From: Desulfobacterales bacterium
GTDB lineage: Bacteria; Desulfobacterota; Desulfobacteria; Desulfobacterales; Desulfosalsimonadaceae
Reading direction: 5' to 3'
Length of the DNA stretch: 64,000 bases
Assembly: GCA_034520365.1 (NCBI GenBank)
Contig: JAXHNP010000008.1
Span: forward strand, 62,001-126,000
The notes below the pieces were generated by a model. That model was not told the DNA's origin and did no database searches. It saw only the letters and a list, made by a program, of their open reading frames with translations. A program made the translations under genes and the position numbers. Below, piece by piece: positions 1 to 64,000 of this stretch (position 1 is its first letter; every line of letters starts with the position of its first letter).

Positions 1-1
1 C

Positions 2-451
2 ATCGCCCTGTGCTCCGGGCTGACCTATGCGGCCATGGTCACCTACATGCGGTATGAAGGACGCGATGAATCCCCCAGCATGGTGGTCTGGTACATGGCC
101 GTCGCCACCCTGCTGCTTTCGCCGGCCCTGTTTATTTTCGGGCCGGGAGAAGTATTTCTGATGAAAAGCTACCCTGCCATAGGTGTCAATCTGCCGATTA
201 TGCTGTGGGTAATGTGCCTTGGCGTTTTTTCCACCGGTGTGGCCTATCTGTTCATCTCGCTGGTGCTGCAGCATATCTCAGCCAATGTCTACTCTCTGGT
301 GGATATCATCGTCTCGCCGGTCGTCGCCGCTGCTTTCGGCTACCTGGTATTTAATGAGGTTCCATCCATAAACCTCATCTTTGGTGGGATTTTGTTGTTG
401 GCCTCAGGTTTCTGGCTGAGCTGGGACATGCAGAATCGGGAGCGGACCTAA
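2..451 (+). CDS. EamA/DMT-family membrane transporter, C-terminal part
   Basis: The reading frame is open from the left window edge, so the start lies outside. About 149 residues remain and are very hydrophobic, with four or five membrane segments. Examples are the stretch around VATLLLSPALFIFG and the C-terminal segment ending in ASGFWLSWDMQN. The late pattern of segments, with SPVVAAAFGYLVFNE followed by a short loop and a last helix, is typical of the second EamA repeat of drug/metabolite transporters. The substrate cannot be told. The gene converges on the minus-strand RND operon, with only about 50 bases between the stops. Confidence 0.75.
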   Translation: MALCSGLTYAAMVTYMRYEGRDESPSMVVWYMAVATLLLSPALFIFGPGEVFLMKSYPAIGVNLPIMLWVMCLGVFSTGVAYLFISLVLQHISANVYSLVDIIVSPVVAAAFGYLVFNEVPSINLIFGGILLLASGFWLSWDMQNRERT

Positions 452-502
452 ATCCTCAGACCGGGTATACAGAGGACGATTCCGAAAAAGGCCAGTTTTT
501 TC

Positions 503-3500
503 TTATTTTACTGCACCGGCCCATCGGCGAAGGTCGTATACAATGCGGATAAGGATGGGAAGCAGAAAAAGCAGGACAAAGCTGGCAAATAAAAGACCGA
601 ATGCTAAACTAATGGCCATTGGAATAAGAAACCGGGCCTGAAGACTGGTCTCCAGAAGCATGGGCAGAAGGGCGAGACTGGTGGTCAGCGTGGTCAAAAG
701 AATTGGGCGGAAACGCCGTCTTACCGCCTCAAAAACGGCTTCCTCGGGAAAGTCCCCCAATTCTTCCCGCCTTTTGTTGTAATAATCGATCAGCACCACG
801 GAATCATTGATCACCACACCGGTTAATGCCACGATGCCGAAAATGGAAATAAAGGAGAGGTCAAATCCTAAAAGCAGGTGTCCCAGAACCGCCCCGACCA
901 TTCCGAACGGGATGACCGCCATGATGATCGCCGGCTGGATGTAGCTGCGAAGCTGGGCACCGAGCAGCGCGAAAATCAAAAGCAGGGCAATCGCCATGTT
1001 GCGGAAAAGAGATGCCAAATCTTCCCGCCTGTCCTCGCTCTGGCCCGCCACCCGGGCGCCCAGCTCTGGATGGGCTTCCCGGAGATCCGGCGTGATTTTT
1101 TCCATGATGCCGCCGAGTGCCTCTTCCGGTGTAGTGATCCGCCTGACCACATCGGCTGTCACACTGGTGACCCGCTGCCCGTTAACCCTGATAATTTCCG
1201 CGTAGGTCTTCTGCTGCCGAATCCTCGCCACTTTTTCAAGGGCGGCCGAATCCCCGTTGGGCAGCCTCACCCGGAAATCGGAAATACTTGCAATGGACTC
1301 CCGGTCTGATTCCGGATACCTGACCATAACGCGCAGTTCCGACTGCTCGCGCTGGATGCGCTGCACCTCGTATCCGTAAAATGCGTTTCGAAGCTGAAAT
1401 CCCAGGTCCGCCGGTTTGAGTCCGGCAGCCAGGCCCACAGAGGTGAGCTCAAAAACATATTCCAGTTTGCCTGGCTTCAAACTGTCGGTTACTTCGGTAA
1501 CCCCGCTCATGGCGCGCATTCTTTTTTTCAGTTCAGCGGCCGCGGCATCAAGAACCGCCGCGTCCGTGTGGGCCAGCTCGATGTTAATATCCGGACCGCC
1601 GGATACCAGGCTGCTCTGAAAGGAGAGCTCATCGGCATTGGGTATGGCACCGATGGTCTCGCGAAGCCGGTTGGCCACTTCCTGTGCGGAAATATCGCGC
1701 CTCGGGGGATCAATCAATTGAATCTGAAGCTCCGCGCTATTGCCGCCCGCCGCGCCTCCCCCCTGGGAAGCGGGGGGCGTCTGCTGGGAAAAACGGCCTC
1801 CCACCAGAAGCGAAGTGCTTTCAAACAAACTTTTCCCCGCCTTTTCCCGAAGTTCGGCTGCCACCTGTTCCGCGGCATTCATCATTTTGGCGGCATTGTG
1901 CCGCGTGACTTCAAACGGCGTCCCTACGGGCATAATTAATGTGGCTGTCACCCGGCTCCCTTCAATCTGGGGGAAAAAAATAAAGCGGATTATCCCGACC
2001 CTCAGCATCGCCCCGATAATAATCAACAAGGCGACAAAAGCCGCCAGCACCGCATAGCGCCACCGCACGGCCACTCTCAGGACCGGCAGCAGAAGCTGGT
2101 CGACAAATTTTCTGAGCAGCTGGCTGAACCCCTTGTTGATACTTAAAACCACACCCCGGCTCCACCGGCTGGAAGAAGACAGGTGCGCCGGCAGAATCGT
2201 AAACGCCTCCAAAAGGGATATCAATAAAATGCTGATCACGAAGATGGGGATGGGCCGCATGATCTGGCCCAGAGTGCCGGTAGTAAATGCGAGCGGGGCA
2301 AAAGCGGCGACCGTCGTGAAAACACCGATGGAAACCGGGGCGCGAACTGCCTGTACGCCGGCTATAGCCGCTTTTTCATCTTCTTTGCCGGACTCCTGCT
2401 CGACAAAAATGCTCTCTCCGGTAACAATGGCATCATCGACCACAATGCCAAGCACCACGATCAGGGCAAACAAGGTGACCATATTAAAGCTCATCCCCAA
2501 CATGAAGACGCACAGCAGGCCGCCGAGAAAAGAGATGGGAATCCCCAGGCTGGTCCAGAACGCAAGCTTCAAATCCAGAAATACGAGCAGCGCGATAAAT
2601 ACCAGGGCGTAACCCAGCAGTGCATTTCGGGTGAGCAGGTTCATCCGTGATTTTAGAATTTCGGTTTGATCTTCCAGGATATCCAGGTCAATGCCGGGCG
2701 GAAGCTTTGCCGACTTCAGATAATCCTTTACCGCCCGGGCGACTTTGAGGGTATCCTGGGATTCGCTTCGTGAGACCTTGATAAAGATGGCTCGCTTGCC
2801 GTTATGGCGGGCCACCAGATTGACATCTTTGAAGCCGTCCACGATATTGGCGATGTCTTTCAGGCGGAGCAGGCTGCCGTCCGCCCGGCTTTTTATCACG
2901 ATATCTTTAAAGGCGGCCCCCATATACTTTTTTTCCTGAACCCGCAAAAGGATGTCCCCGGATTCCGATTCAACCGTCCCGGCCGGCAGATCAAGCGATG
3001 AATTTCTTATCATGCGGCCCGCCTCCGCTATGGTGAGCCCGTATTTGCGAAGGTTTTCCTCCGGGATTTCTATGGAAATTTCATAGTCCCGGTCCCCGTG
3101 AAGGGAGACCAGCGATATATTCCGGCGTCGCAGCAAATCATCCTCAATGCGCTTTGCCCAATTTTTAAGGGTCAGTTCCGGTACCTCGCCGGATAAAACG
3201 AGGGTGATGACCGAGGGCTGGGGTTTTGCCTGGGTGATCATCGGGTCTTCGGCATTCTGCGGCGGAAAGTCGGCCAGCTGATCCACTGCATTTTCCGCGT
3301 CGTTTACGACGTCATCCATGTCGGCGAAGTCTTCCACCTCAAGGGTCACCACGCCCATGTTTTCGCGGGCAATGGAGGTCACCCTGGCCACGCCTTCTAT
3401 TTCGATCAGGGCCTCTTCAACGCGGCGGGTAATGCCGTCTTCAACCTCGTGGGGCGTGGCGCCCGGATAGGGAACGGTAACATTTATTATCCGCGGATTG

Positions 3501-3655
3501 ATCGTGGGAAACAGTTCCGTGCGCATGCTGAAAATCGCCAGCAGGCCCCCGCCGATGAACAGGATCATCAATAAATTGGCAGCCACGTGATTGTCGATAA
3601 ACCATCCAATAAGGCCGCTGCCAAATATTTTGGCGCCATTGCGGTTATTTGCCAT
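503..3655 (-). CDS. RND-family efflux permease (AcrB/HAE1-like inner-membrane pump)
   Basis: This 1050-residue protein has the usual RND length and layout: a first membrane helix near residues 18-40, a large periplasmic loop, a central bundle of helices containing VVLGIVVDDAIVTGE (the proton-relay helix 4 region), a second periplasmic loop and a C-terminal bundle with VVINDSVVLIDYYN. RND pumps use proton import to extrude drugs, lipids or other hydrophobic compounds through an outer-membrane channel. The start overlaps the end of the adaptor gene by 11 bases, so the two are translationally linked. A nearly identical internal fragment of this gene (2532-2930 here) is found again at 14856-15254. 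Confidence 0.93.
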   Translation of the reverse strand: MANNRNGAKIFGSGLIGWFIDNHVAANLLMILFIGGGLLAIFSMRTELFPTINPRIINVTVPYPGATPHEVEDGITRRVEEALIEIEGVARVTSIARENMGVVTLEVEDFADMDDVVNDAENAVDQLADFPPQNAEDPMITQAKPQPSVITLVLSGEVPELTLKNWAKRIEDDLLRRRNISLVSLHGDRDYEISIEIPEENLRKYGLTIAEAGRMIRNSSLDLPAGTVESESGDILLRVQEKKYMGAAFKDIVIKSRADGSLLRLKDIANIVDGFKDVNLVARHNGKRAIFIKVSRSESQDTLKVARAVKDYLKSAKLPPGIDLDILEDQTEILKSRMNLLTRNALLGYALVFIALLVFLDLKLAFWTSLGIPISFLGGLLCVFMLGMSFNMVTLFALIVVLGIVVDDAIVTGESIFVEQESGKEDEKAAIAGVQAVRAPVSIGVFTTVAAFAPLAFTTGTLGQIMRPIPIFVISILLISLLEAFTILPAHLSSSSRWSRGVVLSINKGFSQLLRKFVDQLLLPVLRVAVRWRYAVLAAFVALLIIIGAMLRVGIIRFIFFPQIEGSRVTATLIMPVGTPFEVTRHNAAKMMNAAEQVAAELREKAGKSLFESTSLLVGGRFSQQTPPASQGGGAAGGNSAELQIQLIDPPRRDISAQEVANRLRETIGAIPNADELSFQSSLVSGGPDINIELAHTDAAVLDAAAAELKKRMRAMSGVTEVTDSLKPGKLEYVFELTSVGLAAGLKPADLGFQLRNAFYGYEVQRIQREQSELRVMVRYPESDRESIASISDFRVRLPNGDSAALEKVARIRQQKTYAEIIRVNGQRVTSVTADVVRRITTPEEALGGIMEKITPDLREAHPELGARVAGQSEDRREDLASLFRNMAIALLLIFALLGAQLRSYIQPAIIMAVIPFGMVGAVLGHLLLGFDLSFISIFGIVALTGVVINDSVVLIDYYNKRREELGDFPEEAVFEAVRRRFRPILLTTLTTSLALLPMLLETSLQARFLIPMAISLAFGLLFASFVLLFLLPILIRIVYDLRRWAGAVK

Positions 3656-4826
3656 GGCTGTCCGAACCCCTCTCTGATCGGCTGACCAGCCGAACCCGCG
3701 TGCCCTGAGTCGCTTCCGGCAGGTTGCCCTGAACAGCGCGTATGGGCGTGCCGTCGCTTTCAGCCACGAGATATTTATCGGTTATCTGAATGATTTCAGG
3801 ATGAATGGACCGGAGGGTCCGGTCTGGGGCGACCACCCAGATGCGGCCCTTTTTTTGAAGGGTATTCAGGGGCAGAACCCATACATCTTTCTTTTCAGGT
3901 CCGGTAATCCGGGCATGAACAAAGGCGTCCGGCAGAAGTTCAGGAGCCTTCTCCTCCAATCCCAGGATAATCCGGGAAAAACGGGTTTCAGGATCAAGTT
4001 TGCCGGCAACCCTTTTAATGTGTGCTTTGTAGACAGGCGCTTTTGAAAAATCCTTGCTGATCTTAATTTCCGGCTCGGAAGCGGCCATGACCCATTCAAA
4101 TTTCTGTTCTTGGAGCGGCACATCAATCTCAAGGGATTTCAGCCGATAGGCCTGGCCATAGGATTGGCCCGCAACCACATACTGACCTTCCTCCATTTGA
4201 AACTCGGTAATCCGACCGGAAAACGGGAGCCGGTATTGGGTGCGCGACAAATCAAGGCGCGCTTTTTTTAGCCGGGCTTCTGCTGCAGCCAGGTTGGCCC
4301 GGGCTTCCCGGAGCTGAGGCTTTTTAGCGACCAAAGGCGGGACGGGGCGATCCGGATGCAGATCCTGCCACTCGGCAACTGCCGTTTTGGCTTCCGCCTT
4401 TTGAATTTTAAGCTGGGTTTTTGCCCGGGCCACTTCAGCCTTTATCCGTTCAAGGGCCAGTTTATAGTCAATTTTTTCAATTTGAAAAAGTAGGGTGTTT
4501 TCGGAAAAAAAACCGCCGGGAAATGCGCTGTCGTCAACCGAGGTGATACGGCCGCTGACCTGAGGCACGAGATGGGTCATGGCCCGCACCTGCACCGTGC
4601 CGGTGCAGGTAAAGGAGAGCCGGTGGGTTTGGGGCTCCGCAACGACCGTTTCCACCACCAGCTCCAGGTCCTGTTGCCGTATTTCGGTTTCCGGCGTCAG
4701 CTCCAGGGAGGAGAGATAGAGGTTTAACAGTAACGCCCCACCCAGGAACAGGATCACCAGGCAAAGCTGTAAAAGGCCGAAAAGCCACTTTTTGTCGTTT
4801 TTTTTGGGAAGTTTGGGTGTCGTCAT
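3645..4826 (-). CDS. RND pump periplasmic adaptor (HlyD/membrane fusion protein family)
   Basis: The protein has 393 residues, with one N-terminal membrane anchor at about residues 14-36, a lipoyl-like half (VQVRAMTHLVPQVSGRI), a coiled-coil hairpin rich in Lys, Ala and Glu at about 125-190, and a second lipoyl/beta-barrel part (PFSGRITEFQMEEGQYVVAG). This is the membrane fusion protein that bridges an RND pump to the outer-membrane channel. It overlaps the upstream channel-gene remnant by four bases and the downstream permease by 11 bases, as expected for a tripartite pump operon. It appears intact although its channel partner is damaged. Confidence 0.92.
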   Translation of the reverse strand: MTTPKLPKKNDKKWLFGLLQLCLVILFLGGALLLNLYLSSLELTPETEIRQQDLELVVETVVAEPQTHRLSFTCTGTVQVRAMTHLVPQVSGRITSVDDSAFPGGFFSENTLLFQIEKIDYKLALERIKAEVARAKTQLKIQKAEAKTAVAEWQDLHPDRPVPPLVAKKPQLREARANLAAAEARLKKARLDLSRTQYRLPFSGRITEFQMEEGQYVVAGQSYGQAYRLKSLEIDVPLQEQKFEWVMAASEPEIKISKDFSKAPVYKAHIKRVAGKLDPETRFSRIILGLEEKAPELLPDAFVHARITGPEKKDVWVLPLNTLQKKGRIWVVAPDRTLRSIHPEIIQITDKYLVAESDGTPIRAVQGNLPEATQGTRVRLVSRSERGSDSHGK

Positions 4827-5389
4827 AAATCGCTTTCTCTCGTTGGGCTGGAAACCGGCGCCAGATCCGGAGGTCTTTTAAGCCAGTCGCCGCCCAATGC
4901 CAGGATGAGAGCGATCCGGTTGTTCCAGGCCGTCCGGGCAGTGACAAGATATGCCGGTTCATTTCCCTGGTAGCCGATATTTCCGCTTAAGGTCAGATCC
5001 GGGTACAGGTCGGCCTCTGCCACCCCGATCTGGTCCACCTCGGCGGCCATCCGAAGTTCACTGGCCCTCAGATCCGGCCGCCGATCGATCAACTGGGCCG
5101 GCAACCGGTCGGGATGCTGCCGGGCGGCGGCCGCTTTGAGTTCCAGGTTCTCTTTGAGCAGGGTATCTACATATTTGTTCATGATCGGATCATTCTTTTG
5201 CCGCCACCAGCAGTTGAACTCCCCAAAAACCAGTTGCTCAGTATCTTCGGGCGTTCGGGCGTAAGTCGAGCTTTCATCGGCCGCGGTTGCCGGCCGCCGG
5301 TACGTTGGCCCCACCGTGCAGGCTGCGTTTAACAACCCCAGAATACAAAGGGCCCCGATCAGCCGAACATGTCGGTTACGCGTCATCAT
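4823..5389 (-). pseudogene. Outer-membrane efflux lipoprotein (NodT/OprM type) with large internal deletions
   Basis: The N-terminus is a good lipoprotein signal (LGLLNAAC, then TVGPTYRRP, the standard start of NodT/OprM channels). The family is about 450-480 residues long, but only 188 are left. The sequence jumps after ENLELKAAAAR to LPAQLIDRRPDLRASE, a motif normally in the middle of the protein. It jumps again after NIGYQGNEP to a piece resembling the last helix (NNRIALILALGGDWLKRP). The frame stays open across both joints. The remnant lacks most of the helical barrel and cannot form a normal channel. It still overlaps the adaptor gene by four bases, so it may survive only to keep translation coupled. 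The missing blocks were inferred from family knowledge, not an alignment. Confidence 0.8.
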
Positions 5390-5422
5390 TTTTGCCTTTT
5401 CGTCCTTTTCCCGCTTTCAGGA

Positions 5423-6703
5423 TTATCTTAATGGCTCGCGGCTCCGGTCCGTCATCCATAAAAGCCCTATCAAACCCAGGACCGCAACACCGAGGATAAA
5501 GCCGGCCAATGCATTTTTTGTGCCGGTAAAAGAAATCAGCCAGGTGCAGATCATAGGAGTAGAGCCCCCGACAACACCAAGCCCCAGGTTATAGGCCACA
5601 GAATAGCCGGAGAGTCGATCCTTGGTGGGGAAAAGCTCCACAAACATGGCTGGTGCCACGCCGCATAGCACGGAAATCAAGACGGCAAATCCGATTTGAA
5701 CAGTAATCACGGCGGCCAGTGTGGCACCGGCAAGCCAAAAAAGCAGCGGATAAGCCGAAAGTCCGAAGATCCCAACAGACAAGGCAATAATATGGGTTCG
5801 TCTCATGAAGTGGTCACTGGCCCATCCCATAAGCGGCACCAGAATCAATAAAATGGCGGTGGCCAGGGTGTTAATGGTCATGGCTTTTTCAAGAGGGAAT
5901 TGGATATATTCATTGAGCCAGTTCGGTAAAAATACAAGGGAAATATAGAACAACGCCCCGTAAGATGAAGCCACCAGGACTGCCTGTACAGTTTCCCTGA
6001 GATTTTCTGTAAATGCCTCTTTAAGCGGTGAGGTTTTTTCCCGTTCATTGGCATGTTTCTGGAAATGAGTGGAACTCGGTAAATGCCGGCGCAGCCAGAT
6101 GGCGAATATGCCGAGCACCGCGCCAAACCAAAAGGGCAGCCGCCATCCCCAGGCATGAACCTGGGGGCTGGTCAACACGCTGGTGGTCAGCGAAGCCAGG
6201 CCTGAGCCCAGCAGCATACCGGCCATACTCCCGACATTGGCATAGCTTCCGGAAAGCCCCCGCTTGTTCTTCGGCGCGGTTTCAACCAGGTAGGCCACCG
6301 AGCTCGAAAATTCACCACCCACGGAAAGCCCCTGGATAAGCCTCACCATAACAAGCAGTACCGGTGCCAAAACACCAATGGCTTTATAAGTCGGTAAAAG
6401 ACCCAGCAAAATCGTAGGCAGCGCCATCATGACGACGGATATCATCATGGCTGAGCTGCGGCTTACCTTGTCCCCGATCCAGCCGAACAGTAAAGACCCG
6501 AGCGGGCGCATGATAAAACCCGCGGCAAATACCCCGTATGTCGCCAGCAGACTGGCAATCTTATTGTCGCCTGGAAAGAAAAGAACGGAAAGAATGGATG
6601 CCATGTAACCGTACAGGGCAAAATCATACCATTCCATAATATTGCCGATAACCCCGGCGGCAATAGCAGTCCTGCGCTGGCTTTTTTCCAGATGGAAAAC
6701 CAT
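5423..6703 (-). CDS. MFS transporter, metabolite:H+ symporter (MHS) type
   Basis: The protein has 426 residues and about 12 membrane helices. Early motifs such as NIMEWYDFALYGYMA, FAAGFIMRPLGSLLFGWIGD and GLSVGGEFSSSVAYLVE are characteristic of the MHS branch (ProP, KgtP, ShiA), which imports organic acids or osmolytes with protons. The ligand cannot be assigned from sequence alone. A strong Shine-Dalgarno (AAAGGAG, about 6 bases before the ATG at 6703) supports the start. It lies 33 bases upstream of the pump gene cluster and 24 bases downstream of the M48 protease gene, all on the same strand, so a common transcript is possible. Confidence 0.9.
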   Translation of the reverse strand: MVFHLEKSQRRTAIAAGVIGNIMEWYDFALYGYMASILSVLFFPGDNKIASLLATYGVFAAGFIMRPLGSLLFGWIGDKVSRSSAMMISVVMMALPTILLGLLPTYKAIGVLAPVLLVMVRLIQGLSVGGEFSSSVAYLVETAPKNKRGLSGSYANVGSMAGMLLGSGLASLTTSVLTSPQVHAWGWRLPFWFGAVLGIFAIWLRRHLPSSTHFQKHANEREKTSPLKEAFTENLRETVQAVLVASSYGALFYISLVFLPNWLNEYIQFPLEKAMTINTLATAILLILVPLMGWASDHFMRRTHIIALSVGIFGLSAYPLLFWLAGATLAAVITVQIGFAVLISVLCGVAPAMFVELFPTKDRLSGYSVAYNLGLGVVGGSTPMICTWLISFTGTKNALAGFILGVAVLGLIGLLWMTDRSREPLR

Positions 6704-6727
6704 TTCTTGCTCCTTTCTGTTTGTGGG

Positions 6728-8215
6728 CTACCGGACCGGTATTTTGAGCTTTCGACCCGCTTCCACAGTGGCGCCAAGCTTCGTCTGGTTGAGTAAAGCG
6801 ATGTCTTCGGCACTCATGTCCCCGGGGGGTGAAGCAATGAATGTCCTGAACTCAGCCGTATGATCGACTGTAATGATATTGAGACGGAGCGGTGATACGT
6901 TGATTTTTTTGGGGTCGCTCAAGGTGGCAAACGAGCGGAGCGTTTGTTCGAATGCGGCTCGCATGTGCTCATAGTTTGGCAGCATCGTGAAGCCGGCAAA
7001 TGCGAAGACCTGGTCTTTGTGCTCGATAAAATACTGACGAAGGCCCACAACCCCCTGCTGGGTTTTTGCAACGGCTGTGATCGCATAAGCTTGATGGCCG
7101 TTGACCACAGTCGGCTCCGCGTCCTTCACCTGTATTCCCTGAGATGAACTGAACTGCCGGGCCGCCTGCCGGGCCGTGTCCGCCTGCGCGAGCTGGAAAG
7201 TTATCGCCGCGTCCCCTTGCGGCGATCCAAGCGCCACCATGGTTTTCTGGTTTTGGACCGTCCAGTCGGCGGGTATGCTGAATTTGAATCGCATCTCAGG
7301 GTGATAGAAGACGCCATGCGCGACATAGCCTTCCCGAGGGTCCTCACCTACCACCAGTTTGTCGATATGGGAGAGATACGCTTCGGGACCAAGCTTGGTC
7401 ATTTCAATAGTTGACGACAAATTTGCCACCAATTCAGGGACGTTTTCTTCTCTCTGGCCGGGATCCGGATGGGTCGATTGCCAGCTCGGAAGCGGCTGGC
7501 CCCGCTGCTCGGAGAGGCGATCCAGGGTCTGAAAGAACCCGGACGCTTCGCCCGCCTGATAGCCGGCCTTCGCGGCATATTTGATCCCCAGCCGGTCAGC
7601 CTGCCGTTCATCATCCCGGCTGTATTTCAAAAACAAAAAATGCATGGCTGTATCGCTTAGATTAAGTGCATGCCTGGTGAGCTCCGGGCTGTCTAAAACC
7701 TGGGAGCCGATAATTGACCCGGCCAGAAGTCCGATCTGTCCCAGCCTGGCCTGAAAAGCCCGGCGGGAAGCGTGACGAGCGGCAACATGGGCAATTTCGT
7801 GACCCAGAACAACGGCTAGCTGGGCTTCGTTTTGAAGATGCGCCAGAAGGCCGCGGGTGACGTAAATATAGCCCCCTGGCAGTGCAAATGCGTTCACTAC
7901 GGGGCTGTCAAGCACCCGAAAGGTAAACGGGGTTTTCCGGAATTTTGCCGGTGCCTCCGGGGACCGGAGGTCACTTTCCTGCAGGACCGCCTGACTGACA
8001 TTTTGTATATAGTTCTGCAACGATTTATCAGGATACACACCAAACTGCGCAGTGATTTCCTTGTCCGTTTTACTTCCGATCGCCCGCTCCTTTTCCCAGG
8101 AATATCCATAAAATCGGCTCTCGCCGGTAACGGGATTATAGCCGCTGACGCACCCGGCCATCCCCAGCAGCACAAGCAAGAGAACGCTGAGTTTTAGAAA
8201 ACGATATATCTGCAT
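6728..8215 (-). CDS. M48-family zinc metalloprotease, lipoprotein
   Basis: I start at the ATG at 8215, because the following 23 residues form a lipoprotein signal with the lipobox LGMAGC; an upstream in-frame start at 8278 would bury it. The product has 495 residues. The zinc-binding HEIAH lies at about residues 139-143 inside VVLGHEIAHVAARH, with the third ligand likely in the DDERQADRLG segment. This is the BepA/YfgC-like M48 family, which takes part in outer-membrane protein quality control in the periplasm. The C-terminus (PGDMSAEDIALLNQT to LKIPVR) resembles the extra domain of YggG-like members. The downstream MFS gene begins 24 bases later. Confidence 0.88.
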   Translation of the reverse strand: MQIYRFLKLSVLLLVLLGMAGCVSGYNPVTGESRFYGYSWEKERAIGSKTDKEITAQFGVYPDKSLQNYIQNVSQAVLQESDLRSPEAPAKFRKTPFTFRVLDSPVVNAFALPGGYIYVTRGLLAHLQNEAQLAVVLGHEIAHVAARHASRRAFQARLGQIGLLAGSIIGSQVLDSPELTRHALNLSDTAMHFLFLKYSRDDERQADRLGIKYAAKAGYQAGEASGFFQTLDRLSEQRGQPLPSWQSTHPDPGQREENVPELVANLSSTIEMTKLGPEAYLSHIDKLVVGEDPREGYVAHGVFYHPEMRFKFSIPADWTVQNQKTMVALGSPQGDAAITFQLAQADTARQAARQFSSSQGIQVKDAEPTVVNGHQAYAITAVAKTQQGVVGLRQYFIEHKDQVFAFAGFTMLPNYEHMRAAFEQTLRSFATLSDPKKINVSPLRLNIITVDHTAEFRTFIASPPGDMSAEDIALLNQTKLGATVEAGRKLKIPVR

Positions 8216-8233
8216 AATTTTCCATGTCTTTGA

Positions 8234-8245
8234 GAGTTTAAACTC
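8234..8245. promoter_or_regulatory. 12-bp palindrome upstream of the M48 gene
   Basis: GAGTTTAAACTC is a perfect 12-bp palindrome about 19 bases before the chosen start codon of the M48 protease gene. It lies in the otherwise plain 275-bp space between two divergent genes (M48 and AsmA). It could be a repressor site, but nothing else supports this. Confidence 0.25.
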
Positions 8246-8490
8246 AAATAAAAAGGTTAGCCTGTGGCGATGAAACAAGCCTTTTTGCGAAATTATTACT
8301 ATGGACGAGGTTAAAAAGGCTGTTCAGAAAACGGCTCAAATAATCCGCGGCACTGATAATTGCTTAGATTTAAAATATACACTGCTTAAAAAGCCTGTCA
8401 ATATTGTGGGGGGCTTCGTTGAAGCTTCTGTGTTAGAATCTATCTTGGTATTATATTATAAATGCGAACCGATCCCATAAGGTGATTAAT

Positions 8491-10485
8491 ATGCGGATTT
8501 TAAAGTGGGTGTTCATTACTTTCGCTGGACTGTTGATCCTTCTGCTTGCAGCGGTATTCATCATCCCCCATGTCATCGACATCAATGATTATAAACCGCA
8601 GATCAGCGCCCTTTTATCTGAAAAACTCGACCGACCGGCAACAATCGGCGGAGATATTGATCTGTCCCTCTTCCCTTGGGCGGGTTTTGCTTTATCGGAT
8701 TTTCAGGTGGCCAACCCGGAAGGATTTGAAACGCGCAAATTTTTGTCCGTTGATTCCTTCGAGGTCCGGGTCAAAGTGCTTCCTCTCCTGTTCAGGGAGG
8801 TTCAAATCAAACGATTGGTGCTCAACGCACCGGAAATTTATCTGATCCAGGCACCATCCGGGCGCCGGAACTGGGAAGGCTTGGGACCCGGGGATGGCAC
8901 CGCCCCGGCGCCTCCATCGCCGCCCGAGCAAACTCAAAAAGAAAAACTGCCAATTCAGTCACTTGACATAGAAGCCTTTGTCGTAAGAAACGGAACTTTC
9001 TTATGGATTGACCATACCGCGGGTGTCAAGCAGGAGATCACCGATATCCGTCTTGCCCTCGAAAACTTTTCGTTAGGCGCACCGGTCGATCTTGAATTCT
9101 CAGCCCGGCTTGACAAGGAGCCGGTCAGAATGACCGGCCGGTTCGGTCCGATTGGGACCAACCTGTATGAGGCGGAGATTCCGCTTGATTTTAGAACTTC
9201 TGTTTTCAACGAAATGACGATCAATTTGTCCGGAAAAGTTTCTAATCCAATGGGTAAACCGACATACAAGATAAAGATGGAAGTGCCGGCCTTTTCGCCG
9301 CGACAGTTGTTCAAGGCTATGGATATGTCCTTTCCGCTTAACCCTTCCGATCCCTCGGTTTTTGCAAAAGCGGCTTTTTCGGCCAAAATCATGGGTGATC
9401 CTCAATCTGCGAAGATAAGCAACGGTGAGCTGATTCTGGATGAAACCCAAGCGGATTTTCGGCTCGACGTAAAGGATATGCAGAAGCCGTGGATTGAATT
9501 TGACATTGAAATTGATCGCCTGAATCTGGATCGGTATTTACCTGAAACCCCATCAAAACAAAAGCGCAGGACAGGAGGAAAGCCTGCGAAAGCCCCGGTA
9601 GATTATGCATTCCTCCAGGAACCGCGCATTTCCGGTCACTGCGCGGTTAAGCGGCTGAAAGTCGGTGGAGCATCCATTGATCAGATTGATATTGTTCTGA
9701 AAGCACAAAACGGCAATTACCGGTTGGATCCCGTTCAAGCCGCGCTTTACTCAGGGAGTATGGAGGGGTCGATAAGGCTGGAAGTTAATCCTCAAAGTTT
9801 GAGCGTGAAAACCGACATCAGCGCAGAACAGATTGAAGCAGGAAGACTTTTAGCGGATACAGCGGATAAGGCATTTTTGGAAGGGCTGTTGCAGGCGGAT
9901 ATGGCAATTACTGCCTCTGGCCCGTCAGCGAACCAGTTTCGTCAAACTCTTTCGGGAAACGGAACCATCCGGGTTTACGACGGCGCAATTCAGGGGTTGG
10001 ATCTGGTTAAAATCATTCGTCAGATCCAGACTGTCATTGGGCAGCAAGTCTTGCCGGCGGATGGGGGGGCTCAGACCGATTTTTTAGAGTTGGTGGTTCC
10101 CTTCAGCATTCGCAATGGCAAGCTCTCCACTACCAGTGCGAGCCTTGTATCTCCGCTGCTGCGGGTAAGCGCATCCGGCACCGCAGATCTGGTATCCCAA
10201 TCTCTTGATTTCAGGATTCAGCCTAAGATTGTGGCCACCCTGAAAGGCCAGTCTGAAACCCGGAAGCACGCGGGGGTTAAGGTACCAATAAAAGTCTCGG
10301 GGACATTCTCCCAGCCGAAGGTGCAGCCGGATTATTCAGGGGTGAAATCAATTGTGGAAGAAGCTGTAAAAAAGCCTGGAAAAACAGATAAAAAATTGGA
10401 GGACTTGAAAGAGCAGGCGGAGGGGACCTTCGAGCAAATGAAAAAAGATGCGGAAACAATGCTGGAAGATCTGCTCAGTGAATGA
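8491..10485 (+). CDS. AsmA-family envelope protein
   Basis: I place the start at the ATG at 8491, preceded by AAGGTG six bases upstream, rather than the in-frame GTG at 8482. The product has 664 residues. One N-terminal membrane helix (about 4-26) is followed by IDINDYKPQISALLSEKLDRP, the classic AsmA opening. A long beta-rich periplasmic region follows, and the AsmA C-terminal block (DGAIQGLDLVKIIRQIQ, then FSIRNGKLSTTSASLVSP). The end is a charged coiled coil (residues about 625-664). AsmA-like proteins are thought to move phospholipids between the membranes or to aid outer-membrane assembly. It diverges from the M48 gene. Confidence 0.88.
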   Translation: MRILKWVFITFAGLLILLLAAVFIIPHVIDINDYKPQISALLSEKLDRPATIGGDIDLSLFPWAGFALSDFQVANPEGFETRKFLSVDSFEVRVKVLPLLFREVQIKRLVLNAPEIYLIQAPSGRRNWEGLGPGDGTAPAPPSPPEQTQKEKLPIQSLDIEAFVVRNGTFLWIDHTAGVKQEITDIRLALENFSLGAPVDLEFSARLDKEPVRMTGRFGPIGTNLYEAEIPLDFRTSVFNEMTINLSGKVSNPMGKPTYKIKMEVPAFSPRQLFKAMDMSFPLNPSDPSVFAKAAFSAKIMGDPQSAKISNGELILDETQADFRLDVKDMQKPWIEFDIEIDRLNLDRYLPETPSKQKRRTGGKPAKAPVDYAFLQEPRISGHCAVKRLKVGGASIDQIDIVLKAQNGNYRLDPVQAALYSGSMEGSIRLEVNPQSLSVKTDISAEQIEAGRLLADTADKAFLEGLLQADMAITASGPSANQFRQTLSGNGTIRVYDGAIQGLDLVKIIRQIQTVIGQQVLPADGGAQTDFLELVVPFSIRNGKLSTTSASLVSPLLRVSASGTADLVSQSLDFRIQPKIVATLKGQSETRKHAGVKVPIKVSGTFSQPKVQPDYSGVKSIVEEAVKKPGKTDKKLEDLKEQAEGTFEQMKKDAETMLEDLLSE

Positions 10486-10527
10486 GTGATTGGGTATGTA
10501 TGGTTTGTATTTGAATTCAATTAATGA

Positions 10528-10552
10528 AGGGGAGCCCTTGCGGTTCTCCCCT
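10528..10552. terminator. Hairpin between convergent AsmA and lipoprotein genes
   Basis: AGGGGAG and CTCCCCT form a perfect 7-bp stem with an 11-base loop, in the 104-bp gap between two convergent stops. There is no clean T-run on either side, so it is at best a weak bidirectional terminator. Confidence 0.4.
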
Positions 10553-10589
10553 CTTACATCAAATTGTCCGGGTATTGATTTCTTGCGGA

Positions 10590-10913
10590 TTACTTCCGCA
10601 GCATTTTATCAAAGATGGCTTCAGATTTTTCGGCCGCAAGTTCAGCCCGATCAGCCTCTGCTTCCGCGCGATCCGCTGCAGCCTCGGCCCGATTGGTGGC
10701 ATCTAAAGCCTTATCGCTTTCTTTACAACATTTCTCCGCCCGGGCTTTGGCTGCTTCGGCTTCAGCCATGGCCTGATCTGCTTTTTCCATTGCGGCATTT
10801 ACCCGCTCTTGCAGCTGATCAACCCGGCTAGTCGTGGCACACCCGTTTAAAGACAAGCCGGCAAGCGAAAACGTCTCATTCTCTAACCTCCTTATTTGTT
10901 GTTTAAAATTCAT
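10590..10913 (-). CDS. Small Ala-rich Lpp-like lipoprotein, signal peptide probably frameshifted
   Basis: The mature part reads NGCATTSRVDQLQERV, then about 75 residues of alanine-zipper coiled coil (AEAEAAKARAEKCC, RAEAAADRAEAEADRAE), ending in MLRK. This matches Lpp-type or alanine-zipper outer-membrane lipoproteins. The in-frame ATG at 10913 gives an N-terminus without a hydrophobic core and has only a weak ribosome site. A perfect AGGAGG at 10887-10892 instead sits 7 bases before an ATG at 10879 that is one base out of frame and stops after 10 codons (MRRFRLPACL). The simplest reading is a small indel or deletion in the signal-peptide region. It lies behind a predicted sigma-54 promoter. 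It may be a pseudogene or carry a sequencing error. Confidence 0.55.
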   Translation of the reverse strand: MNFKQQIRRLENETFSLAGLSLNGCATTSRVDQLQERVNAAMEKADQAMAEAEAAKARAEKCCKESDKALDATNRAEAAADRAEAEADRAELAAEKSEAIFDKMLRK

Positions 10914-10976
10914 AAGCTTTACCCAATGCAATGAATTTTGAGGAAAAAAACTCCATTAATTTATTCATTGATAAAC

Positions 10977-10992
10977 GCAAATCACATGCCAA
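10977..10992 (-). promoter_or_regulatory. Predicted sigma-54 (-24/-12) promoter of the Lpp-like gene
   Basis: Read on the minus strand, the element is TTGGCATGTGATTTGC, with GG and GC separated by exactly 10 bases. This fits the sigma-54 consensus TGGCAC-N5-TTGC closely. The predicted start of transcription is near 10965, about 50-85 bases before the lipoprotein start codons. All 16 bases are identical to the element at 17361-17376 upstream of the DegP gene. Confidence 0.7.
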
Positions 10993-11075
10993 GACTATGG
11001 CTACCGGTATGAAGGGATTGAAAAGAGGCGCCGGGTTTGAGTGGATTGAAATTTGAAAGACAAAAAACAAGCCGT

Positions 11076-11090
11076 ATTGCAATTTGCAAT
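11076..11090. promoter_or_regulatory. Palindromic activator site (second copy)
   Basis: ATTGCAA-T-TTGCAAT is a perfect 15-bp inverted repeat with a 1-base centre. It lies about 93 bases upstream of the -24 GG of the sigma-54 element at 10977-10992, the spacing expected of an enhancer site for an NtrC-type regulator. An identical palindrome occurs at 17461-17475 with nearly the same spacing. Confidence 0.65.
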
Positions 11091-11096
11091 ACCTGG

Positions 11097-12249
11097 CGTA
11101 ATGATTACAGCGCGTTCAATTGCATTGCGCAACTCCCTGAGATTGCCCGGCCAGTTATGCGCCTGAAGGGCTTCAATCGCGCTGTCAGTGAATCCGGTAA
11201 AATGTTTATGATTGTTAAGGGATAAAAATTTTAGAAAATTCTCGGCCATGGGGCAAATGTCTTCAGGCCGCTCTCTAAGGGGGGGGCATGGTAAGTGTAA
11301 TAACATTTAGCCGGTAATAGAGATCTTCACGAAACCGGCCGTCAGCTACTCTTTGGTCAAGATTCGCATTTGTCGCAGCAATAATGCGGACATCCGCTTT
11401 ACGAGGCTTAGGATCCCCCAGGCGCTCGTAAGTACGTTCCTGGATAAATCGGAGCAGTTTGACCTGCAGTTCAGGGGGGAGATCGCCGATTTCATCAAGA
11501 AAGAGCGTGCCGCCCGAACAAGCTGCGATTCGACCGGGATTATCCCGGACAGCACCGGTAAACGCGCCCTTGGTATGCCCGAACAACTCACTTTCCAATA
11601 ATTCTGCAGGCATTGCCGGGCAGGACACGGTCCCCATGGATTTTTCTGCTCGCGGACTCCACTGGTGGATCGCCTTGGCCATTACTGACTTACCGGTCCC
11701 GGACTCACCCCGGAGCAATATGATCGCCTCCGAATCAGCCGCCTTGCGGGCTGTTTCAATGGTGCGCTGCATGATGGGATTGTTGCTGCTGAAATTCGCT
11801 TCCAGGTCAAGGCGTCCCACATCATCCTTTAGTTCGGTTATTTCGCGCTCCATGTCGCGAATTTGGCTTATTTTTACCGTCTGCAGGCGCACCTGGTCCG
11901 GGGTAAAGGGCTTGGGGATATAATCTGTCGCGCCTTTTTTCATGGCTTCCACAGCCGTTTCAACAGAGGCATAAGCTGTGATGACAACGATCTTTGTCCA
12001 GGGCGGTTCCCTCTGGAGCGCCTCAATTAAATGCATCCCGTCTTCTTTACCCAGTCGCAAATCCACAAAAGCCAGATCAAAGGCACACCGCCTTGCCTCG
12101 GCCAGTGCATCGGCCTGGTTGCTGACGGCAATGGCTGTGTGGCCCTCTTGTTCAAGACAATAAATCATGGTCCGACGCATGTTGATTTCATCATCAACCA
12201 CCAGGACATTTAAGTGCCGCACATGATGGAGGCTCTCATCATCTATCAT
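11097..12249 (-). pseudogene. Decayed copy of an NtrC-family sigma-54 response regulator
   Basis: The first 324 residues (from 12249) are nearly the same as those of the intact regulator at 18102-19466: receiver domain, Walker A GESGTGKS, GAFTGA loop and Walker B. At 11279-11286 a run of eight G replaces the GCGGCGG of the intact copy, adding one base and shifting the frame just before PPLRERPEDI. The shifted frame continues with the rest of the AAA+ domain to IERAVI and then runs into unrelated sequence. The Fis-type DNA-binding domain is therefore missing. The 3' end is fused directly to the activator-site region of the lipoprotein gene, as if about 840 bp of the ancestral layout had been deleted. 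The G-run could also be a sequencing error, but the lost C-terminus could not. Confidence 0.85.
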
Positions 12250-12418
12250 GGGATTAACATACCTTTTTTCGGTTCCTCGGTTATTTCATTTAAGTGTGTA
12301 TGTAATTATAAAAAGCTGGGCCAGGATTGCAAGTTACCACAAAAATGAATGAATATTGGCATTATTAATGCATCCATTATGGAGATTTGACGATAAAAGC
12401 GACACTTTTTGGATATAA

Positions 12419-14800
12419 ATGGTTTTTGGGCGACAAAGAAAGATCTGGAAAAAAGAACGAAAAATCTGGAAAGTAGCAAAGGGCGTGTTTGGCCTTTTTG
12501 CTTCCGCCGGGTTATTGTTCCTGATTGTCATTGTGGGGGTATATTTTTATTTCAGCAGCGGTCTGCCGCAGATCAAAACTCTGGAAGAATACCAACCGCC
12601 CGTAGTGACGACGATCTATTCTGATGATGACCATAAAATCGGCGAATTCTATAAACAGCGTCGTATTGTGATCCCATTGAAAGAAATGCCGGATCAACTG
12701 ATTCATGCCTTTGTCGCAGCCGAAGATGCAAGGTTCTATGAGCATGAAGGCATTGATGTATTCAGTATTGCCCGGGCTTTTTTTCGAAACTTGGAAGCGG
12801 GACGGATTGTCCAGGGCGGATCGACCATCACGCAGCAGGTTGCCAAATCGTTTTTTTTAACGCCAAAGCAAACCTATACCCGGAAAATCAAGGAAGCCAT
12901 ACTGGCTTACCGGATTGATAAGCATTTTTCCAAAGAAGAAATCCTTTTCCTGTATTTGAACCAAATCTATTTGGGAAACGGCGCTTACGGGGTTCAGGCG
13001 GCTGCCCAAAATTACTTTAACAAATCCGCAAAGGAATTAAATCTGCCTGAGTGCGCCATGCTGGCTGGTCTGCCGCAGGCTCCCAGTTTTTATTCCCCCA
13101 AAGCTCATCCGGAGCGTGCCAAGGAACGTCAGATTTATGTTTTAACCCGGATGGCGGCTGAAGGCTTTATCTCCCAAGATGAAGCCACTGAAGCCATTCA
13201 AAGAAAAATCACAATGGCCTCAAAACCTGAATGGTTTATGGAAAATACCCCCTATTATACCGAACACGTAAGAAAATGGATTAAGGCCAAATTCGGAACA
13301 GACGCACTTTACACTGATGGACTAAAAATTTATACCTGCGTGGATATCAAAATGCAAAAAGCCGCCCAAAAGTCCATTGAAAAAGGGTTGCGGGCGCTTG
13401 ATAAGCGACGGGGATATCGGGGGCCGCTTCTTCGGCTTGAAAAATCCGAGATCGAACCTTATCTCCAATCTCTAAAAAAGGAGCGTGGGGCCCGGAAACT
13501 ATTTGACGGCGTTATCACCCATGGCGTGGTCATTGATGTCGACGAGACCGAGCAAAGAATCATGGTGCGTCTTGGCGGTGCAGTGGGCGCCCTTCCTTTT
13601 TCCCATATGCGGTGGGCACGTCAGCAGGCGCCAGAATTTTCGAAAGAAACAAAAACCGTTAAAGCTTTAGCAGAGCGGTTGGCGGTCGGGGATGTCATTC
13701 AGGTAAAATTGAAAAAATGGCAGCCTTCGCAAGGACAATGGGAGCTGCGTCTTGAACAGAAACCCAACGTGCAGTCGGCACTCCTTTGCATGCAGCCTGA
13801 AAATGGGCATGTAAAGGCTATGGTGGGCGGCCGGGATTTTGCTGAAAGTCAGTTCAACCGGGCAGTCCAGGCCAGACGCCAGCCGGGTTCGGCATTTAAA
13901 CCCATCATTTATGCGGCTGCTCTGGATAATGGCTATACCGTTGCCTCGATAATACCAGATTCACCCTTAGTGTTTGAGAATAAAGAGCTTGACTATACCT
14001 GGAAGCCGGAAAATTATGATAAGACTTTCCATGGGTTTACGCTTTTCCGGGAAGGTTTGATCCATTCACGAAATATTGTAACGCTGAAAATCCTGCAGGA
14101 TATCGGAATTGATTACGCGATTGATTATGCGCACAAGCTCGGTATCGATTCTCACCTGGATCGAAACCTGGCCTTAGGGCTGGGCGCTTCAGGTGTATCT
14201 TTGCTGGAGCTGACGGAAGTCTATTCGGTTTTTGCCAATCAGGGCCGGCGCGTGGAGCCGGTGTTCGTCCGCAGAATTGAAGACCGTAGCGGACATGTTA
14301 TTTATCAGGCCGAAAATGAAGCTGAAAGGGTCATATCACCGGCTACTGCCTATATCATGACGCATCTCCTTCAAAAAGTCGTTGAAGAAGGCACCGGTTG
14401 GCGGGTGCGGGCGCTTCAAAGACCGGCGGCCGGTAAGACCGGTACAACCAATGATTTAAATGATGCATGGTTTATGGGGTATACCCCGCGCTGCGTTACA
14501 GGCGTGTGGGTGGGGTTTGACCAGGGCCGCCCATTGGGTAAAAACGAGACCGGCTCAAGGGCAGCAAGTCCAATCTGGCTGGATTTTATGCAGCAAATCC
14601 TCTCGGGTAAACCCCAGCGTGTTTTTCACGCACCTGACAATGTGGTTTTTACCAAAATCGATGCGGAAACCGGATTGCTGCCCATACCTGCTTCCGATGA
14701 AGTGATATGGGGGTGCTTTAAAAAAGGGACTATCCCTAAGCGGCATACCCGATCGCCCGATCAAATCACCCACGAAGAATTTTTCAAAAAAGGATTTTAG
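12419..14800 (+). CDS. Bifunctional penicillin-binding protein 1A
   Basis: This 793-residue class A PBP polymerises and cross-links peptidoglycan in the periplasm. It has a cytoplasmic basic tail, a membrane helix at about residues 24-45, and a glycosyltransferase-51 domain with EDARFYEHEG near 103 and GGSTITQQVAKSFF. An OB-like insert follows at about 340-450. The transpeptidase domain has the catalytic SAFK near 490, the SRN motif (IHSRNIV) and KTGTT near 671. The ribosome site at the ATG is weak. The gene diverges from the decayed regulator copy across 169 bp in which I see no clear operator. Confidence 0.95.
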   Translation: MVFGRQRKIWKKERKIWKVAKGVFGLFASAGLLFLIVIVGVYFYFSSGLPQIKTLEEYQPPVVTTIYSDDDHKIGEFYKQRRIVIPLKEMPDQLIHAFVAAEDARFYEHEGIDVFSIARAFFRNLEAGRIVQGGSTITQQVAKSFFLTPKQTYTRKIKEAILAYRIDKHFSKEEILFLYLNQIYLGNGAYGVQAAAQNYFNKSAKELNLPECAMLAGLPQAPSFYSPKAHPERAKERQIYVLTRMAAEGFISQDEATEAIQRKITMASKPEWFMENTPYYTEHVRKWIKAKFGTDALYTDGLKIYTCVDIKMQKAAQKSIEKGLRALDKRRGYRGPLLRLEKSEIEPYLQSLKKERGARKLFDGVITHGVVIDVDETEQRIMVRLGGAVGALPFSHMRWARQQAPEFSKETKTVKALAERLAVGDVIQVKLKKWQPSQGQWELRLEQKPNVQSALLCMQPENGHVKAMVGGRDFAESQFNRAVQARRQPGSAFKPIIYAAALDNGYTVASIIPDSPLVFENKELDYTWKPENYDKTFHGFTLFREGLIHSRNIVTLKILQDIGIDYAIDYAHKLGIDSHLDRNLALGLGASGVSLLELTEVYSVFANQGRRVEPVFVRRIEDRSGHVIYQAENEAERVISPATAYIMTHLLQKVVEEGTGWRVRALQRPAAGKTGTTNDLNDAWFMGYTPRCVTGVWVGFDQGRPLGKNETGSRAASPIWLDFMQQILSGKPQRVFHAPDNVVFTKIDAETGLLPIPASDEVIWGCFKKGTIPKRHTRSPDQITHEEFFKKGF

Positions 14801-14855
14801 TAAATCGGATTAGTGATACCAAGTAGCCATATCTTCCGTCACGGGGATGGATACC

Positions 14856-15254
14856 GAGATGGGAATCCCTAAACTGGTCCAGAATGCAAGCTTTAAATCC
14901 AGGAACACGAGCAGTGCGATAAATACCAGGGCGTAACCCAGCAGTGCATTTCGGGTGAGCAGGTTCATCCGTGATTTTAGAATTTCGGTTTGATCTTCCA
15001 GGATATCCAGGTCAATGCCGGGCGGAAGCTTTGCCGACTTCAGATAATCCTTTACCGCCCGGGCGACTTTGAGGGTATCCTGGGATTCGCTTCGTGAGAC
15101 CTTGATAAAGATGGCTCGCTTGCCGTTATGGCGGGCCACCAGATTGACATCTTTGAAGCCGTCCACGATATTGGCGATGTCTTTCAGGCGGAGCAGGCTG
15201 CCGTCCGTCCGGCTTTTTATCACGATATCTTTAAAGGCGGCCCCCACATGCTTT
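14856..15254 (-). pseudogene. Internal fragment of an RND permease gene
   Basis: This block aligns without gaps to 2532-2930, inside the RND permease gene, at a constant offset of 12324. It encodes the end of the first periplasmic loop and the start of the central membrane bundle (GAAFKDIVIKSR to LAFWTSLGIPIS). By eye the distal 320 bases differ at about one position, while the 75 bases next to 14856 differ at eight, all transitions and all synonymous. It has no start and no partner domains. It lies just behind the PBP1A gene and marks a rearrangement or gene-conversion event. Confidence 0.88.
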
Positions 15255-15328
15255 GTCGGCGGTAAAATCCACAATGAGTTTTTGTACTCGTACCAAAAGG
15301 CGCGAAAATTTTTGTTATTGGTAAAATT

Positions 15329-15612
15329 TCACATTATGCTCTGCGCCAGATTCTGTTGCGCTGGTTTATATTCCGGAGCAATTTCTACAGCAGCTTTGTA
15401 AAAATTTTTTGCTTTGACCAATTCTCCCTGCATCTCGTGCAGCATCCCTAATAGGTCATATGCCTCCGGTTCACGGGGTTGATTTGAAATCGCTCTATGA
15501 AGGGTGGTTTTTGCGGCTGAATATCGACTATTCAGCAATTGCTGCTTGGCCAACTCGATAAGCGCCTGATAACCTGTTTTTTCCTCAATGGATAACTTTT
15601 CTATCTCCAGTA
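15329..15612 (-). pseudogene. TPR-repeat protein, 3' fragment
   Basis: About 90 residues can be read, with two or three tetratricopeptide-like helices (SRYSAAKTTLHRAISNQPREPEAYDLLGMLHEMQGELVKAKNFY is the clearest region, at about 15380-15510). No plausible ribosome site or start codon precedes it. Its 5' end is fused to the remnant of a histidine kinase gene near 15610. It is best read as the tail of a TPR protein left by a deletion. Confidence 0.6.
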
Positions 15613-15714
15613 CTCGCCGATGGCAATGATATGTCCAACCGACCACGCTATGACCAGACCCAGCAAAATAACGGCAACACCATAACCGATGAAAATTTTT
15701 TTTTGTAAAGTCAT
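15601..15714 (-). pseudogene. N-terminal remnant of a membrane sensor histidine kinase
   Basis: From the ATG at 15714 a 37-residue frame reads MTLQKKIFIGYGVAVILLG, continues through one membrane helix to IIAIGEYWR and stops. This opening (a basic tail, then F-x-G-Y-x-x-A-hydrophobic) is typical of HAMP-type sensor kinases paired with NtrC-type regulators in Desulfobacterota. The assignment comes from pattern memory. All sensor, HAMP and kinase domains are absent; the frame joins the TPR fragment instead. It may be what is left of the partner kinase of the regulator at 18102-19466. Confidence 0.5.
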
Positions 15715-15757
15715 TGGTATGTTACTTTAAGATCGGTTTATTTTTGTCTCTTAAGTA

Positions 15758-15799
15758 AAAGTTCAAATCGGCTCGCGGGGTTCATGAGCCGATTTGAAC
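15758..15799 (-). terminator. Strong rho-independent terminator of the DegP gene
   Basis: GTTCAAATCGGCTC (15761-15774) and GAGCCGATTTGAAC (15786-15799) form a perfect 14-bp stem with an 11-base loop. On the minus strand it is followed by TTTTAC. It lies 18 bases after the DegP stop codon. Confidence 0.8.
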
Positions 15800-15816
15800 C
15801 TATTGATGGTGGCAGG

Positions 15817-17274
15817 TTACTTGGTTAATGTGACAACAACCAGACCCCGCCGGGGCCGATTGATAAGGAGATGAACTTTGTCGCCTTCCTCCACATTTTT
15901 AATGATCTCCTGGCAGTCAGCAACTGAGCTGACCGACTGGTGATTGATTTCAGTAATAATATCATTTTTCTGGATACCCGCTTTGTCCGCCTTGCTTCCG
16001 GCCTTGACACCGACCACAATAACACCGGCATCCTGATTAATGTTTAACTTTTCAGCCAGCTGCGGGGTAATATTTGCAATCGCAATCCCCATGTTAGCCG
16101 ACTCCTTATCTTCCTTTGCCCCTTTTCCATGAAGCGCTGCTTCATCCCGTTTTGCGATTTCAACCGAGAAAGTTTTAGTATCGCCATCCCGGTAAACTTT
16201 AATTTTTGCCTTTTCCCCGACAGAAAGGTTAGAAATCTTATTGGAAAGCTCCCGCGCGGAGTCAACTTTTTCGCCGTTAACGGCGGTAATAATATCATTG
16301 GACTCCAAGCCGGCTTTGTCTGCCGGATCTCCCTTGAATACGCGGGTAACGAGGACTCCGTGATCGACATCATAATACGCCTTCAGATCTTTGTCTAAAC
16401 TTTGAATGCCAACACCTAACCAGCCCCGGGTAACTTCCCCGCTTTCTTTAAGTTGGGCTACAATGTCCTTGGCCATGCTTGAGGGAACGGCAAAACCGAT
16501 GCCTTCACCAGCGGCCAGGATAGCGGTATTGATGCCTATAACCTCGCCCTTCATATTAAGGAGTGGCCCACCGCTGTTTCCGGGGTTAATGGAGGCATCG
16601 GTTTGAATGAAATCATCATACGGACCGGCGCCGATCACCCGGCCTTTTGCGCTGATAATGCCGCTGGTAACCGTATGTTCAAGCCCAAATGGATTGCCGA
16701 TCGCGAGCACCCATTGTCCGATTGCCATTTTGTCTGAATTTCCCAGTTCAAGCTCTGGAAGCTTTTTGTCCGAATCGATTTTAAGTAAGGCCAAGTCTGT
16801 TGGGGGATCACTGCCGATAATTTCTGCCGAATACTCTTTGCCGTTTTTTAGTTTAACCTTGATTTGATCGGCATTCTTGATGACATGATAATTGGTTACA
16901 ATATAGCCTTCTGTATCTATAATAAATCCGGAGCCCAGACTTCTTTGCTGGAACTGCTGTTGCGGCAGGTTGCCGAAAAATTTTTCAAAAAATTCTCTTA
17001 ATTGTTGCTGATTGCCCTGGGGCCCCTGAAAAAAATACTGAAAGGCCTGGCCCGGCTGACTCTCGATAGTCTTAACCGTCCGAATGTTAACCACCGCCGA
17101 ACTTGCCTTCTCCGAGAGTTTTGTAAAGCTCTGCGGGCTGATTTGCGCTGTCGATGCATTTGTCTCATTCGCCCAAAATAACGCTGGAGCGATAAGAAAT
17201 ATCGCAACAATCAATAAAGAAAAAATGATCTTTTGATAACGTTTAATTTTTTTGTTTCCTCGGATAAATCGCAT
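15817..17274 (-). CDS. degP: DegP/DegQ (HtrA)-type periplasmic serine protease-chaperone
   Basis: I start at the ATG at 17274, preceded by AAGGAG at a normal distance; the longer frame to 17331 has no ribosome site. The 485-residue product has a signal peptide (about 1-40). Its trypsin-like domain carries catalytic His in TNYHVIK (about 125), Asp in PTDLALLKI (about 160) and Ser in NPGNSGGPLL (about 233). Two PDZ domains follow at about 280-370 and 395-480. It degrades or refolds misfolded envelope proteins. A sigma-54 promoter and palindromic activator site lie upstream (17361-17376, 17461-17475), which suggests control by an NtrC-type regulator rather than by sigma-E. The regulator gene at 18102-19466 is the obvious candidate. 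Confidence 0.94.
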   Translation of the reverse strand: MRFIRGNKKIKRYQKIIFSLLIVAIFLIAPALFWANETNASTAQISPQSFTKLSEKASSAVVNIRTVKTIESQPGQAFQYFFQGPQGNQQQLREFFEKFFGNLPQQQFQQRSLGSGFIIDTEGYIVTNYHVIKNADQIKVKLKNGKEYSAEIIGSDPPTDLALLKIDSDKKLPELELGNSDKMAIGQWVLAIGNPFGLEHTVTSGIISAKGRVIGAGPYDDFIQTDASINPGNSGGPLLNMKGEVIGINTAILAAGEGIGFAVPSSMAKDIVAQLKESGEVTRGWLGVGIQSLDKDLKAYYDVDHGVLVTRVFKGDPADKAGLESNDIITAVNGEKVDSARELSNKISNLSVGEKAKIKVYRDGDTKTFSVEIAKRDEAALHGKGAKEDKESANMGIAIANITPQLAEKLNINQDAGVIVVGVKAGSKADKAGIQKNDIITEINHQSVSSVADCQEIIKNVEEGDKVHLLINRPRRGLVVVTLTK

Positions 17275-17360
17275 TGTCAATCTCCTTCTGACTTTTTTGC
17301 ATTCAGGTGATAAAGTCTTTTGGGTTCCCAAAAAGCTTAATTTATTTATTCACCAATGTG

Positions 17361-17376
17361 GCAAATCACATGCCAA
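17361..17376 (-). promoter_or_regulatory. Predicted sigma-54 promoter of the DegP gene
   Basis: On the minus strand the element reads TTGGCATGTGATTTGC, with GG and GC 10 bases apart. It is identical to the element at 10977-10992. The predicted transcription start is near 17349, giving a leader of about 75 bases before the DegP ATG at 17274. Confidence 0.72.
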
Positions 17377-17460
17377 GATTATGGCTGCCGGCATAAAGGG
17401 GTTCAAAAGAGATGCCGGGCTTGAGGGTATTGAAATTTGAAAGTCAAAAAAACAAGCCGT

Positions 17461-17475
17461 ATTGCAATTTGCAAT
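17461..17475. promoter_or_regulatory. Palindromic activator site between two divergent sigma-54 promoters
   Basis: ATTGCAA-T-TTGCAAT is a perfect inverted repeat. Its centre (17468) lies about 94 bases from the -24 of the DegP promoter and about 109 bases from the -24 of a plus-strand sigma-54 element at 17576-17591. These are typical distances for an NtrC-family enhancer site, and one site could serve both directions. Confidence 0.68.
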
Positions 17476-17575
17476 CCCTGGAAAATAGAAACACCTTTAC
17501 AATTAATGACCGCCACCCCTTTGATTGTATGCGACTTTAAATAATTCTGTTTGAATCTTTGGATTTATTGATTGC

Positions 17576-17591
17576 TGGCATTACCTTTGCA
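17576..17591 (+). promoter_or_regulatory. Predicted sigma-54 promoter of the pseudo-receiver gene
   Basis: TGGCATTACCTTTGCA has GG and GC separated by 10 bases and matches the sigma-54 consensus at most positions. The predicted start is near 17602, about 140 bases before the ATG at 17743. It faces away from the DegP promoter and shares the activator palindrome at 17461-17475. Confidence 0.65.
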
Positions 17592-17742
17592 AAAAATAGG
17601 CAGAGCAAAACGCTAAACGATAATGGCGGATAAAATCAAACCGCTTAATATTCAAGCAACTTTCCCCTATTAATTTAGCCTTTATATCTTTGTACTATTG
17701 ATTTTCTATGGATTTTGCCTATTACTGGAGAGGTTTTTTTGA

Positions 17743-18114
17743 ATGGCACACCAACGTATTTTAATAATCTGCAATGACCGCCGGGTAAATCAAAAATTGC
17801 AACAAGCATTGTCCCCCTTGAAACTGGTCATAAAAACTACCGAAACCATTGAAGACGCTTTGGGAGTCATTGAACAAGAATTCTTCGATATAGTGCTTAT
17901 GGAAATCAGCCTCATTGGCAGCGTCGATGCCTTGAAATATATCATTGAGCGAGAGCCCAGGACGAATGGCGTAATGATCACAGGACCTAATGAAATCGAA
18001 TCAGCAACCGAAGCCATGAAAAGCGGTGCCACCGATTTTATTGTAAGAGACTTCCCCGCTTGTGAAATCCGGGATCGCCTGGAGCTAATTTTAAGGCAGG
18101 ATCAGATATCGTAA
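17743..18114 (+). CDS. Stand-alone receiver-like protein with a degenerate phosphorylation site
   Basis: The 123 residues cover a single CheY-like receiver fold with no output domain. The usual phospho-acceptor Asp is Glu (E54, in DIVLMEISL), which can mimic a phosphorylated state. The conserved Lys is Arg (R102, in DFIVRDF), while the switch Thr (T80) and one acidic-pocket Asp (D12) remain. Such pseudo-receivers usually act through protein contacts rather than phosphotransfer. The ATG has GGAGAGG about ten bases upstream. The gene lies behind a predicted sigma-54 promoter that diverges from the DegP promoter. Its 3' end overlaps the convergent regulator gene by 13 bases. Confidence 0.8.
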   Translation: MAHQRILIICNDRRVNQKLQQALSPLKLVIKTTETIEDALGVIEQEFFDIVLMEISLIGSVDALKYIIEREPRTNGVMITGPNEIESATEAMKSGATDFIVRDFPACEIRDRLELILRQDQIS

Positions 18115-19466
18115 GCTTTGCGCCGCCGCCATAGTGTTGCCGGATCAATGTCAAGGATGTCAGCTGCTTCCTGGAGCGAATGGGTCATGGCAATAATACG
18201 GCGGATATGAAATTCTTCAATCTTTGACAAAGGAACCGGATCGCCAATGCAGGGCTCAGGGTCTCGCTGATTTAAATGTTCCGGTAGTTCACTCGCATCA
18301 ATCGTTTCCTTGTGCCCTAAGATTACAGCACGTTCAATCGCATTGCGCAGCTCCCTGAGATTGCCCGGCCAGTCATGCGCCTGAAGGGCTTCAATCGCGC
18401 TGTCCGTAAATCCGGAAAACTGTTTGTGATTGTTAAGGGATAAAAATTTTAGAAAATTCTCGGCCATGGGGCGAATGTCTTCAGGCCGCTCCCTAAGCGG
18501 CGGCACGGTAATTGTGATAACGTTTAACCGGTAATAGAGATCCTCCCGAAACCGGCCGTCAGCTACTCGTTGATCGAGGTCCACATTGGTCGCAGCAATA
18601 ATGCGGACATCCGCTTTGCGAGGCTTAGGATCCCCCAGGCGCTCGTAAGTACGTTCCTGGATAAATCGGAGCAGTTTGACCTGCAGTTCAGGGGGGAGAT
18701 CACCGATTTCATCAAGAAAGAGCGTGCCGCCCGAACAAGCTGCGATTCGACCGGGATTATCCCGGACAGCACCGGTAAACGCGCCCTTCACATGGCCAAA
18801 CAATTCGCTTTCCAATAATTCTGAAGGCATTGCCGGGCAGGATACGGTCCCCATGGATTTTTCAGCCCGCGGGCTCCATTGGTGGATCGCCTTGGCCATT
18901 ACTGACTTGCCGGTGCCGGACTCGCCCCGGATCAAGATGATCGCCTCGGAATCAGCCGCTTTGCGAGCTGTTTCAATGGTGCGCTGCATGATGGGATTGT
19001 TGCTGCTGAAACTGGCTTCCGGGTCAAGGCGTCCCACATCATCCTTTAGTTCGGTTAGTTCGCGCTCCATGGCACGAATCTGGCCGATTTTTGCCGTCTG
19101 CAGGCGCACCTGGTCCGGGGTAAAGGGCTTGGGGATATAATCTGTCACGCCCTTTTTCATGGCTTCCACAGCCGTTTCAACAGAAGCATAAGCTGTGATG
19201 ACCACGATCTTTGTCCATGGCGATTCTCTTTGGAGCGTCTCAATCAATTCCATGCCGTTTTCTTTGCCTAGCCGCAAATCCACAAAAGTCAGGTCAAAGG
19301 CACACCGCCTTGCCTCGGCCAGCGCATCATCCTGATTGCCCACCGCGATGGCGGTATGGCCCTCCTCTTCAAGGCAGTAAATCATAGTTCGCCGCATGTT
19401 GATTTCATCATCCACCACCAGGACATTTAAGTGCCGTATGTAATTGAGGCTTTCATCATCTGTCAT
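18102..19466 (-). CDS. NtrC-family sigma-54-dependent response regulator
   Basis: The 454 residues have all expected parts. The receiver domain has the acidic pair D19/D20, phospho-acceptor D63 (FVDLRLG), T91 and K113. The AAA+ domain has Walker A GESGTGKS (181-188), the sigma-54 contact loop GAFTGA (228-233) and Walker B GGTLFLDEIGDL (246-257). A Fis-type helix-turn-helix lies at about 430-454 (LQEAADILDIDPATLWRRR). It should activate sigma-54 promoters from distant palindromic sites, and such sites lie nearby at 17461 and 11076. No intact kinase gene is next to it; only a 37-residue kinase remnant lies at 15601-15714. A decayed duplicate is at 11097-12249. Confidence 0.95.
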   Translation of the reverse strand: MTDDESLNYIRHLNVLVVDDEINMRRTMIYCLEEEGHTAIAVGNQDDALAEARRCAFDLTFVDLRLGKENGMELIETLQRESPWTKIVVITAYASVETAVEAMKKGVTDYIPKPFTPDQVRLQTAKIGQIRAMERELTELKDDVGRLDPEASFSSNNPIMQRTIETARKAADSEAIILIRGESGTGKSVMAKAIHQWSPRAEKSMGTVSCPAMPSELLESELFGHVKGAFTGAVRDNPGRIAACSGGTLFLDEIGDLPPELQVKLLRFIQERTYERLGDPKPRKADVRIIAATNVDLDQRVADGRFREDLYYRLNVITITVPPLRERPEDIRPMAENFLKFLSLNNHKQFSGFTDSAIEALQAHDWPGNLRELRNAIERAVILGHKETIDASELPEHLNQRDPEPCIGDPVPLSKIEEFHIRRIIAMTHSLQEAADILDIDPATLWRRRKAYDI

Positions 19467-19669
19467 AAAATTAAAATCCCTTACTTGGCGGCATGAAAAG
19501 ACAGGCCATCAGAAAAAATGGTCATACCTTTAGGTATTTTTATTACCGGCTGGGCTATGATTTTAAAAGAATTTCTTGTTCACTTGCTTTCTCTGAGATT
19601 TTTGGTCGGTTTTTCCTGTCATTGAGGGCGCTTTACAATTGCTGTTCGGCATTGCTGATTTTTGTCAGG

Positions 19670-19936
19670 CTAGAAATCGAATAATTCTTTCAAAAGCCCT
19701 CCTTTCTTTTTTTTCTTATGAGTTCCATGCATTGGCGAATCATCCGAATAATGCTTTGATCCTCGATCTTTATGCCTGGGTACCTCATTGGGCACATCTG
19801 GATTGGTGCGCTCAATGATTTTATCGAGTTCCCCGCGGTCTAACCAAACGCCTCTGCATTCTGGACAGTAATCAATTTCTACCCCCTGGCGGTCTGTCAT
19901 TACAAGGCTAACATCTTTACAAACAGGGCATTTCAT
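19670..19936 (-). CDS. Zinc-ribbon protein of the TFIIB-type (zf-TFIIB) family
   Basis: This 88-residue protein begins MKCPVCKDVSLVMTDRQG and continues VEIDYCPECRGVWLDRGELDKII. The two CxxC pairs and the GVWLDRGELDK signature define the small zf-TFIIB family (bacterial zinc ribbons of unknown role). The C-terminal half is charged and His/Lys-rich (HKKKKKGG), ending in LKELFDF. AAGGAG is not obvious, but AAAAGGAGAT lies just before the ATG. It stands alone between the regulator and the DUF192 gene. Confidence 0.88.
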   Translation of the reverse strand: MKCPVCKDVSLVMTDRQGVEIDYCPECRGVWLDRGELDKIIERTNPDVPNEVPRHKDRGSKHYSDDSPMHGTHKKKKKGGLLKELFDF

Positions 19937-20021
19937 AAATAATCTCCTTTTTTTGTGAGTTGATAAAATTAAGTATCAAAAAAAAAATTAAATATGGTTC
20001 CGGCGGGTGTCAAGGAGGGGG

Positions 20022-20501
20022 TTAATTATCAGGCAGTAGAGAATAACTATTAATTGGTTTAAAAAATTTTACACTTCCCCCTGATTCGATAGAATTTTTT
20101 TTAAACCATCCTTGGTTGGCTTCAACGGCGTATTTGACCTTCTGAGAAGAGGCAATTATTTCAAGGCTGTGCGGTTTCATTTGCCTTATGCCGGTAATAT
20201 AGCCATCCGCATCAATAAAAGCGATGCTGAGGGCTATATTTGTGTTTTTCATCCAAAACTTGCGATGTGATGACTTGTCATAAACAAATATCATGCCTTT
20301 ATCATAGTCGAGATGATCGCGATACATAAGCCCCCGGCTGCGTTTATAGTAAGTATCTGCCACCTCACATATCAGCGAGATATTTTTTCCCTCTACATTT
20401 GTGAAGACTACCTTCCATTTTTCAAGATTCTGACTGGAGACATCTGAAACGGAAATTACGAGCAGGGAAAACAGCAATAAGGTAACATTTCTAAATTTCA
20501 A
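20022..20501 (-). CDS. DUF192-family secreted protein, TTG start
   Basis: Translation from a TTG at 20501 gives 159 residues with a signal-like hydrophobic segment (VTLLLFSLLVISVSDVSS). The DUF192 core follows: RSRGLMYRDHLDYDKGMIFVYD, FWMKNTNIALSIAFID and VKYAVEANQGWF. The function of DUF192 proteins is unknown; many are exported. No ATG is available, because the frame upstream runs straight into the tRNA-Ser gene whose 3' end is only eight bases away. The start is therefore uncertain and expression may depend on processing of a shared tRNA transcript. Confidence 0.75.
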   Translation of the reverse strand: MKFRNVTLLLFSLLVISVSDVSSQNLEKWKVVFTNVEGKNISLICEVADTYYKRSRGLMYRDHLDYDKGMIFVYDKSSHRKFWMKNTNIALSIAFIDADGYITGIRQMKPHSLEIIASSQKVKYAVEANQGWFKKNSIESGGSVKFFKPINSYSLLPDN

Positions 20502-20508
20502 AAGTATA

Positions 20509-20599
<91 letters not shown>

Positions 20600-20690
20600 G
20601 AATTTGATTTGACTTGCAGGAAAGAAATTTTATTGAATGCAGAAAATTATATGTTCTGCAGGTTTGTGTCAAATGAAAATTGCTGCGGCC

Positions 20691-20837
20691 CACGGCTAAT
20701 CTGTTATAACCGCGAAGCCCATAACCACGGTCATGTTAGCGGACAGATAGTCGCCACGGTGGCCGACTCTACGATGCATGTCGCCGTAAGGCAGGCCACC
20801 GTGCCTGCCTAAAAAAAGACAGAACAAATTTACCGTG
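20691..20837. repeat. Dispersed 147-bp element with terminal inverted repeats (copy 1)
   Basis: The ends read CACGGCTAATCTGTT and, inverted, CACGGTAAATTTGTT. Inside are the palindromic pieces CGCCACGGTGGCCGACT and GGCAGGCCACCGTGCCTGCC. Near-copies are at 27205-27349, 43300-43446 (opposite orientation) and 59554-59711, with shorter relatives at 39947-40044 and 59725-59825. It encodes nothing obvious and looks like a non-autonomous mobile (MITE-like) element. Confidence 0.8.
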
Positions 20838-20895
20838 TGCTGCGGCCGGATATAAGGCGCGGCGGGTGCGCCGGGAATGACTGTTGAAATTTTTG

Positions 20896-21648
20896 TCAGG
20901 ATTTCGGGCTTGGATTACGGCCGCTGGTGCCGGGATTCATAATGCTTAATGCCTCCGGTGTGCAGGCTCCCTCTGAATCATGGATAAAAAGGGGCGGGGG
21001 CATTTCCAGCCCCGGCTGCCCATCTTTTACCGCCTGAAGGATAATGCGCCGGGCAGGGGCATCAGGCTTAAAATGCACCGTGCGAACCTGTTTGGGTTCG
21101 AGGCCCGCGTTTCGCATTTGAATAAGGAGTTCAGTCAGCCGGCCGGCGGGATAAATGGTAAATAGCCGGCCTTTGGGGCTTAGCAGCCGGTGTGCCGCCG
21201 CTGCCAGATCGGAGACCGTCATCAGGATTTCATGCCGGGCAACAGCGGCTTGATCGTTAGGATTTAAGCGGCCGGAAGATACCGGGATATGCGGCGGGTT
21301 GCAGGTGACGATTTCGACAGGTCCCGTATCTGAAAGGGTTATCTTTCGGATGTCTTTATGAATAATTCTTACGCGGCCGGCCAGATGATTGGCTTTTGCA
21401 TTAAATTCGGCGAGGCGGGCGAGGTCTGGTTGAACTTCAACGCCCCAAACTAGCGCATCCGGAAACCGGCGGGCAAGCAGCAGCGCAATGATTCCGCAGC
21501 CGGTGCCGATATCAGCCATCTGTTCGGATGCCGCCGGAGTAACATGGTGGGCCAGTATTAGAGCGTCAATTGAAAACCGGTAGCCGGTCTCGGGCTGAGC
21601 GATGTCCAGTCCGCCGTGTAAAAGTGTATCATCAGTTGCGTCCGGCAT
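20896..21648 (-). CDS. Class I SAM-dependent methyltransferase, probably TrmN6-like tRNA1(Val) adenine-N6 methyltransferase
   Basis: The product has 250 residues. The start (LLHGGLDIAQPETGYRFSIDALILAHHV) is the recognisable opening of the TrmN6/YfiC family. The SAM-binding GxGxG is MADIGTGCGIIALLLARRFP, and the catalytic NPPY-type motif appears as CNPPHIP, with His for the usual aromatic residue. TrmN6 methylates N6 of A37 in tRNA1(Val). The family call is good; the exact target is inferred. It is followed upstream on the same strand by the DUF721 gene after an 18-base gap. Confidence 0.82.
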   Translation of the reverse strand: MPDATDDTLLHGGLDIAQPETGYRFSIDALILAHHVTPAASEQMADIGTGCGIIALLLARRFPDALVWGVEVQPDLARLAEFNAKANHLAGRVRIIHKDIRKITLSDTGPVEIVTCNPPHIPVSSGRLNPNDQAAVARHEILMTVSDLAAAAHRLLSPKGRLFTIYPAGRLTELLIQMRNAGLEPKQVRTVHFKPDAPARRIILQAVKDGQPGLEMPPPLFIHDSEGACTPEALSIMNPGTSGRNPSPKS

Positions 21649-21666
21649 GGTAAAGAGGCCGTCGGC

Positions 21667-21984
21667 TTAAATTTTGCCGACCTTGAACTTAATGGTATTA
21701 ATCTGAGATGAATTTTCAGCCGCATTCAGGTGCTGCTTAATCTCTTCGGTCATGAATCGGAGCTGATGGGTCAGGGTGGAGCTGGTGACATGCACCATCA
21801 GGACATCATTTTTAAGTGTGGCCGGCTGGGCATGCTCGGCCATTTCCGCCGGCAGTATGTCATTCCAGATTCTGCGGATTCTTTCAATGACGGTATCTGA
21901 CTCCCGCTGGTACCTCGGAAGGATGGACTCGAGAATCTCCCGAATATGGGTGAAATCTGAAGCTCCCCGTTTCTTGGATGTCAT
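21667..21984 (-). CDS. DUF721 (DciA-like) protein
   Basis: The ATG at 21984 is preceded by AAGGAG at eight bases; the alternative GTG at 21993 sits too close to that site. The product has 105 residues: a helical N-terminus (IREILESILPRYQ), then the DUF721 core RIRRIWNDILPAEMAEHAQPATLKND and VHVTSSTLTHQLRFM. The family includes DciA, the replicative-helicase loader of most bacteria. Many Desulfobacterota members are this short form, so a role in replication is plausible but unproven. Confidence 0.8.
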   Translation of the reverse strand: MTSKKRGASDFTHIREILESILPRYQRESDTVIERIRRIWNDILPAEMAEHAQPATLKNDVLMVHVTSSTLTHQLRFMTEEIKQHLNAAENSSQINTIKFKVGKI

Positions 21985-22021
21985 GTCAGACACTCCTTGT
22001 TGATTGGCCGTGGTTTTCTGG

Positions 22022-24424
22022 TCACTCGCGCTTCCAAAATCTTAAAAAGCAGTTTTCAAAGGAGCGCTGCTCCATATACTGACGAGCGCTTTCTTTGAGT
22101 TTTTGCAGATGCTCGGGGTTTTCAGCCATGTGGAGAATGCGCTCGACAAATCCGTCAACCGAATCTGCGGGCACGATATATCCGGTTTTGCCGGGAAGGA
22201 GGTTCTCCTTGGGCCCGCCACGGTCGGTGACTAAGACCGGAAGGCCCGAGGCCTGGGCTTCAAGGACCACATTACCCAGTGTGTCCGTGGTTGAGGGCAT
22301 AATAAACACATCGCTTGATGCGTAGGCCTGGGCCAGGGCGTCGCCGGTTAAATAACCGGTGAATATAACCGGCATCTCCGCGAGCTGTGTTTTCATTTCT
22401 TTAAGATAAGGCCCGTCCCCCACCACAATCAGGCGGATGTCATTTCGCATCGCGGCAATCTGGCGCATGATCTGCGGCAGCAATTCCAGATTCTTTTCTT
22501 TGGACACCCGGCCCACATAGAGCAGCTTAAGTGTATCAGCGGGCACGCCGTATTGCTGGTCCATAAATCCGTTTTTTCGGGCCGGATGAAAAAAAGTTGT
22601 ATCCACTCCCCATTGATGCACGATGAGCTTTTGCCGGCCAATCCCTCTTTCCGCCAATTCTTCGGCAGTGGCCGCGGAAGGGACATAGATGCGCTCCATC
22701 TGCCCGTAAAACCAAAGAATATACTTCCAGACCAGTTCTTCGACCTGCGAATCTCCGGTCACCATCCGAAGGGTTTGGGGCAGGGAGGTGTGATAGGTGC
22801 CGTGAAAGGGCAGGTTTAGTATGCGGGCCGCGGCGAGTGCGGCCAGCCCAACTGGGCCCGGGGTTTCCGCATGAATATGGGTGAATCCGGCCCGATAGCA
22901 GTAATCGACGATTTCCAGCACCGGCGGATAGAACAGCTTGATTTCCGGATATTCAGGCAGCTGAAATTGCCCGATGGGGCTGAAGGCAGCCCTATGGGCG
23001 GCGCCATCCTGAGACTCGTCACACGTGATCAGGGTCATGGGTTTGCCGGTGATTTGGGCCGCCTTGACCTGGGTTTTGATTACCGCGGCCACGCCGTTGA
23101 TTTCATTAAATGTGTCGGTAAAAAGGGCGATCTTTTGTTCTTCCTTCCCAGGATCGCCGGGCTCACCGCTGATCGCGGAAAAACAACGGTGGCTGAACTG
23201 CCGGTCCCGGCTGAAAATGGAGTAAGCGATAAAAAACGGTGACAGGATGGCATATAATGATGCGGTGGTGGATATGGTATTTAGCAGGTAAAAAATATCC
23301 GCTTCCAACAGCTTGAAAAGAATTTCATCGGCAAAATCGCGAATGATGGCATCTGTCGTTTTTTGGGCGTATCGAAACCAGGCGGCATCCTTTTGAGGTT
23401 CCCCGTCGGGGCTGGATTTAAGGCATTGCGCAAGTATTGGTTCTTCTGAAATTAATCCAGCGGATTTTTCCATAATTTGATGGGGCAGGAAGGTGGAAAA
23501 CGGATTGGAAAAATCAAAGGTGCCGTTTTTTGTCCGGCTTTGTTCGGGTGCCGGCTCACATGCCGCCTCCTTTTGGAAGGCGGGAAGCAGGAGGTTGTTA
23601 TATAATTGCAGTACGTTTTTGTCAGGGAGCCGGTTTTGGATCTGAAAATGGGTTTTATAGAATTGATAGATAATGCTGTAAATGTTGTGGGCCAAACTCT
23701 GCGGGGTCGCGCCGGGCACATTAAGGTGCGATCTTCGGTTTTTGATGCCCGCCATAAAAGCGTCCAGGGTTTCGGCGTCCGGCACTTCCGTATAAGCGGT
23801 GCCCGGATACAGCCCGGAATGATCGTCTGAGCCGCTGGTCAGCCCCTTCTCCCAAGGCCGGTCCACTGCCGGGGCCAGGTCGTGCTTCTCGGACAGTTCT
23901 TCAATCCGGCTTTTTGTCAAGTTTCCCAGAATCCGGTTGATAATTTGGTTTAGCACGGCATCCCGGGCGCCGTTTAACTCAAAATGCTTGAAAAGCAGAA
24001 GCATCTTTTCAAAGTGCGCCACTTGGAGTCGATCGTTCACCGCATACATCGGATGGGCCACAGCATGGAGGATCCGTTCCTGGTTTAAATAGGCGACCAG
24101 GTCAAATACGCTATCCCGGATGCGGCAAATTTCATCATGCTGGACTTCCGTGATGTCATAGGTCAGCACGTGAAGTTTGCATCGGTCCTCCGGGAAATAG
24201 GTGGTCACCTCCTCGCTGATGAAGACATCCTCGAGATGGGCGATTTCCAGGCAGCCTTCGATGGTATCATGGTCCGTCAGAGTGACCCGGTCCATGCCGA
24301 TTTGTTTTAGATACCGGTAGACCGCTGCCGGCTCGGTATAGCTCTCCGCCCCGCCGATTTTTCGAAGAATCCAGGCGGATGGCCGGTGCGAGTATTTCGA
24401 ATGAACGTGGAGGTCTGCTTTCAA
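22022..24424 (-). CDS. PHP-domain / group-4 glycosyltransferase fusion
   Basis: This 800-residue protein starts at a TTG (24424) with AGGAAA about eight bases upstream. Residues 1-260 form a PHP metal-dependent phosphoesterase domain (KADLHVHSKYSHRPS, VTLTDHDTIEG, SGSDDHSGLYPG). A helical linker runs to about 430. The C-terminal half is a GT-B glycosyltransferase: NEINGVAAVIKTQ, HAETPGPVGLAALAAAR, LLYVGRVSKEKNLELL, then PSTTDTLGNVVLEAQASGLPVLVT with the family-4 E-x7-E. It resembles mannosyltransferases that build glycolipids. The PHP partner may remove a phosphate from a related compound. Substrates are unknown. Confidence 0.88.
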   Translation of the reverse strand: MKADLHVHSKYSHRPSAWILRKIGGAESYTEPAAVYRYLKQIGMDRVTLTDHDTIEGCLEIAHLEDVFISEEVTTYFPEDRCKLHVLTYDITEVQHDEICRIRDSVFDLVAYLNQERILHAVAHPMYAVNDRLQVAHFEKMLLLFKHFELNGARDAVLNQIINRILGNLTKSRIEELSEKHDLAPAVDRPWEKGLTSGSDDHSGLYPGTAYTEVPDAETLDAFMAGIKNRRSHLNVPGATPQSLAHNIYSIIYQFYKTHFQIQNRLPDKNVLQLYNNLLLPAFQKEAACEPAPEQSRTKNGTFDFSNPFSTFLPHQIMEKSAGLISEEPILAQCLKSSPDGEPQKDAAWFRYAQKTTDAIIRDFADEILFKLLEADIFYLLNTISTTASLYAILSPFFIAYSIFSRDRQFSHRCFSAISGEPGDPGKEEQKIALFTDTFNEINGVAAVIKTQVKAAQITGKPMTLITCDESQDGAAHRAAFSPIGQFQLPEYPEIKLFYPPVLEIVDYCYRAGFTHIHAETPGPVGLAALAAARILNLPFHGTYHTSLPQTLRMVTGDSQVEELVWKYILWFYGQMERIYVPSAATAEELAERGIGRQKLIVHQWGVDTTFFHPARKNGFMDQQYGVPADTLKLLYVGRVSKEKNLELLPQIMRQIAAMRNDIRLIVVGDGPYLKEMKTQLAEMPVIFTGYLTGDALAQAYASSDVFIMPSTTDTLGNVVLEAQASGLPVLVTDRGGPKENLLPGKTGYIVPADSVDGFVERILHMAENPEHLQKLKESARQYMEQRSFENCFLRFWKRE

Positions 24425-24503
24425 ATCAGGGTTTCCTGTTTTGGTCTTGATATTTAGGATTTTATTTCAATATCAATGTCATTAACTTTAGCCTATCGCC
24501 ACT

Positions 24504-24583
24504 GTCATTTCGAGGAACGACAGTGACGAGAAATCTTAAAAATTCATGCAATGAAAAGATTTCTCGCTGGCGCTCGAAATGAC
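24504..24583. repeat. 80-bp hairpin element in the space before hflK
   Basis: GTCATTTCGAG (24504-24514) is repeated inverted at 24573-24583, and inside it GAGAAATCTT (24528-24537) pairs with AAGATTTCTC (24556-24565). The whole could fold into one long stem. Sequences of this type recur in many bacterial genomes as intergenic repeats. The rest of the 445-bp gap 24425-24869 shows no gene. Confidence 0.7.
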
Positions 24584-24869
24584 AACGGAACCAATTTTCA
24601 CTCTTAAGTTAATGGCATTGACTTCAATATTTCATATGATGATAAGATAAAATTCGGGCTTTTTCAAACAGCTTTCCGGAAATGCCGATGGTTCTCTATC
24701 GCTGCCATTTTTTATTGACTTGTCCGGCGATGTCATTTAAATATTATTTAAATTAAATTGTTTAGGGCAGATATTGAATAATGGATACTTAATGTTGCAG
24801 GATGGCGGCATTTCCGCTGTCAGGCAGATTAAGCATACAAAGCAATCAAATCGAATACAGGAAAAAATT

Positions 24870-25940
24870 ATGACATGGGATTGGGAAAAATTACAGCAGC
24901 GTCAGAAGGAACGCAGTTCCGGCGACGGCAGCGGCGGAGGCGGCCCAAAACCGCCGCAAATGGATGAAGTGCTGGACAAATTGAAAAACTACAAGTTCTC
25001 GGGCGGCTGGATCATTGTGATCCTTGTCCTTCTGCTTCTGTTTTTCGGCTCTTCAATGGTCTATACCGTGGATGTCAATGAAGTGGGCGTGGTCCAGCGG
25101 TTTGGCAAGTACACCCGCACCACGCAGTCCGGCCTGCATTTTAAGCTGCCCGCGGGCATTGAAAAGGTAACCAAGGTAAAGACCAAGCGGATTTACAAGG
25201 AAGGCTTCGGCGTTGAGGAAAGCAAGGTGACCGATACCCGGACCACCTACTCCGTGGGCCAGGAGACCATTGATGTGTCCCTGATGCTGACCGGCGATTT
25301 AAACGTCGGGGTGGTGCCCTGGATTGTGCAATACCGGATTAAGGATGCGTATAATTATTTGTTCAAGGTTCGGGATGTAAAGGGTATCATCCGGGATATG
25401 TCAGAGGCCACCATGCGCTTGGTGGTGGGGGATCGCAGCATCAACGAGGTCATCTCCAGCCGCGAGGAGATCGCCAATGCCGCGGAAATCAGGCTGCAGG
25501 ACGCACTGGATCAGGCGGAAACCGGGGTTGACGTTGTGACCGTTGAGTTGGGCGATACCAATGTGCCGGGGCCGGTTCAGGATTCGTTCAACGAGGTCAA
25601 CCAGGCATACCAGGAAAAAGAGCAGATGATCTACGAGGCCCGGCAGGAATACAACCGGGTGATTCCCAAGGCCCGCGGGGAGGCGGAGGCAACCATCGAG
25701 GCCGCCAAGGGGTATGCCAAGAAACGCATCAACCGGGCCGAGGGTGATGCCGCACGGTTTATGGCCCAGTACAAGGAGTATGCAAAGGCAAAGGATGTGA
25801 CCCGGCGCCGCTTGTATCTGGAGAGCATCAAATCCGTTTTGCCGAATCTCGGCGAAATTTATATCATCGATTCAGAGCAGAAAAACGTTCTGCCGCTGCT
25901 TAACCTGAAAAATGCATGGGGCGTAAAAAATGAAAATTAG
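24870..25940 (+). CDS. hflK: HflK, SPFH/prohibitin-family membrane protein
   Basis: I use the ATG at 24870 (AGGA eight bases upstream) rather than the in-frame TTG at 24774. The 356 residues have a Gly-rich cytoplasmic start, one membrane helix at about 47-68 (WIIVILVLLLLFFG), and the SPFH domain (VDVNEVGVVQRFGKYTRTTQSGLHFKLP). A long Ala/Glu-rich coiled coil follows (QEYNRVIPKARGEAEATIEAAKGYAKKR). HflK and HflC form a large cage around the FtsH protease and modulate its action. The stop overlaps the hflC start by 11 bases. Confidence 0.95.
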   Translation: MTWDWEKLQQRQKERSSGDGSGGGGPKPPQMDEVLDKLKNYKFSGGWIIVILVLLLLFFGSSMVYTVDVNEVGVVQRFGKYTRTTQSGLHFKLPAGIEKVTKVKTKRIYKEGFGVEESKVTDTRTTYSVGQETIDVSLMLTGDLNVGVVPWIVQYRIKDAYNYLFKVRDVKGIIRDMSEATMRLVVGDRSINEVISSREEIANAAEIRLQDALDQAETGVDVVTVELGDTNVPGPVQDSFNEVNQAYQEKEQMIYEARQEYNRVIPKARGEAEATIEAAKGYAKKRINRAEGDAARFMAQYKEYAKAKDVTRRRLYLESIKSVLPNLGEIYIIDSEQKNVLPLLNLKNAWGVKNEN

Positions 25941-26871
25941 ATATATTGTATTGATTGCGATTGTGGCCATTGCGGGGGTGGCATTCTATTCTTCCGCCTA
26001 TGTGGTCGACGAGACGGAGCAGGTGGTGATCACCCAGTTCGGAAAAGTGGTGGCTGAGCCCAAAACCGAGCCGGGCCTTTACTTCAAGGTGCCGTTTATC
26101 CAGCAGCCCAACTATTTTCTCAAAAATATTCAGGCCTGGGACGGCAATCCCGGCCAGATCCCGACCAAGGACAAGACCTATCTATGGGTGGATGCGTTTG
26201 CCCGCTGGCGGATTACAGATCCGGTGGCTTTTTTCAGAACCGTTACCGATCGGTTTTCCGCGATGCAGCGGTTGGATGACATCATTAATCCGGCGGTTCG
26301 AAATGCCGTGACCTCGCATGAGCTTATTGAAACCGTACGCACCAGCAACCGGTCCATGACCACGCTGGAGGGAAAGGATGAGGCCCAGAGAGAGACCATT
26401 AAAACCGGCCGGGAGCAGTTAAACAACATGATTCTGGCGGCTTCACAGCCGAAGCTGGACCGGTTCGGCATTGAATTGATTGATGTGAAAATGAAGCGGG
26501 TTAACTATGTGAAATCCGTGCGGGACTCGGTATACGGCCGGATGATTGCCGAGCGCCAGCAGATGGCGGAAAAGATCCGCTCCGAAGGCCAGGGCGAGGC
26601 TCAGCGGATCATGGGGCAGAAGGAGCGGGATCTCCTTGAAATTCAGTCCGGGGCCTACCGGACGGCAGAAGAAATAAAAGGGGAGGCCGATGCCAAAGCC
26701 ACGAAGGTTTATGCGGATGCCTACAGCGTGGATCCCGAGTATTATTCATTTACCCAGTCTCTGGATGTCTACACGGAGTCGCTGGATAAAACCAGTAACC
26801 TGGTGCTGTCCACGGATTCGGAATTGCTGAAGTACCTTAAAGGGTTCTCCGGCGAGGCGGCGTCCAATTAG
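25930..26871 (+). CDS. hflC: HflC, SPFH/prohibitin-family membrane protein
   Basis: The 313 residues start with one membrane helix (IVLIAIVAIAGVAFYSSAYVV). The SPFH domain follows (VDETEQVVITQFGKVVAEPKTEPGLYFKVP), then the coiled coil (GRMIAERQQMAEKIRSEGQGEAQ) and the typical HflC tail ending in DSELLKYLKGF. It partners HflK in the FtsH-regulating complex. Translation is probably coupled to hflK by the overlap. A hairpin terminator follows at 26911-26955. Confidence 0.95.
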   Translation: MKIRYIVLIAIVAIAGVAFYSSAYVVDETEQVVITQFGKVVAEPKTEPGLYFKVPFIQQPNYFLKNIQAWDGNPGQIPTKDKTYLWVDAFARWRITDPVAFFRTVTDRFSAMQRLDDIINPAVRNAVTSHELIETVRTSNRSMTTLEGKDEAQRETIKTGREQLNNMILAASQPKLDRFGIELIDVKMKRVNYVKSVRDSVYGRMIAERQQMAEKIRSEGQGEAQRIMGQKERDLLEIQSGAYRTAEEIKGEADAKATKVYADAYSVDPEYYSFTQSLDVYTESLDKTSNLVLSTDSELLKYLKGFSGEAASN

Positions 26872-26910
26872 CGGATAACCCATAACCTGAATTGAGCGAT
26901 TTAGGTATAA

Positions 26911-26955
26911 AAAAACCGGGAGGGCCGGCAATTAAGCCGGGCCTTTCCCGGTTTG
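26911..26955. terminator. Terminator between hflC and the COX24-like gene
   Basis: AAACCGGGAGGGCCGGC is answered after a short loop by GCCGGGCCTTTCCCGGTTT, giving a long GC-rich stem flanked by A-runs on one side and T on the other. It can serve both convergent genes. Confidence 0.75.
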
Positions 26956-26986
26956 CATTTCAAGAAGACTCACCGATTCCATTTTT

Positions 26987-27082
26987 TTAGCCCTTCTTTC
27001 GCTGATGTCTCGTCCTGGCTAAAAGTTTTCGATGTTTATGCTTGCGCATTTTTTTGCGTCGCTTTTTGATCACACTGCCCAA
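26987..27082 (-). CDS. 31-residue AURKAIP1/COX24-domain protein
   Basis: The frame from the TTG at 27082 reads MGSVIKKRRKKMRKHKHRK and continues LLARTRHQRKKG. This is the very basic bacterial COX24/AURKAIP1 mini-protein, usually about 30 residues and thought to bind the small ribosomal subunit. AAAGGGGGTGAT lies directly upstream and makes an exceptionally strong ribosome site, which supports the TTG start. Genes this small are often missed. The function is inferred from the family. Confidence 0.88.
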   Translation of the reverse strand: MGSVIKKRRKKMRKHKHRKLLARTRHQRKKG

Positions 27083-27204
27083 CAGATCACCCCCTTTCTT
27101 TTAGGCTAAAACTGCAAATAAGGTTGTCAAACCTATTTAAAAACGATAACAATAATTTTTAACACACTCAATATAAATCTGTCCACCGTTTTTTATAAAT
27201 ATGA

Positions 27205-27349
27205 ACGGCTAATTTGCTCTAACCGCAAAGCCCATAACCACGGTCCTGTTAACGGACAGATAGTCGGCACGGTGGCCGACTCTACGACGCATGTGGCCGT
27301 AGGGCAGGCCACCGTGCCTGCCTAAAAAAGACGGAACAAATTTACCGTG
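27205..27349. repeat. Dispersed 147-bp element with terminal inverted repeats (copy 2)
   Basis: It is in the same orientation as the copy at 20691-20837 and very similar to it, including CCCATAACCACGGTC and GGCCACCGTGCCTGCC. It ends 24 bases before the start codon of the HEXXH protein gene, so it may contain or have replaced that gene's promoter. Confidence 0.8.
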
Positions 27350-27372
27350 TACAAACCTGATCGTGCGAATGT

Positions 27373-27912
27373 ATGGCTCAGTTAAGATATTTCAGCCCGG
27401 GCCAGCTTGAGACGGTCACCCGGGCGGTTGAAATGGCTGAGGAGCTGGTCAGTAATTATTACAAGCTCTCATCCAGTCAACTGGGCCGGCTGAACTATGA
27501 TGTCCGGACGCTTTCGGAATTAACGCCGGCCGAGATTGTTTCCGGCCATTTTGCGCAGATCGTTAAATACAAGTTAAAAAGAAAAGATGTGCTTCGGGAA
27601 ACAGACTCGGAGGATTTTTATAAGATCTGTCTTCAGGATCATTCCATTCTCTCTGCTTTGGAAAAACACCCGGAGTTGGAGGTATTGGCGTTTCTGCTCT
27701 ATATTGTGAGCCATGAGCTGATCCATGTGGTCCGGTTCCGGCGGTTTCTACAGCATTTTAATGCTTCACCCGAAGAGAAAATGACCGAGGAGCGGCGGGT
27801 CCATGCAAAAACCAGTGACATTCTAAGTCCCCTGTCTATTGCGGGTATTGACGCGGTGCTTTCATTCTATGGAAACTGGCGGGAGCGGCCCCATGATCTG
27901 GAAGCCCCGTAA
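27373..27912 (+). CDS. Conserved-looking protein with an HEXXH motif, function unknown
   Basis: The 179 residues have no signal peptide. The centre holds FLLYIVSHELIHVVRFRRF, an HELIH zinc-protease-type motif within a hydrophobic helix. About 25 residues later EEKMTEERRVH could supply a third ligand. The rest is mostly helical (QLETVTRAVEMAEELVSNYY). I do not recognise the family with certainty. It could be a minimal metallopeptidase or an unrelated metal-binding protein. No convincing ribosome site precedes the ATG, and the repeat at 27205-27349 lies directly upstream. Confidence 0.75.
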   Translation: MAQLRYFSPGQLETVTRAVEMAEELVSNYYKLSSSQLGRLNYDVRTLSELTPAEIVSGHFAQIVKYKLKRKDVLRETDSEDFYKICLQDHSILSALEKHPELEVLAFLLYIVSHELIHVVRFRRFLQHFNASPEEKMTEERRVHAKTSDILSPLSIAGIDAVLSFYGNWRERPHDLEAP

Positions 27913-28030
27913 AAATTTTTCAGCCTTGCCTCTTGACAACCCAGAAACATTGACTATATTGAGTTTGATTCAAAACAACCGCGAATAATGGTAGCTACTT
28001 GTTATTATTAAATAAGCAGGAGTTCGCGCA

Positions 28031-28309
28031 ATGCCGATTTATGAGTACGAATGTTCCGAATGCGGCCGGTATCACGAAGCGATGCAGAAAATGAGTGATG
28101 TGCCGCTGTCTGAGTGCCCCCATTGTTCGGGCAGGCTTCACAAACTGATTTCACACAGTACATTTCATCTTAAGGGAAGCGGATGGTACGCAACGGATTA
28201 TGCAAACCGAAACTCCGGTTCATCAGACACATCATCCAATAAGCCGGATCAAAAATCCGATAATTCAGCACCCGTATCGGACAGCGGTTCCTCTTCCGCA
28301 GGCGAATGA
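28031..28309 (+). CDS. FmdB-family zinc-ribbon protein
   Basis: The 92 residues begin with the diagnostic MPIYEYECSECGRYHEAMQ and continue with CPHCSGRLHKLISHSTFHLKGSGW. Two CxxC pairs form the zinc ribbon. The tail is Ser/Asp-rich and disordered. FmdB-family proteins were named as putative regulators of formamidase/amidase genes, but their real role is unclear. AGGAG lies seven bases upstream of the ATG. It lies just upstream of groES, separated by a hairpin. Confidence 0.92.
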   Translation: MPIYEYECSECGRYHEAMQKMSDVPLSECPHCSGRLHKLISHSTFHLKGSGWYATDYANRNSGSSDTSSNKPDQKSDNSAPVSDSGSSSAGE

Positions 28310-28331
28310 CGGGAGCCAATCCCGGCCGTCA
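28307..28331 (+). terminator. Possible terminator hairpin after the FmdB gene
   Basis: TGACGGGAGCCAATCCCGGCCGTCA folds with TGACGG against CCGTCA and GGGA against TCCC. It overlaps the FmdB stop and is followed by a T-rich stretch without a true T-run. Confidence 0.4.
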
Positions 28332-28545
28332 TTTGTCTTCATTTAAGGAAGACCGTGCTGCCGCCGGCTTATAAGATACGGCAACATCAGCCCGTATATT
28401 ATTCTTCATATCAAAATTTAACTTAATCAAATAGTGAGTATCGAGTCAGGGTAAAGATAGCGGAGGGAATGATAGTATTTCCTGCCGGAAATTCATAAAC
28501 CCTTTTAAAAATTAGAAATAAAACTGAAAACGAAGGAGAGGCGAA

Positions 28546-28833
28546 ATGAAAATCAGACCATTGCAGGATCGGATTTTGGTAAGACGGGTTGAAGAGGAGT
28601 CCAAGACTAAAGGCGGCATCATCATTCCCGACAGTGCCAAAGAAAAACCGGCTGAAGGCGTCGTTGTGGCGGTGGGTGAAGGCAAGCGCACCGAGGACGG
28701 CAAACGGATGACCCCTGACATCAAGGCCGGCGACCGGGTATTGTTTGCCAAATACGCCGGGACCGAGGTCAAGATTGATGATGAGGAACATCTGGTCATG
28801 CGCGAGGATGATATTTTAGGAATTATTGAATAA
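28546..28833 (+). CDS. groES: Co-chaperonin GroES
   Basis: The 95 residues ([35 protein letters not shown] as opening region) include the mobile loop around [10 protein letters not shown] and the [14 protein letters not shown] motif. GroES caps the GroEL ring during protein folding. AAGGAGAGG precedes the ATG. The 236-bp space upstream has no CIRCE inverted repeat that I can see, so HrcA control is not evident. groEL follows after 19 bases. Confidence 0.98.
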
Positions 28834-28849
28834 CTGATTGGAGGTTTAG

Positions 28850-30520
<1,671 letters not shown>

Positions 30521-30557
30521 GCCCGTCTGCCCCATATGCCCGTATGGATGTAAAATC

Positions 30558-30596
30558 AACGCCTTCCTGCACTTAGTGCGGGAGGGCGTTTTTTTT
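30558..30596 (+). terminator. Rho-independent terminator after groEL
   Basis: AACGCCTTCCTGCAC and GTGCGGGAGGGCGTT form a 15-bp stem with two G-U pairs and a three-base loop, followed by eight T. Confidence 0.9.
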
Positions 30597-30650
30597 GACC
30601 GGATCATCAGCCGGCTGCGTCGGCCAGCCTTCCCTGAAAGACCATTTGTC

Positions 30651-30679
30651 TTGACACCGGCCCATGTGTCGGATAGTTT
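30651..30679 (+). promoter_or_regulatory. Possible sigma-70 promoter before the tol operon
   Basis: TTGACA at 30651-30656 is followed after 17 bases by TAGTTT, about 290 bases upstream of tolQ. The -10 is poor. The rest of the roughly 370-bp gap between the groEL terminator and tolQ shows no gene. Confidence 0.3.
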
Positions 30680-30968
30680 CGGGTATAATTTAAACTGAGC
30701 GGTTTGCTTTTTAAAAATTTGAACCCCTCAGTTTGGGGATATTAAATATTAAGTATTGCCGCAGTGCGAGGCCTAAACCATACATGCCCTGATTATTTTT
30801 CCAGTCATCCAGCATTACGGAATCGGTGGATTATCCCGGATAACATTTTCAATTGAAATAAGCGGTTGGTATGCGTTAGGAAATGCATATCAATATGTTT
30901 TGCTGTTTTAAAAATGACCGCGGCGTCGGGTCATCATAAAATTTATTAAGAATGGGAGTCTTATCAAT

Positions 30969-31706
30969 ATGGGAGTTCAAAGCCTCAATGTCATTGAAAT
31001 GATATTGAACGCCGGATTGATGGTAAAGTTCGTTATACTGCTGCTCTTTATTTTTTCTGTGGCCTCCTGGGCGATCATTTTTATCAAATACCGGCACATC
31101 CGCCGGGCCTATCGCGAGTCCGCTGAATTTATCGAGTATTTCTGGGAAACGCGGGATTTCTCCGAGGCGTTTTCCAAATCCAAGGAGCTCCGGTTTAGTC
31201 CGATCGCCCGGGTCTTCCGGATCGCCTACATGGAGCTTCGCAAACTGGGATCAGATGCCGGCCGCCCGCCGACGGACGGCGGCGGCCAGAATCCCGGAAT
31301 CGCCTTTCCAAAGACGGCCCGGGGGTTTGACAACGTGAAGCGGGCACTTGAGCGCTCAAGCATCACCGAGAGCATCCGGCTGGTCCAGATGGTGCCGTTT
31401 CTTGCCACTACCGGTAATATCGCCCCGTTTATCGGGCTGTTTGGTACTGTATGGGGCATTATGAACTCATTTCACAGCATCGCCTTTAAAAAAGGTGTGA
31501 CCAGTATTGCCGCGGTAGCGCCGGGAATTTCCGAGGCGCTGATTGCAACAGCCGCCGGTCTGGCCGTGGCCATCCCCGCGGTGATCGCGTTTAACTATTT
31601 TAATCAAAAAATCCGGATTATCGAATCCGAACTGGAGAGCTTTTCATCCGATTTTTTAAATATTGTGGAGCGTGAACTCATTCTCTCCGGCGAGGCGGCG
31701 GCATGA
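30969..31706 (+). CDS. tolQ: TolQ, proton channel subunit of the Tol-Pal system
   Basis: The 245 residues have the MotA/TolQ/ExbB fold. The first helix (LMVKFVILLLFIFSVASWAIIFIKY) is followed by a long cytoplasmic loop, then two helices (MVPFLATTGNIAPFIGLFGTVWGIMNSF and GISEALIATAAGLAVAIPAVIAFNYF). With TolR it turns proton flow into motion that energises TolA. A Gly/Pro-rich stretch (SDAGRPPTDGGGQNPG) in the loop is slightly unusual. The stop overlaps tolR by four bases (ATGA). Confidence 0.95.
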   Translation: MGVQSLNVIEMILNAGLMVKFVILLLFIFSVASWAIIFIKYRHIRRAYRESAEFIEYFWETRDFSEAFSKSKELRFSPIARVFRIAYMELRKLGSDAGRPPTDGGGQNPGIAFPKTARGFDNVKRALERSSITESIRLVQMVPFLATTGNIAPFIGLFGTVWGIMNSFHSIAFKKGVTSIAAVAPGISEALIATAAGLAVAIPAVIAFNYFNQKIRIIESELESFSSDFLNIVERELILSGEAAA

Positions 31707-32125
31707 GACTGCCCAGCAAACAAAATCCTTTGATGTCAGATATCAATGTGACCCCGTTTGTTGACGTCATGCTGGTGCTCTTGATTATATTCATGGTAAC
31801 CGCCCCGATGATGGTCCAGGGCGTGGATGTGTCGCTGCCCGAAACCCGGAATTCGAATCAGCTCTCCTCGGAAGAGGATCAGCTTGTGGTCACCATTGAC
31901 AAGGATGGCAATATCCTTATCAATGATTATAAAGTCGGCCTGGATTCTCTTGAGGAAAAGCTTGAAAAGATTTTTGAAAACCGGCACTCCCGGGCGGTTT
32001 TTTTAAAGGCGGACAAACAGATTGCCTATGGCCGGGTAGTTGAGGTGATGGCTGCCATCAAAGGCGCCGGGGCTGAGAAACTGGGCATGGTGACCCAGCC
32101 GGCGGACGAATCCGAGAAATCCTGA
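31703..32125 (+). CDS. tolR: TolR/ExbD-family protein
   Basis: The 140 residues have a short cytoplasmic start (MSDINVTPFVDVMLVLLII), where the Asp in the single membrane helix is the proton-carrying residue, and a periplasmic domain (EEDQLVVTIDKDGNILINDY, VFLKADKQIAYGRVVEVMAAIK). It completes the TolQ-TolR motor. It overlaps tolQ by four bases, and tolA follows after 29 bases. Confidence 0.95.
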   Translation: MRLPSKQNPLMSDINVTPFVDVMLVLLIIFMVTAPMMVQGVDVSLPETRNSNQLSSEEDQLVVTIDKDGNILINDYKVGLDSLEEKLEKIFENRHSRAVFLKADKQIAYGRVVEVMAAIKGAGAEKLGMVTQPADESEKS

Positions 32126-32154
32126 GGCGGGCCTCAGGGCACCGGTATTGCATA

Positions 32155-33066
32155 ATGAAGTCAGATAAGCAGAAATACCATCACTTGGCCTCACCGGAGA
32201 CAGGCTGGTACTGGTATGCAGGGGCATCGCTGATCGGCCATATTGTGCTGATCGCCATTGTCCTGTTTTTTCCGTTTTCGTCCGTCTCCATGCCGGACTT
32301 TTCGGACCGGAATGTGATTGAGGTGGATCTGGCCGCGTTGGCGCCCCAGACGCCGCAGCCGCCGGATTCGGCTGGCGAACCCGCGCAAAGCTCCCCGCCG
32401 GAGCCCGCGCCAGAGCCTGAAAAAACAGCGCATGACGGCTATGTCCCGGAAAACAAGCCGCCGAATCAACCGGAAAAAGCGGTAATACCCGTGAAGCAGG
32501 CTCCGGAAAAACAGTTTGATCCGTCGGATTATGTGGTCGAAAAACCCGGCCCCAAGCTCAAGACGTCCATGAAAAAAAAGACCATTCGGACCGCGGCGGT
32601 GCACCGGAGCGCTGTTGAAAATCTGAAGGAACGATCCGAGAAATCCCGTCCCAGCCCATTAAAGGATCGGATCAACGCATTGAAATCCGAGGTCGGCAAT
32701 ACCGATCGAAAACTAACGGATCGGCTGGCTGCCAAAACAGGCGGCGGCGGCCGGGGCTCTGTGCGGGATATGGACCAGATCGAGGTTTTTCAGGCGGAAG
32801 TGGCAGTACGGCTAAAAAACAACTGGGTGTTTTCGGAAAAAATGGCCGGCCAGACGCAGGGGCTGGAAAGCCGGCTGGTGATGAAGATTCTGCCGGATGG
32901 CTCGATTACCGAGGTCTGGTTTGAGAAGCGCTCCGGCAATTCATACCTGGATGAGTCGGCGTACCGGACGGTCATGAAATCCGATCCGCTCCCGCCGCTT
33001 CCAGACGGCTATCCATACTATCATTTGATGGTCGGGTTTACCCCATCCGGGTTAAAGCGCCAATAA
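32155..33066 (+). CDS. tolA: TolA/TonB-like energy-transducing protein
   Basis: The 303 residues have one N-terminal membrane helix (about 21-42) and a Pro/Glu/Lys-rich periplasmic spacer (PQTPQPPDSAGEPAQSSPPE). The C-terminal TonB/TolA domain contains VAVRLKNNWVF, then MKILPDGSITEVWFEKRSGN. It spans the periplasm to link the TolQR motor with Pal and TolB. The spacer is short compared with the enteric TolA coiled coil. Position in the operon, rather than sequence alone, favours TolA over TonB. Confidence 0.88.
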   Translation: MKSDKQKYHHLASPETGWYWYAGASLIGHIVLIAIVLFFPFSSVSMPDFSDRNVIEVDLAALAPQTPQPPDSAGEPAQSSPPEPAPEPEKTAHDGYVPENKPPNQPEKAVIPVKQAPEKQFDPSDYVVEKPGPKLKTSMKKKTIRTAAVHRSAVENLKERSEKSRPSPLKDRINALKSEVGNTDRKLTDRLAAKTGGGGRGSVRDMDQIEVFQAEVAVRLKNNWVFSEKMAGQTQGLESRLVMKILPDGSITEVWFEKRSGNSYLDESAYRTVMKSDPLPPLPDGYPYYHLMVGFTPSGLKRQ

Positions 33067-33082
33067 GAGGAAGGATAAGCAA

Positions 33083-34447
33083 TTGAATGAGGCGGTATAC
33101 ATGCAGATTAAGGCATTTGCGCGAATCGGTCTTCTCATCGTTTTAACAACCATCGCTTTACAATGGGCGTGGGGGGCTGCCGCACAGTCGGAAGCCGCAT
33201 ATGATTATATCAACATCAGTGAGCCGTTTCTAAAAAAAATTCCCGTTGCCGTGCCGGTGTTTAAAGCCATGACGGAATCGGAAAAAGATAGAGATGCGGC
33301 CCGTCAGGCCACGGATATCCTGAGCGACGGCCTGGAATTTACCGGCTATTTGAAACTGCTGGACCGGGGGGCATTTCTGGAAAACCCCCGGGACAAAGGC
33401 ATTACCGCGGCGGATTTAAACTTTGACAATTGGACGGACATAGGGGCTGAACTGCTGATTACCGGCGGCTTGTGGCTAAGCGATGATGGCACCGTGCGCA
33501 TGGAGATCCGTCTGTTTGATACCTTTAAGGGCGAATTGCTGTTTGGCAAGCGATACGGCGGCAGCCAGAGCGATCTCAGGCAGATGATCCACCGATTCTG
33601 TGGTGAGATGATGTATCGTCTCACCGGCAAACGGGGCCTGTTTGGCAGCCAGATCGTATTTATCAACAAGCAGGAAAAGCAAAACGCCATTTATATCTGC
33701 GGATTTGACGGCCATACGCCCCGGCGCCTGACCGAGAGTCAGGCGATTACGTTATTCCCGGCATGGTCGCCGGACGGCGCATCCATCGCCTACACCTCCT
33801 ATGCCGGGGGCAGTCCCTCAATTATTATCAAAAACATAGAGAGCGGTAAAACCCGGCGGATCGCCTATGACGGGATCAATATCACGCCGACCTGGCTGCC
33901 TGGTCAGAACGGGTTGGCGGCCACCCTTTCTGTGAGCGGGGATGAGGAAATTTATCTTTTGACCGAATCCGGCAAAATTGATAAGAAACTAACTGACAGC
34001 TGGGGGATTGACGTTTCGCCCACCTTTTCTCCGGACGGCAAAAAGATGGCGTTTGTGTCAAAACGGGCCGGCACGCCGCAGATTTATATTAAAAATCTGG
34101 AGACCGATGAAACCCGTCGGTTAACCTATGAAGGCAACTATAACACCGAGCCGGACTGGTCCCCCGATGGCAGGAAGATTGTTTATTCCTCAATGGACGG
34201 GGGAAGGGCCGACATCTTTGTGATCGGCACTGACGGCGAGGGATTGACGCAGTTAACCCGAAACGCCGGCAGCAACGAATCCCCTGCCTGGTCGCCGGAC
34301 GGCACATTAATCGTATTCAGCTCCACCCGCTCGGGAACCGCCAAGCTCTATGTAATGACGGCATCCGGCACGGATCAGCGGCCGCTTTTGGAGATGGCGG
34401 GCGAACAGATACTGCCGGATTGGTCTCCATCCATGGAAATTAAGTAG
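33083..34447 (+). CDS. tolB: TolB, periplasmic beta-propeller protein
   Basis: The start used is a TTG at 33083 with AGGAAGGA seven bases upstream; an ATG at 33101 is an alternative. The 454 residues have a signal peptide, an N-terminal domain (VAVPVFKAMTESEKDRDAAR) and a C-terminal propeller of WD40-like repeats (FPAWSPDGASIAYTSYAGG, PDWSPDGRKIVYSSMDGG, PAWSPDGTLIVFSSTRSG). TolB binds Pal and helps the Tol system keep the outer membrane attached during division. Confidence 0.96.
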   Translation: MNEAVYMQIKAFARIGLLIVLTTIALQWAWGAAAQSEAAYDYINISEPFLKKIPVAVPVFKAMTESEKDRDAARQATDILSDGLEFTGYLKLLDRGAFLENPRDKGITAADLNFDNWTDIGAELLITGGLWLSDDGTVRMEIRLFDTFKGELLFGKRYGGSQSDLRQMIHRFCGEMMYRLTGKRGLFGSQIVFINKQEKQNAIYICGFDGHTPRRLTESQAITLFPAWSPDGASIAYTSYAGGSPSIIIKNIESGKTRRIAYDGINITPTWLPGQNGLAATLSVSGDEEIYLLTESGKIDKKLTDSWGIDVSPTFSPDGKKMAFVSKRAGTPQIYIKNLETDETRRLTYEGNYNTEPDWSPDGRKIVYSSMDGGRADIFVIGTDGEGLTQLTRNAGSNESPAWSPDGTLIVFSSTRSGTAKLYVMTASGTDQRPLLEMAGEQILPDWSPSMEIK

Positions 34448-34495
34448 AGAATAATTTTTTCAACGTGAATGCGACAGGGTAAAGGAGAAAAAAAC

Positions 34496-35095
34496 ATGAA
34501 ACAGCAGCGTTTAGGTGTAACATTCGGACTTCTTTTGTTGGTTATGGCATTTTTGTTTGTGGTCTCCTGCGCCAAGCATAAGGATGTTTCCACCACAGCC
34601 GGCGAAGAGGCGACAGAGGCGGCAGAAAAGGCTGAAAAAGCCGGAGAAGAAAAAGAAGCCGGTATTTCTGAAGAAGAAATCGCGGCCAGGGAAAAGGCAA
34701 AGGCAAAAGCAAAAGCAGAGGAGCGCCGCCGCCGGATTGAAGAGGAAAAAGCCGAGCGGGGGGAGTTTCTCAATGAACATGTCTATTTCGGGTTTGACGA
34801 TGCTTCGCTGACCAAAAAAGCCCGGGAGATTCTGTCCGAGAAGGCCGACTGGCTGCGGGAGAACCGTGGCGTTGAGGTGACTATTGAGGGGCACTGTGAT
34901 GAACGGGGGACCAAGGAGTATAATATGGCCCTGGGACAGCGCCGCGCCCAGAGCATCAAAAATTACCTGGTCAATGCGGGCATTGATGAATCCCGGCTGG
35001 AAACCATCAGCTACGGTGAAGAACGACCGGTGGATTCCCGGCACAATGAAATGGCATGGGCCAAGAACCGGCGCGGGGTTTTTAAGATCAAATAA
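34496..35095 (+). CDS. pal: Pal, peptidoglycan-associated lipoprotein
   Basis: The ATG at 34496 follows AAAGGAG. The 199 residues have a lipobox (FVVSC), a highly charged Ala/Glu/Lys linker (residues about 30-95, with AREKAKAKAKAEERRRR) that should form a coiled coil, and the OmpA-like peptidoglycan-binding domain (VYFGFDDASLTKKAREIL, IEGHCDERGTKEYNMALGQ). Pal ties the outer membrane to the wall and contacts TolB and TolA. The linker is longer and more charged than in enteric Pal. Confidence 0.95.
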   Translation: MKQQRLGVTFGLLLLVMAFLFVVSCAKHKDVSTTAGEEATEAAEKAEKAGEEKEAGISEEEIAAREKAKAKAKAEERRRRIEEEKAERGEFLNEHVYFGFDDASLTKKAREILSEKADWLRENRGVEVTIEGHCDERGTKEYNMALGQRRAQSIKNYLVNAGIDESRLETISYGEERPVDSRHNEMAWAKNRRGVFKIK

Positions 35096-35179
35096 AGGCG
35101 TATCCTGTTGGCATCTGAGGGGGCGGTATCAGGACGAATGCCGCCCGCTCCTATTTTTTAAAAATCAACAAGCCGGGTG

Positions 35180-36037
35180 ATGAAATCCATGTGGCGCACT
35201 ATTCTTATAGCAGGTATCAGCTTCTTGTTAATGGCAGGCTGTGCAACCAATTCCGATGTGGTGCGGTTGGAGAACCGGATCAGCAATCTTCAGGCACGCA
35301 ATGCCTCGCTTGAAAACCAGATTAATGCTTTAAAAGATCGGCTGGAACAACGAAAAGCCCAGGAAAACCGTATTCGCGAGCTTTATGCCGGCCAGGATGC
35401 GGAGTTCTATGAATTACGGAGCGAGGTGCGCAAGCTGTCCGGCCGTTTTGAAGAAACCGAGCATCGCTTAAGCCGGAAAATCGAAGAATTGGAAAGCGGT
35501 CTGGATGACACCCGCGAAAAGCTTGCCGCCCTGTCTGAATCCGTGGATGTCAATGACGAACGCATCTCCCGGCTGGCCGGCTATCTTGGCTTTGAGTCCG
35601 CAGAAAAGATCGAGGCCGCAGTGGACGCCGCATCTTCGGAGGAAAAGGCTTCAGAAGATATGCCGGCGGATAAGTTATACAGCTTTGCCAAAAAATCATT
35701 TGACCAGGAAAATTATGAAACCGCCCGGGATGCGTTTGAAAAGTTTCTGGAGACCTATCCGGAGTCGGATAAGGCGGATAACGCCCGGTTCTGGATCGGC
35801 GAGGTTTATTACAGCGAGGAGTGGTATGAAAAGGCCATTCTGGAGTACCAGAAGGTCATCGAGAATTTCTCGGACGGCAATAAAGTGGCGGCCGCCTACC
35901 TCAAGCAGGGTATTGCCTTTCAAAAGCTCGGGGAAACCGGCAACGCCAAGCTGGTCCTGAAAGAACTGATACAAAAATTTCCGGATTCCAACGAGGCCAA
36001 TATTGCCCGGCAGCAGATTAACCGGATCGAGCAGTAG
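35180..36037 (+). CDS. cpoB: CpoB/YbgF, Tol-Pal-associated TPR lipoprotein
   Basis: The 285 residues start at the ATG at 35180, with a lipobox (LLMAGCATN). A coiled coil follows (NRISNLQARNASLENQINALKDRLEQ) and then TPR repeats in the last 130 residues (DKLYSFAKKSFDQENYETARDAFEKFLETYP). CpoB coordinates PBP1B activity with Tol function during constriction in E. coli. Here the N-terminal Cys suggests a membrane-anchored form. A GC-rich hairpin with a T-run just upstream may lower read-through from pal. Confidence 0.92.
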   Translation: MKSMWRTILIAGISFLLMAGCATNSDVVRLENRISNLQARNASLENQINALKDRLEQRKAQENRIRELYAGQDAEFYELRSEVRKLSGRFEETEHRLSRKIEELESGLDDTREKLAALSESVDVNDERISRLAGYLGFESAEKIEAAVDAASSEEKASEDMPADKLYSFAKKSFDQENYETARDAFEKFLETYPESDKADNARFWIGEVYYSEEWYEKAILEYQKVIENFSDGNKVAAAYLKQGIAFQKLGETGNAKLVLKELIQKFPDSNEANIARQQINRIEQ

Positions 36038-36049
36038 TAATCGTCATTC

Positions 36050-36556
36050 ATGATGAAAATCGTGGGCATAGACCCGGGCCTTGCGGCCACGGGGGTTGCC
36101 GTTATCGAGGGGACCGAGCTTTCGGTTGCCCGCTATTCTTATGGATGTATTCAAACATCCGCCCGTCATTCGGTGCCGATTCGCTTAAATCGCATTTATG
36201 ATCAGTTGATTTCGTTTTTGACCCGTCAATCCCCGGATTTTATCGTGGTTGAGGATGTGTTCTCCCTGGAGCGGTTTCCCAAATCCGGTATTATGCTCGG
36301 AAAGGTCACGGGGGTAATCCTTCTGGCCGGCTGTCAGCTCCATCTGCCAGTAAAGGAGATTCCGGTCCGGACCGCCAAGCAGATCCTGACCGGAAACGGC
36401 AGCGCCAATAAACAGCAGCTGGCCGAAAGCGTCCGGCACCGGTTAAATCATCCGGGCCCCATTCGGCCCTATCATGCCTCAGATGCCATTGCCCTGGCCA
36501 TGGTCGGCCTGTTTCGGTACACGAGCGGAATTGAAGCATGTGTGGGTACGGGATAG
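36050..36556 (+). CDS. ruvC: RuvC, Holliday-junction resolvase
   Basis: The 168 residues carry the catalytic acidic residues in VGIDPGLAATGVAVIE, VVEDVFSLERFPKSG and YHASDAIALAM. RuvC cuts Holliday junctions bound by RuvAB. It starts 12 bases after cpoB and is followed by ruvA after a 49-base repeat-like spacer, so the tol and ruv genes may share a transcript. Confidence 0.96.
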   Translation: MMKIVGIDPGLAATGVAVIEGTELSVARYSYGCIQTSARHSVPIRLNRIYDQLISFLTRQSPDFIVVEDVFSLERFPKSGIMLGKVTGVILLAGCQLHLPVKEIPVRTAKQILTGNGSANKQQLAESVRHRLNHPGPIRPYHASDAIALAMVGLFRYTSGIEACVGTG

Positions 36557-36600
36557 GGTGTACGGTATAGGGTGTAGGGTTTAGGGTGTAAGGTGTGAGG
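36554..36600 (+). repeat. Short tandem GGGTGTA-type tract
   Basis: The spacer between ruvC and ruvA is made of imperfect 7-8-base units (TAGGGTGTA, CGGTATAGGG, TAGGGTTTAGGG, TGTAAGGTGTGAGG). It is probably a slippage-prone spacer with no other function that I can see. Confidence 0.6.
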
Positions 36601-36605
36601 ATGGC

Positions 36606-37241
36606 ATGATCGCATATCTTGAAGGTGAATTGTTAAAAAAAGAGATCGACCGTCTGATTCTGCTGGTCAACCAAATCGGCTACGAGGTCCTGGTGCCGGG
36701 GTTTGTGATGGAGACGTTGCATGCCAGGTCCCTGGGGGATACCCTGTCGCTTCACATTTACTATCATCAGACCGAGCATCAGCCCAAGCCGGTGTTGATC
36801 GGCTTTAACCTGGAGGCGGAACGCGAGTTTTTCCAGCTTTTTATTTCCGTTGAGGCCATCGGCCCCTTAAAGGCAGTAAAGGCATTGAATACCCCGGTTT
36901 CTGATATTGCCAAAGCCATTGAATCCAAAAATGCGGTTGTGCTAAAGCGTTTAAACGGGATCGGCGAGCGCATGGCGCATAAAATTATCGCCACGCTGCA
37001 GGGAAAAATGGGCAAGTTCGCACTGATCCGGGAGGATGCGGTGCATCCGGCGGAAGAAGCAGCGCCGGCCGCTGATGATCCCTCTGAGCAGGTGATTGCG
37101 GTGCTGACCGGGCAGCTGGGCCACAGAACCCATGAGGCCAAACTCATGGTTGATGCGGCCATGAAGCGGAACCCCTCGATCGCCACACCGGAGGAGCTGT
37201 TTGAGGAAGTGTATCGGGGCGAGGCGCTAAATGACGGATGA
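36606..37241 (+). CDS. ruvA: RuvA, Holliday-junction DNA-binding subunit
   Basis: The 211 residues have the OB-fold start ([28 protein letters not shown]), helix-hairpin-helix motifs ([33 protein letters not shown]) and the C-terminal RuvB-contacting domain ([16 protein letters not shown]). RuvA holds the junction open for RuvB. It overlaps ruvB by 11 bases. Confidence 0.96.
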
Positions 37242-38262
37242 TATTATCAAATATTCCGGAGAACCCCGGGGAATCGTAAACCCGGAGCCGCTTCCCATGG
37301 ATGCGGAGCCGGATATCATTTCGCTTCGGCCGGAGCATCTGAGCGACTATATCGGGCAGGGCGAGGTGCTCGAAACCCTGAAAATCGCCATCCAGGCGGC
37401 CAAGCATCGAAATGAGGCCTTAGAGCACGTGCTTTTTCACGGCCCGCCGGGGCTTGGCAAGACAACGCTGGCCCATATTATCGCCAATGAAATGGGTACC
37501 AACCTGATGGTCACCTCAGGCCCGGCCCTTGAGAAGGGCGGCGATTTGATCGGCCTGCTCACGCATCTGGAGACCGGGGATGTCCTGTTTGTCGATGAAA
37601 TCCACCGTACGCCCAAGTCGGTTGAAGAACTGCTGTATCCGGCCATGGAGGATTTTGCCATTGATGTGATCTTTGATAAAGGGGTTCATGCCCGGAGCCA
37701 CCGGTTTCGGCTGAAACAGTTCGTGCTGGTGGGGGCCACAACCCGGGTGGGGCTCCTTTCTGCGCCGCTTCGGGACCGGTTCGGCATTTTCCGGAGTCTT
37801 GATTTTTATTGCGATACGGATTTGGAGCGGATCGTCCGGCGATCCGCGGCGCTGCTCAACCTTTCCATCATGGATGACGGGGCCGCCGAGCTGGCGCGGC
37901 GCTCCCGGGGGACGCCCAGAATCGTGAACCGTCTGCTTAAACGGGTCCGGGATTATGCCCAGGTCAAGGCGGACGGCCGGATCACCATAGAGGCGGTCGA
38001 AGGGGCGCTGGGGCTTGAAGGGGTGGATGAGATGGGGCTTACGCCCCTGGATCGTCGGTATTTAAACACGATCATTCAGTATTACAAGGGCGGCCCGGTC
38101 GGAATTGATGCGGTGGCCGCCACCCTTCAGGAGGAGACCGACACGCTGGTGGATGTGGTGGAGCCGTTTCTTTTAAAGACCGGCCTGATTTTAAGAACCT
38201 CCACCGGCCGCAAAGCCTCGGAATCGGCCTACCAGCATCTGGGAATTACGGCATGCCAGTGA
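37231..38262 (+). CDS. ruvB: RuvB, branch-migration ATPase
   Basis: The 343 residues include [22 protein letters not shown], Walker [22 protein letters not shown], Walker [24 protein letters not shown], and the C-terminal winged helix ([22 protein letters not shown]). RuvB drives branch migration with RuvA. One small variation is RTPKSVEE in place of the common RL-x-x-VEE. It overlaps the next gene by 10 bases. Confidence 0.98.
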
Positions 38263-39065
38263 TCGCCCTTTTGACCGACTTCGGGTTGTCTGACCCCTAT
38301 GTCGGTATCATGAAAGGGGTCATCCTCTCCATTTGTCCGCAAGCCTCGATTGTGGATGTGTCGCATGATGTGGAGCCGCAGGATATCCGTGCGGCGGCTT
38401 ATCTGCTGGATGCGGCGTATCCGTATTTCCCGGAAAAAACCGTGCATATTGTGGTGGTGGACCCCGGGGTGGGCAGCGGCCGTGCCGTTATTGCCGTACA
38501 AGCCGGCGGCCATTATTTTCTGGCCCCGGATAATGGGGTGTTAACCAAGGTGCTGGAAGATAAAGATCTGCAAGCCGCGGTTCGGGTGGAAAATCGGCAG
38601 TATTTTCTCCATCCCGTAAGCCGCACGTTTCACGGCCGGGATATTTTTGCGCCGGTGGCCGCGCATATGGCGGAAGGCAAATCCATGGACGCGTTCGGCC
38701 CCCGGATTTCGGCTGAAGATATGGTCCAACTGGCGTTGCCCGCCGCCTGTTTATCAGAGCAAGGGGAAGTGGTGGGCGCGGTAATTACGGCGGACCGGTT
38801 CGGCAACCTGATAAGCAATATCCCCGAGAAGTTAGTCCGGCAACTGGCGCCAGGTAAAGATGAAACCCGCCTGCAAGTTCAAGTCGGTTCACATCAGATA
38901 AAGGGTCTTTCCGCATCGTATCAGTCGGTTTCCCCGGGTGAACTGCTGGCCATCATCGGCAGCCGGGGATATCTTGAAATTTCGGTCAACCAGGGAAATG
39001 CGCGGGATTTTTGTGGAGTTGAAAAGGATGCAGCGGTTGTTGTAAAAGTCCGGGAAGCCGGTTGA
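38253..39065 (+). CDS. SAM hydrolase / S-adenosyl-L-methionine hydroxide adenosyltransferase (DUF62 family)
   Basis: The 270 residues open with [21 protein letters not shown], then [20 protein letters not shown] and [31 protein letters not shown]. These are the signature segments of the fluorinase-like family. Most bacterial members hydrolyse SAM to adenosine and methionine rather than halogenate it, and [17 protein letters not shown] contains expected active-site residues. Its place at the end of the ruv operon is common, but any link to recombination is unproven. Confidence 0.9.
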
Positions 39066-39093
39066 ATACCGATGCAGGTGCTGCCAAGGAACT

Positions 39094-39176
39094 GATCGTA
39101 CTCAGTCCCGCGTGAGCGGGACGGTACTCGTACTCGGAAAATTAAAAATCGAGTACGAGTACGCGTACGAGTACGA
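39094..39176. repeat. GTACTCG hairpin repeat (copy 1)
   Basis: GATCGTACTCAGTCCCGCGTGAGCGG begins a unit whose left arm (GGTACTCGTACTCG) pairs with a right arm (CGAGTACGAGTACG) across AAAATTAAAAAT. A close copy lies at 62628-62728. It looks like a dispersed palindromic repeat with no coding capacity. Confidence 0.75.
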
Positions 39177-39227
39177 ACAGAAAGTTACTTCCTGCAAAAA
39201 TACCTCGGCCGCGGCATAAACGGCTGT

Positions 39228-39854
39228 TTACGAATTGGCTGATGCGTCGGCACCCGCTTCGAACCGGGGGATCAGGTCAGCCGGATCGGCTGCCACGGTT
39301 TGAAAATTTTCGAACGTCACATCAGAAAAAGAAAGTCCGAGCTCGGCTTTGATCTGCTCGAACATTTCCAGGTAATTCAAAAGGATCCGGTTCTGCCAGT
39401 TTAATCCAAGACGCTCGGCAAGCGGGCGGATCTCCGGGCCGGGGCCCTCGATTTCCAGGAAATTCCCATAGGGCATGGTATCCAGGCACAGTACAACATC
39501 GCCCAGCTTATAGGATTCCCGTTTTTTTTCATAAACCTGCTCCGGATGAAACCCCAGGGAGACCAGAATGTTTTGCATGGCTTCAAAGTTATCCACGGTG
39601 ACCTCATATTCCCGGTGGATTTTATAGTCCTCGGACGGATCTGGCGGCTCAGACTTATATGTGAGCGTGACCCGGTCCGCCCGGCGAAGGCGCAGCAGGG
39701 CCTTTTTTCTCAGAAGCCCGCAATCCTCTGTTTCATAACGGAGATTGGTTTCAGCCGTGGCCCCCAGAAAGCCGGGGGTCAGGGCCTTGATTTGATTTCT
39801 GACGGTGTCCGTGTCAGTTATAAAAAATTTGACTTCGATTTCAAGTGAGGACAT
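39228..39854 (-). CDS. CYTH-domain (class IV adenylate cyclase-like) protein
   Basis: The ATG at 39854 follows AAGGAAG at six bases; upstream in-frame starts lack a site. The 208 residues carry the ExExK motif EIEVKFF at the start, then LRLRRADRVTLTYKSEP, REYEVTVDNFEAM, KKRESYKLGDVVLCLDTMPYGNFLEIEG. CYTH proteins bind triphosphates through a tunnel of charged residues. Members act as thiamine triphosphatases, inorganic triphosphatases or adenylate cyclases. Which activity applies here cannot be told. Confidence 0.85.
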   Translation of the reverse strand: MSSLEIEVKFFITDTDTVRNQIKALTPGFLGATAETNLRYETEDCGLLRKKALLRLRRADRVTLTYKSEPPDPSEDYKIHREYEVTVDNFEAMQNILVSLGFHPEQVYEKKRESYKLGDVVLCLDTMPYGNFLEIEGPGPEIRPLAERLGLNWQNRILLNYLEMFEQIKAELGLSFSDVTFENFQTVAADPADLIPRFEAGADASANS

Positions 39855-39946
39855 GCTGGCTTCCTTTGATAAGTTTTGATTTGACCCATTATTCATCATG
39901 AGCCAAAACCGGCGTGCATGTCAATTCTGATTCAAAGGCCGCATGA

Positions 39947-40044
39947 TAAATTTGTTCTGTTTTTGCGGCAGGCACGGTGGCCTGCCCTACGCAAGGGGAA
40001 AACCAGCCCGTCGTAGGGTCGGCCACCGCGCCGACCGTTCGGGC
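39947..40044. repeat. Shorter relative of the 147-bp dispersed element
   Basis: TAAATTTGTTCTG, then GGCAGGCACGGTGGCCTGCC and GTCGGCCACCGCGCCGACCGTTCGGGC. It keeps the left end and core of the long element but ends in CCGTTCGGGC, like 59725-59825. It lies in the 265-bp space between the CYTH gene and rplM. Confidence 0.7.
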
Positions 40045-40119
40045 TTCAGTTTTTTCTTGACATGAAAATGATTTTTCATTAATTGTTGCAAATTAATCTT
40101 TAGCAAGGAGTGGTGGACA

Positions 40120-40554
40120 TTGAAAAAATATACATATAGTGCGAAACAATCGGATAATCAAGGGAAATGGTTGGTTGTGGATGCTGAGAATGCGGTGCTC
40201 GGCCGTCTGGCCAGCGAAGTGGCCGCCCGCCTCAGGGGCAAGCATAATCCGCTTTTTACGCCGCATGTGGATTGCGGTGATTTTGTCATCGTGATAAACG
40301 CGGACAAGGTGAAACTGACCGGCCGGAAAATGCAGCAGAAGATGTATTACCGCCACAGCGGCTATATCGGCGGCTTAAAGGAAATAAACGCCGAAAAGCT
40401 GCTTCAGAAGAGGCCGGAGGATGTGATCCGGTATGCGGTTAAAGGCATGCTGCCGAAAAACCGGCTGGGCCGGAAGCTTTACAAAAAACTGAAAGTCTAT
40501 GCCGGCAGCGAGCATCCGCATCAGGCGCAGCAGCCGCAAGCTTTGGAACTATAA
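40120..40554 (+). CDS. rplM: Ribosomal protein L13
   Basis: The 144 residues start at a TTG (40120) with AAGGAG nine bases upstream. [27 protein letters not shown] and [39 protein letters not shown] are the L13 signatures. L13 is an early-assembling large-subunit protein. rpsI follows after 23 bases, the usual pairing. Confidence 0.98.
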
Positions 40555-40577
40555 ATATTTAAAACAGCGGGGCAGTA

Positions 40578-40973
40578 ATGGAAAAGGAAAACGTATTTTA
40601 CGCTACCGGCAAACGGAAAACCGCGGTGGCCCGTACTTGGTTGAAACCCGGAAACGGCGATATCGTGATCAACAACAAGCCGCTGGAGGAATATTTTCCT
40701 TTGGCAGCCGCCCAGCGGATTTCCCGGCAGGCGCTGGAACTGACCAATACCACGGACAATTATGATATCAAGGTCAATGTCAAGGGCGGCGGAACATTAG
40801 GCCAGGCCGAGGCGGTCCGGCACGGGATTACCCGGACGCTTTTTTTAATGAACCCGGAATTCCGTCAGGTCCTTAAAAAGGCTGGTTTCGTCAAACGCGA
40901 TCCCCGAAAGAAAGAACGGAAAAAATACGGCCAGCGGGGCGCCCGGGCCCGTTTTCAGTTTTCCAAACGGTAG
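40578..40973 (+). CDS. rpsI: Ribosomal protein S9
   Basis: The 131 residues include FYATGKRKTAVARTWLKPG, VKGGGTLGQAEAVRHGITR and the basic tail GQRGARARFQFSKR, which reaches the decoding site in the 30S subunit. It is the second gene of the rplM-rpsI operon and ends at a terminator. Confidence 0.99.
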   Translation: MEKENVFYATGKRKTAVARTWLKPGNGDIVINNKPLEEYFPLAAAQRISRQALELTNTTDNYDIKVNVKGGGTLGQAEAVRHGITRTLFLMNPEFRQVLKKAGFVKRDPRKKERKKYGQRGARARFQFSKR

Positions 40974-41002
40974 TCTCCCCTCCCATTTATATTTGTTCTA
41001 CC

Positions 41003-41040
41003 AAAGGGCGAAGGCCAGCCAAGGCTTTCGCCCTTTTTCT
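41003..41040 (+). terminator. Rho-independent terminator after rpsI
   Basis: AAAGGGCGAA pairs with TTCGCCCTTT, extended by GGCC/GGC, and is followed by TTTTTCT. Because it lies between convergent genes it may also act on the GGDEF gene. Confidence 0.85.
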
Positions 41041-41052
41041 ATTCATTGTGTG

Positions 41053-43131
41053 TTAATGTTTAAATGTGCTGCTTGGCGGTGCAGTCAGCGGCATTTGAAA
41101 TTCACCGATGACCTGCTCCGGGTGGGTGAATACCGACTGGTTCCGGCCCCGCCGCTTGGCCTCATAAAGCGCTCGGTCGGCATAGGTGACCAGTTCATCC
41201 GGTGTCTGCTCATTTTTCGGAATCAGTGTCGAGACCCCGAGGCTTAAGGTGATATGATCCGACACTGTGGATGCGGAATTGGGAATTTTTAGCTGCTCCA
41301 CAGACTGATTTATGGCCTCAGCCACCTGCATGGCCCCATATGAATTGGTGTTTGGTAAAATAACGGCAAATTCTTCGCCACCGTATCGGGCCACCAGGTC
41401 AATGGAGCGCTTCACCGGTTTGCTGAGGGCCCGGGCGATGGCGCGCAGGCATTTATCGCCTTTCTGATGGCCGTAATTATCGTTATAAAGCTTAAAGCAG
41501 TCCACATCACACATAATCAGGGAAAGCGGCAGCCCCTCGCGTTTTAACCGGTGCCATTCCCGGTCTAACTGCTCATCAAAGCGTCTGCGGTTTCCGATTT
41601 GGGTCAGTTCATCAATATCAGCAAGTATCCGAAGCTTTTCATGGGCCTCCTGCAGGGCGGTTTGGGCTCTTTTGCGGGCCGTGATGTCAAAGAAAGAGAC
41701 AATGCTGTTGTTTTTTTGGTGCGGCGGGGAATAAATTTTCATGATCACATGTTTTTTGTTTCGGCGCTGGTCAATAATGATGCATTCATATTCCGTAGGC
41801 AGCGGCAGACCTTGGTGCTTCTGCCGGGCCCGATGGCGTTTGATGCGATTGAAGCTTTTGCGCTCGATAAATTCGCTTAGGAACTTCTTTCCACTGATCG
41901 CTTTTTTGGGGCATCCCGTGAGTTGCGAGAACTCGGTGTTGGCCATGGAAATCCGCAGGTTTTTGCCCACCAGTATCGTGGCCGCCCCGGTATTTTCAAA
42001 AAGGTTGCGATACCGGTGTTCGCTTTGCTTGATCATCGCCGCTGCCTTTCGCAGCTGCTGATAAGAACGGCTCAAGGCAAGCTTGGCCTGCTTGCGGGCG
42101 GTGATATCGATGATGGTGGCAGTGATGCGCTCATGCCAGGGTATTATTGAAAATTTAATGATCACATGGTGAATGTTCTGATCCTGGTCCACGAGCTGGC
42201 ATTCATATTCGGCCGGCGCAAGCCCGCCCAATTGTCTTCTGCGGGCGTGGAAGCGCTTGATTCGGTCCAGGTCCTTTCGATAAATAAAATCGGTGAGCCG
42301 TTTTTGTTCATACGGTTCATTGCGATGGTATCGGGTCAGTTCTTCAAATTTTGAATTGACCAGTGACAGCCGCATCTGGCCGTCAATCAGGCACATGGCT
42401 GTGCTGCTGTTTTCAAAAATGCTGCGATACCTTGCTTCGCTTTCCTGAAGCGCTTTGCCGATTTGCCTGAACCGGTGATTGGCCAGTTCCAAATCATCGG
42501 TTTTGCTTTTGGCCTTTTTGTTTAATGTATCAATGTTTTTTAGTGTGCCATAGATGCATCTCAGTAAAATGGCAAGCATGGCTATGTTCATGATGGCTGC
42601 CGGTGCCAGACCCAGTATGTAACTCCGTGTCAAAAAGACCAGGGGCAGGGAAATCGCAAAGCCGGCCAGCATAAACCGGAAATGGTCCATTCCTTTTTGA
42701 AATCCCGATACAATCAGTACGATCGGGACAATGAGCAGCATCGGCGAGGGTTGAACCGGATCGCACAGCCAGCCGATGTGCGCTGCCCCGAGATCCATAA
42801 AAAGGATGGGGGCCTGGCTGTTTTTGCGCTGGATAAGAACAATTAACGGGCTTTTTCTGAAGCTCGTTAAGACGAAGCCGACAATCGTCAGGCCGATTAA
42901 AATGAATTTGGGCAGAAAAAGCGGCTCCAGGGGGAGAAACCCAAAATAAAGGGCGCAGATAAAATAGGTAGGCAGACGGCGCAGCAGTCGCTGATCTGAT
43001 GAGGACAAGTAATCCCTGATCTTCTGCCACCAAGTCGCAGGCGGCATTGCCGGCTGTTGGGTCAGATCGGCCAGGTCAACGATTGTTTGACCGGTTCCGG
43101 GCATATTTTCGGATGGCTGTAAAATTGTCAT
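41053..43131 (-). CDS. Membrane diguanylate cyclase with two PAS domains
   Basis: The ATG at 43131 gives 692 residues; a GTG at 43152 is possible but has no ribosome site. About five or six membrane helices lie at about 40-200. Two PAS domains follow at about 235-350 and 365-480 (RYRSIFENSSTAMCLIDGQ; RYRNLFENTGAATILVGKN). The GGDEF domain lies at about 505-675 with the active-site motif YGGEEFAVILPNT and DVDCFKLYNDNYGHQKGD. It should make cyclic di-GMP in response to a signal sensed by the PAS or membrane part. No RxxD inhibitory site is obvious just before GGEEF (the sequence is KRSIDLVARYGGEEF). Confidence 0.92.
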   Translation of the reverse strand: MTILQPSENMPGTGQTIVDLADLTQQPAMPPATWWQKIRDYLSSSDQRLLRRLPTYFICALYFGFLPLEPLFLPKFILIGLTIVGFVLTSFRKSPLIVLIQRKNSQAPILFMDLGAAHIGWLCDPVQPSPMLLIVPIVLIVSGFQKGMDHFRFMLAGFAISLPLVFLTRSYILGLAPAAIMNIAMLAILLRCIYGTLKNIDTLNKKAKSKTDDLELANHRFRQIGKALQESEARYRSIFENSSTAMCLIDGQMRLSLVNSKFEELTRYHRNEPYEQKRLTDFIYRKDLDRIKRFHARRRQLGGLAPAEYECQLVDQDQNIHHVIIKFSIIPWHERITATIIDITARKQAKLALSRSYQQLRKAAAMIKQSEHRYRNLFENTGAATILVGKNLRISMANTEFSQLTGCPKKAISGKKFLSEFIERKSFNRIKRHRARQKHQGLPLPTEYECIIIDQRRNKKHVIMKIYSPPHQKNNSIVSFFDITARKRAQTALQEAHEKLRILADIDELTQIGNRRRFDEQLDREWHRLKREGLPLSLIMCDVDCFKLYNDNYGHQKGDKCLRAIARALSKPVKRSIDLVARYGGEEFAVILPNTNSYGAMQVAEAINQSVEQLKIPNSASTVSDHITLSLGVSTLIPKNEQTPDELVTYADRALYEAKRRGRNQSVFTHPEQVIGEFQMPLTAPPSSTFKH

Positions 43132-43299
43132 GCTGTTATTCTCTGGATTCACAAATACTTATTTTTAGCCTTATTTATGGAAATAGTCAAATAAAAGCAA
43201 TCGATTAGGGTTTTTTGTGTTCGCCATACCATGAAGGGCCTTATCGATTGAATGTAGATGCGGCGGCGTTTTTTTAGGCCCGGCTGAACCCTCGCATAG

Positions 43300-43446
43300 C
43301 ACGGTAAATTTGTTCTGTCTTTTTTTAGGCAGGCACGGTGGCCTGCCCTACGGCGGCATGCGTCGTAGAGTCGGCCACCGTGCCGACTATCTGTCCGTTA
43401 ACGGGACCGTGGTTATGGGCTTTGCGGTTAGAACAAATTAGCCGTG
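43300..43446. repeat. Dispersed 147-bp element with terminal inverted repeats (copy 3, inverted)
   Basis: CACGGTAAATTTGTTCT at the left end and AGAACAAATTAGCCGTG at the right end form the terminal inverted repeats. Inside are GGCAGGCACGGTGGCCTGCC and GTCGGCCACCGTGCCGAC. It occupies the middle of the 405-bp gap before the ABC permease operon, where a binding-protein gene would normally be expected. Confidence 0.82.
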
Positions 43447-43536
43447 CCTCGCATAGGCCTTGCAAAGCAGGCATCAAACATGTCATAAAGACTTGTCAGC
43501 AGAGCCAAAAACCTATTTTTAAGGCTTTATAGGGAT

Positions 43537-44580
43537 ATGGAGCGTCTAGATTATTTTGTAAAGCGATTCCTGCTCATTGTGCCGACCTTTTTGGGCATCA
43601 CGATTTTGTGTTTTCTTCTGATCCAGTTCGTCCCCGGCGGACCGGTTGAGCAGGCCATCATGCAGATGAAGGGCATCGGCGCCGGGGAAACCGCGGTCGG
43701 CCAGGGCGCTGCCCAGTCCATCACCGAGCAGCAGCGCAAAGATATTGAGGCCTATTACGGCTTTGATCAGCCGATCTACAAGCGCTATTACAACTGGCTG
43801 GTCAAGCACCGGATCGGCATGCAGATGGCCTCCTATAGATATCCCAACAAAACCGCCTGGCAGCTGATCCGGGATCGGTTCCAGGTGTCGCTGGTTTTCG
43901 GTTTAACCGGTTTTATCTTATCCTATCTGGTCTGCATTCCGCTGGGCATTGCCAAGGCTTTACGTCACAATAAGATGTTTGATCTCGTATCAAGCATCAT
44001 CGTGTTCGTTGGCTATGCGATTCCGCCGTTTGCCTTTGGCATGGTGCTGAAAATGCTTTTATGCGGCACGACCGAGGGATTCTGGGACATCTTTCCCATA
44101 TCCGGATTTCACTCGGAAAATTATGTCAGTCTGTCACTTTTTGGAAAAATTCAGGATATTTTCATGCACATGGCCCTGCCGGTGCTTTGCTACATAATCG
44201 GCAATTTTGCGGTGTTAACGCTTCTTATGAAAAACTCCCTGATTGAGCAGATCAGCCGGGACTATGTGCGCACGGTAGTGGCCAAGGGCGGGAGTTACCG
44301 CCGGGCGGTCTGGGGCCATGCGGTGCGGAACTCCCTGATCCCCATTGCCACCGGGATTGGAGCAATCCTGATGGTCATGTTTGCCGGTTCGGTGATTATC
44401 GAGCAGGTATTTGAAATCCCCGGAATGGGGCGGCTTAGCCTGGAGGCGATTATCGGCAGGGATTACCCGGTGTTTATGGGCATTCTGGCACTTACCTCGA
44501 TTCTCGGGCTATTGGGCAACATCCTTTCAGATTTTCTTTATGTCATGATCGATCCGCGGATTAATTTTCAGGAGATTTAG
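43537..44580 (+). CDS. Peptide-type ABC importer permease (YejB/OppB-like)
   Basis: The 347 residues have six predicted membrane helices: FLLIVPTFLGITILCFLLIQFVPGGPVEQ is the typical OppB/DppB opening, then SLVFGLTGFILSYLVCIPLGIAKA. The EAA loop (YVRTVVAKGGSYRRAVWGHAVRNSLIPIATG) contacts the ATPases. The insert with QAIMQMKGIG-type sequence after the first helix is like YejB. It pairs with the next permease. Confidence 0.92.
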   Translation: MERLDYFVKRFLLIVPTFLGITILCFLLIQFVPGGPVEQAIMQMKGIGAGETAVGQGAAQSITEQQRKDIEAYYGFDQPIYKRYYNWLVKHRIGMQMASYRYPNKTAWQLIRDRFQVSLVFGLTGFILSYLVCIPLGIAKALRHNKMFDLVSSIIVFVGYAIPPFAFGMVLKMLLCGTTEGFWDIFPISGFHSENYVSLSLFGKIQDIFMHMALPVLCYIIGNFAVLTLLMKNSLIEQISRDYVRTVVAKGGSYRRAVWGHAVRNSLIPIATGIGAILMVMFAGSVIIEQVFEIPGMGRLSLEAIIGRDYPVFMGILALTSILGLLGNILSDFLYVMIDPRINFQEI

Positions 44581-44607
44581 GCCCCGCATGCAGAAGGCAC
44601 AATCCCT

Positions 44608-46200
44608 ATGATCGCCAAGCTGTTTCAAAATCCCATGGCAAAAAAGCGCTACCTGCGCTTTAAGTCCATGAAGCGTGCCTATGTGTCCCTGTGGATTCTT
44701 CTGCTGCTTTATGGTTTAAGCCTTTTCTCCGAGCTGATTTGCAATGGGGTGCCCCTGTATGTGCGGTTTAACGGACAGTCATTTTTTCCGGTGTTCCAGT
44801 TTTATTCCGAGGATGTGTTCACCGGCAGCGGCCGGCAAACCCGGCCGGATTACAAGAAAATTTGTCAGATGCGTACCTTTACCGAGGAACCGGACAATTT
44901 CATGATATTTCCGCCCATCCCCTTTGGTCCTTTAGAGGATATCGATCCTGCGAGTATATCCCTATCGGAGAATGTCAAGCTGGTCCTTAAACCGGAGCCC
45001 CGGGTCGGCAGCGTGGATTTATATAAGAATTATTCCATTTTGCGCGCCCGTAATTTTGATTTTTTCCTTGGCCCCGAAGACAAGTCCGGGGAAGATATCC
45101 GGCTCGACCGCTATTTTTCTTTTCCCAAAGATTTAAAGGCGGCGATAGAGAAGCGGTTTGAAAATAAATCCGCTGCTTATCAGAGTTATGAAATCCTGGC
45201 GCCTTCGGGCCCGGTCAAAGTGGTGCTGCCGACATATAGGCCGCGTCCGGAGCCGCCCGACACCATTCGCCTGATGTTTCAGGAAATTGTAACGGGAAGC
45301 CGGCAGACCCGGACGATTCGTTTTAATCCGTCGCTGGAGCGCCTCCCGCCGGAGCCGGATATCTGGCAGCAGATTTCAGAGGGCGATAAAGCCTTGCTGC
45401 GCAGCATGATAGAGAAGCGGCTGGAGGGGCCGGTGGATAACTATCAGCTATCCATTGATAAGTGCCAGTATAGCGCATCATTTGAGAAGGAGTCGGTGCA
45501 GTTTCCCTATCCCCCTGTGGAAGGCCATCCCATGGGCATTGACAGCGCCGGCCGGGATGTGCTGGCGCGGATTCTCTATGGGCTCCGGATATCGCTTACC
45601 TTTGGACTGATGCTGGTGGGCTCCACCATGATGCTGGGTATTTTTGCCGGCTCTGTGCAGGGCTATTACGGCGGCCGTTTGGATATCACCGCCCAGCGGC
45701 TGATTGAAATCTGGAGTGCCATCCCGTTTCTGTATGTCATGATTCTGATGGGCTCCATCTACGGCCGGAGTTTCATGCTGCTATTGATATGCTACGGGTT
45801 GTTTAACTGGGTGGGAATCTCCTATTATGTGCGCGCGGAGTTTTTAAATCTTCGCAAACGGCCCTTTGTTGAAGCGGCCAAATGCATGGGGGGCCCGTCT
45901 TATAAAATTATTTTCAAGCATATCATGCCCAATGCCCTGGTGCCGGTGATTACCTTTTTCCCGTTTTCTTTAGTCGGGGCCATCGGCGCGCTGGCCGCCC
46001 TGGATTACCTGGGCTTCGGCCTTCCGCCGCCAACGCCCAGCTGGGGTGAGCTTTTGTTTCAGGCCCAGCAGTACCGATGGGCGTGGTGGCTGATTCTGTA
46101 TCCATCCCTGGCCCTGTTCATTGTCATGCTGTTAGGGGTTTTTGTGGGCGAAGGCATCCGCAATGCCTATGACCCCAAACAATACACGCGGCTGGAATAA
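44608..46200 (+). CDS. Peptide-type ABC importer permease (YejE-like) with large periplasmic insert
   Basis: The 530 residues are longer than the 300-340 of OppC. A first helix (about 29-50) is followed by about 260 residues likely in the periplasm, then five helices, with VPVITFFPFSLVGAIGALAALDYLGFGLPPPTPSWGELL near the end. The EAA loop is FVEAAKCMGGPSYKIIFKHIMPNALVP. A long N-terminal insert is known in YejE-type permeases for microcin-C or oligopeptides. Substrate is uncertain. Confidence 0.9.
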   Translation: MIAKLFQNPMAKKRYLRFKSMKRAYVSLWILLLLYGLSLFSELICNGVPLYVRFNGQSFFPVFQFYSEDVFTGSGRQTRPDYKKICQMRTFTEEPDNFMIFPPIPFGPLEDIDPASISLSENVKLVLKPEPRVGSVDLYKNYSILRARNFDFFLGPEDKSGEDIRLDRYFSFPKDLKAAIEKRFENKSAAYQSYEILAPSGPVKVVLPTYRPRPEPPDTIRLMFQEIVTGSRQTRTIRFNPSLERLPPEPDIWQQISEGDKALLRSMIEKRLEGPVDNYQLSIDKCQYSASFEKESVQFPYPPVEGHPMGIDSAGRDVLARILYGLRISLTFGLMLVGSTMMLGIFAGSVQGYYGGRLDITAQRLIEIWSAIPFLYVMILMGSIYGRSFMLLLICYGLFNWVGISYYVRAEFLNLRKRPFVEAAKCMGGPSYKIIFKHIMPNALVPVITFFPFSLVGAIGALAALDYLGFGLPPPTPSWGELLFQAQQYRWAWWLILYPSLALFIVMLLGVFVGEGIRNAYDPKQYTRLE

Positions 46201-46206
46201 GAGGAG

Positions 46207-47202
46207 ATGACGAGCGAGGTAAAAAAAGACAGAGAACTGCTGCTGTCCGTCAAAAATCTGGCAGTGAGCTTTAATACGGATGACGGACGGTTTACCGCAG
46301 CCGAGGATGTCTGGTTTGATATCGGCCGGGGCGAGAGCGTGGGCCTGGTGGGCGAGTCTGGATGCGGCAAATCGGTGACCGCGCTAAGCCTCACCCGGCT
46401 GATCCCGAGCCCGCCGGGCAGTATTGAAAGCGGGGAGGTTTTATTTAACGGGCAGGACCTGATGCGCATGAGACCCGATAATCTCAGGGATATCAGGGGC
46501 AATGACATCAGCATGATTTTTCAGGAGCCTCTGTCCGCCTTGTCCCCGCTGCACCGCATCGGCCGGCAGCTGGTGGAGGCCGTGCGGCTGCATCGGCAGA
46601 TGTCAAAAAAGGAAGCCTGGCGGTTTTCTGAAGAATGGCTCCGGAAAGTGGGGATTCCGGATTCAAAGGAGCGCATGTTCAGCTATCCCTATCAGCTCTC
46701 CGGCGGCATGCAGCAGCGGGTCATGATCGCCATGGCCTTGATGCTGGAACCCGCCCTGATCATTGCGGATGAACCTACCACCGCCCTTGATGTGACCACC
46801 CAGGCCCAGATCTTTGATCTTTTGCAGCGGATGAAGCATAATTTGACTTCGCTTCTCTTGATAACCCATGATATGGGCGTGGTCTGGGAAATGTGCGAGC
46901 GGGTGCTTGTCATGTATGCGGCCCGGATCGTGGAAACCGGCAGCCGGGAGGCGATTTTTCAGTCTCCCGCGCATCCGTATACTATCGGACTGCTCGAGGC
47001 CATTCCCCGCCTATCCACGGGCCGACAGCGGTTAAAAGCGATTCCCGGGCAGGTGCCGTCGCCCTTTGATTTTCCCAAAGGCTGTCATTTCCAGGCCCGC
47101 TGCCCCTATGCATTTGAGCGGTGCCGGCAGGAGACACCGCCCCTTTATGAATGCGGCAGCGGCCAGAAAGCCGCCTGCTTTTTATTGGATAAGGCAGAGT
47201 AG
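46207..47202 (+). CDS. ABC importer ATPase (OppD/DppD-like)
   Basis: The 331 residues contain Walker A GESGCGKSVTALSL, signature motif YQLSGGMQQRVMIAMALMLEP, Walker B ALIIADEPTTALD and the C-terminal oligopeptide-type zinc/iron-sulfur-like Cys cluster (CHFQARCPYAFERCRQETPPLYEC). It begins six bases after the permease stop, with GAGGAG immediately before the ATG, so its ribosome site is not optimal. It supplies ATP hydrolysis with the next ATPase. Confidence 0.94.
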   Translation: MTSEVKKDRELLLSVKNLAVSFNTDDGRFTAAEDVWFDIGRGESVGLVGESGCGKSVTALSLTRLIPSPPGSIESGEVLFNGQDLMRMRPDNLRDIRGNDISMIFQEPLSALSPLHRIGRQLVEAVRLHRQMSKKEAWRFSEEWLRKVGIPDSKERMFSYPYQLSGGMQQRVMIAMALMLEPALIIADEPTTALDVTTQAQIFDLLQRMKHNLTSLLLITHDMGVVWEMCERVLVMYAARIVETGSREAIFQSPAHPYTIGLLEAIPRLSTGRQRLKAIPGQVPSPFDFPKGCHFQARCPYAFERCRQETPPLYECGSGQKAACFLLDKAE

Positions 47203-47222
47203 GGTAATCCAATGATTTTGCG

Positions 47223-47340
47223 TCTTAATCTTAATCTTACTCTTAATCTTAATCCTATAATGATAAATCTCTCGCAAAGCCGCAGAGAGCGCCAAGACAT
47301 CCTGATAAAGCCTCTTTGCGGGCTTCGCGTCTCTGCGAGG
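47223..47340. repeat. CTTAAT tandem tract and CTCGCAAAG hairpin repeat
   Basis: 47223-47254 is built of imperfect TCTTAA hexamers. Next comes CTCGCAAAGCCGCAGAGA, answered about 40 bases later by TCTCTGCGAG with CTTTGCG inside. Both are typical intergenic repeats. They separate the two ATPase genes by 181 bp, although both run on the same strand. Confidence 0.65.
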
Positions 47341-47383
47341 TAAAAAATTACTAACGAGTTAGATCAAACGGAACATTAAAAAG

Positions 47384-48349
47384 ATGGCAGATACCCGGCC
47401 CTTGCTTACGGTCAACAATCTAAAAACCTGGTTTCCCATTAAACGCGGGATGTTTTCCAGGGAGCAGAATTATATCCGGGCGGTGGACGGGGTGTCCCTG
47501 GATTTATTTCCGGGTGAGACCCTGGGACTGGTGGGCGAATCCGGATGCGGGAAAACCACGCTTGGGCGAACCCTCTTGGGCCTTGAACCCGTGACTGCCG
47601 GTGAGATTTTTTTTAAAGACCAGGCCTTGCACAGGCTCCGCCGCAAACAGATGAACCGGCTGCGCCGGAAAATACAGGTCATCTTTCAGGATCCGCTGTC
47701 CTCGTTAAACCCCCGCATGAGCGTCATGGATATTGTGACCGAAGGGCTTGTAAACTTTAAGCGGCTTGAGGTATCCAAAACAGCGGATGCCCTGCGCCTG
47801 GTAAAAGAGGTCGGGCTATCAGAAGATTCCATCCACCGCTATCCCCATGAATTCTCCGGCGGCCAGCGCCAGCGGATCAATATCGCCCGGGCCATTTCCC
47901 TGCGGCCAGATTTCATTATCTGTGATGAGGCGGTGAGCGCCCTGGATGTTTCCATTCAGGCCCAGGTGATAAATCTCCTTATATCGCTTCAGGAGCGGTA
48001 TCAGCTCTCTTACTTGTTTATCTCCCATGATTTAAGCGTTGTCAGCAATATCGCTGATCGCGTGGCAGTCATGTACCTGGGCCAGATTTTTGAAAAAGGA
48101 AGCACCGCGGATATCATCCATAAGCCCCTGCATCCGTATACCCGGATGCTGCTGGCCGCGGTGCCGGTGCCGGGGGAGGAGAGGCGCTTAGAAACTGCCG
48201 AAGTCAAAGGAGAGGCACCCTCCGCCGCCAATCCGCCGGCGGGCTGCCGGTTTCATCCCCGCTGCCCGGACGCCATGCCCGTCTGCCAGGAGACACCGCC
48301 GGAACGGCGGCGCTTTGGTGGCCGGGAAGTGTTGTGCCATTTGTATTGA
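47384..48349 (+). CDS. ABC importer ATPase (OppF/DppF-like)
   Basis: The 321 residues have Walker A GESGCGKTTLGRTLLG, signature EFSGGQRQRINIARAISL, Walker B FIICDEAVSALD and the C-terminal Cys-rich tail (CRFHPRCPDAMPVCQETPP). It is the second ATPase of the peptide-type importer. No substrate-binding protein gene is visible anywhere in the window. Confidence 0.94.
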   Translation: MADTRPLLTVNNLKTWFPIKRGMFSREQNYIRAVDGVSLDLFPGETLGLVGESGCGKTTLGRTLLGLEPVTAGEIFFKDQALHRLRRKQMNRLRRKIQVIFQDPLSSLNPRMSVMDIVTEGLVNFKRLEVSKTADALRLVKEVGLSEDSIHRYPHEFSGGQRQRINIARAISLRPDFIICDEAVSALDVSIQAQVINLLISLQERYQLSYLFISHDLSVVSNIADRVAVMYLGQIFEKGSTADIIHKPLHPYTRMLLAAVPVPGEERRLETAEVKGEAPSAANPPAGCRFHPRCPDAMPVCQETPPERRRFGGREVLCHLY

Positions 48350-48382
48350 CGTCTTTCATTAAAAACAATAGGCGAGATAATC

Positions 48383-48484
48383 ATGAAAATAGAATATGAT
48401 CAGGAGGTTGGCGCTCTTTACATGAGGATTCAGGAAAAAGCGGTGGAAAGAGATGTTCTCTCCACCGCTTTGGACGTGCAGTGA
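48383..48484 (+). pseudogene. DUF2283-like fragment
   Basis: A 33-residue frame reads MKIEYDQEVGALYMRIQ and continues to LSTALDVQ. The first 20 residues match the start of DUF2283 proteins, which are usually about 60-70 residues. The second half is formed by a terminator hairpin (48438-48470) and does not match the family. It is most likely a truncated remnant. Confidence 0.55.
48434..48470 (-). terminator. Rho-independent terminator of the Lys/Ala/Pro-rich protein gene
   Basis: AAGCGGTGGA and TCCACCGCTT form a perfect 10-bp stem extended by GAGA/TCTC. On the minus strand TTTTTCC follows directly. Confidence 0.8.
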
Positions 48485-48492
48485 GCTTGTTT

Positions 48493-50130
48493 TTACATGA
48501 GATGTTCTTCTTCTGATGGTGTTTCTGATTTGGTTTTTGGCTTTTCCGGGGTTTCCGCTTTTTTTTCTTTCTTTTCGGGTGCGGGCTTCTCTATGTCGGA
48601 TTTCTTTTCTTTTGCCGGGCTTTCAGGCGGGGGTAGCGGCTTTTGAGATGCTTTATCTCCTTCTTTGGAACCGGACATGGCCCTATTTATCCCCTGAATG
48701 CGTTTTTCCACCCGCTGGATCTGTTTCCGGGTAATGGCATATTTTTTAGCTTTTTTCAGCTGTTCCCGGATCGCCGCAAAATCGGGTGTGCCCTGTTTTT
48801 CGGAAAGTTTTTCCGCCTCTGTCATATAATAGTTAAACGGCAGTTCGTAGGCGGTCTGTTTTGAAACCGCGCCGCTGATATCTTCCGGCGGTTCAATCTC
48901 TTTCAGGGCGAACACTTTTTCCTTTCCCCTCGGGGAGAAGTCGCCCTTCCAGATTTCTGTGCCTTCTTTGCCGGCTTTGATATAGTATTTGCTGGAATTC
49001 AGGGCGCTGGCCAGGATGATACAGGCAAAAAGCGCAGCAATGCCAATAATCAAAATCTTTAGCCCCCTGCCAATGGGTTCATCCCCGTGCTGGGGACCGG
49101 AAGGCGGGGGCGGACCGGGCGGTTCTTCGCCGCCGCCCCCGCCGGGCGGCGGTGTTGCCGGCTTGCCGGGGGGCTTCGCCAATGGGGAGTCTTCCGGTTT
49201 TTGGGGCTTGGCCTTTTCAGCCGGCTTTTTCTCTGCTGCCTTGGGCGCCTCCGGAGCCGGTTTTTCTTCAGGTTCGGCGGCGGCCTCAGGCGCTTTTTCT
49301 TTTTCAGGCTCGGCTCTTTCCTGCGGTTTTTCGGTCTCGGCAGCCGGTTGCGTTTCTTCAGCTGGAGCCGCTTCCATAGGTTCTTCAGCCGCAGGTGCTT
49401 CGGGTTTTTCGGGTTCTGCGGCCTTCGTTGGTTGAGCAGCTTCAGCCGCCGCCTCTGGGGCTTCTGCTTCGGCCGGCTTTTCGGGTTCCGCCGCCGCCTC
49501 TGCGGGCGCGGGTTTTTCGGGCTCGGGCGGGGGCTTGGGCGTTACTTTGGAGAGGTCAAACTCCCGGAAGAGCAGTTCTTTTAATTTTTCCGCATCAACC
49601 GCGTCGGTAAACGGCGGGGCGGAGAGTTGGCCGGTTTCAGCCGCATCCGGCTTAAACGGTTTTTTCGGCGTCCATGCATCAAACTGTTTTTGGAGCAGCT
49701 CCGCTGTTGAGATTTTCTTTTTCTGGGATTTTTTCGGCGCGGCTTTTTTCTTGGCCGTGCCGGCTGCCGCCTTTTTCTTTTGGGTTTTCTTGGGCGCGGC
49801 TTTTTTCTTTTCAGACAGTGCAAACTGTTTGGCAAGCAGGGTCTTTAACTTTTCAGCCATTTCTTTGTCCCCGGCCTCAACCGCCGGCGGGGCGGAGAAG
49901 TTCGGCGTTTGCGGTTCCGGCTGATACATGGTATCCGGCGCCCAAGCCCCGAAATCCTTTTTTCTGAGCGATTTTAGGGTCGGTTTTTTCTTGCCGCCGG
50001 ATTTTTGAGATGTGTTTTTCTGGGTTTTTGCGTTTTCGGAAACGGATTTTTTAGAAGTGCTTTTGGCTGTAGTCTTTTTTTTGGTGCTTTTTTTCTTTGA
50101 CGTTGATTTGGTCAGGCTTTTTTTTCCCAT
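48493..50130 (-). CDS. Large Lys/Ala/Pro-rich single-pass membrane protein, function unknown
   Basis: The ATG at 50130 with GAGGGG close upstream gives 545 residues; a start at 50151 lacks a site. The first 50 residues are histone-H1-like (KSTSKKKSTKKKTTAKS). Two related blocks follow: FGAWAPDTMYQ ... FSAPPAVEAGDKEMAEKLKTLL and FDAWTPKKPFK ... LSAPPFTDAVDAEKLKELL. After a long Ala/Pro/Glu spacer comes Gly-Pro-rich sequence and one membrane helix (LKILIIGIAALFACIILASAL, at about 357-377), then a 180-residue mostly helical tail. I do not recognise the family. The basic N-terminus is likely cytoplasmic and could bind nucleic acid. Confidence 0.8.
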   Translation of the reverse strand: MGKKSLTKSTSKKKSTKKKTTAKSTSKKSVSENAKTQKNTSQKSGGKKKPTLKSLRKKDFGAWAPDTMYQPEPQTPNFSAPPAVEAGDKEMAEKLKTLLAKQFALSEKKKAAPKKTQKKKAAAGTAKKKAAPKKSQKKKISTAELLQKQFDAWTPKKPFKPDAAETGQLSAPPFTDAVDAEKLKELLFREFDLSKVTPKPPPEPEKPAPAEAAAEPEKPAEAEAPEAAAEAAQPTKAAEPEKPEAPAAEEPMEAAPAEETQPAAETEKPQERAEPEKEKAPEAAAEPEEKPAPEAPKAAEKKPAEKAKPQKPEDSPLAKPPGKPATPPPGGGGGEEPPGPPPPSGPQHGDEPIGRGLKILIIGIAALFACIILASALNSSKYYIKAGKEGTEIWKGDFSPRGKEKVFALKEIEPPEDISGAVSKQTAYELPFNYYMTEAEKLSEKQGTPDFAAIREQLKKAKKYAITRKQIQRVEKRIQGINRAMSGSKEGDKASQKPLPPPESPAKEKKSDIEKPAPEKKEKKAETPEKPKTKSETPSEEEHLM

Positions 50131-50324
50131 AACCCCCTCTTTTACAATCATCAGAGATTTGATATGTGTGTTTTCGCGAAAAGCGGATTAAACTCGGTTG
50201 CAAGTACTTCTATATATAAAATGAGGGGGTCTTTGTAAACAGTTTTTATGCCGCAAAGGAAACAACTTATTAATTTTATTTTAAATTTTAACTATTCTTC
50301 GCCGGCAGAAAGGGTGGTTGCCCA

Positions 50325-51143
50325 TTGATAGCGCATCATGTTCTGGAAAAAGAGAAACTGCTTTTAAAAACCCTGGAGAAATTAACTTCGCTGATGGTCG
50401 CCTTTTCAGGTGGTGTGGACAGCACCTATCTGCTTTATGCCGCCTGGCATGTATTGGGTGATGAGGTTATTGCGGCCACTGCCGTCTCGCCGATCCATCC
50501 CGCAAAGGAGACCGCCGCCGCCGAAGAATTTTGCCGGGCCAATGGTATTCGGCAGGTTTTAATCCCTACCGATCCATTCAGTTCTTCTGAATTTACCAGA
50601 AACGCCAAAGATCGGTGTTACGTCTGCAAAAAGCAGATGCTCGCCGCTTTTTTTAAGGAGGCGGAAAAGATGGGGATTCCGTATCTCGCCCATGGGGCCA
50701 ATCTGGACGATCAAAATGATTTCCGGCCGGGTTTAAAGGCGGCCCGGGAAATGGGCGTTTTAGCCCCCCTGGCAGAGGCCGGGCTAAGCAAATCCGATAT
50801 CCGCGAACTCTCAAAAAAAGCGGGGCTTGCTGCATGGGACAAACCCGCTTCCGGATGCCTGGCGACACGGGTGCCCTATGGGGTGGAAATTACCCAGGCG
50901 GCGCTTTCGCTGATTGAAAGGGCTGAAAAAACCCTGGCTGATGCCGGATTTTGCGAATCCCGCGTGAGATACCACGACGATTTGGCCAAAATCGAAGTGC
51001 CGCCGGATGATATTGAAAGGCTTTCCACCCCTGATGTCCGCTCGAAAATTGTAAAGCAAATGCGCCGGATCGGCTTTCAGTATGTGGCCCTGGACCTGGA
51101 AGGGTATGAATCCGGTCGATTGAATCGGCCGTTTCAAGGATAA
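50325..51143 (+). CDS. larE: LarE, ATP-dependent sacrificial sulfur transferase
   Basis: The 272 residues start at a TTG (50325). The PP-loop is VAFSGGVDSTYLLYAAWHVLG. AKDRCYVCKKQML, NDFRPGLKAAREMGVLAPLAEAGLSKSDIRELSK and KPASGCLATRVPYG are LarE signature segments. LarE donates its own Cys sulfur to build the nickel-pincer cofactor of lactate racemase and related enzymes. larA, larB and larC are not in the window, so it may serve another pathway or have its partners elsewhere. Confidence 0.92.
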   Translation: MIAHHVLEKEKLLLKTLEKLTSLMVAFSGGVDSTYLLYAAWHVLGDEVIAATAVSPIHPAKETAAAEEFCRANGIRQVLIPTDPFSSSEFTRNAKDRCYVCKKQMLAAFFKEAEKMGIPYLAHGANLDDQNDFRPGLKAAREMGVLAPLAEAGLSKSDIRELSKKAGLAAWDKPASGCLATRVPYGVEITQAALSLIERAEKTLADAGFCESRVRYHDDLAKIEVPPDDIERLSTPDVRSKIVKQMRRIGFQYVALDLEGYESGRLNRPFQG

Positions 51144-51252
51144 CAACACCTCTATTATCGCAATCTATAAGATTGACGCCCTGCCACAATGTATTATTTT
51201 AATCTGAGACAGACGCTTAAATAAAAATTAACCCTTCACTAAGAGGTGAGCG

Positions 51253-52446
51253 ATGAACCGGATTGATAAAGACACGTTGGCAGATATTGAATTTCAGGTG
51301 AAATGGCAAAGCAATGAGGCCAAACATACGGATACTTCCCTTCACATGGTAAACTTTTGGCGGGATGTCCTGCCTGAAGCCGTATATGGAGAGCTCATGG
51401 GCACGGCCCCCGGGGATCGGAAAACTTTCCGGTTTGCCCCGGGTGATGCTCTATCCGGTTATAATCCCCGGCATCGGCATCACTTAAAGCGCGGTCAGTT
51501 TAATGATGAGCTGGCAGAGCCCAAATACGGCCGGTTTTATCCCAAAGGCGTATTGAGGGACCTGTATAATGTATTTCCTCAGAACGTGCAGCCGGTCAGG
51601 TGCGTGGGGGTTGGTCCGGAAGAACTGGATGTGGATTTGAATCATCCCCTGGCGGAACGCGAAATTGAGGTAACCGCGGTGGTGCATGATATTTACAAAA
51701 AGCCGTTTGATCGCGGCGGTCAGTGCAAGGAGATGCTGGAGACGGTTACGGAAGGGCCGGGCATGCAGGCCCGGTACAATGGCAAACCCACCGAGTTTCT
51801 GACGCCGGATGGGCTAGTCCGGGGGGATGAAACCAATGATGCGCGGTTTTACGAAAAACCCCGCCTCGTGAATCATATTGATGAGCGGGCGATTGAGATT
51901 ATTTCCGGGCTCTATGGCCAGATCCTCACGCCGGAGATGCAGGTGCTTGATTTGATGAGCAGCTGGCGCTCGCATGTGCCGGATGCTGTGACACCCCATA
52001 CGCTTGTCGGCCTGGGTATGAATGCGGCGGAACTGCAAGAGAATCCGCAGCTTACCGAGCATGTGGTTCATGACTTAAACGAGATGCCGAAGCTTCCGTT
52101 TGATGATGCCGCGTTTGACCGCGTCATCTGTACGGTATCAGTGGAATACATGACGCAGCCGAAGGCGGTATTTGATGAGATCGCCAGGGTCCTTAAGCCT
52201 GACGGCATCCTGATGCACACGTTTTCCAACCGGTGGTTTCCGCCCAAGGCGATAAAGCTGTGGATTGAGCTTCACGAGTTCGAGCGCATGGGGCTGGTGC
52301 TTGAATACTTTCACCAGTCCGGTCAGTTTGCGGATCTCAAAACCTTCTCCACGCGGGGCTGGGACCGGCCGGAAACCGATAAGTACTACGCGGATATGCC
52401 GCAGTCGGACCCGGTCTTTGCGGTTTGGGGTCGCAAGGCCGCATGA
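51253..52446 (+). CDS. Methyltransferase with a SlyD-like N-terminal segment
   Basis: The 397 residues start after AGAGGTGAGCG. Residues about 90-165 include FYPKGVLRDLYNVFPQNVQPVRCVG and ELDVDLNHPLAEREIEVTAVVHDI. The latter resembles the NHPLAGK strand of FKBP-type SlyD peptidyl-prolyl isomerases. The C-terminal part is a class I methyltransferase: MQVLDLMSSWRSHVPDA, DLNEMPKLPFDDAAFDRVICTVSVEYM and IARVLKPDGILMHTFSNR. The SAM-binding motif lacks the usual Gly-rich GxGxG and reads DLMSSWRSH. The target is unknown, and the SlyD resemblance needs a profile search to confirm. Confidence 0.75.
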   Translation: MNRIDKDTLADIEFQVKWQSNEAKHTDTSLHMVNFWRDVLPEAVYGELMGTAPGDRKTFRFAPGDALSGYNPRHRHHLKRGQFNDELAEPKYGRFYPKGVLRDLYNVFPQNVQPVRCVGVGPEELDVDLNHPLAEREIEVTAVVHDIYKKPFDRGGQCKEMLETVTEGPGMQARYNGKPTEFLTPDGLVRGDETNDARFYEKPRLVNHIDERAIEIISGLYGQILTPEMQVLDLMSSWRSHVPDAVTPHTLVGLGMNAAELQENPQLTEHVVHDLNEMPKLPFDDAAFDRVICTVSVEYMTQPKAVFDEIARVLKPDGILMHTFSNRWFPPKAIKLWIELHEFERMGLVLEYFHQSGQFADLKTFSTRGWDRPETDKYYADMPQSDPVFAVWGRKAA

Positions 52447-52487
52447 ATTCGTCGTTTCAGCTTTGGTAAGTATATGATATAAAAATA

Positions 52488-52510
52488 GCCCGGCCATGTG
52501 CCGGGCGTTT
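52488..52510 (+). terminator. Terminator after the methyltransferase gene
   Basis: GCCCGGC and GCCGGGC form a 7-bp stem with a five-base loop, preceded by A-rich sequence and followed by GTTTATC. The T-run is short. Confidence 0.6.
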
Positions 52511-52565
52511 ATCATTTCCTGAACTTAGGCATTTGTTAACTGATATCGTATAGGAGCCAAAAGCG

Positions 52566-53057
52566 ATGCCCATTTATGAATTTTACTGCAAGGATTGCCA
52601 CACGATCTTTAATTTTTATTCAAAAACCATCAATACCACCAAAGTCCCGACTTGTCCGAAATGCCGGAAAACCGAATTAACCCGTCTGATATCCCTTTTC
52701 GCCGTAACCGGCCGGGCGGAAGAGGGCGGGGATGAAGATTTCCCCATGGATGAATCCAAGATGGAGAAGGCCATGGAATGGATGGCCCGGGAGGCAGAAA
52801 ATGTTAATGAGGACGACCCCCGGCAGGCGGCCAACCTCATGCGGAAATTTACGGATATGACCGGTGTGGAGCTCGGCCCGGGCATGCAGGAGGCGCTAAG
52901 CCGCATGGAAGCCGGCGAGGATCCCGAGCAGGTGGAGGCCGAGATGGGGGATAGCCTTGAAAGCGAGGAGCCGTTTATCATGCCGGGTAAAAAAGGCATC
53001 AAAAACCTGAAAAAGCAGCTGCCGCCCCAAAAGGATGAAACCCTTTATGAGCTTTAG
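52566..53057 (+). CDS. FmdB-type zinc-ribbon protein with acidic C-terminal extension
   Basis: The 163 residues begin MPIYEFYCKDCHTIFNFYSK and TCPKCRKTELTRLISLFAV, the FmdB ribbon with two CxxC pairs. A long Glu/Asp- and Met-rich helical region follows (MEKAMEWMAREAENVNEDDPRQAAN), ending KKQLPPQKDETLYEL. Extended forms of this type are common in Desulfobacterota (recollection, not searched). Function is unknown. It differs from the shorter FmdB protein at 28031-28309. Confidence 0.88.
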   Translation: MPIYEFYCKDCHTIFNFYSKTINTTKVPTCPKCRKTELTRLISLFAVTGRAEEGGDEDFPMDESKMEKAMEWMAREAENVNEDDPRQAANLMRKFTDMTGVELGPGMQEALSRMEAGEDPEQVEAEMGDSLESEEPFIMPGKKGIKNLKKQLPPQKDETLYEL

Positions 53058-53097
53058 GTGGATTTTGCGTTGAAATGCAATAAGGCAGCAAGGCATT

Positions 53098-53157
53098 TGG
53101 CGGATGCGCTGCCGCTTATCCGCCCTACTGATGCGTACTGAACACTGAACACTGAAA
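53098..53157. repeat. Short hairpin and tandem repeats before the IcmF stop
   Basis: GGCGGATGCGCTGCCGCTTATCCGCC (53099-53124) is a hairpin, with CTAC after it. TGAACACTGAACACTGAA (from 53138) is a tandem repeat. Both are common intergenic repeat types. The 144-bp gap holds no gene. Confidence 0.5.
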
Positions 53158-53201
53158 CCTTGAGTTTTACCCCTAATACCCAAAACCTAAAACCCGTGAA
53201 G

Positions 53202-56200
53202 CTACATATTCCGCCGGTATTTGCCGCCCACCTCGAAAAGCGCCTGGGTGATCTGGCCCAGGGTGCAGCAGCGGACGGTATGCATCATCTCGGCAAAGAT
53301 GTTGCCGTCCGCCAAGGCGGTCTCCTTGAGCCGGCGCAGGGCTTCCGGGGCTTTTTCCTTGTTTCGCTCAATAAAGTCATTGCGCCGCTTCAGCTGGGAC
53401 TGCTTTTCGCCCTCTGTGGCCCGGGCCAGCTCCAGGTTGGCGATTGATTCGCTCTGGTCCACATTGGGATTTAGAAAGGTGTTTACCCCGATGATGGGCA
53501 GCTTACCGGTATGCTTTAGCTGCTCATAATAAATCGATTCTTCCTGTATTTTGCTGCGCTGGTAGGCCCGCTCCATGGCCCCGCGAACCCCGCCCCGGGC
53601 GGTGATCCGGTCAAATTCAGCCAAAACCGCTTCCTCCACCAGATCCGTAAGTGTTTCGATGATAAAGCTGCCCTGGTTCATGTTCTCGTTTTTGGTCATG
53701 CCGAATTCCTGGTTCAGGATCATTTGGATGGCCAGGGACCGGCGCACGGATTCTTCGGACGGGGTGGTGACCGCCTCGTCATAGGCATTGGTATGCAGGC
53801 TGTTGCAGTTGTCGTAAACGGCATAAAGCGCCTGCAGGGTCGTTCGGATGTCGTTGAACTGGATTTCATAGCTGTGCAGCGACCGGCCCGAGGTTTGAAT
53901 ATGGTATTTTAGCCGCTGGGAGCGCTCGTCGCCGCCGTACAGCTCCCGCATGGCAACGGCCCAGATCCGGCGGGCCACGCGGCCGATGACGCTGTACTCC
54001 GGGTCCATGCCGCTTGAAAAGAAGTAGGAGAGGTTTGGGGCAAAGCTGTCAATCGGCATGCCGCGGGAGAGATAGTATTCAACATAGGTAAATCCGTTGG
54101 CCAGGGTAAATGCGAGCTGGGAGATGGGGTTGGCGCCGGCTTCGGCAATATGGTAGCCGGAAACGGATACGGAATAGAAATTCCGGACATCATTGTCGAT
54201 AAAAAACTGCTGGATATCGCCCATCATTTTTAAGGCGAAATCCACCGAAAACAGACAGGTGTTTTGGCCCTGGTCCTCTTTTAATATATCGGCCTGGACG
54301 GTACCCCGCACCTGTGAGAGCGCATCCGCCCGAATCTCCGCTGTTTCGTCCGCACTAGGCGCGCGCCCGTTTTCCTCCCGGAACCTGTCAATCTGCTGGT
54401 CAATAGCGGTATTAAAGAACATGGCGAGCATCATGGGCGCCGGGCCGTTAATGGTCATGGAAACCGAGGTGTTGGGGGCGGCCAGGTCAAAGCCGCCGTA
54501 CAGGATTTTAACATCATCCAGGTTACAGATGCTCACCCCGGAGGTGCCCACCTTGCCGTAGATATCCGGCCGGGTATCCGGGTCAAATCCATACAGGGTA
54601 ACCGAGTCAAATGCGGTGGAGAGCCGGTTGGCCGGGGAGTCGCTGGAGAGGAGCTTAAAGCGCCGGTTGGTCCGGGCCGGATCGCCTTCGCCGGCAAACA
54701 TGCGCGTGGGATCCTCATCGGTTCGTTTTAAGGGAAAAACGCCCGCGGTAAAGGGAAACCGGCCGGGAATGTTCTCTTTTCGCATCCAGGTGTAGAGTTC
54801 GCCCGGATCCTGGTATTCGGGAAGCGCGATTTTGGGCACCCGGGTCTGGGATAAGGATTCCACGTAAAGCGGCTGCCGGATTTCCCGGTCCCGCACGGTA
54901 TATACCAGCTCATCCCGGGTATAGGTGTCCCGGATTTCCGCCCATTCGGCCATGGACTGCCGGGCGGCCGGATCAACGTCGGCTTCTGCTGAATCAATGG
55001 CCTGTTTAAGTTTTTCCATCAGCGTATCCGTATCTCCGGAAAGCGCCGTTTCGCCGCCGATGGCGGCAGCGGTTTCTTTTAAATGCCAGACTTTTCTTAA
55101 TTTATCCGCCTGGTCCCGGGTATGAGCATGGTAGGTGCGAAGGGTCTCCGAGATTTCGGAAAGATAGCGGTTTCGCTCCGGCGGGACAAAGATGGTTTTA
55201 GTGCTGGAAACGCGTTCCTTTACCTCAGGAATGGCTTCGGCAAACTGAATACCGGTCTTATCCGCAATGGTTTTGATCAGAAACCGGTACATGGCGGTCA
55301 CGCCGTCATCATTGAATTTTGAGGCGATGGTGCCGAATACCGGCATTTCTTCGGGGGATATGTTAAACGTTTTGCGGTTCCGCTGTACCTGTTTGCGGAT
55401 ATCCCGGAGCGCATCCTCGCTGCCCTCTTTATCGAACTTATTGACGATGATGATGTCCGCGTAATCGAGCATGTCGATTTTTTCAAGCTGGGAGGCAGCC
55501 CCGTAATCGCTGGTCATGGCATACATGGACACATCCGTTAAGTCGAAAATATTGGACGCCCCCTGGCCGATGCCCGCAGTTTCCACAATAATTAAATCAA
55601 AGCCCGATGATTTGAGGATGTCAACGGCATCCGGCAGCACAATGGGCAGTTCCGTATTTGAGCTCCGCACCGCAAGGCTTCGCATGTAAACCCGCGGAGT
55701 ATCAATGGCATTCATCCGGATGCGGTCGCCCAGAAGGGCGCCGCCGGTTTTCCGGCGTGTGGGGTCGCAGCAGAGAATACCCATGTTCATGTCCGGGTGA
55801 TTATGGAGAAGTCTTACAATCAGCTCATCCGTGAGCGATGATTTGCCGGCCCCGCCGGTTCCGGTAATTCCCACCACAGGGATGTTCGTCTTATGCAGAT
55901 TTTCTGCCAGCCGGGTTTTAAGGGTTTCAAATTCCGAGTCACCGCCGTGTGCCGATATTTCCGCCATGGTGATCAAGCGGGCGATGGTAAGCGGATCTTG
56001 CGGTGAAAGCTGGGTGAGATCAGACGGGCTCCCGGCTGCAAGCGGCGAAAAATCCATATGGGCCATCATATGGCTGATCATTCCCTGCAGGCCCATTTGC
56101 GAGCCGTCCGCCGGGGAATAGATCTTGGCGATCCCATAGGATTCAAGCTCTTTGATTTCATCAGGCACAATCACCCCGCCGCCCCCGCCGAAAATTTGAA

Positions 56201-56486
56201 TATGCCCGGCGCCCTTTTCCTGGAGCTTGTCATAGAGGTATTTGAAGAACTCCATGTGGCCGCCCTGATAGCTTGAGATCGCAATCCCCTGCACATCTTC
56301 CGCCAGCGCGGCATCAACGATTTCCGCAACCGAGCGATTGTGACCCAGATGAACCACCTCCGCGCCGGAGTCCTGCAAGATCCGGCGGATGATGTTAATG
56401 GCGGCATCATGGCCGTCAAACAGGGCCGTGGCCGTCACCACCCGGATGGGATGCGTTGCTTGATAAACATCATCAATCGAAGCCAT
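53202..56486 (-). CDS. icmF: IcmF, fused B12-dependent acyl-CoA mutase with G-protein chaperone
   Basis: The ATG at 56486 has AAGGAGG close upstream and gives 1094 residues. Domains in order: B12-binding with the cobalt-ligand motif DGHDAAI near 24, a MeaB-like GTPase with Walker A [14 protein letters not shown] near 213, and the TIM-barrel mutase ([25 protein letters not shown]). IcmF interconverts isobutyryl-CoA and n-butyryl-CoA or related branched acyl-CoAs. The linked GTPase loads and protects the cofactor. Which acyl-CoA is used cannot be read from my inspection. In a fatty- or branched-acid oxidiser it could feed beta-oxidation. Confidence 0.95.
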   Translation of the reverse strand: [1094 protein letters not shown]

Positions 56487-56496
56487 TGTGCCTCCT

Positions 56497-56922
56497 TTAG
56501 TCAATTGATATTTGCCAGTTTCGGGAAGATGTCAGCTCATCTTTAAAATCCGGCGCAGACCACCACCAGTCGTTTCGGGCCAGCGGATCGTAGCATTTCG
56601 GATTTCCATCAAGGCGGATTTGAGGGGACTTTTTCAACTCGTCCCGCCCGCATCGCAGCAGCCGATCGCAGGCCATGATCCAGCCGAGAACCGGCCCATG
56701 CTTATCAATCGCCTGGCGGGCGTATTCGGAACACCCCGGATGCATGGGGCACGTGCCGGCGCGAACCGCATTGAGATGATCCATCGGGCCGCGATAGAAA
56801 TCAATGGCAGCGCCCAGCGGACCGGTGCCGGATTCGTTTTGCCAATGAAAATGGCTGCACCCGCAAAGCATAAGGACAGCGGCCGTCAGAAGAAATATGC
56901 TGAATTTATGGGAAAATTGCAT
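56497..56922 (-). CDS. yidD: YidD-family membrane protein insertion factor with lipoprotein signal
   Basis: The 141 residues have a lipobox (LMLCGCSHF) and the YidD core FYRGPMDHLNAVRAGTCPMHPGCSEYARQAIDKHGP followed by IMACDRLLRCG. The Cys-rich CPMHPGCSEYA is the hallmark of YidD, which is usually about 80 residues, cytoplasmic-membrane bound and near yidC. Here it has an export signal and a longer tail and lies away from yidC. It is a lipoprotein YidD variant; the role is inferred. It lies 10 bases upstream of icmF. Confidence 0.82.
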   Translation of the reverse strand: MQFSHKFSIFLLTAAVLMLCGCSHFHWQNESGTGPLGAAIDFYRGPMDHLNAVRAGTCPMHPGCSEYARQAIDKHGPVLGWIMACDRLLRCGRDELKKSPQIRLDGNPKCYDPLARNDWWWSAPDFKDELTSSRNWQISID

Positions 56923-56943
56923 AAGCCGTTTTTTGCGAAGCCA

Positions 56944-57771
56944 TCAGTCCTGACGGATTGAAAATTTTCCGGGCAGCAGAAAGTCCACCGCCATTGAGAT
57001 GAAAAAACCCGCCGTGGCCACCAGAATGATGGTCGCCCCGGATGTAAGATTAAACGTATAGGCCAGCCATAGTCCGGTTAAATTAAATATCATGGCAAAA
57101 AGCGTGGCCAGCACCATCATCATCAAAAGGGATCTTGCGTATTTTTCCGCAATAAACGGCGGGATGGTCAACAGGGCGATGACCAGAATCAGGCCCACTA
57201 CCCGGATGATAATGACAATGGAGACCGCAATCAATCCGATAAATAAAAAATAGAGGAGATTTACCGGTACGCCGCGCAGGGAGGCGAATTCATCGTCATA
57301 GGAGATGGCCAGCATGTCCCGGTAAAAATATCCCGTGGCCGCAATCGTGATAATGCTGAGCCCCAGCATCCACCAGATATCGGAACCCGGCACAGCCAGG
57401 ATGCTCCCGAAGAGAAAACTCATGAGGTTGACATTGTAGCCGGGGGTGAGATCGAGCAGAATGATGCCGATGGCCATGCCCACCGCCCATAGGACCCCGA
57501 TAAATGTATCGGCACGGTTTTTGGCCTTTAGCACCACGGCGGTCATCACAATGGCCGCTAACAGGGAGAATCCCAGGGTGCCGACAATATAGGGGATGCC
57601 AAAAAAAAAGGCCACGCCAATGCCGCCGTATGATGCATGGGCGATGCCCCCGCCCAAAAACACCAGCCGGTTGACCACCACGAAAGTGCCGATCACGCCG
57701 CAGATCAGGCTGGCAAAGAAACCCGCGAAAAGCGCATTCCGCATGAACTCAAACTGAAGGGCCTCGATCAT
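56944..57771 (-). CDS. znuB: ZnuB-type metal ABC permease
   Basis: The 275 residues have eight predicted helices of the ABC-3 family: FMRNALFAGFFASLICGVIGTFVVVNRLVFLGGGIAHASYGGIG is the recognisable first region, later VLIVGLILVIALLTIPPFIAEK-like. It transports Zn2+ or Mn2+ through the inner membrane. It overlaps znuC by four bases (ATGA). Confidence 0.9.
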   Translation of the reverse strand: MIEALQFEFMRNALFAGFFASLICGVIGTFVVVNRLVFLGGGIAHASYGGIGVAFFFGIPYIVGTLGFSLLAAIVMTAVVLKAKNRADTFIGVLWAVGMAIGIILLDLTPGYNVNLMSFLFGSILAVPGSDIWWMLGLSIITIAATGYFYRDMLAISYDDEFASLRGVPVNLLYFLFIGLIAVSIVIIIRVVGLILVIALLTIPPFIAEKYARSLLMMMVLATLFAMIFNLTGLWLAYTFNLTSGATIILVATAGFFISMAVDFLLPGKFSIRQD

Positions 57772-58529
57772 GGCTGGTCCTTATGGGTTTTTAAAATCCG
57801 GTGGGGAATACCGTGCGCGATCAGTTCCACCGGGCAGTGATAGCCGTTTTGTATCATCTCTTCGGTGATTTCCGCATCATCATGATAATGCACGTTTTGG
57901 TTCACGCAGGCAACGGATGACACATAGCTTGAGAGCACCATCATGTCGTGGGTGACCAACAGGATGGTTTTGCTTTTATTAATTTCTTTGAGAATGGCGT
58001 AGAGCTCGCTGCGGCCGGCATTGTCCAAACTGGCGGTGGGCTCATCCAGAATCAGGATATCGGGGTCTGTGGCAAGGGCCCGGGCGATAAACACCCGTTC
58101 GCGCTGCCCGCCGGAAAGATCATCAATGCGCCGGTTCTGGTAGCCAAGCATTTCCATTTCCGAGAGCACCTTCCGGGCGGCTTCTTTGTCCGCCTTGATA
58201 AGCCGCCCCCGGCCACGGAATCTCAGCCGGCCCATTAAAACAACATCTAAGACCGATATGGGAAAGGATTTGTTGATGGCCACATCCTGGGGGACATAGC
58301 CGATGCGGTGCGCGGCCTTTTCCGGGGGGGTGCCGTATATCCGGATGGTTCCGGTGTCAGGCTTTAAAAGCCCCAGAAAAAGTTTGACCAGCGTGGTTTT
58401 GCCGCCGCCGTTGGGGCCGATAAATGCCAGAAACTCTTTTTTCCGCACGGAAAAGGAGACATCCGAAAGCACATTTAGTCCCCGGTAGGAAAAACTCATA
58501 TTTTCGACTTCAATGATCGGCTCGTTCAT
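57768..58529 (-). CDS. znuC: ZnuC-type metal ABC ATPase
   Basis: The 253 residues have Walker A GPNGGGKTTLVKLFLG, Q-loop YVPQDVAINKSFPISVLDVVLMG, signature LSGGQRERVFIARALATDP and Walker B ILILDEPTASLD. The tail has His residues (VHYHDDAEITEEM). It powers the ZnuB permease and starts six bases after znuA stops. Confidence 0.92.
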   Translation of the reverse strand: MNEPIIEVENMSFSYRGLNVLSDVSFSVRKKEFLAFIGPNGGGKTTLVKLFLGLLKPDTGTIRIYGTPPEKAAHRIGYVPQDVAINKSFPISVLDVVLMGRLRFRGRGRLIKADKEAARKVLSEMEMLGYQNRRIDDLSGGQRERVFIARALATDPDILILDEPTASLDNAGRSELYAILKEINKSKTILLVTHDMMVLSSYVSSVACVNQNVHYHDDAEITEEMIQNGYHCPVELIAHGIPHRILKTHKDQP

Positions 58530-58535
58530 GACAGG

Positions 58536-59420
58536 TTATTTTAACTCTTCTTTGATGGCAGATGCAACCTGCTTTAAATTCTGCTCCCAGTTTTCAGCCA
58601 GAGGATCGGCCTGGACAATGGTTGCGCCGATTTCCCTGGCGATGATTTTAGCCTGTTTGACGGAGAACTGGGGCTGGGCGAATATGATCGAAATATCATT
58701 TTTTCTGGCGGTTTGGATCAGGGCGGTCACATCCTTTGCTTTCGGATCTTTGCCCTCAATTTCAATGGCGATCTGCTCCAGGCCGTAGGCATCGGCAAAA
58801 TAGCCCCATGAGGGATGGAATACCATAAACTGGGGGCGTTTGATACCCGTAAATGTTTTAAGCAGGTGAGTGTCGAGTTCAACCAGCCGGTTGATAAAAC
58901 CTGCATAGTTTTTTTTATAATCCGCCGTGTTCCCCGGATCAAGGGATGCAAGGGCTGTGATTATGTGCCGGGCCTGCAGCATGACAAGCGGCGGAGAAAG
59001 CCATACGTGGGGATCTTTGATGCCTTCATGGCTGTAGCCGGTTTTATGATGGCCCATGTGCCGGTGAATCGGCCTTTTTTCGATTCCGTCGGCCGTATGG
59101 ATGATCCGCATGTCCGGATTGGCGTCGGCGAATTTATCAAGCCAGGCGGCTTCAAAGGGCACCCCAATGGCAAAGTAGATATCCGCGCGCGCCAGTTTGA
59201 CCATCTGCCTGGGCGAGGGCTCATAACTGGCCGGGCTTTCGCCGGGACTTACCATTACCGAAATGTTGACATGCGCCCCGCCGATGGCTTTGACAAAATG
59301 GGACTGGGGGGGTATGCTGACGTAAACGCTCAGGGGGGTGCCCGCATTTGCCGAATTTGGGATAAAAAGGGCGAAAAACAGCAGCATACCGAAGAGCTTT
59401 AATAATGCGGGTTTCTTCAA
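58536..59420 (-). CDS. znuA: ZnuA-type periplasmic metal-binding protein
   Basis: I use a TTG at 59420, which has AAAGGAAA seven bases upstream and gives a good signal peptide (KKPALLKLFGMLLFFALF). A TTG at 59438 lacks a site. The 294 residues keep metal ligands in the family pattern (PPQSHFVKAIGG, HVWLSPPLV, VFHPSWGYFA, FAQPQFS) and have a His-rich loop RHMGHHKTGYSHEG, which is typical of zinc rather than manganese binders. An AT-rich space upstream might hold a Zur box but I could not define one. Confidence 0.9.
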   Translation of the reverse strand: MKKPALLKLFGMLLFFALFIPNSANAGTPLSVYVSIPPQSHFVKAIGGAHVNISVMVSPGESPASYEPSPRQMVKLARADIYFAIGVPFEAAWLDKFADANPDMRIIHTADGIEKRPIHRHMGHHKTGYSHEGIKDPHVWLSPPLVMLQARHIITALASLDPGNTADYKKNYAGFINRLVELDTHLLKTFTGIKRPQFMVFHPSWGYFADAYGLEQIAIEIEGKDPKAKDVTALIQTARKNDISIIFAQPQFSVKQAKIIAREIGATIVQADPLAENWEQNLKQVASAIKEELK

Positions 59421-59553
59421 TGGGTTATTTCCTTTCAATTCATAGGGCGTTATTATCAGAGTAATCCAGTCGGCATTTATATATAATGAGATCTATATTA
59501 AGTTAAACATACCATACCCGGGACAATATAGACAAGTGGCCGGTAATTTGGTT

Positions 59554-59711
59554 CACGGTAAATTTGTTCTATCTATTTTTCAGGCGGGCACGGTGGCCCG
59601 CCCTACGCGACAATGCCGACATTTTGTAGTCATAGGGTCGGCCACCGTGCCGACCTTACATGCGAACAACCCCATGGTTATGGGGTCGTTCGCCAGAACA
59701 AATTCACCGTG
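59554..59711. repeat. Dispersed element with terminal inverted repeats (copy 4)
   Basis: It starts CACGGTAAATTTGTTCT and ends AGAACAAATTCACCGTG. The core is GGCGGGCACGGTGGCCCGCC and GTCGGCCACCGTGCCGAC, and the element is about 10 bp longer than the other copies. Together with the next element it fills most of the 472-bp space between znuA and the broken ferredoxin-like gene. Confidence 0.8.
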
Positions 59712-59724
59712 TAATTTAGTTTGG

Positions 59725-59825
59725 GCTAAATTTGTTCTGTTTTTCAGGCAGGCGCGGAGGGCTTGCCCTACGCAAGGGGAAAACCCGCCCGTCGCAGGGT
59801 CGGCCACCGCGCCGACCGTTCGGGC
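59725..59825. repeat. Shorter relative of the dispersed element
   Basis: GCTAAATTTGTTCTGTTTTTCAGG leads into GGCGCGGAGGGCTTGCC and GTCGGCCACCGCGCCGACCGTTCGGGC. It is closest to 39947-40044. It ends 68 bases before the GTG start of the broken ferredoxin-like gene. Confidence 0.7.
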
Positions 59826-59892
59826 AAAAAGCCGACCGCCCTTGCTAACGCCTGCAACTTCAGAACCGGATTTGAAAGCCGGAGGCGATTTT

Positions 59893-60006
59893 GTGAAAGC
59901 ATCCACCAAATGGTTGTTTAAAAAACACGGCTGGCGGCTGGACCGAACGCTTCACCACTATATTTACTATCGATTCTATTATCCCTATGTGAAATTGCTC
60001 TACTGA
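59893..60006 (+). pseudogene. N-terminal piece of a broken ferredoxin-like protein gene
   Basis: A GTG with GGAGG seven bases upstream begins 37 residues (KASTKWLFKKHGWRLDRTLHH, then YIYYRFYYPYVKLLY) that stop at 60006. The Tyr/Phe-rich run resembles the start of a longer ferredoxin-type protein. The two-cluster ferredoxin domain continues in another frame just downstream (60048-60311). A frameshift, and probably an internal deletion, separates the parts. The link between the two is inferred. Confidence 0.5.
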
Positions 60007-60047
60007 AGGCCACAGAAGCGGCATCCAAAATTGCCAAAAACCTGTCC

Positions 60048-60311
60048 ATGCCTGCGGAATCCGGCTACTCCGTCAGTCATGCCCCGGCCCTATGCAGCCG
60101 GTGCGGTACCTGCGAAGCGGTCTGTCATTTCGGAGCGGTTCAATTCGTAAACGGCAGCAGGGACTATGACCGATCCAAATGCTTAGGCTGCGATCTATGC
60201 GTGGAGCAGTGCCCGGATGGCGCGCTTTCGCTTTATCCGGATCCGGACAAGTCGCTTCCCCTGGATCTGGAGATGCTGAAGACATCCGGAGGAAAGGCCC
60301 GGTACAATTAA
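60048..60311 (+). CDS. Two-cluster [4Fe-4S] ferredoxin-type domain, likely part of a broken gene
   Basis: The 87 residues carry CSRCGTCEAVCHFGAVQF and CLGCDLCVEQCPDGALSLY, two complete CxxCxxCxxxC sites. The tail is DPDKSLPLDLEMLKTSGG. Such domains carry electrons between redox enzymes. The ATG at 60048 has no ribosome site, and the open frame extends upstream to about 60000 in a frame different from the well-started piece at 59893-60006. So this is either the 3' half of a frameshifted gene or a small ferredoxin with an obscure start. Confidence 0.65.
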   Translation: MPAESGYSVSHAPALCSRCGTCEAVCHFGAVQFVNGSRDYDRSKCLGCDLCVEQCPDGALSLYPDPDKSLPLDLEMLKTSGGKARYN

Positions 60312-60366
60312 TCCGCCATGACCGGGGCGGTGGTCGCCCTTATTAAATTTTGAGTGAATAAAAAAT

Positions 60367-60384
60367 AAAACGAGCGCTCGTTTT
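60367..60384. promoter_or_regulatory. Perfect 18-bp palindrome upstream of the acyl-CoA synthetase gene
   Basis: AAAACGAGCGCTCGTTTT reads the same on both strands. It lies about 80 bases before the start codon and just upstream of TTGCCT-N17-TAGGAT, a fair sigma-70 promoter. The form is like operators of TetR-family regulators of acyl-CoA metabolism. A T-run follows, so a weak terminator for the ferredoxin gene is also possible. Confidence 0.45.
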
Positions 60385-60462
60385 TTTATTGCCTGATTTT
60401 TACATGCTTGATAGGATCTGTCTTTTATTGATTAATTCTACACGCAACGGAGGATAACAGGT

Positions 60463-62610
60463 ATGACAGGCGCTTCGTTTCTTCATTCGCTCATGACCCC
60501 GAAATCGATCGCAATTCTCGGGGCCAGCAACAACCCCATGAAGATGGGGACCATGCATGCATTAAGCATTTTAAACGACGGATTTACCGGAAATTTCTAC
60601 CCGATTCATCCCACAGAGGAAACCATCCTGGGCCATAAGGCCTATCAATCCCCCAGGGATCTGCCGGAAACACCGGATCTGGCCATTTTCGTTCTCCCGG
60701 CAAAGCATCTTCTGCCCTTGTTTGAAGCTTTCGGAGAGATCGGGACGAAATATGCCATTATCATTACCGCCGGATACAAAGAAATCGGTACGGAAGGCGC
60801 CCGGCAGGAAGCAGAATTGCTGACTGCGGCCCGCAAATACGGCATCCGGTTTATCGGGCCCAACTGCATGGGGCTTATCAACCGGGAGGCATCACTAAAT
60901 ACCACGCTTATGCCCATGCAGGGAAAACCCGGAAAACTGGGATTTATATCCCAGAGCGGCACCTATGTGGCCCAGACCACTCCCTATCTTGAAAAGCGGG
61001 GCATCCATTACAGCAAGGCGTTTAGCCTGGGCAATGAGGCGGATGTCAATATTATTGATGTGCTCGAATATTTGGGGGAAGACGATCAGACCCGGGCCAT
61101 ATCCATGTATATTGAAACCATTCGCGATGTGCCGCGTTTTCTGGAGGTGGCCGGACGGATAACGCCGCATAAACCCGTAATCGCCCAGTATGTGGGCGGA
61201 TCTGAGGCCGGCGCCCGGGCGGGCCTGAGCCATACCGGCGCCCTGGCGGGAAAGGATTACCTGTATGAGGGATTGTTTCGGCAGGCCGGGGTAATCCGGG
61301 TTTCAACCGTTGAGGAGCTTTATAATCTGGGCATGGCTCTGGCTGAGCAGCCGCGTATCCAGGGTAACCGGATTGCCATTTTGACCAACTCCGGCGGGCC
61401 GGGCTCAGCCATGGCCGATACCTGCGAGCGGTATGGATGCCAGGTGCCGCCTTTCAGTCAGGCCCTTCAGGATAAGATCCGGCCGCTGGTGCCTTCCCAT
61501 GCGCCCTGCGGCAATCCGGTGGATCTCACCTTTTCCATGGATGCCGCTCTGATGACCGATACGCTGGCTGATATGATTATGAAAAGCGGGGAAGTGGATG
61601 GTCTTATCATGCACGGGGCCATGTCCACCGGGTTTATGAAGGCGGTTTATCCGAATGTGTCGCAGATGATGCCCGATCTTTCGTTATCCGATATGGTGGC
61701 ACAGATGCAGAAGGACTTGTCTGAGACCGTGAAGCGGCCATTTGAAAACGGTATTCCAATCACACTGTCCTCTTTCTTTGACCGGGAGGATCAGTATACC
61801 CGGGATTTTGAGGATAACGGCATTCCGGTATTTGACGGCCCGGAAAAGGCCGCGCGGGCCATGGCGGCCATGGCGGCATACCATGATATCCGGAAGCTGC
61901 CGGCCCAAAGCCGGCCCGAACTGCCTGAAGCCGCTCAAAGCGCAAGCGAGATCATTAAAAAGGCCATTAATAATCAGCAGAATGCCCTGGATGAATTCGC
62001 CGCCAAGCAGCTGCTTGCCGCATACGGCATTCCGGTGCCAGCCGAGCGGGTGGTAAACCGCCCTGAGGAGCTTGCCGAAGCACTTAAAAATTTTTCCTTT
62101 CCCCTCGTGCTAAAGGCCAATCATCCGGAAATCCTGCATAAAACCGAAAAGGGCTTGGTTTTTTTAAATATTGAAACCCCTGAGGCCGCCCGCCGGGCTT
62201 ACACGGCGATTCAAGACCGGGCCGGGGATTCTGTTCCCGTGATTATCGGGGAGATGATTCAGGGTGAGCGGGAGTTTCTGGCGGGCGTGGCCGATGATGC
62301 GCAATTCGGGCAATGCGTGGCCTTTGGCGTGGGCGGTGTGCTGACCGAGGCATTGACCGATATCGTCTACCGGGTGGCGCCGATCACCGAGGCAGAGGCC
62401 GTACAAATGCTCTCGGATATCCGTACCACCAAGCTCCTGGATGCCTACCGGGGCATGCCTGCGGTGGACAAGGCGGCCATGGCTACTTTAATCAGCCGGC
62501 TCAGCCGGATTTCGTTTATTCATCCGGAAATCCGGGAGATTGATATCAACCCGATTATTATCGCACAGGATTCCCCAATGGCGGCGGATGCCCTGGTGTT
62601 GTTAAAATGA
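60463..62610 (+). CDS. ADP-forming acyl-CoA synthetase (acetate-CoA ligase family)
   Basis: The 715 residues fuse the two subunits of NDP-forming acyl-CoA synthetases. They run from a CoA-binding Rossmann domain (MTPKSIAILGASNNPMKMG) through succinyl-CoA-ligase-like domains with the phospho-His region GLSHTGALAGKDYLYEG near 250, to an ATP-grasp domain at about 500-715 (FSFPLVLKANHPEILHKTEKG, GVGGVLTEALTDIVYRVAPI). It converts acyl-CoA, ADP and phosphate to acid, CoA and ATP, or the reverse. The acyl group is unknown. A palindromic operator-like site precedes it. Confidence 0.93.
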   Translation: MTGASFLHSLMTPKSIAILGASNNPMKMGTMHALSILNDGFTGNFYPIHPTEETILGHKAYQSPRDLPETPDLAIFVLPAKHLLPLFEAFGEIGTKYAIIITAGYKEIGTEGARQEAELLTAARKYGIRFIGPNCMGLINREASLNTTLMPMQGKPGKLGFISQSGTYVAQTTPYLEKRGIHYSKAFSLGNEADVNIIDVLEYLGEDDQTRAISMYIETIRDVPRFLEVAGRITPHKPVIAQYVGGSEAGARAGLSHTGALAGKDYLYEGLFRQAGVIRVSTVEELYNLGMALAEQPRIQGNRIAILTNSGGPGSAMADTCERYGCQVPPFSQALQDKIRPLVPSHAPCGNPVDLTFSMDAALMTDTLADMIMKSGEVDGLIMHGAMSTGFMKAVYPNVSQMMPDLSLSDMVAQMQKDLSETVKRPFENGIPITLSSFFDREDQYTRDFEDNGIPVFDGPEKAARAMAAMAAYHDIRKLPAQSRPELPEAAQSASEIIKKAINNQQNALDEFAAKQLLAAYGIPVPAERVVNRPEELAEALKNFSFPLVLKANHPEILHKTEKGLVFLNIETPEAARRAYTAIQDRAGDSVPVIIGEMIQGEREFLAGVADDAQFGQCVAFGVGGVLTEALTDIVYRVAPITEAEAVQMLSDIRTTKLLDAYRGMPAVDKAAMATLISRLSRISFIHPEIREIDINPIIIAQDSPMAADALVLLK

Positions 62611-62627
62611 GCCGCTTTTAAGGAAAA

Positions 62628-62728
62628 GATCGTACTCAGTCCCGCGTGAGCGGTACGGTTCTCGTACTCGTAATCGTACTCGGTAAATTAATAATCGATT
62701 ATGAGTACGAGCACGAGTACGAGTACGA
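62628..62728. repeat. GTACTCG hairpin repeat (copy 2)
   Basis: It begins with the same GATCGTACTCAGTCCCGCGTGAGCGG as 39094-39176. Its left arm is CTCGTACTCGTAATCGTACTCG and the right arm is GAGTACGAGCACGAGTACGAGTACGA, read in parts. It lies in the 219-bp space before the kinase gene. Confidence 0.72.
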
Positions 62729-62829
62729 AGAATTCCTTAGAAATCTTGACAAATCGCTTATAAATCGATATAGGTGACGAAACTTCACACCTATAACCCG
62801 TTGCCGGCGCGTCAACTGGAATCGATTCT

Positions 62830-64000
62830 ATGCCTTCTCAGGATTCAAACGCATCACAGACCCGGAAAATAAAGGAACTCGAAGAAGAAAACCGGCGGCT
62901 GGAAAGTCAGTTATACCATTATCAGCAGAATGAGGAACGGTTCCAGCGGCTTTTGAACAGCACCGAGGAAGGCTATTTCGAGGTCAATCTCGCCGGGGAC
63001 ATGATGTTTTTCAATGACGCGGTGTGCGAGATATTCGGCTATTCCCGGGAGGAGTTAAAGGGGAAGAACAACCGGGAATACACCACCCCGGAAACCGCTG
63101 CCCGCATGTATCAGATCTTCAATCAAGTCTATCAAACCGGCAAACCTGCTGAAATCACCGATTATGAAATTATCCGCAAAAACGGCGAGCACCGCTACCT
63201 GGAGCTGTCCACCTATCTGATATATGCCGAAAACGGCCATCCGGCCGGATTCGGCGGCGTGGGCCGGGATGTGACGGACCGGAAGAAATATGAGGAGGCG
63301 CTACGAAAAAGCCGGGTGAGATACCGGGAGTTGTATAAGGAGGCCCATCAGGCTGAAGAGCTTTACCAGTCCCTTCTGGATTCTTCGCCCGATGCCATTG
63401 TTCTGCTGGATACCGATCAAACGGTTCAATACATCAATTTCGCATTCACCCAGCTCTTCGGCTGGACCCAGGGCGCGCTTAAAAACAAGGCTATTCCCTA
63501 CATTCCCCACCCCCAGAAAAACTGGTTTAAGGAATTTATCCGCAGGCTGCTTGAAGCGGGCGTGCCGGTGAGGGGTGAGGAAAGCCAGGTTTTAACCCGG
63601 GATGGCCGGTTTTTGGATGTCAGTATCAGTGCGGCCCGGTATATGGACTACAAGGGGTATCCGGCCGGCGCCCTGATTATTTTCAGGGATATTACCGAGG
63701 CCAAGCGCTATCAATGGCATATGTCTCAGGCGCAGAAAATGGAATCCGTCGGCACCATGGCCGGCGGCATTGCCCATGATTTTAACAATTTGCTGATGGG
63801 CATCCAGGGCCGGCTCTCCCTTATCATGATGCAGATGGAGGGTGGCGGCAAGACTTACGGCCATTTAAAAGAGATTGAGGATTATACCGTCCGGGCGGCG
63901 GAATTGACCCAGCAGTTGCTCGACTTTTCCAGATCGGAACGGATTGAAGCCGCGCCCACCGATATCAATGAGCTGGTGCATGCCCAGGCCCAGCTCTTCG
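62830..64000 (+). CDS. PAS-domain sensor histidine kinase, N-terminal part
   Basis: The frame opens at the ATG at 62830 and runs off the window (390 residues seen). A coiled coil (KELEEENRRLESQLYHYQQ) precedes a PAS domain (FQRLLNSTEEGYFEVNLAGDMMFFNDAV). After another helix comes a second PAS (LYQSLLDSSPDAIVLLDTDQTVQYINFAF). The His-kinase dimerisation domain follows, with the phospho-acceptor His in GTMAGGIAHDFNNLLMGI. No membrane segment is visible, so it is probably cytoplasmic. The ATPase domain is outside. Confidence 0.9.
   Translation, partial: MPSQDSNASQTRKIKELEEENRRLESQLYHYQQNEERFQRLLNSTEEGYFEVNLAGDMMFFNDAVCEIFGYSREELKGKNNREYTTPETAARMYQIFNQVYQTGKPAEITDYEIIRKNGEHRYLELSTYLIYAENGHPAGFGGVGRDVTDRKKYEEALRKSRVRYRELYKEAHQAEELYQSLLDSSPDAIVLLDTDQTVQYINFAFTQLFGWTQGALKNKAIPYIPHPQKNWFKEFIRRLLEAGVPVRGEESQVLTRDGRFLDVSISAARYMDYKGYPAGALIIFRDITEAKRYQWHMSQAQKMESVGTMAGGIAHDFNNLLMGIQGRLSLIMMQMEGGGKTYGHLKEIEDYTVRAAELTQQLLDFSRSERIEAAPTDINELVHAQAQLF

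Follow-up and report, generated by a model that had tools for sequence, protein, structure and literature searches.

The 17.36-17.59 kb region of the 64,000-nucleotide stretch analysed here (the window, C8:62001-126000, from a 4.33-Mb assembly of eight contigs) is probably the sigma-54 enhancer-promoter unit of an NtrC-type two-component system, which appears to have been captured by a DegP gene and multiplied by local duplication. A DegP-facing sigma-54 promoter is preceded, 99 bp upstream, by a perfect palindrome that has a weaker site 32 bp from it, the order of related regulator gene, unit and histidine kinase gene is kept in many relatives, and the unit is present three times in this genome. 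We consider the finding real, and the predicted role of the adjacent regulator is well supported by comparison.

Direct reading of the sequence gives TTGGCATGTGATTTGCC on the minus strand at 17376-17360, facing the DegP gene with a predicted start at about 17349, and CTGGCATTACCTTTGCA on the plus strand at 17575-17591, facing a stand-alone receiver gene with a predicted start at about 17602. Both elements have the exact GG-N10-GC spacing and fit the sigma-54 -24/-12 consensus TGGCAYR-N4-TTGCW, with C replacing the last W in the minus element and T replacing R in the plus element. Between them, at 17461-17475, lies ATTGCAATTTGCAAT, a perfect 7-1-7 palindrome (ATTGCAA-T-TTGCAAT) and putative activator site. 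An earlier note on this DNA had described the two elements and the 15-bp palindrome between them correctly. It put the palindrome about 94 and 109 bp from the elements; counted between the first base of the inner 13-mer and the T of TGG, the separation is 99 bp on the DegP side, as in relatives, and 114 bp on the receiver side. It overlooked a second, imperfect putative activator site, CTTTCAAATTTCAAT, on the minus strand at 17429-17443, the centre of which lies about 32 bp promoter-ward of the palindrome's. The genome also encodes sigma-54 itself (rpoN; PF04552, E 1.5e-62).

In the window, TTGCANNNTGCAA occurs twice against an expectation of 0.08, and the strict pattern TGGCAY-N5-TTGCA is found eight times in 4.33 Mb, compared with once for the reversed control. 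The genome-wide search for the palindrome, suggested in the earlier note, returned three places: allowing one mismatch, ATTGCAANTTGCAAT was found only at C8:61273, 73076 (window 11076) and 79461 (window 17461), exact in each case. Each palindrome is accompanied by one of exactly three genomic copies of TGGCATGTGATTTGC, at 98, 98 and 99 bp. The composite palindrome-N76-106-TGGYAYN5TTGC gave five matches, all at these three C8 loci and none elsewhere in the 4.33-Mb genome, against approximately 0.0009 expected from the densities of the parts and 0 found in 10 Mb of simulated sequence. Because the three places are mutual duplicates, they count as one independent event.

The earlier note saw a single unit (locus 3) and missed the copies at C8:61124-61422, outside the window (locus 1), and at window 10976-11096 (locus 2). 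Self-comparison of 76 kb of C8 shows a segmental duplication in which the DegP copies (C8:58685-60383 and 77613-79311) are 97% identical, the promoter regions, both promoters included (C8:61124-61422 and 79312-79610), are 90% identical, and the regulator gene copies (window 11099-12265 and 18318-19482) are 90% identical at the DNA level. Three similar loci within 21 kb could suggest an assembly artefact, but the copies differ by 3% in DegP, by about 10% in promoter and regulator, and in their flanking genes, which mis-assembly of one copy would not be expected to produce, and an artefact is highly improbable.

At locus 1 the promoter is followed by a gene for an exported-looking protein (its Pfam matches, including an OB-fold domain, are all below cut-off), by DegP and by an intact HAMP-PAS-HisKA-HATPase kinase gene (C8:56945-58786), and the plus-strand promoter faces an EamA transporter. 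Locus 2 occupies window 10.6-12.3 kb, where all features except the symmetric palindrome are on the minus strand. Here the broken regulator copy (11099-12265, about 90% DNA identity), which lacks its DNA-binding end, is joined to a promoter copy carrying the second exact palindrome (11076-11090), an imperfect activator site copy (11045-11059) and a DegP-type sigma-54 promoter copy (10976-10992). The last faces a gene for an alanine-zipper, OprI-like lipoprotein (10590-10913; PF11839, 29.2 bits, cut-off 23.1) of uncertain start; the first 28 codons of this open reading frame are similar to the beginning of the OB-fold-like gene at locus 1, and its start may be damaged.

Along the minus strand of locus 3 come the regulator, the sites, the sigma-54 promoter, DegP, a kinase remnant and a TPR remnant. 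The DegP/HtrA Do-type protease (15817-17274, probable ATG start at 17274) has a trypsin and two PDZ domains and scores 486.6 bits with TIGR02037 (cut-off 416.2), and with its locus-1 counterpart it makes two DegP genes, not one, behind such sites. The kinase remnant (15619-15714) consists of 96 bases identical to the beginning of the locus-1 kinase gene, with a stop soon after, and the TPR remnant (15338-15613) resembles the TPR half of a receiver-TPR protein of relatives (40-46% identity). At window 15616 (C8:77616) approximately codon 33 of the kinase is joined to receiver-TPR residue 117 onward, a junction left by deletion of the remaining kinase sequence together with the receiver portion. 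The order of the whole suggests that DegP was inserted before the kinase.

The broken regulator copy, the truncated kinase, the TPR remnant, the uncertain lipoprotein start and an RND efflux pump fragment would also suit decaying recombination debris with little remaining function. Against this, one regulator gene, one kinase gene and both DegP genes are intact, the promoter hexamers are unchanged, and dN/dS values between copies of 0.19 for DegP and 0.11 for the regulator (codons 1-315) indicate that selection mostly acted on the genes during their divergence; mere debris is therefore unlikely. Purifying selection on the promoter elements themselves is only suggested, as 3 of 64 columns within elements and 26 of 236 elsewhere changed between the locus-1 and locus-3 copies (p = 0.09).

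The RND fragment (window 14810-15274) is about 97% identical to part of an intact pump gene at 503-3655 and is a further sign of local duplication. The window also contains dispersed repeats of about 147 bp, perhaps MITE- or REP-like, that are 92-96% alike (20691-20838, 27205-27350 and, inverted, 43300-43446) and have shorter relatives at 39947-40044, 59554-59616 and 59727-59825. A tRNA-Ser(CGA) lies on the minus strand at 20509-20599, overlapped by the listed open reading frame 20022-20693.

The proposed activator is encoded beside the unit on the minus strand (18102-19466) and has the three domains of an NtrC-type response regulator, namely a receiver, an AAA+ domain with GAFTGA and a Fis-type helix-turn-helix (HTH_8, 22.2 bits, cut-off 22). 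Its relatives are scattered, being found at E <=1e-125 in 37 of 389 genomes of the class, more than once in two of them (G093 and G152), and in none of the three other genomes of the genus. The public genome collection yielded five loci with one good full-length relative, which is also the best public match (L026, a Thermodesulfobacteriota MAG, 60%). From the class, family and public searches we compared 30 loci at 55% identity or more (the closer loci) and 11 at 43-47%, the latter a subset of numerous such activators. Sites were counted at the 28 closer loci with at least 200 bp downstream, two (L064, L119) being dropped at contig ends, using a motif originally derived from the window plus L026, L062 and L063, three relatives that are themselves among those counted.

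An exact TTGCA-N3-TGCAA lies within 250 bp behind the regulator gene at 16 of the 28 loci, and one with no more than one mismatch at 22; in random 250-bp stretches from the 16 exact loci the palindrome appeared in 9 of 3,036 draws. The exact form is absent there from 12 relatives, and five (L102, L108, L114, L115, L117) have no site with fewer than three mismatches; L114, L115 and L117 instead have exact palindromes upstream of a kinase gene located 5 kb off, at a distance of about 210-290 bp from it. A sigma-54 element (up to two mismatches) follows the site at 97-100 bp in 18 of 28, usually before a histidine kinase gene, and exact palindrome and promoter coincide in 13 of 28, at 97-99 bp. 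In the more distant group 6 of 11 loci have the exact palindrome. This is the arrangement of an NtrC-type enhancer, with a palindrome about 100 bp or more upstream of its promoter and conserved with the regulator.

An alignment of 21 promoter regions (our three copies and 18 others) begins with GCCTTGCAnnnTGCAAGGC, continues with a second site conserved in most rows as CTTTCAnnTTTCAA, its centre about 32 bp on, and ends with the promoter; our copies lack the outer GCC/GGC of the first site and keep the remainder. A kinase gene lies downstream on the same strand within 7 kb at 26 of the 30 closer loci, and within 500 bp at 19, while a receiver-TPR protein gene is present at 9 of 30. By this alignment of sites and promoter, the minus-strand DegP promoter is homologous to the kinase promoter of relatives, which indicates that it is derived from the regulator-kinase system's own autoregulatory promoter.

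The presence of the palindrome was rejected as proof of the regulator, as the composite is also found in 42 of 352 class genomes that have no regulator relative at E 1e-125. The palindrome might accordingly serve a different NtrC-type activator encoded in this genome in place of the adjacent one. A second family near receiver-Lon proteases or CitMHS-type transporters, like DVU3305, seems to recognise almost the same sequence; some of the 42 composites lie by receiver-Lon genes (for example in L178), and in Desulfovibrio vulgaris an overlap is reported between the putative sites of DVU3305 and those of the potassium regulator DVU3334 (PMC3333781, in the part consulted). However, the base after TGCAA is C in 32 of the 42 (counted from lists), mostly G in regulator-linked sites, and T here. 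This genome's best match to one such candidate (L185) reaches only 45%, no further composite exists in the genome, and the palindrome keeps its place behind the regulator gene, so that we regard another activator as improbable. The product of 18102-19466 is very probably the activator of the palindrome-linked promoter.

Five of the genomes without a regulator relative were opened among the matches listed (L176, L177, L178, L183, L185); TGCAAC sites lie beside other genes in four, and L183, at the end of its contig, is of the kinase - receiver-TPR - TrkA kind. This second composite class, TTGCA-N3-TGCAAC with a sigma-54 promoter, occurs beside genes for receiver-Lon, CitMHS or another NtrC-type regulator (L178, L177, L185 and others). 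Two other genomes of the genus carry the palindrome with a sigma-54 element before a Nitro_FeMo-Co domain gene or similar, an orp-like arrangement (L065 4631-4778; L176 5967-6072).

The earlier note had the adjacent regulator controlling both genes. For DegP this is strengthened by the conservation of palindrome and promoter behind related regulator genes and by the presence of rpoN; for the receiver side it is weakened, as no fetched relative has an equivalent of the divergent plus-strand promoter, yet both hexamers are intact in the locus-1 copy. It is possible, if the less probable case, that only the DegP-facing promoter is active and that the receiver-facing element is a chance or relic match. 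Besides the missing counterpart, the degenerate receiver and the 114-bp distance would fit this, the latter being unseen in the closer relatives (97-100 bp, and 120 bp in two from one-mismatch sites), while spacings of 110-112 bp occur in several of the 43-47% group. On the other side, the element is one of the eight strict TGGCAY-N5-TTGCA sites in 4.33 Mb, and its hexamers survive at locus 1 though the copies differ by about 10%.

The receiver gene itself (17743-18114, plus strand) encodes, as the earlier note had it, a pseudo-receiver. Set against the receiver-TPR proteins found in relatives, the protein has CND for the DDE motif, Glu for the acceptor Asp and Arg for the Lys, lacks two residues after the Glu and keeps the Thr; the acidic pair, acceptor Asp and Lys of a canonical CheY-type receiver are thus lost. 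Its best family matches are the receiver halves of two receiver-TPR proteins (31-32%, E ~1e-14), with other receivers close behind at 33-35%, and it likely descends from a receiver-TPR protein.

In relatives the system often travels with potassium uptake genes. Of the 30 closer loci, 8, L063 among them, encode a TrkA that shares 60% identity or more with the L063 protein, and 12 encode an ATPase sharing 60% or more with the KdpB-like one of L179; the KdpB name rests on an E1-E2 ATPase and its neighbours, with Pfam KdpC and KdpD found in L179. Together, Trk or Kdp genes adjoin 20 of these 30 loci, compared with 2 of the 11 more distant ones, and none were found in the 76 kb of C8 around our three loci. 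L179 (1371-9725) carries an extra enhancer-promoter copy between its KdpB-KdpC-KdpD-like genes and its kinase - receiver-TPR - TrkA genes.

Conversely, DegP, the locus-1 exported protein and the lipoprotein are found at none of the 30 closer loci. A DegP relative beside the regulator-kinase system elsewhere was sought without a match in the 41 fetched loci or the 30 closer ones, and no DegP at E 1e-188 or better occurs in the 388 other class genomes. The genus holds a separate DegP (here C3:128337, 61% identical) and a more distant one (38-39%), and the seven other DegP loci in the genus have no palindrome and no strict sigma-54 match, with one relaxed match in L169. The envelope-stress module of the earlier note was an inference from gene content, and in relatives the system accompanies potassium uptake genes (20/30) or other cargo; with potassium cargo there and DegP at none of the 30, such a module is plausible here as a lineage-specific rewiring of a potassium-linked system. 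The earlier note set it apart from the sigma-E and Cpx schemes; sigma-54 stress systems outside both are already known, two regulators listed under envelope stress in D. vulgaris being an example (PMC4641369, in part).

A working scheme can be proposed from these arrangements. The intact HAMP-PAS kinase of locus 1, about 21 kb away, would phosphorylate the regulator, which would occupy both the palindrome and the second site in the form of cooperating dimers, assemble its AAA+ ring and, by looping, open sigma-54 polymerase at the DegP promoter and at the other copies; the same symmetric site probably serves the receiver promoter as well. DegP was probably inserted downstream of the autoregulatory promoter, ahead of the kinase gene that this promoter had served, and local duplication then copied the unit to the front of an operon of the weakly OB-fold-like exported protein, DegP and kinase (locus 1) and to the front of the lipoprotein-like gene (locus 2). 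The weakest step is that the degenerate receiver, with Glu for Asp and without the usual phosphorylation, may act in feedback as a constitutive partner or competitor.

More tentatively, and with less than even probability, a potassium two-component system might have been rewired through copying of its autoregulatory unit into a periplasmic quality-control regulon (two DegP, the exported protein, the lipoprotein and its own kinase) in which the one symmetric enhancer would drive, as built-in feedback, a phospho-mimetic pseudo-receiver descended from the system's receiver-TPR protein as well. The locus offers a specific, testable case of a degP gene with predicted sigma-54 control, and the relatives allow the regulon of a potassium-linked regulator-kinase pair, present in many genera, to be defined by two sites and a spacing of 97-100 bp to the promoter. 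Promoter capture via local duplication, with three copies of differing divergence, would be a route of regulon rewiring.

Sigma-54 control of envelope-related genes is known from ZraSR and PspF of Escherichia coli. The adjacent regulator presumably resembles AlgB of the AlgB-KinB system of Pseudomonas aeruginosa. AlgB is likewise an NtrC-type regulator with receiver and GAFTGA that is paired with a histidine kinase, whereas AlgB-KinB controls alginate and biofilm; the likeness is one of description, not sequence, no AlgB binding site was found in the passages on AlgB (PMC6932827), and an AlgB model is absent from the 25 NCBIfam matches listed. In D. vulgaris, the sigma-54 regulators DVU1419 and DVU3381 are listed under envelope stress and similarly control envelope-related genes, but no DegP target was found for them in the part of the source consulted (PMC4641369), the main text of which contains neither 'htrA' nor 'protease'. 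Text searches found no published degP under sigma-54 control among the matches listed; the main texts of PMC12316311 and PMC3162934 contain neither DegP nor HtrA, and PMC3118216 has degP only in a promoter list and a reference.

DVU3334 of D. vulgaris is a potassium-responsive sigma-54 response regulator of its own kdp operon (PMC3333781, as far as consulted). It controls its own operon together with potassium uptake genes, and relatives of our regulator lie beside Kdp or Trk genes at 20 of 30 loci; the reported DVU3334 operon contains no DegP or lipoprotein; again the two are likened by description, not by sequence. The overlap of its putative sites with those of DVU3305 fits both the potassium link and the TGCAAC class of composites. 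The divergent orp operons of D. vulgaris (PMC3897727, in the part consulted) differ in their genes, in having two activator sites at different distances and in needing IHF, but they have the same overall design of two divergent sigma-54 promoters in one intergenic region, served by one regulator via palindromic sites.
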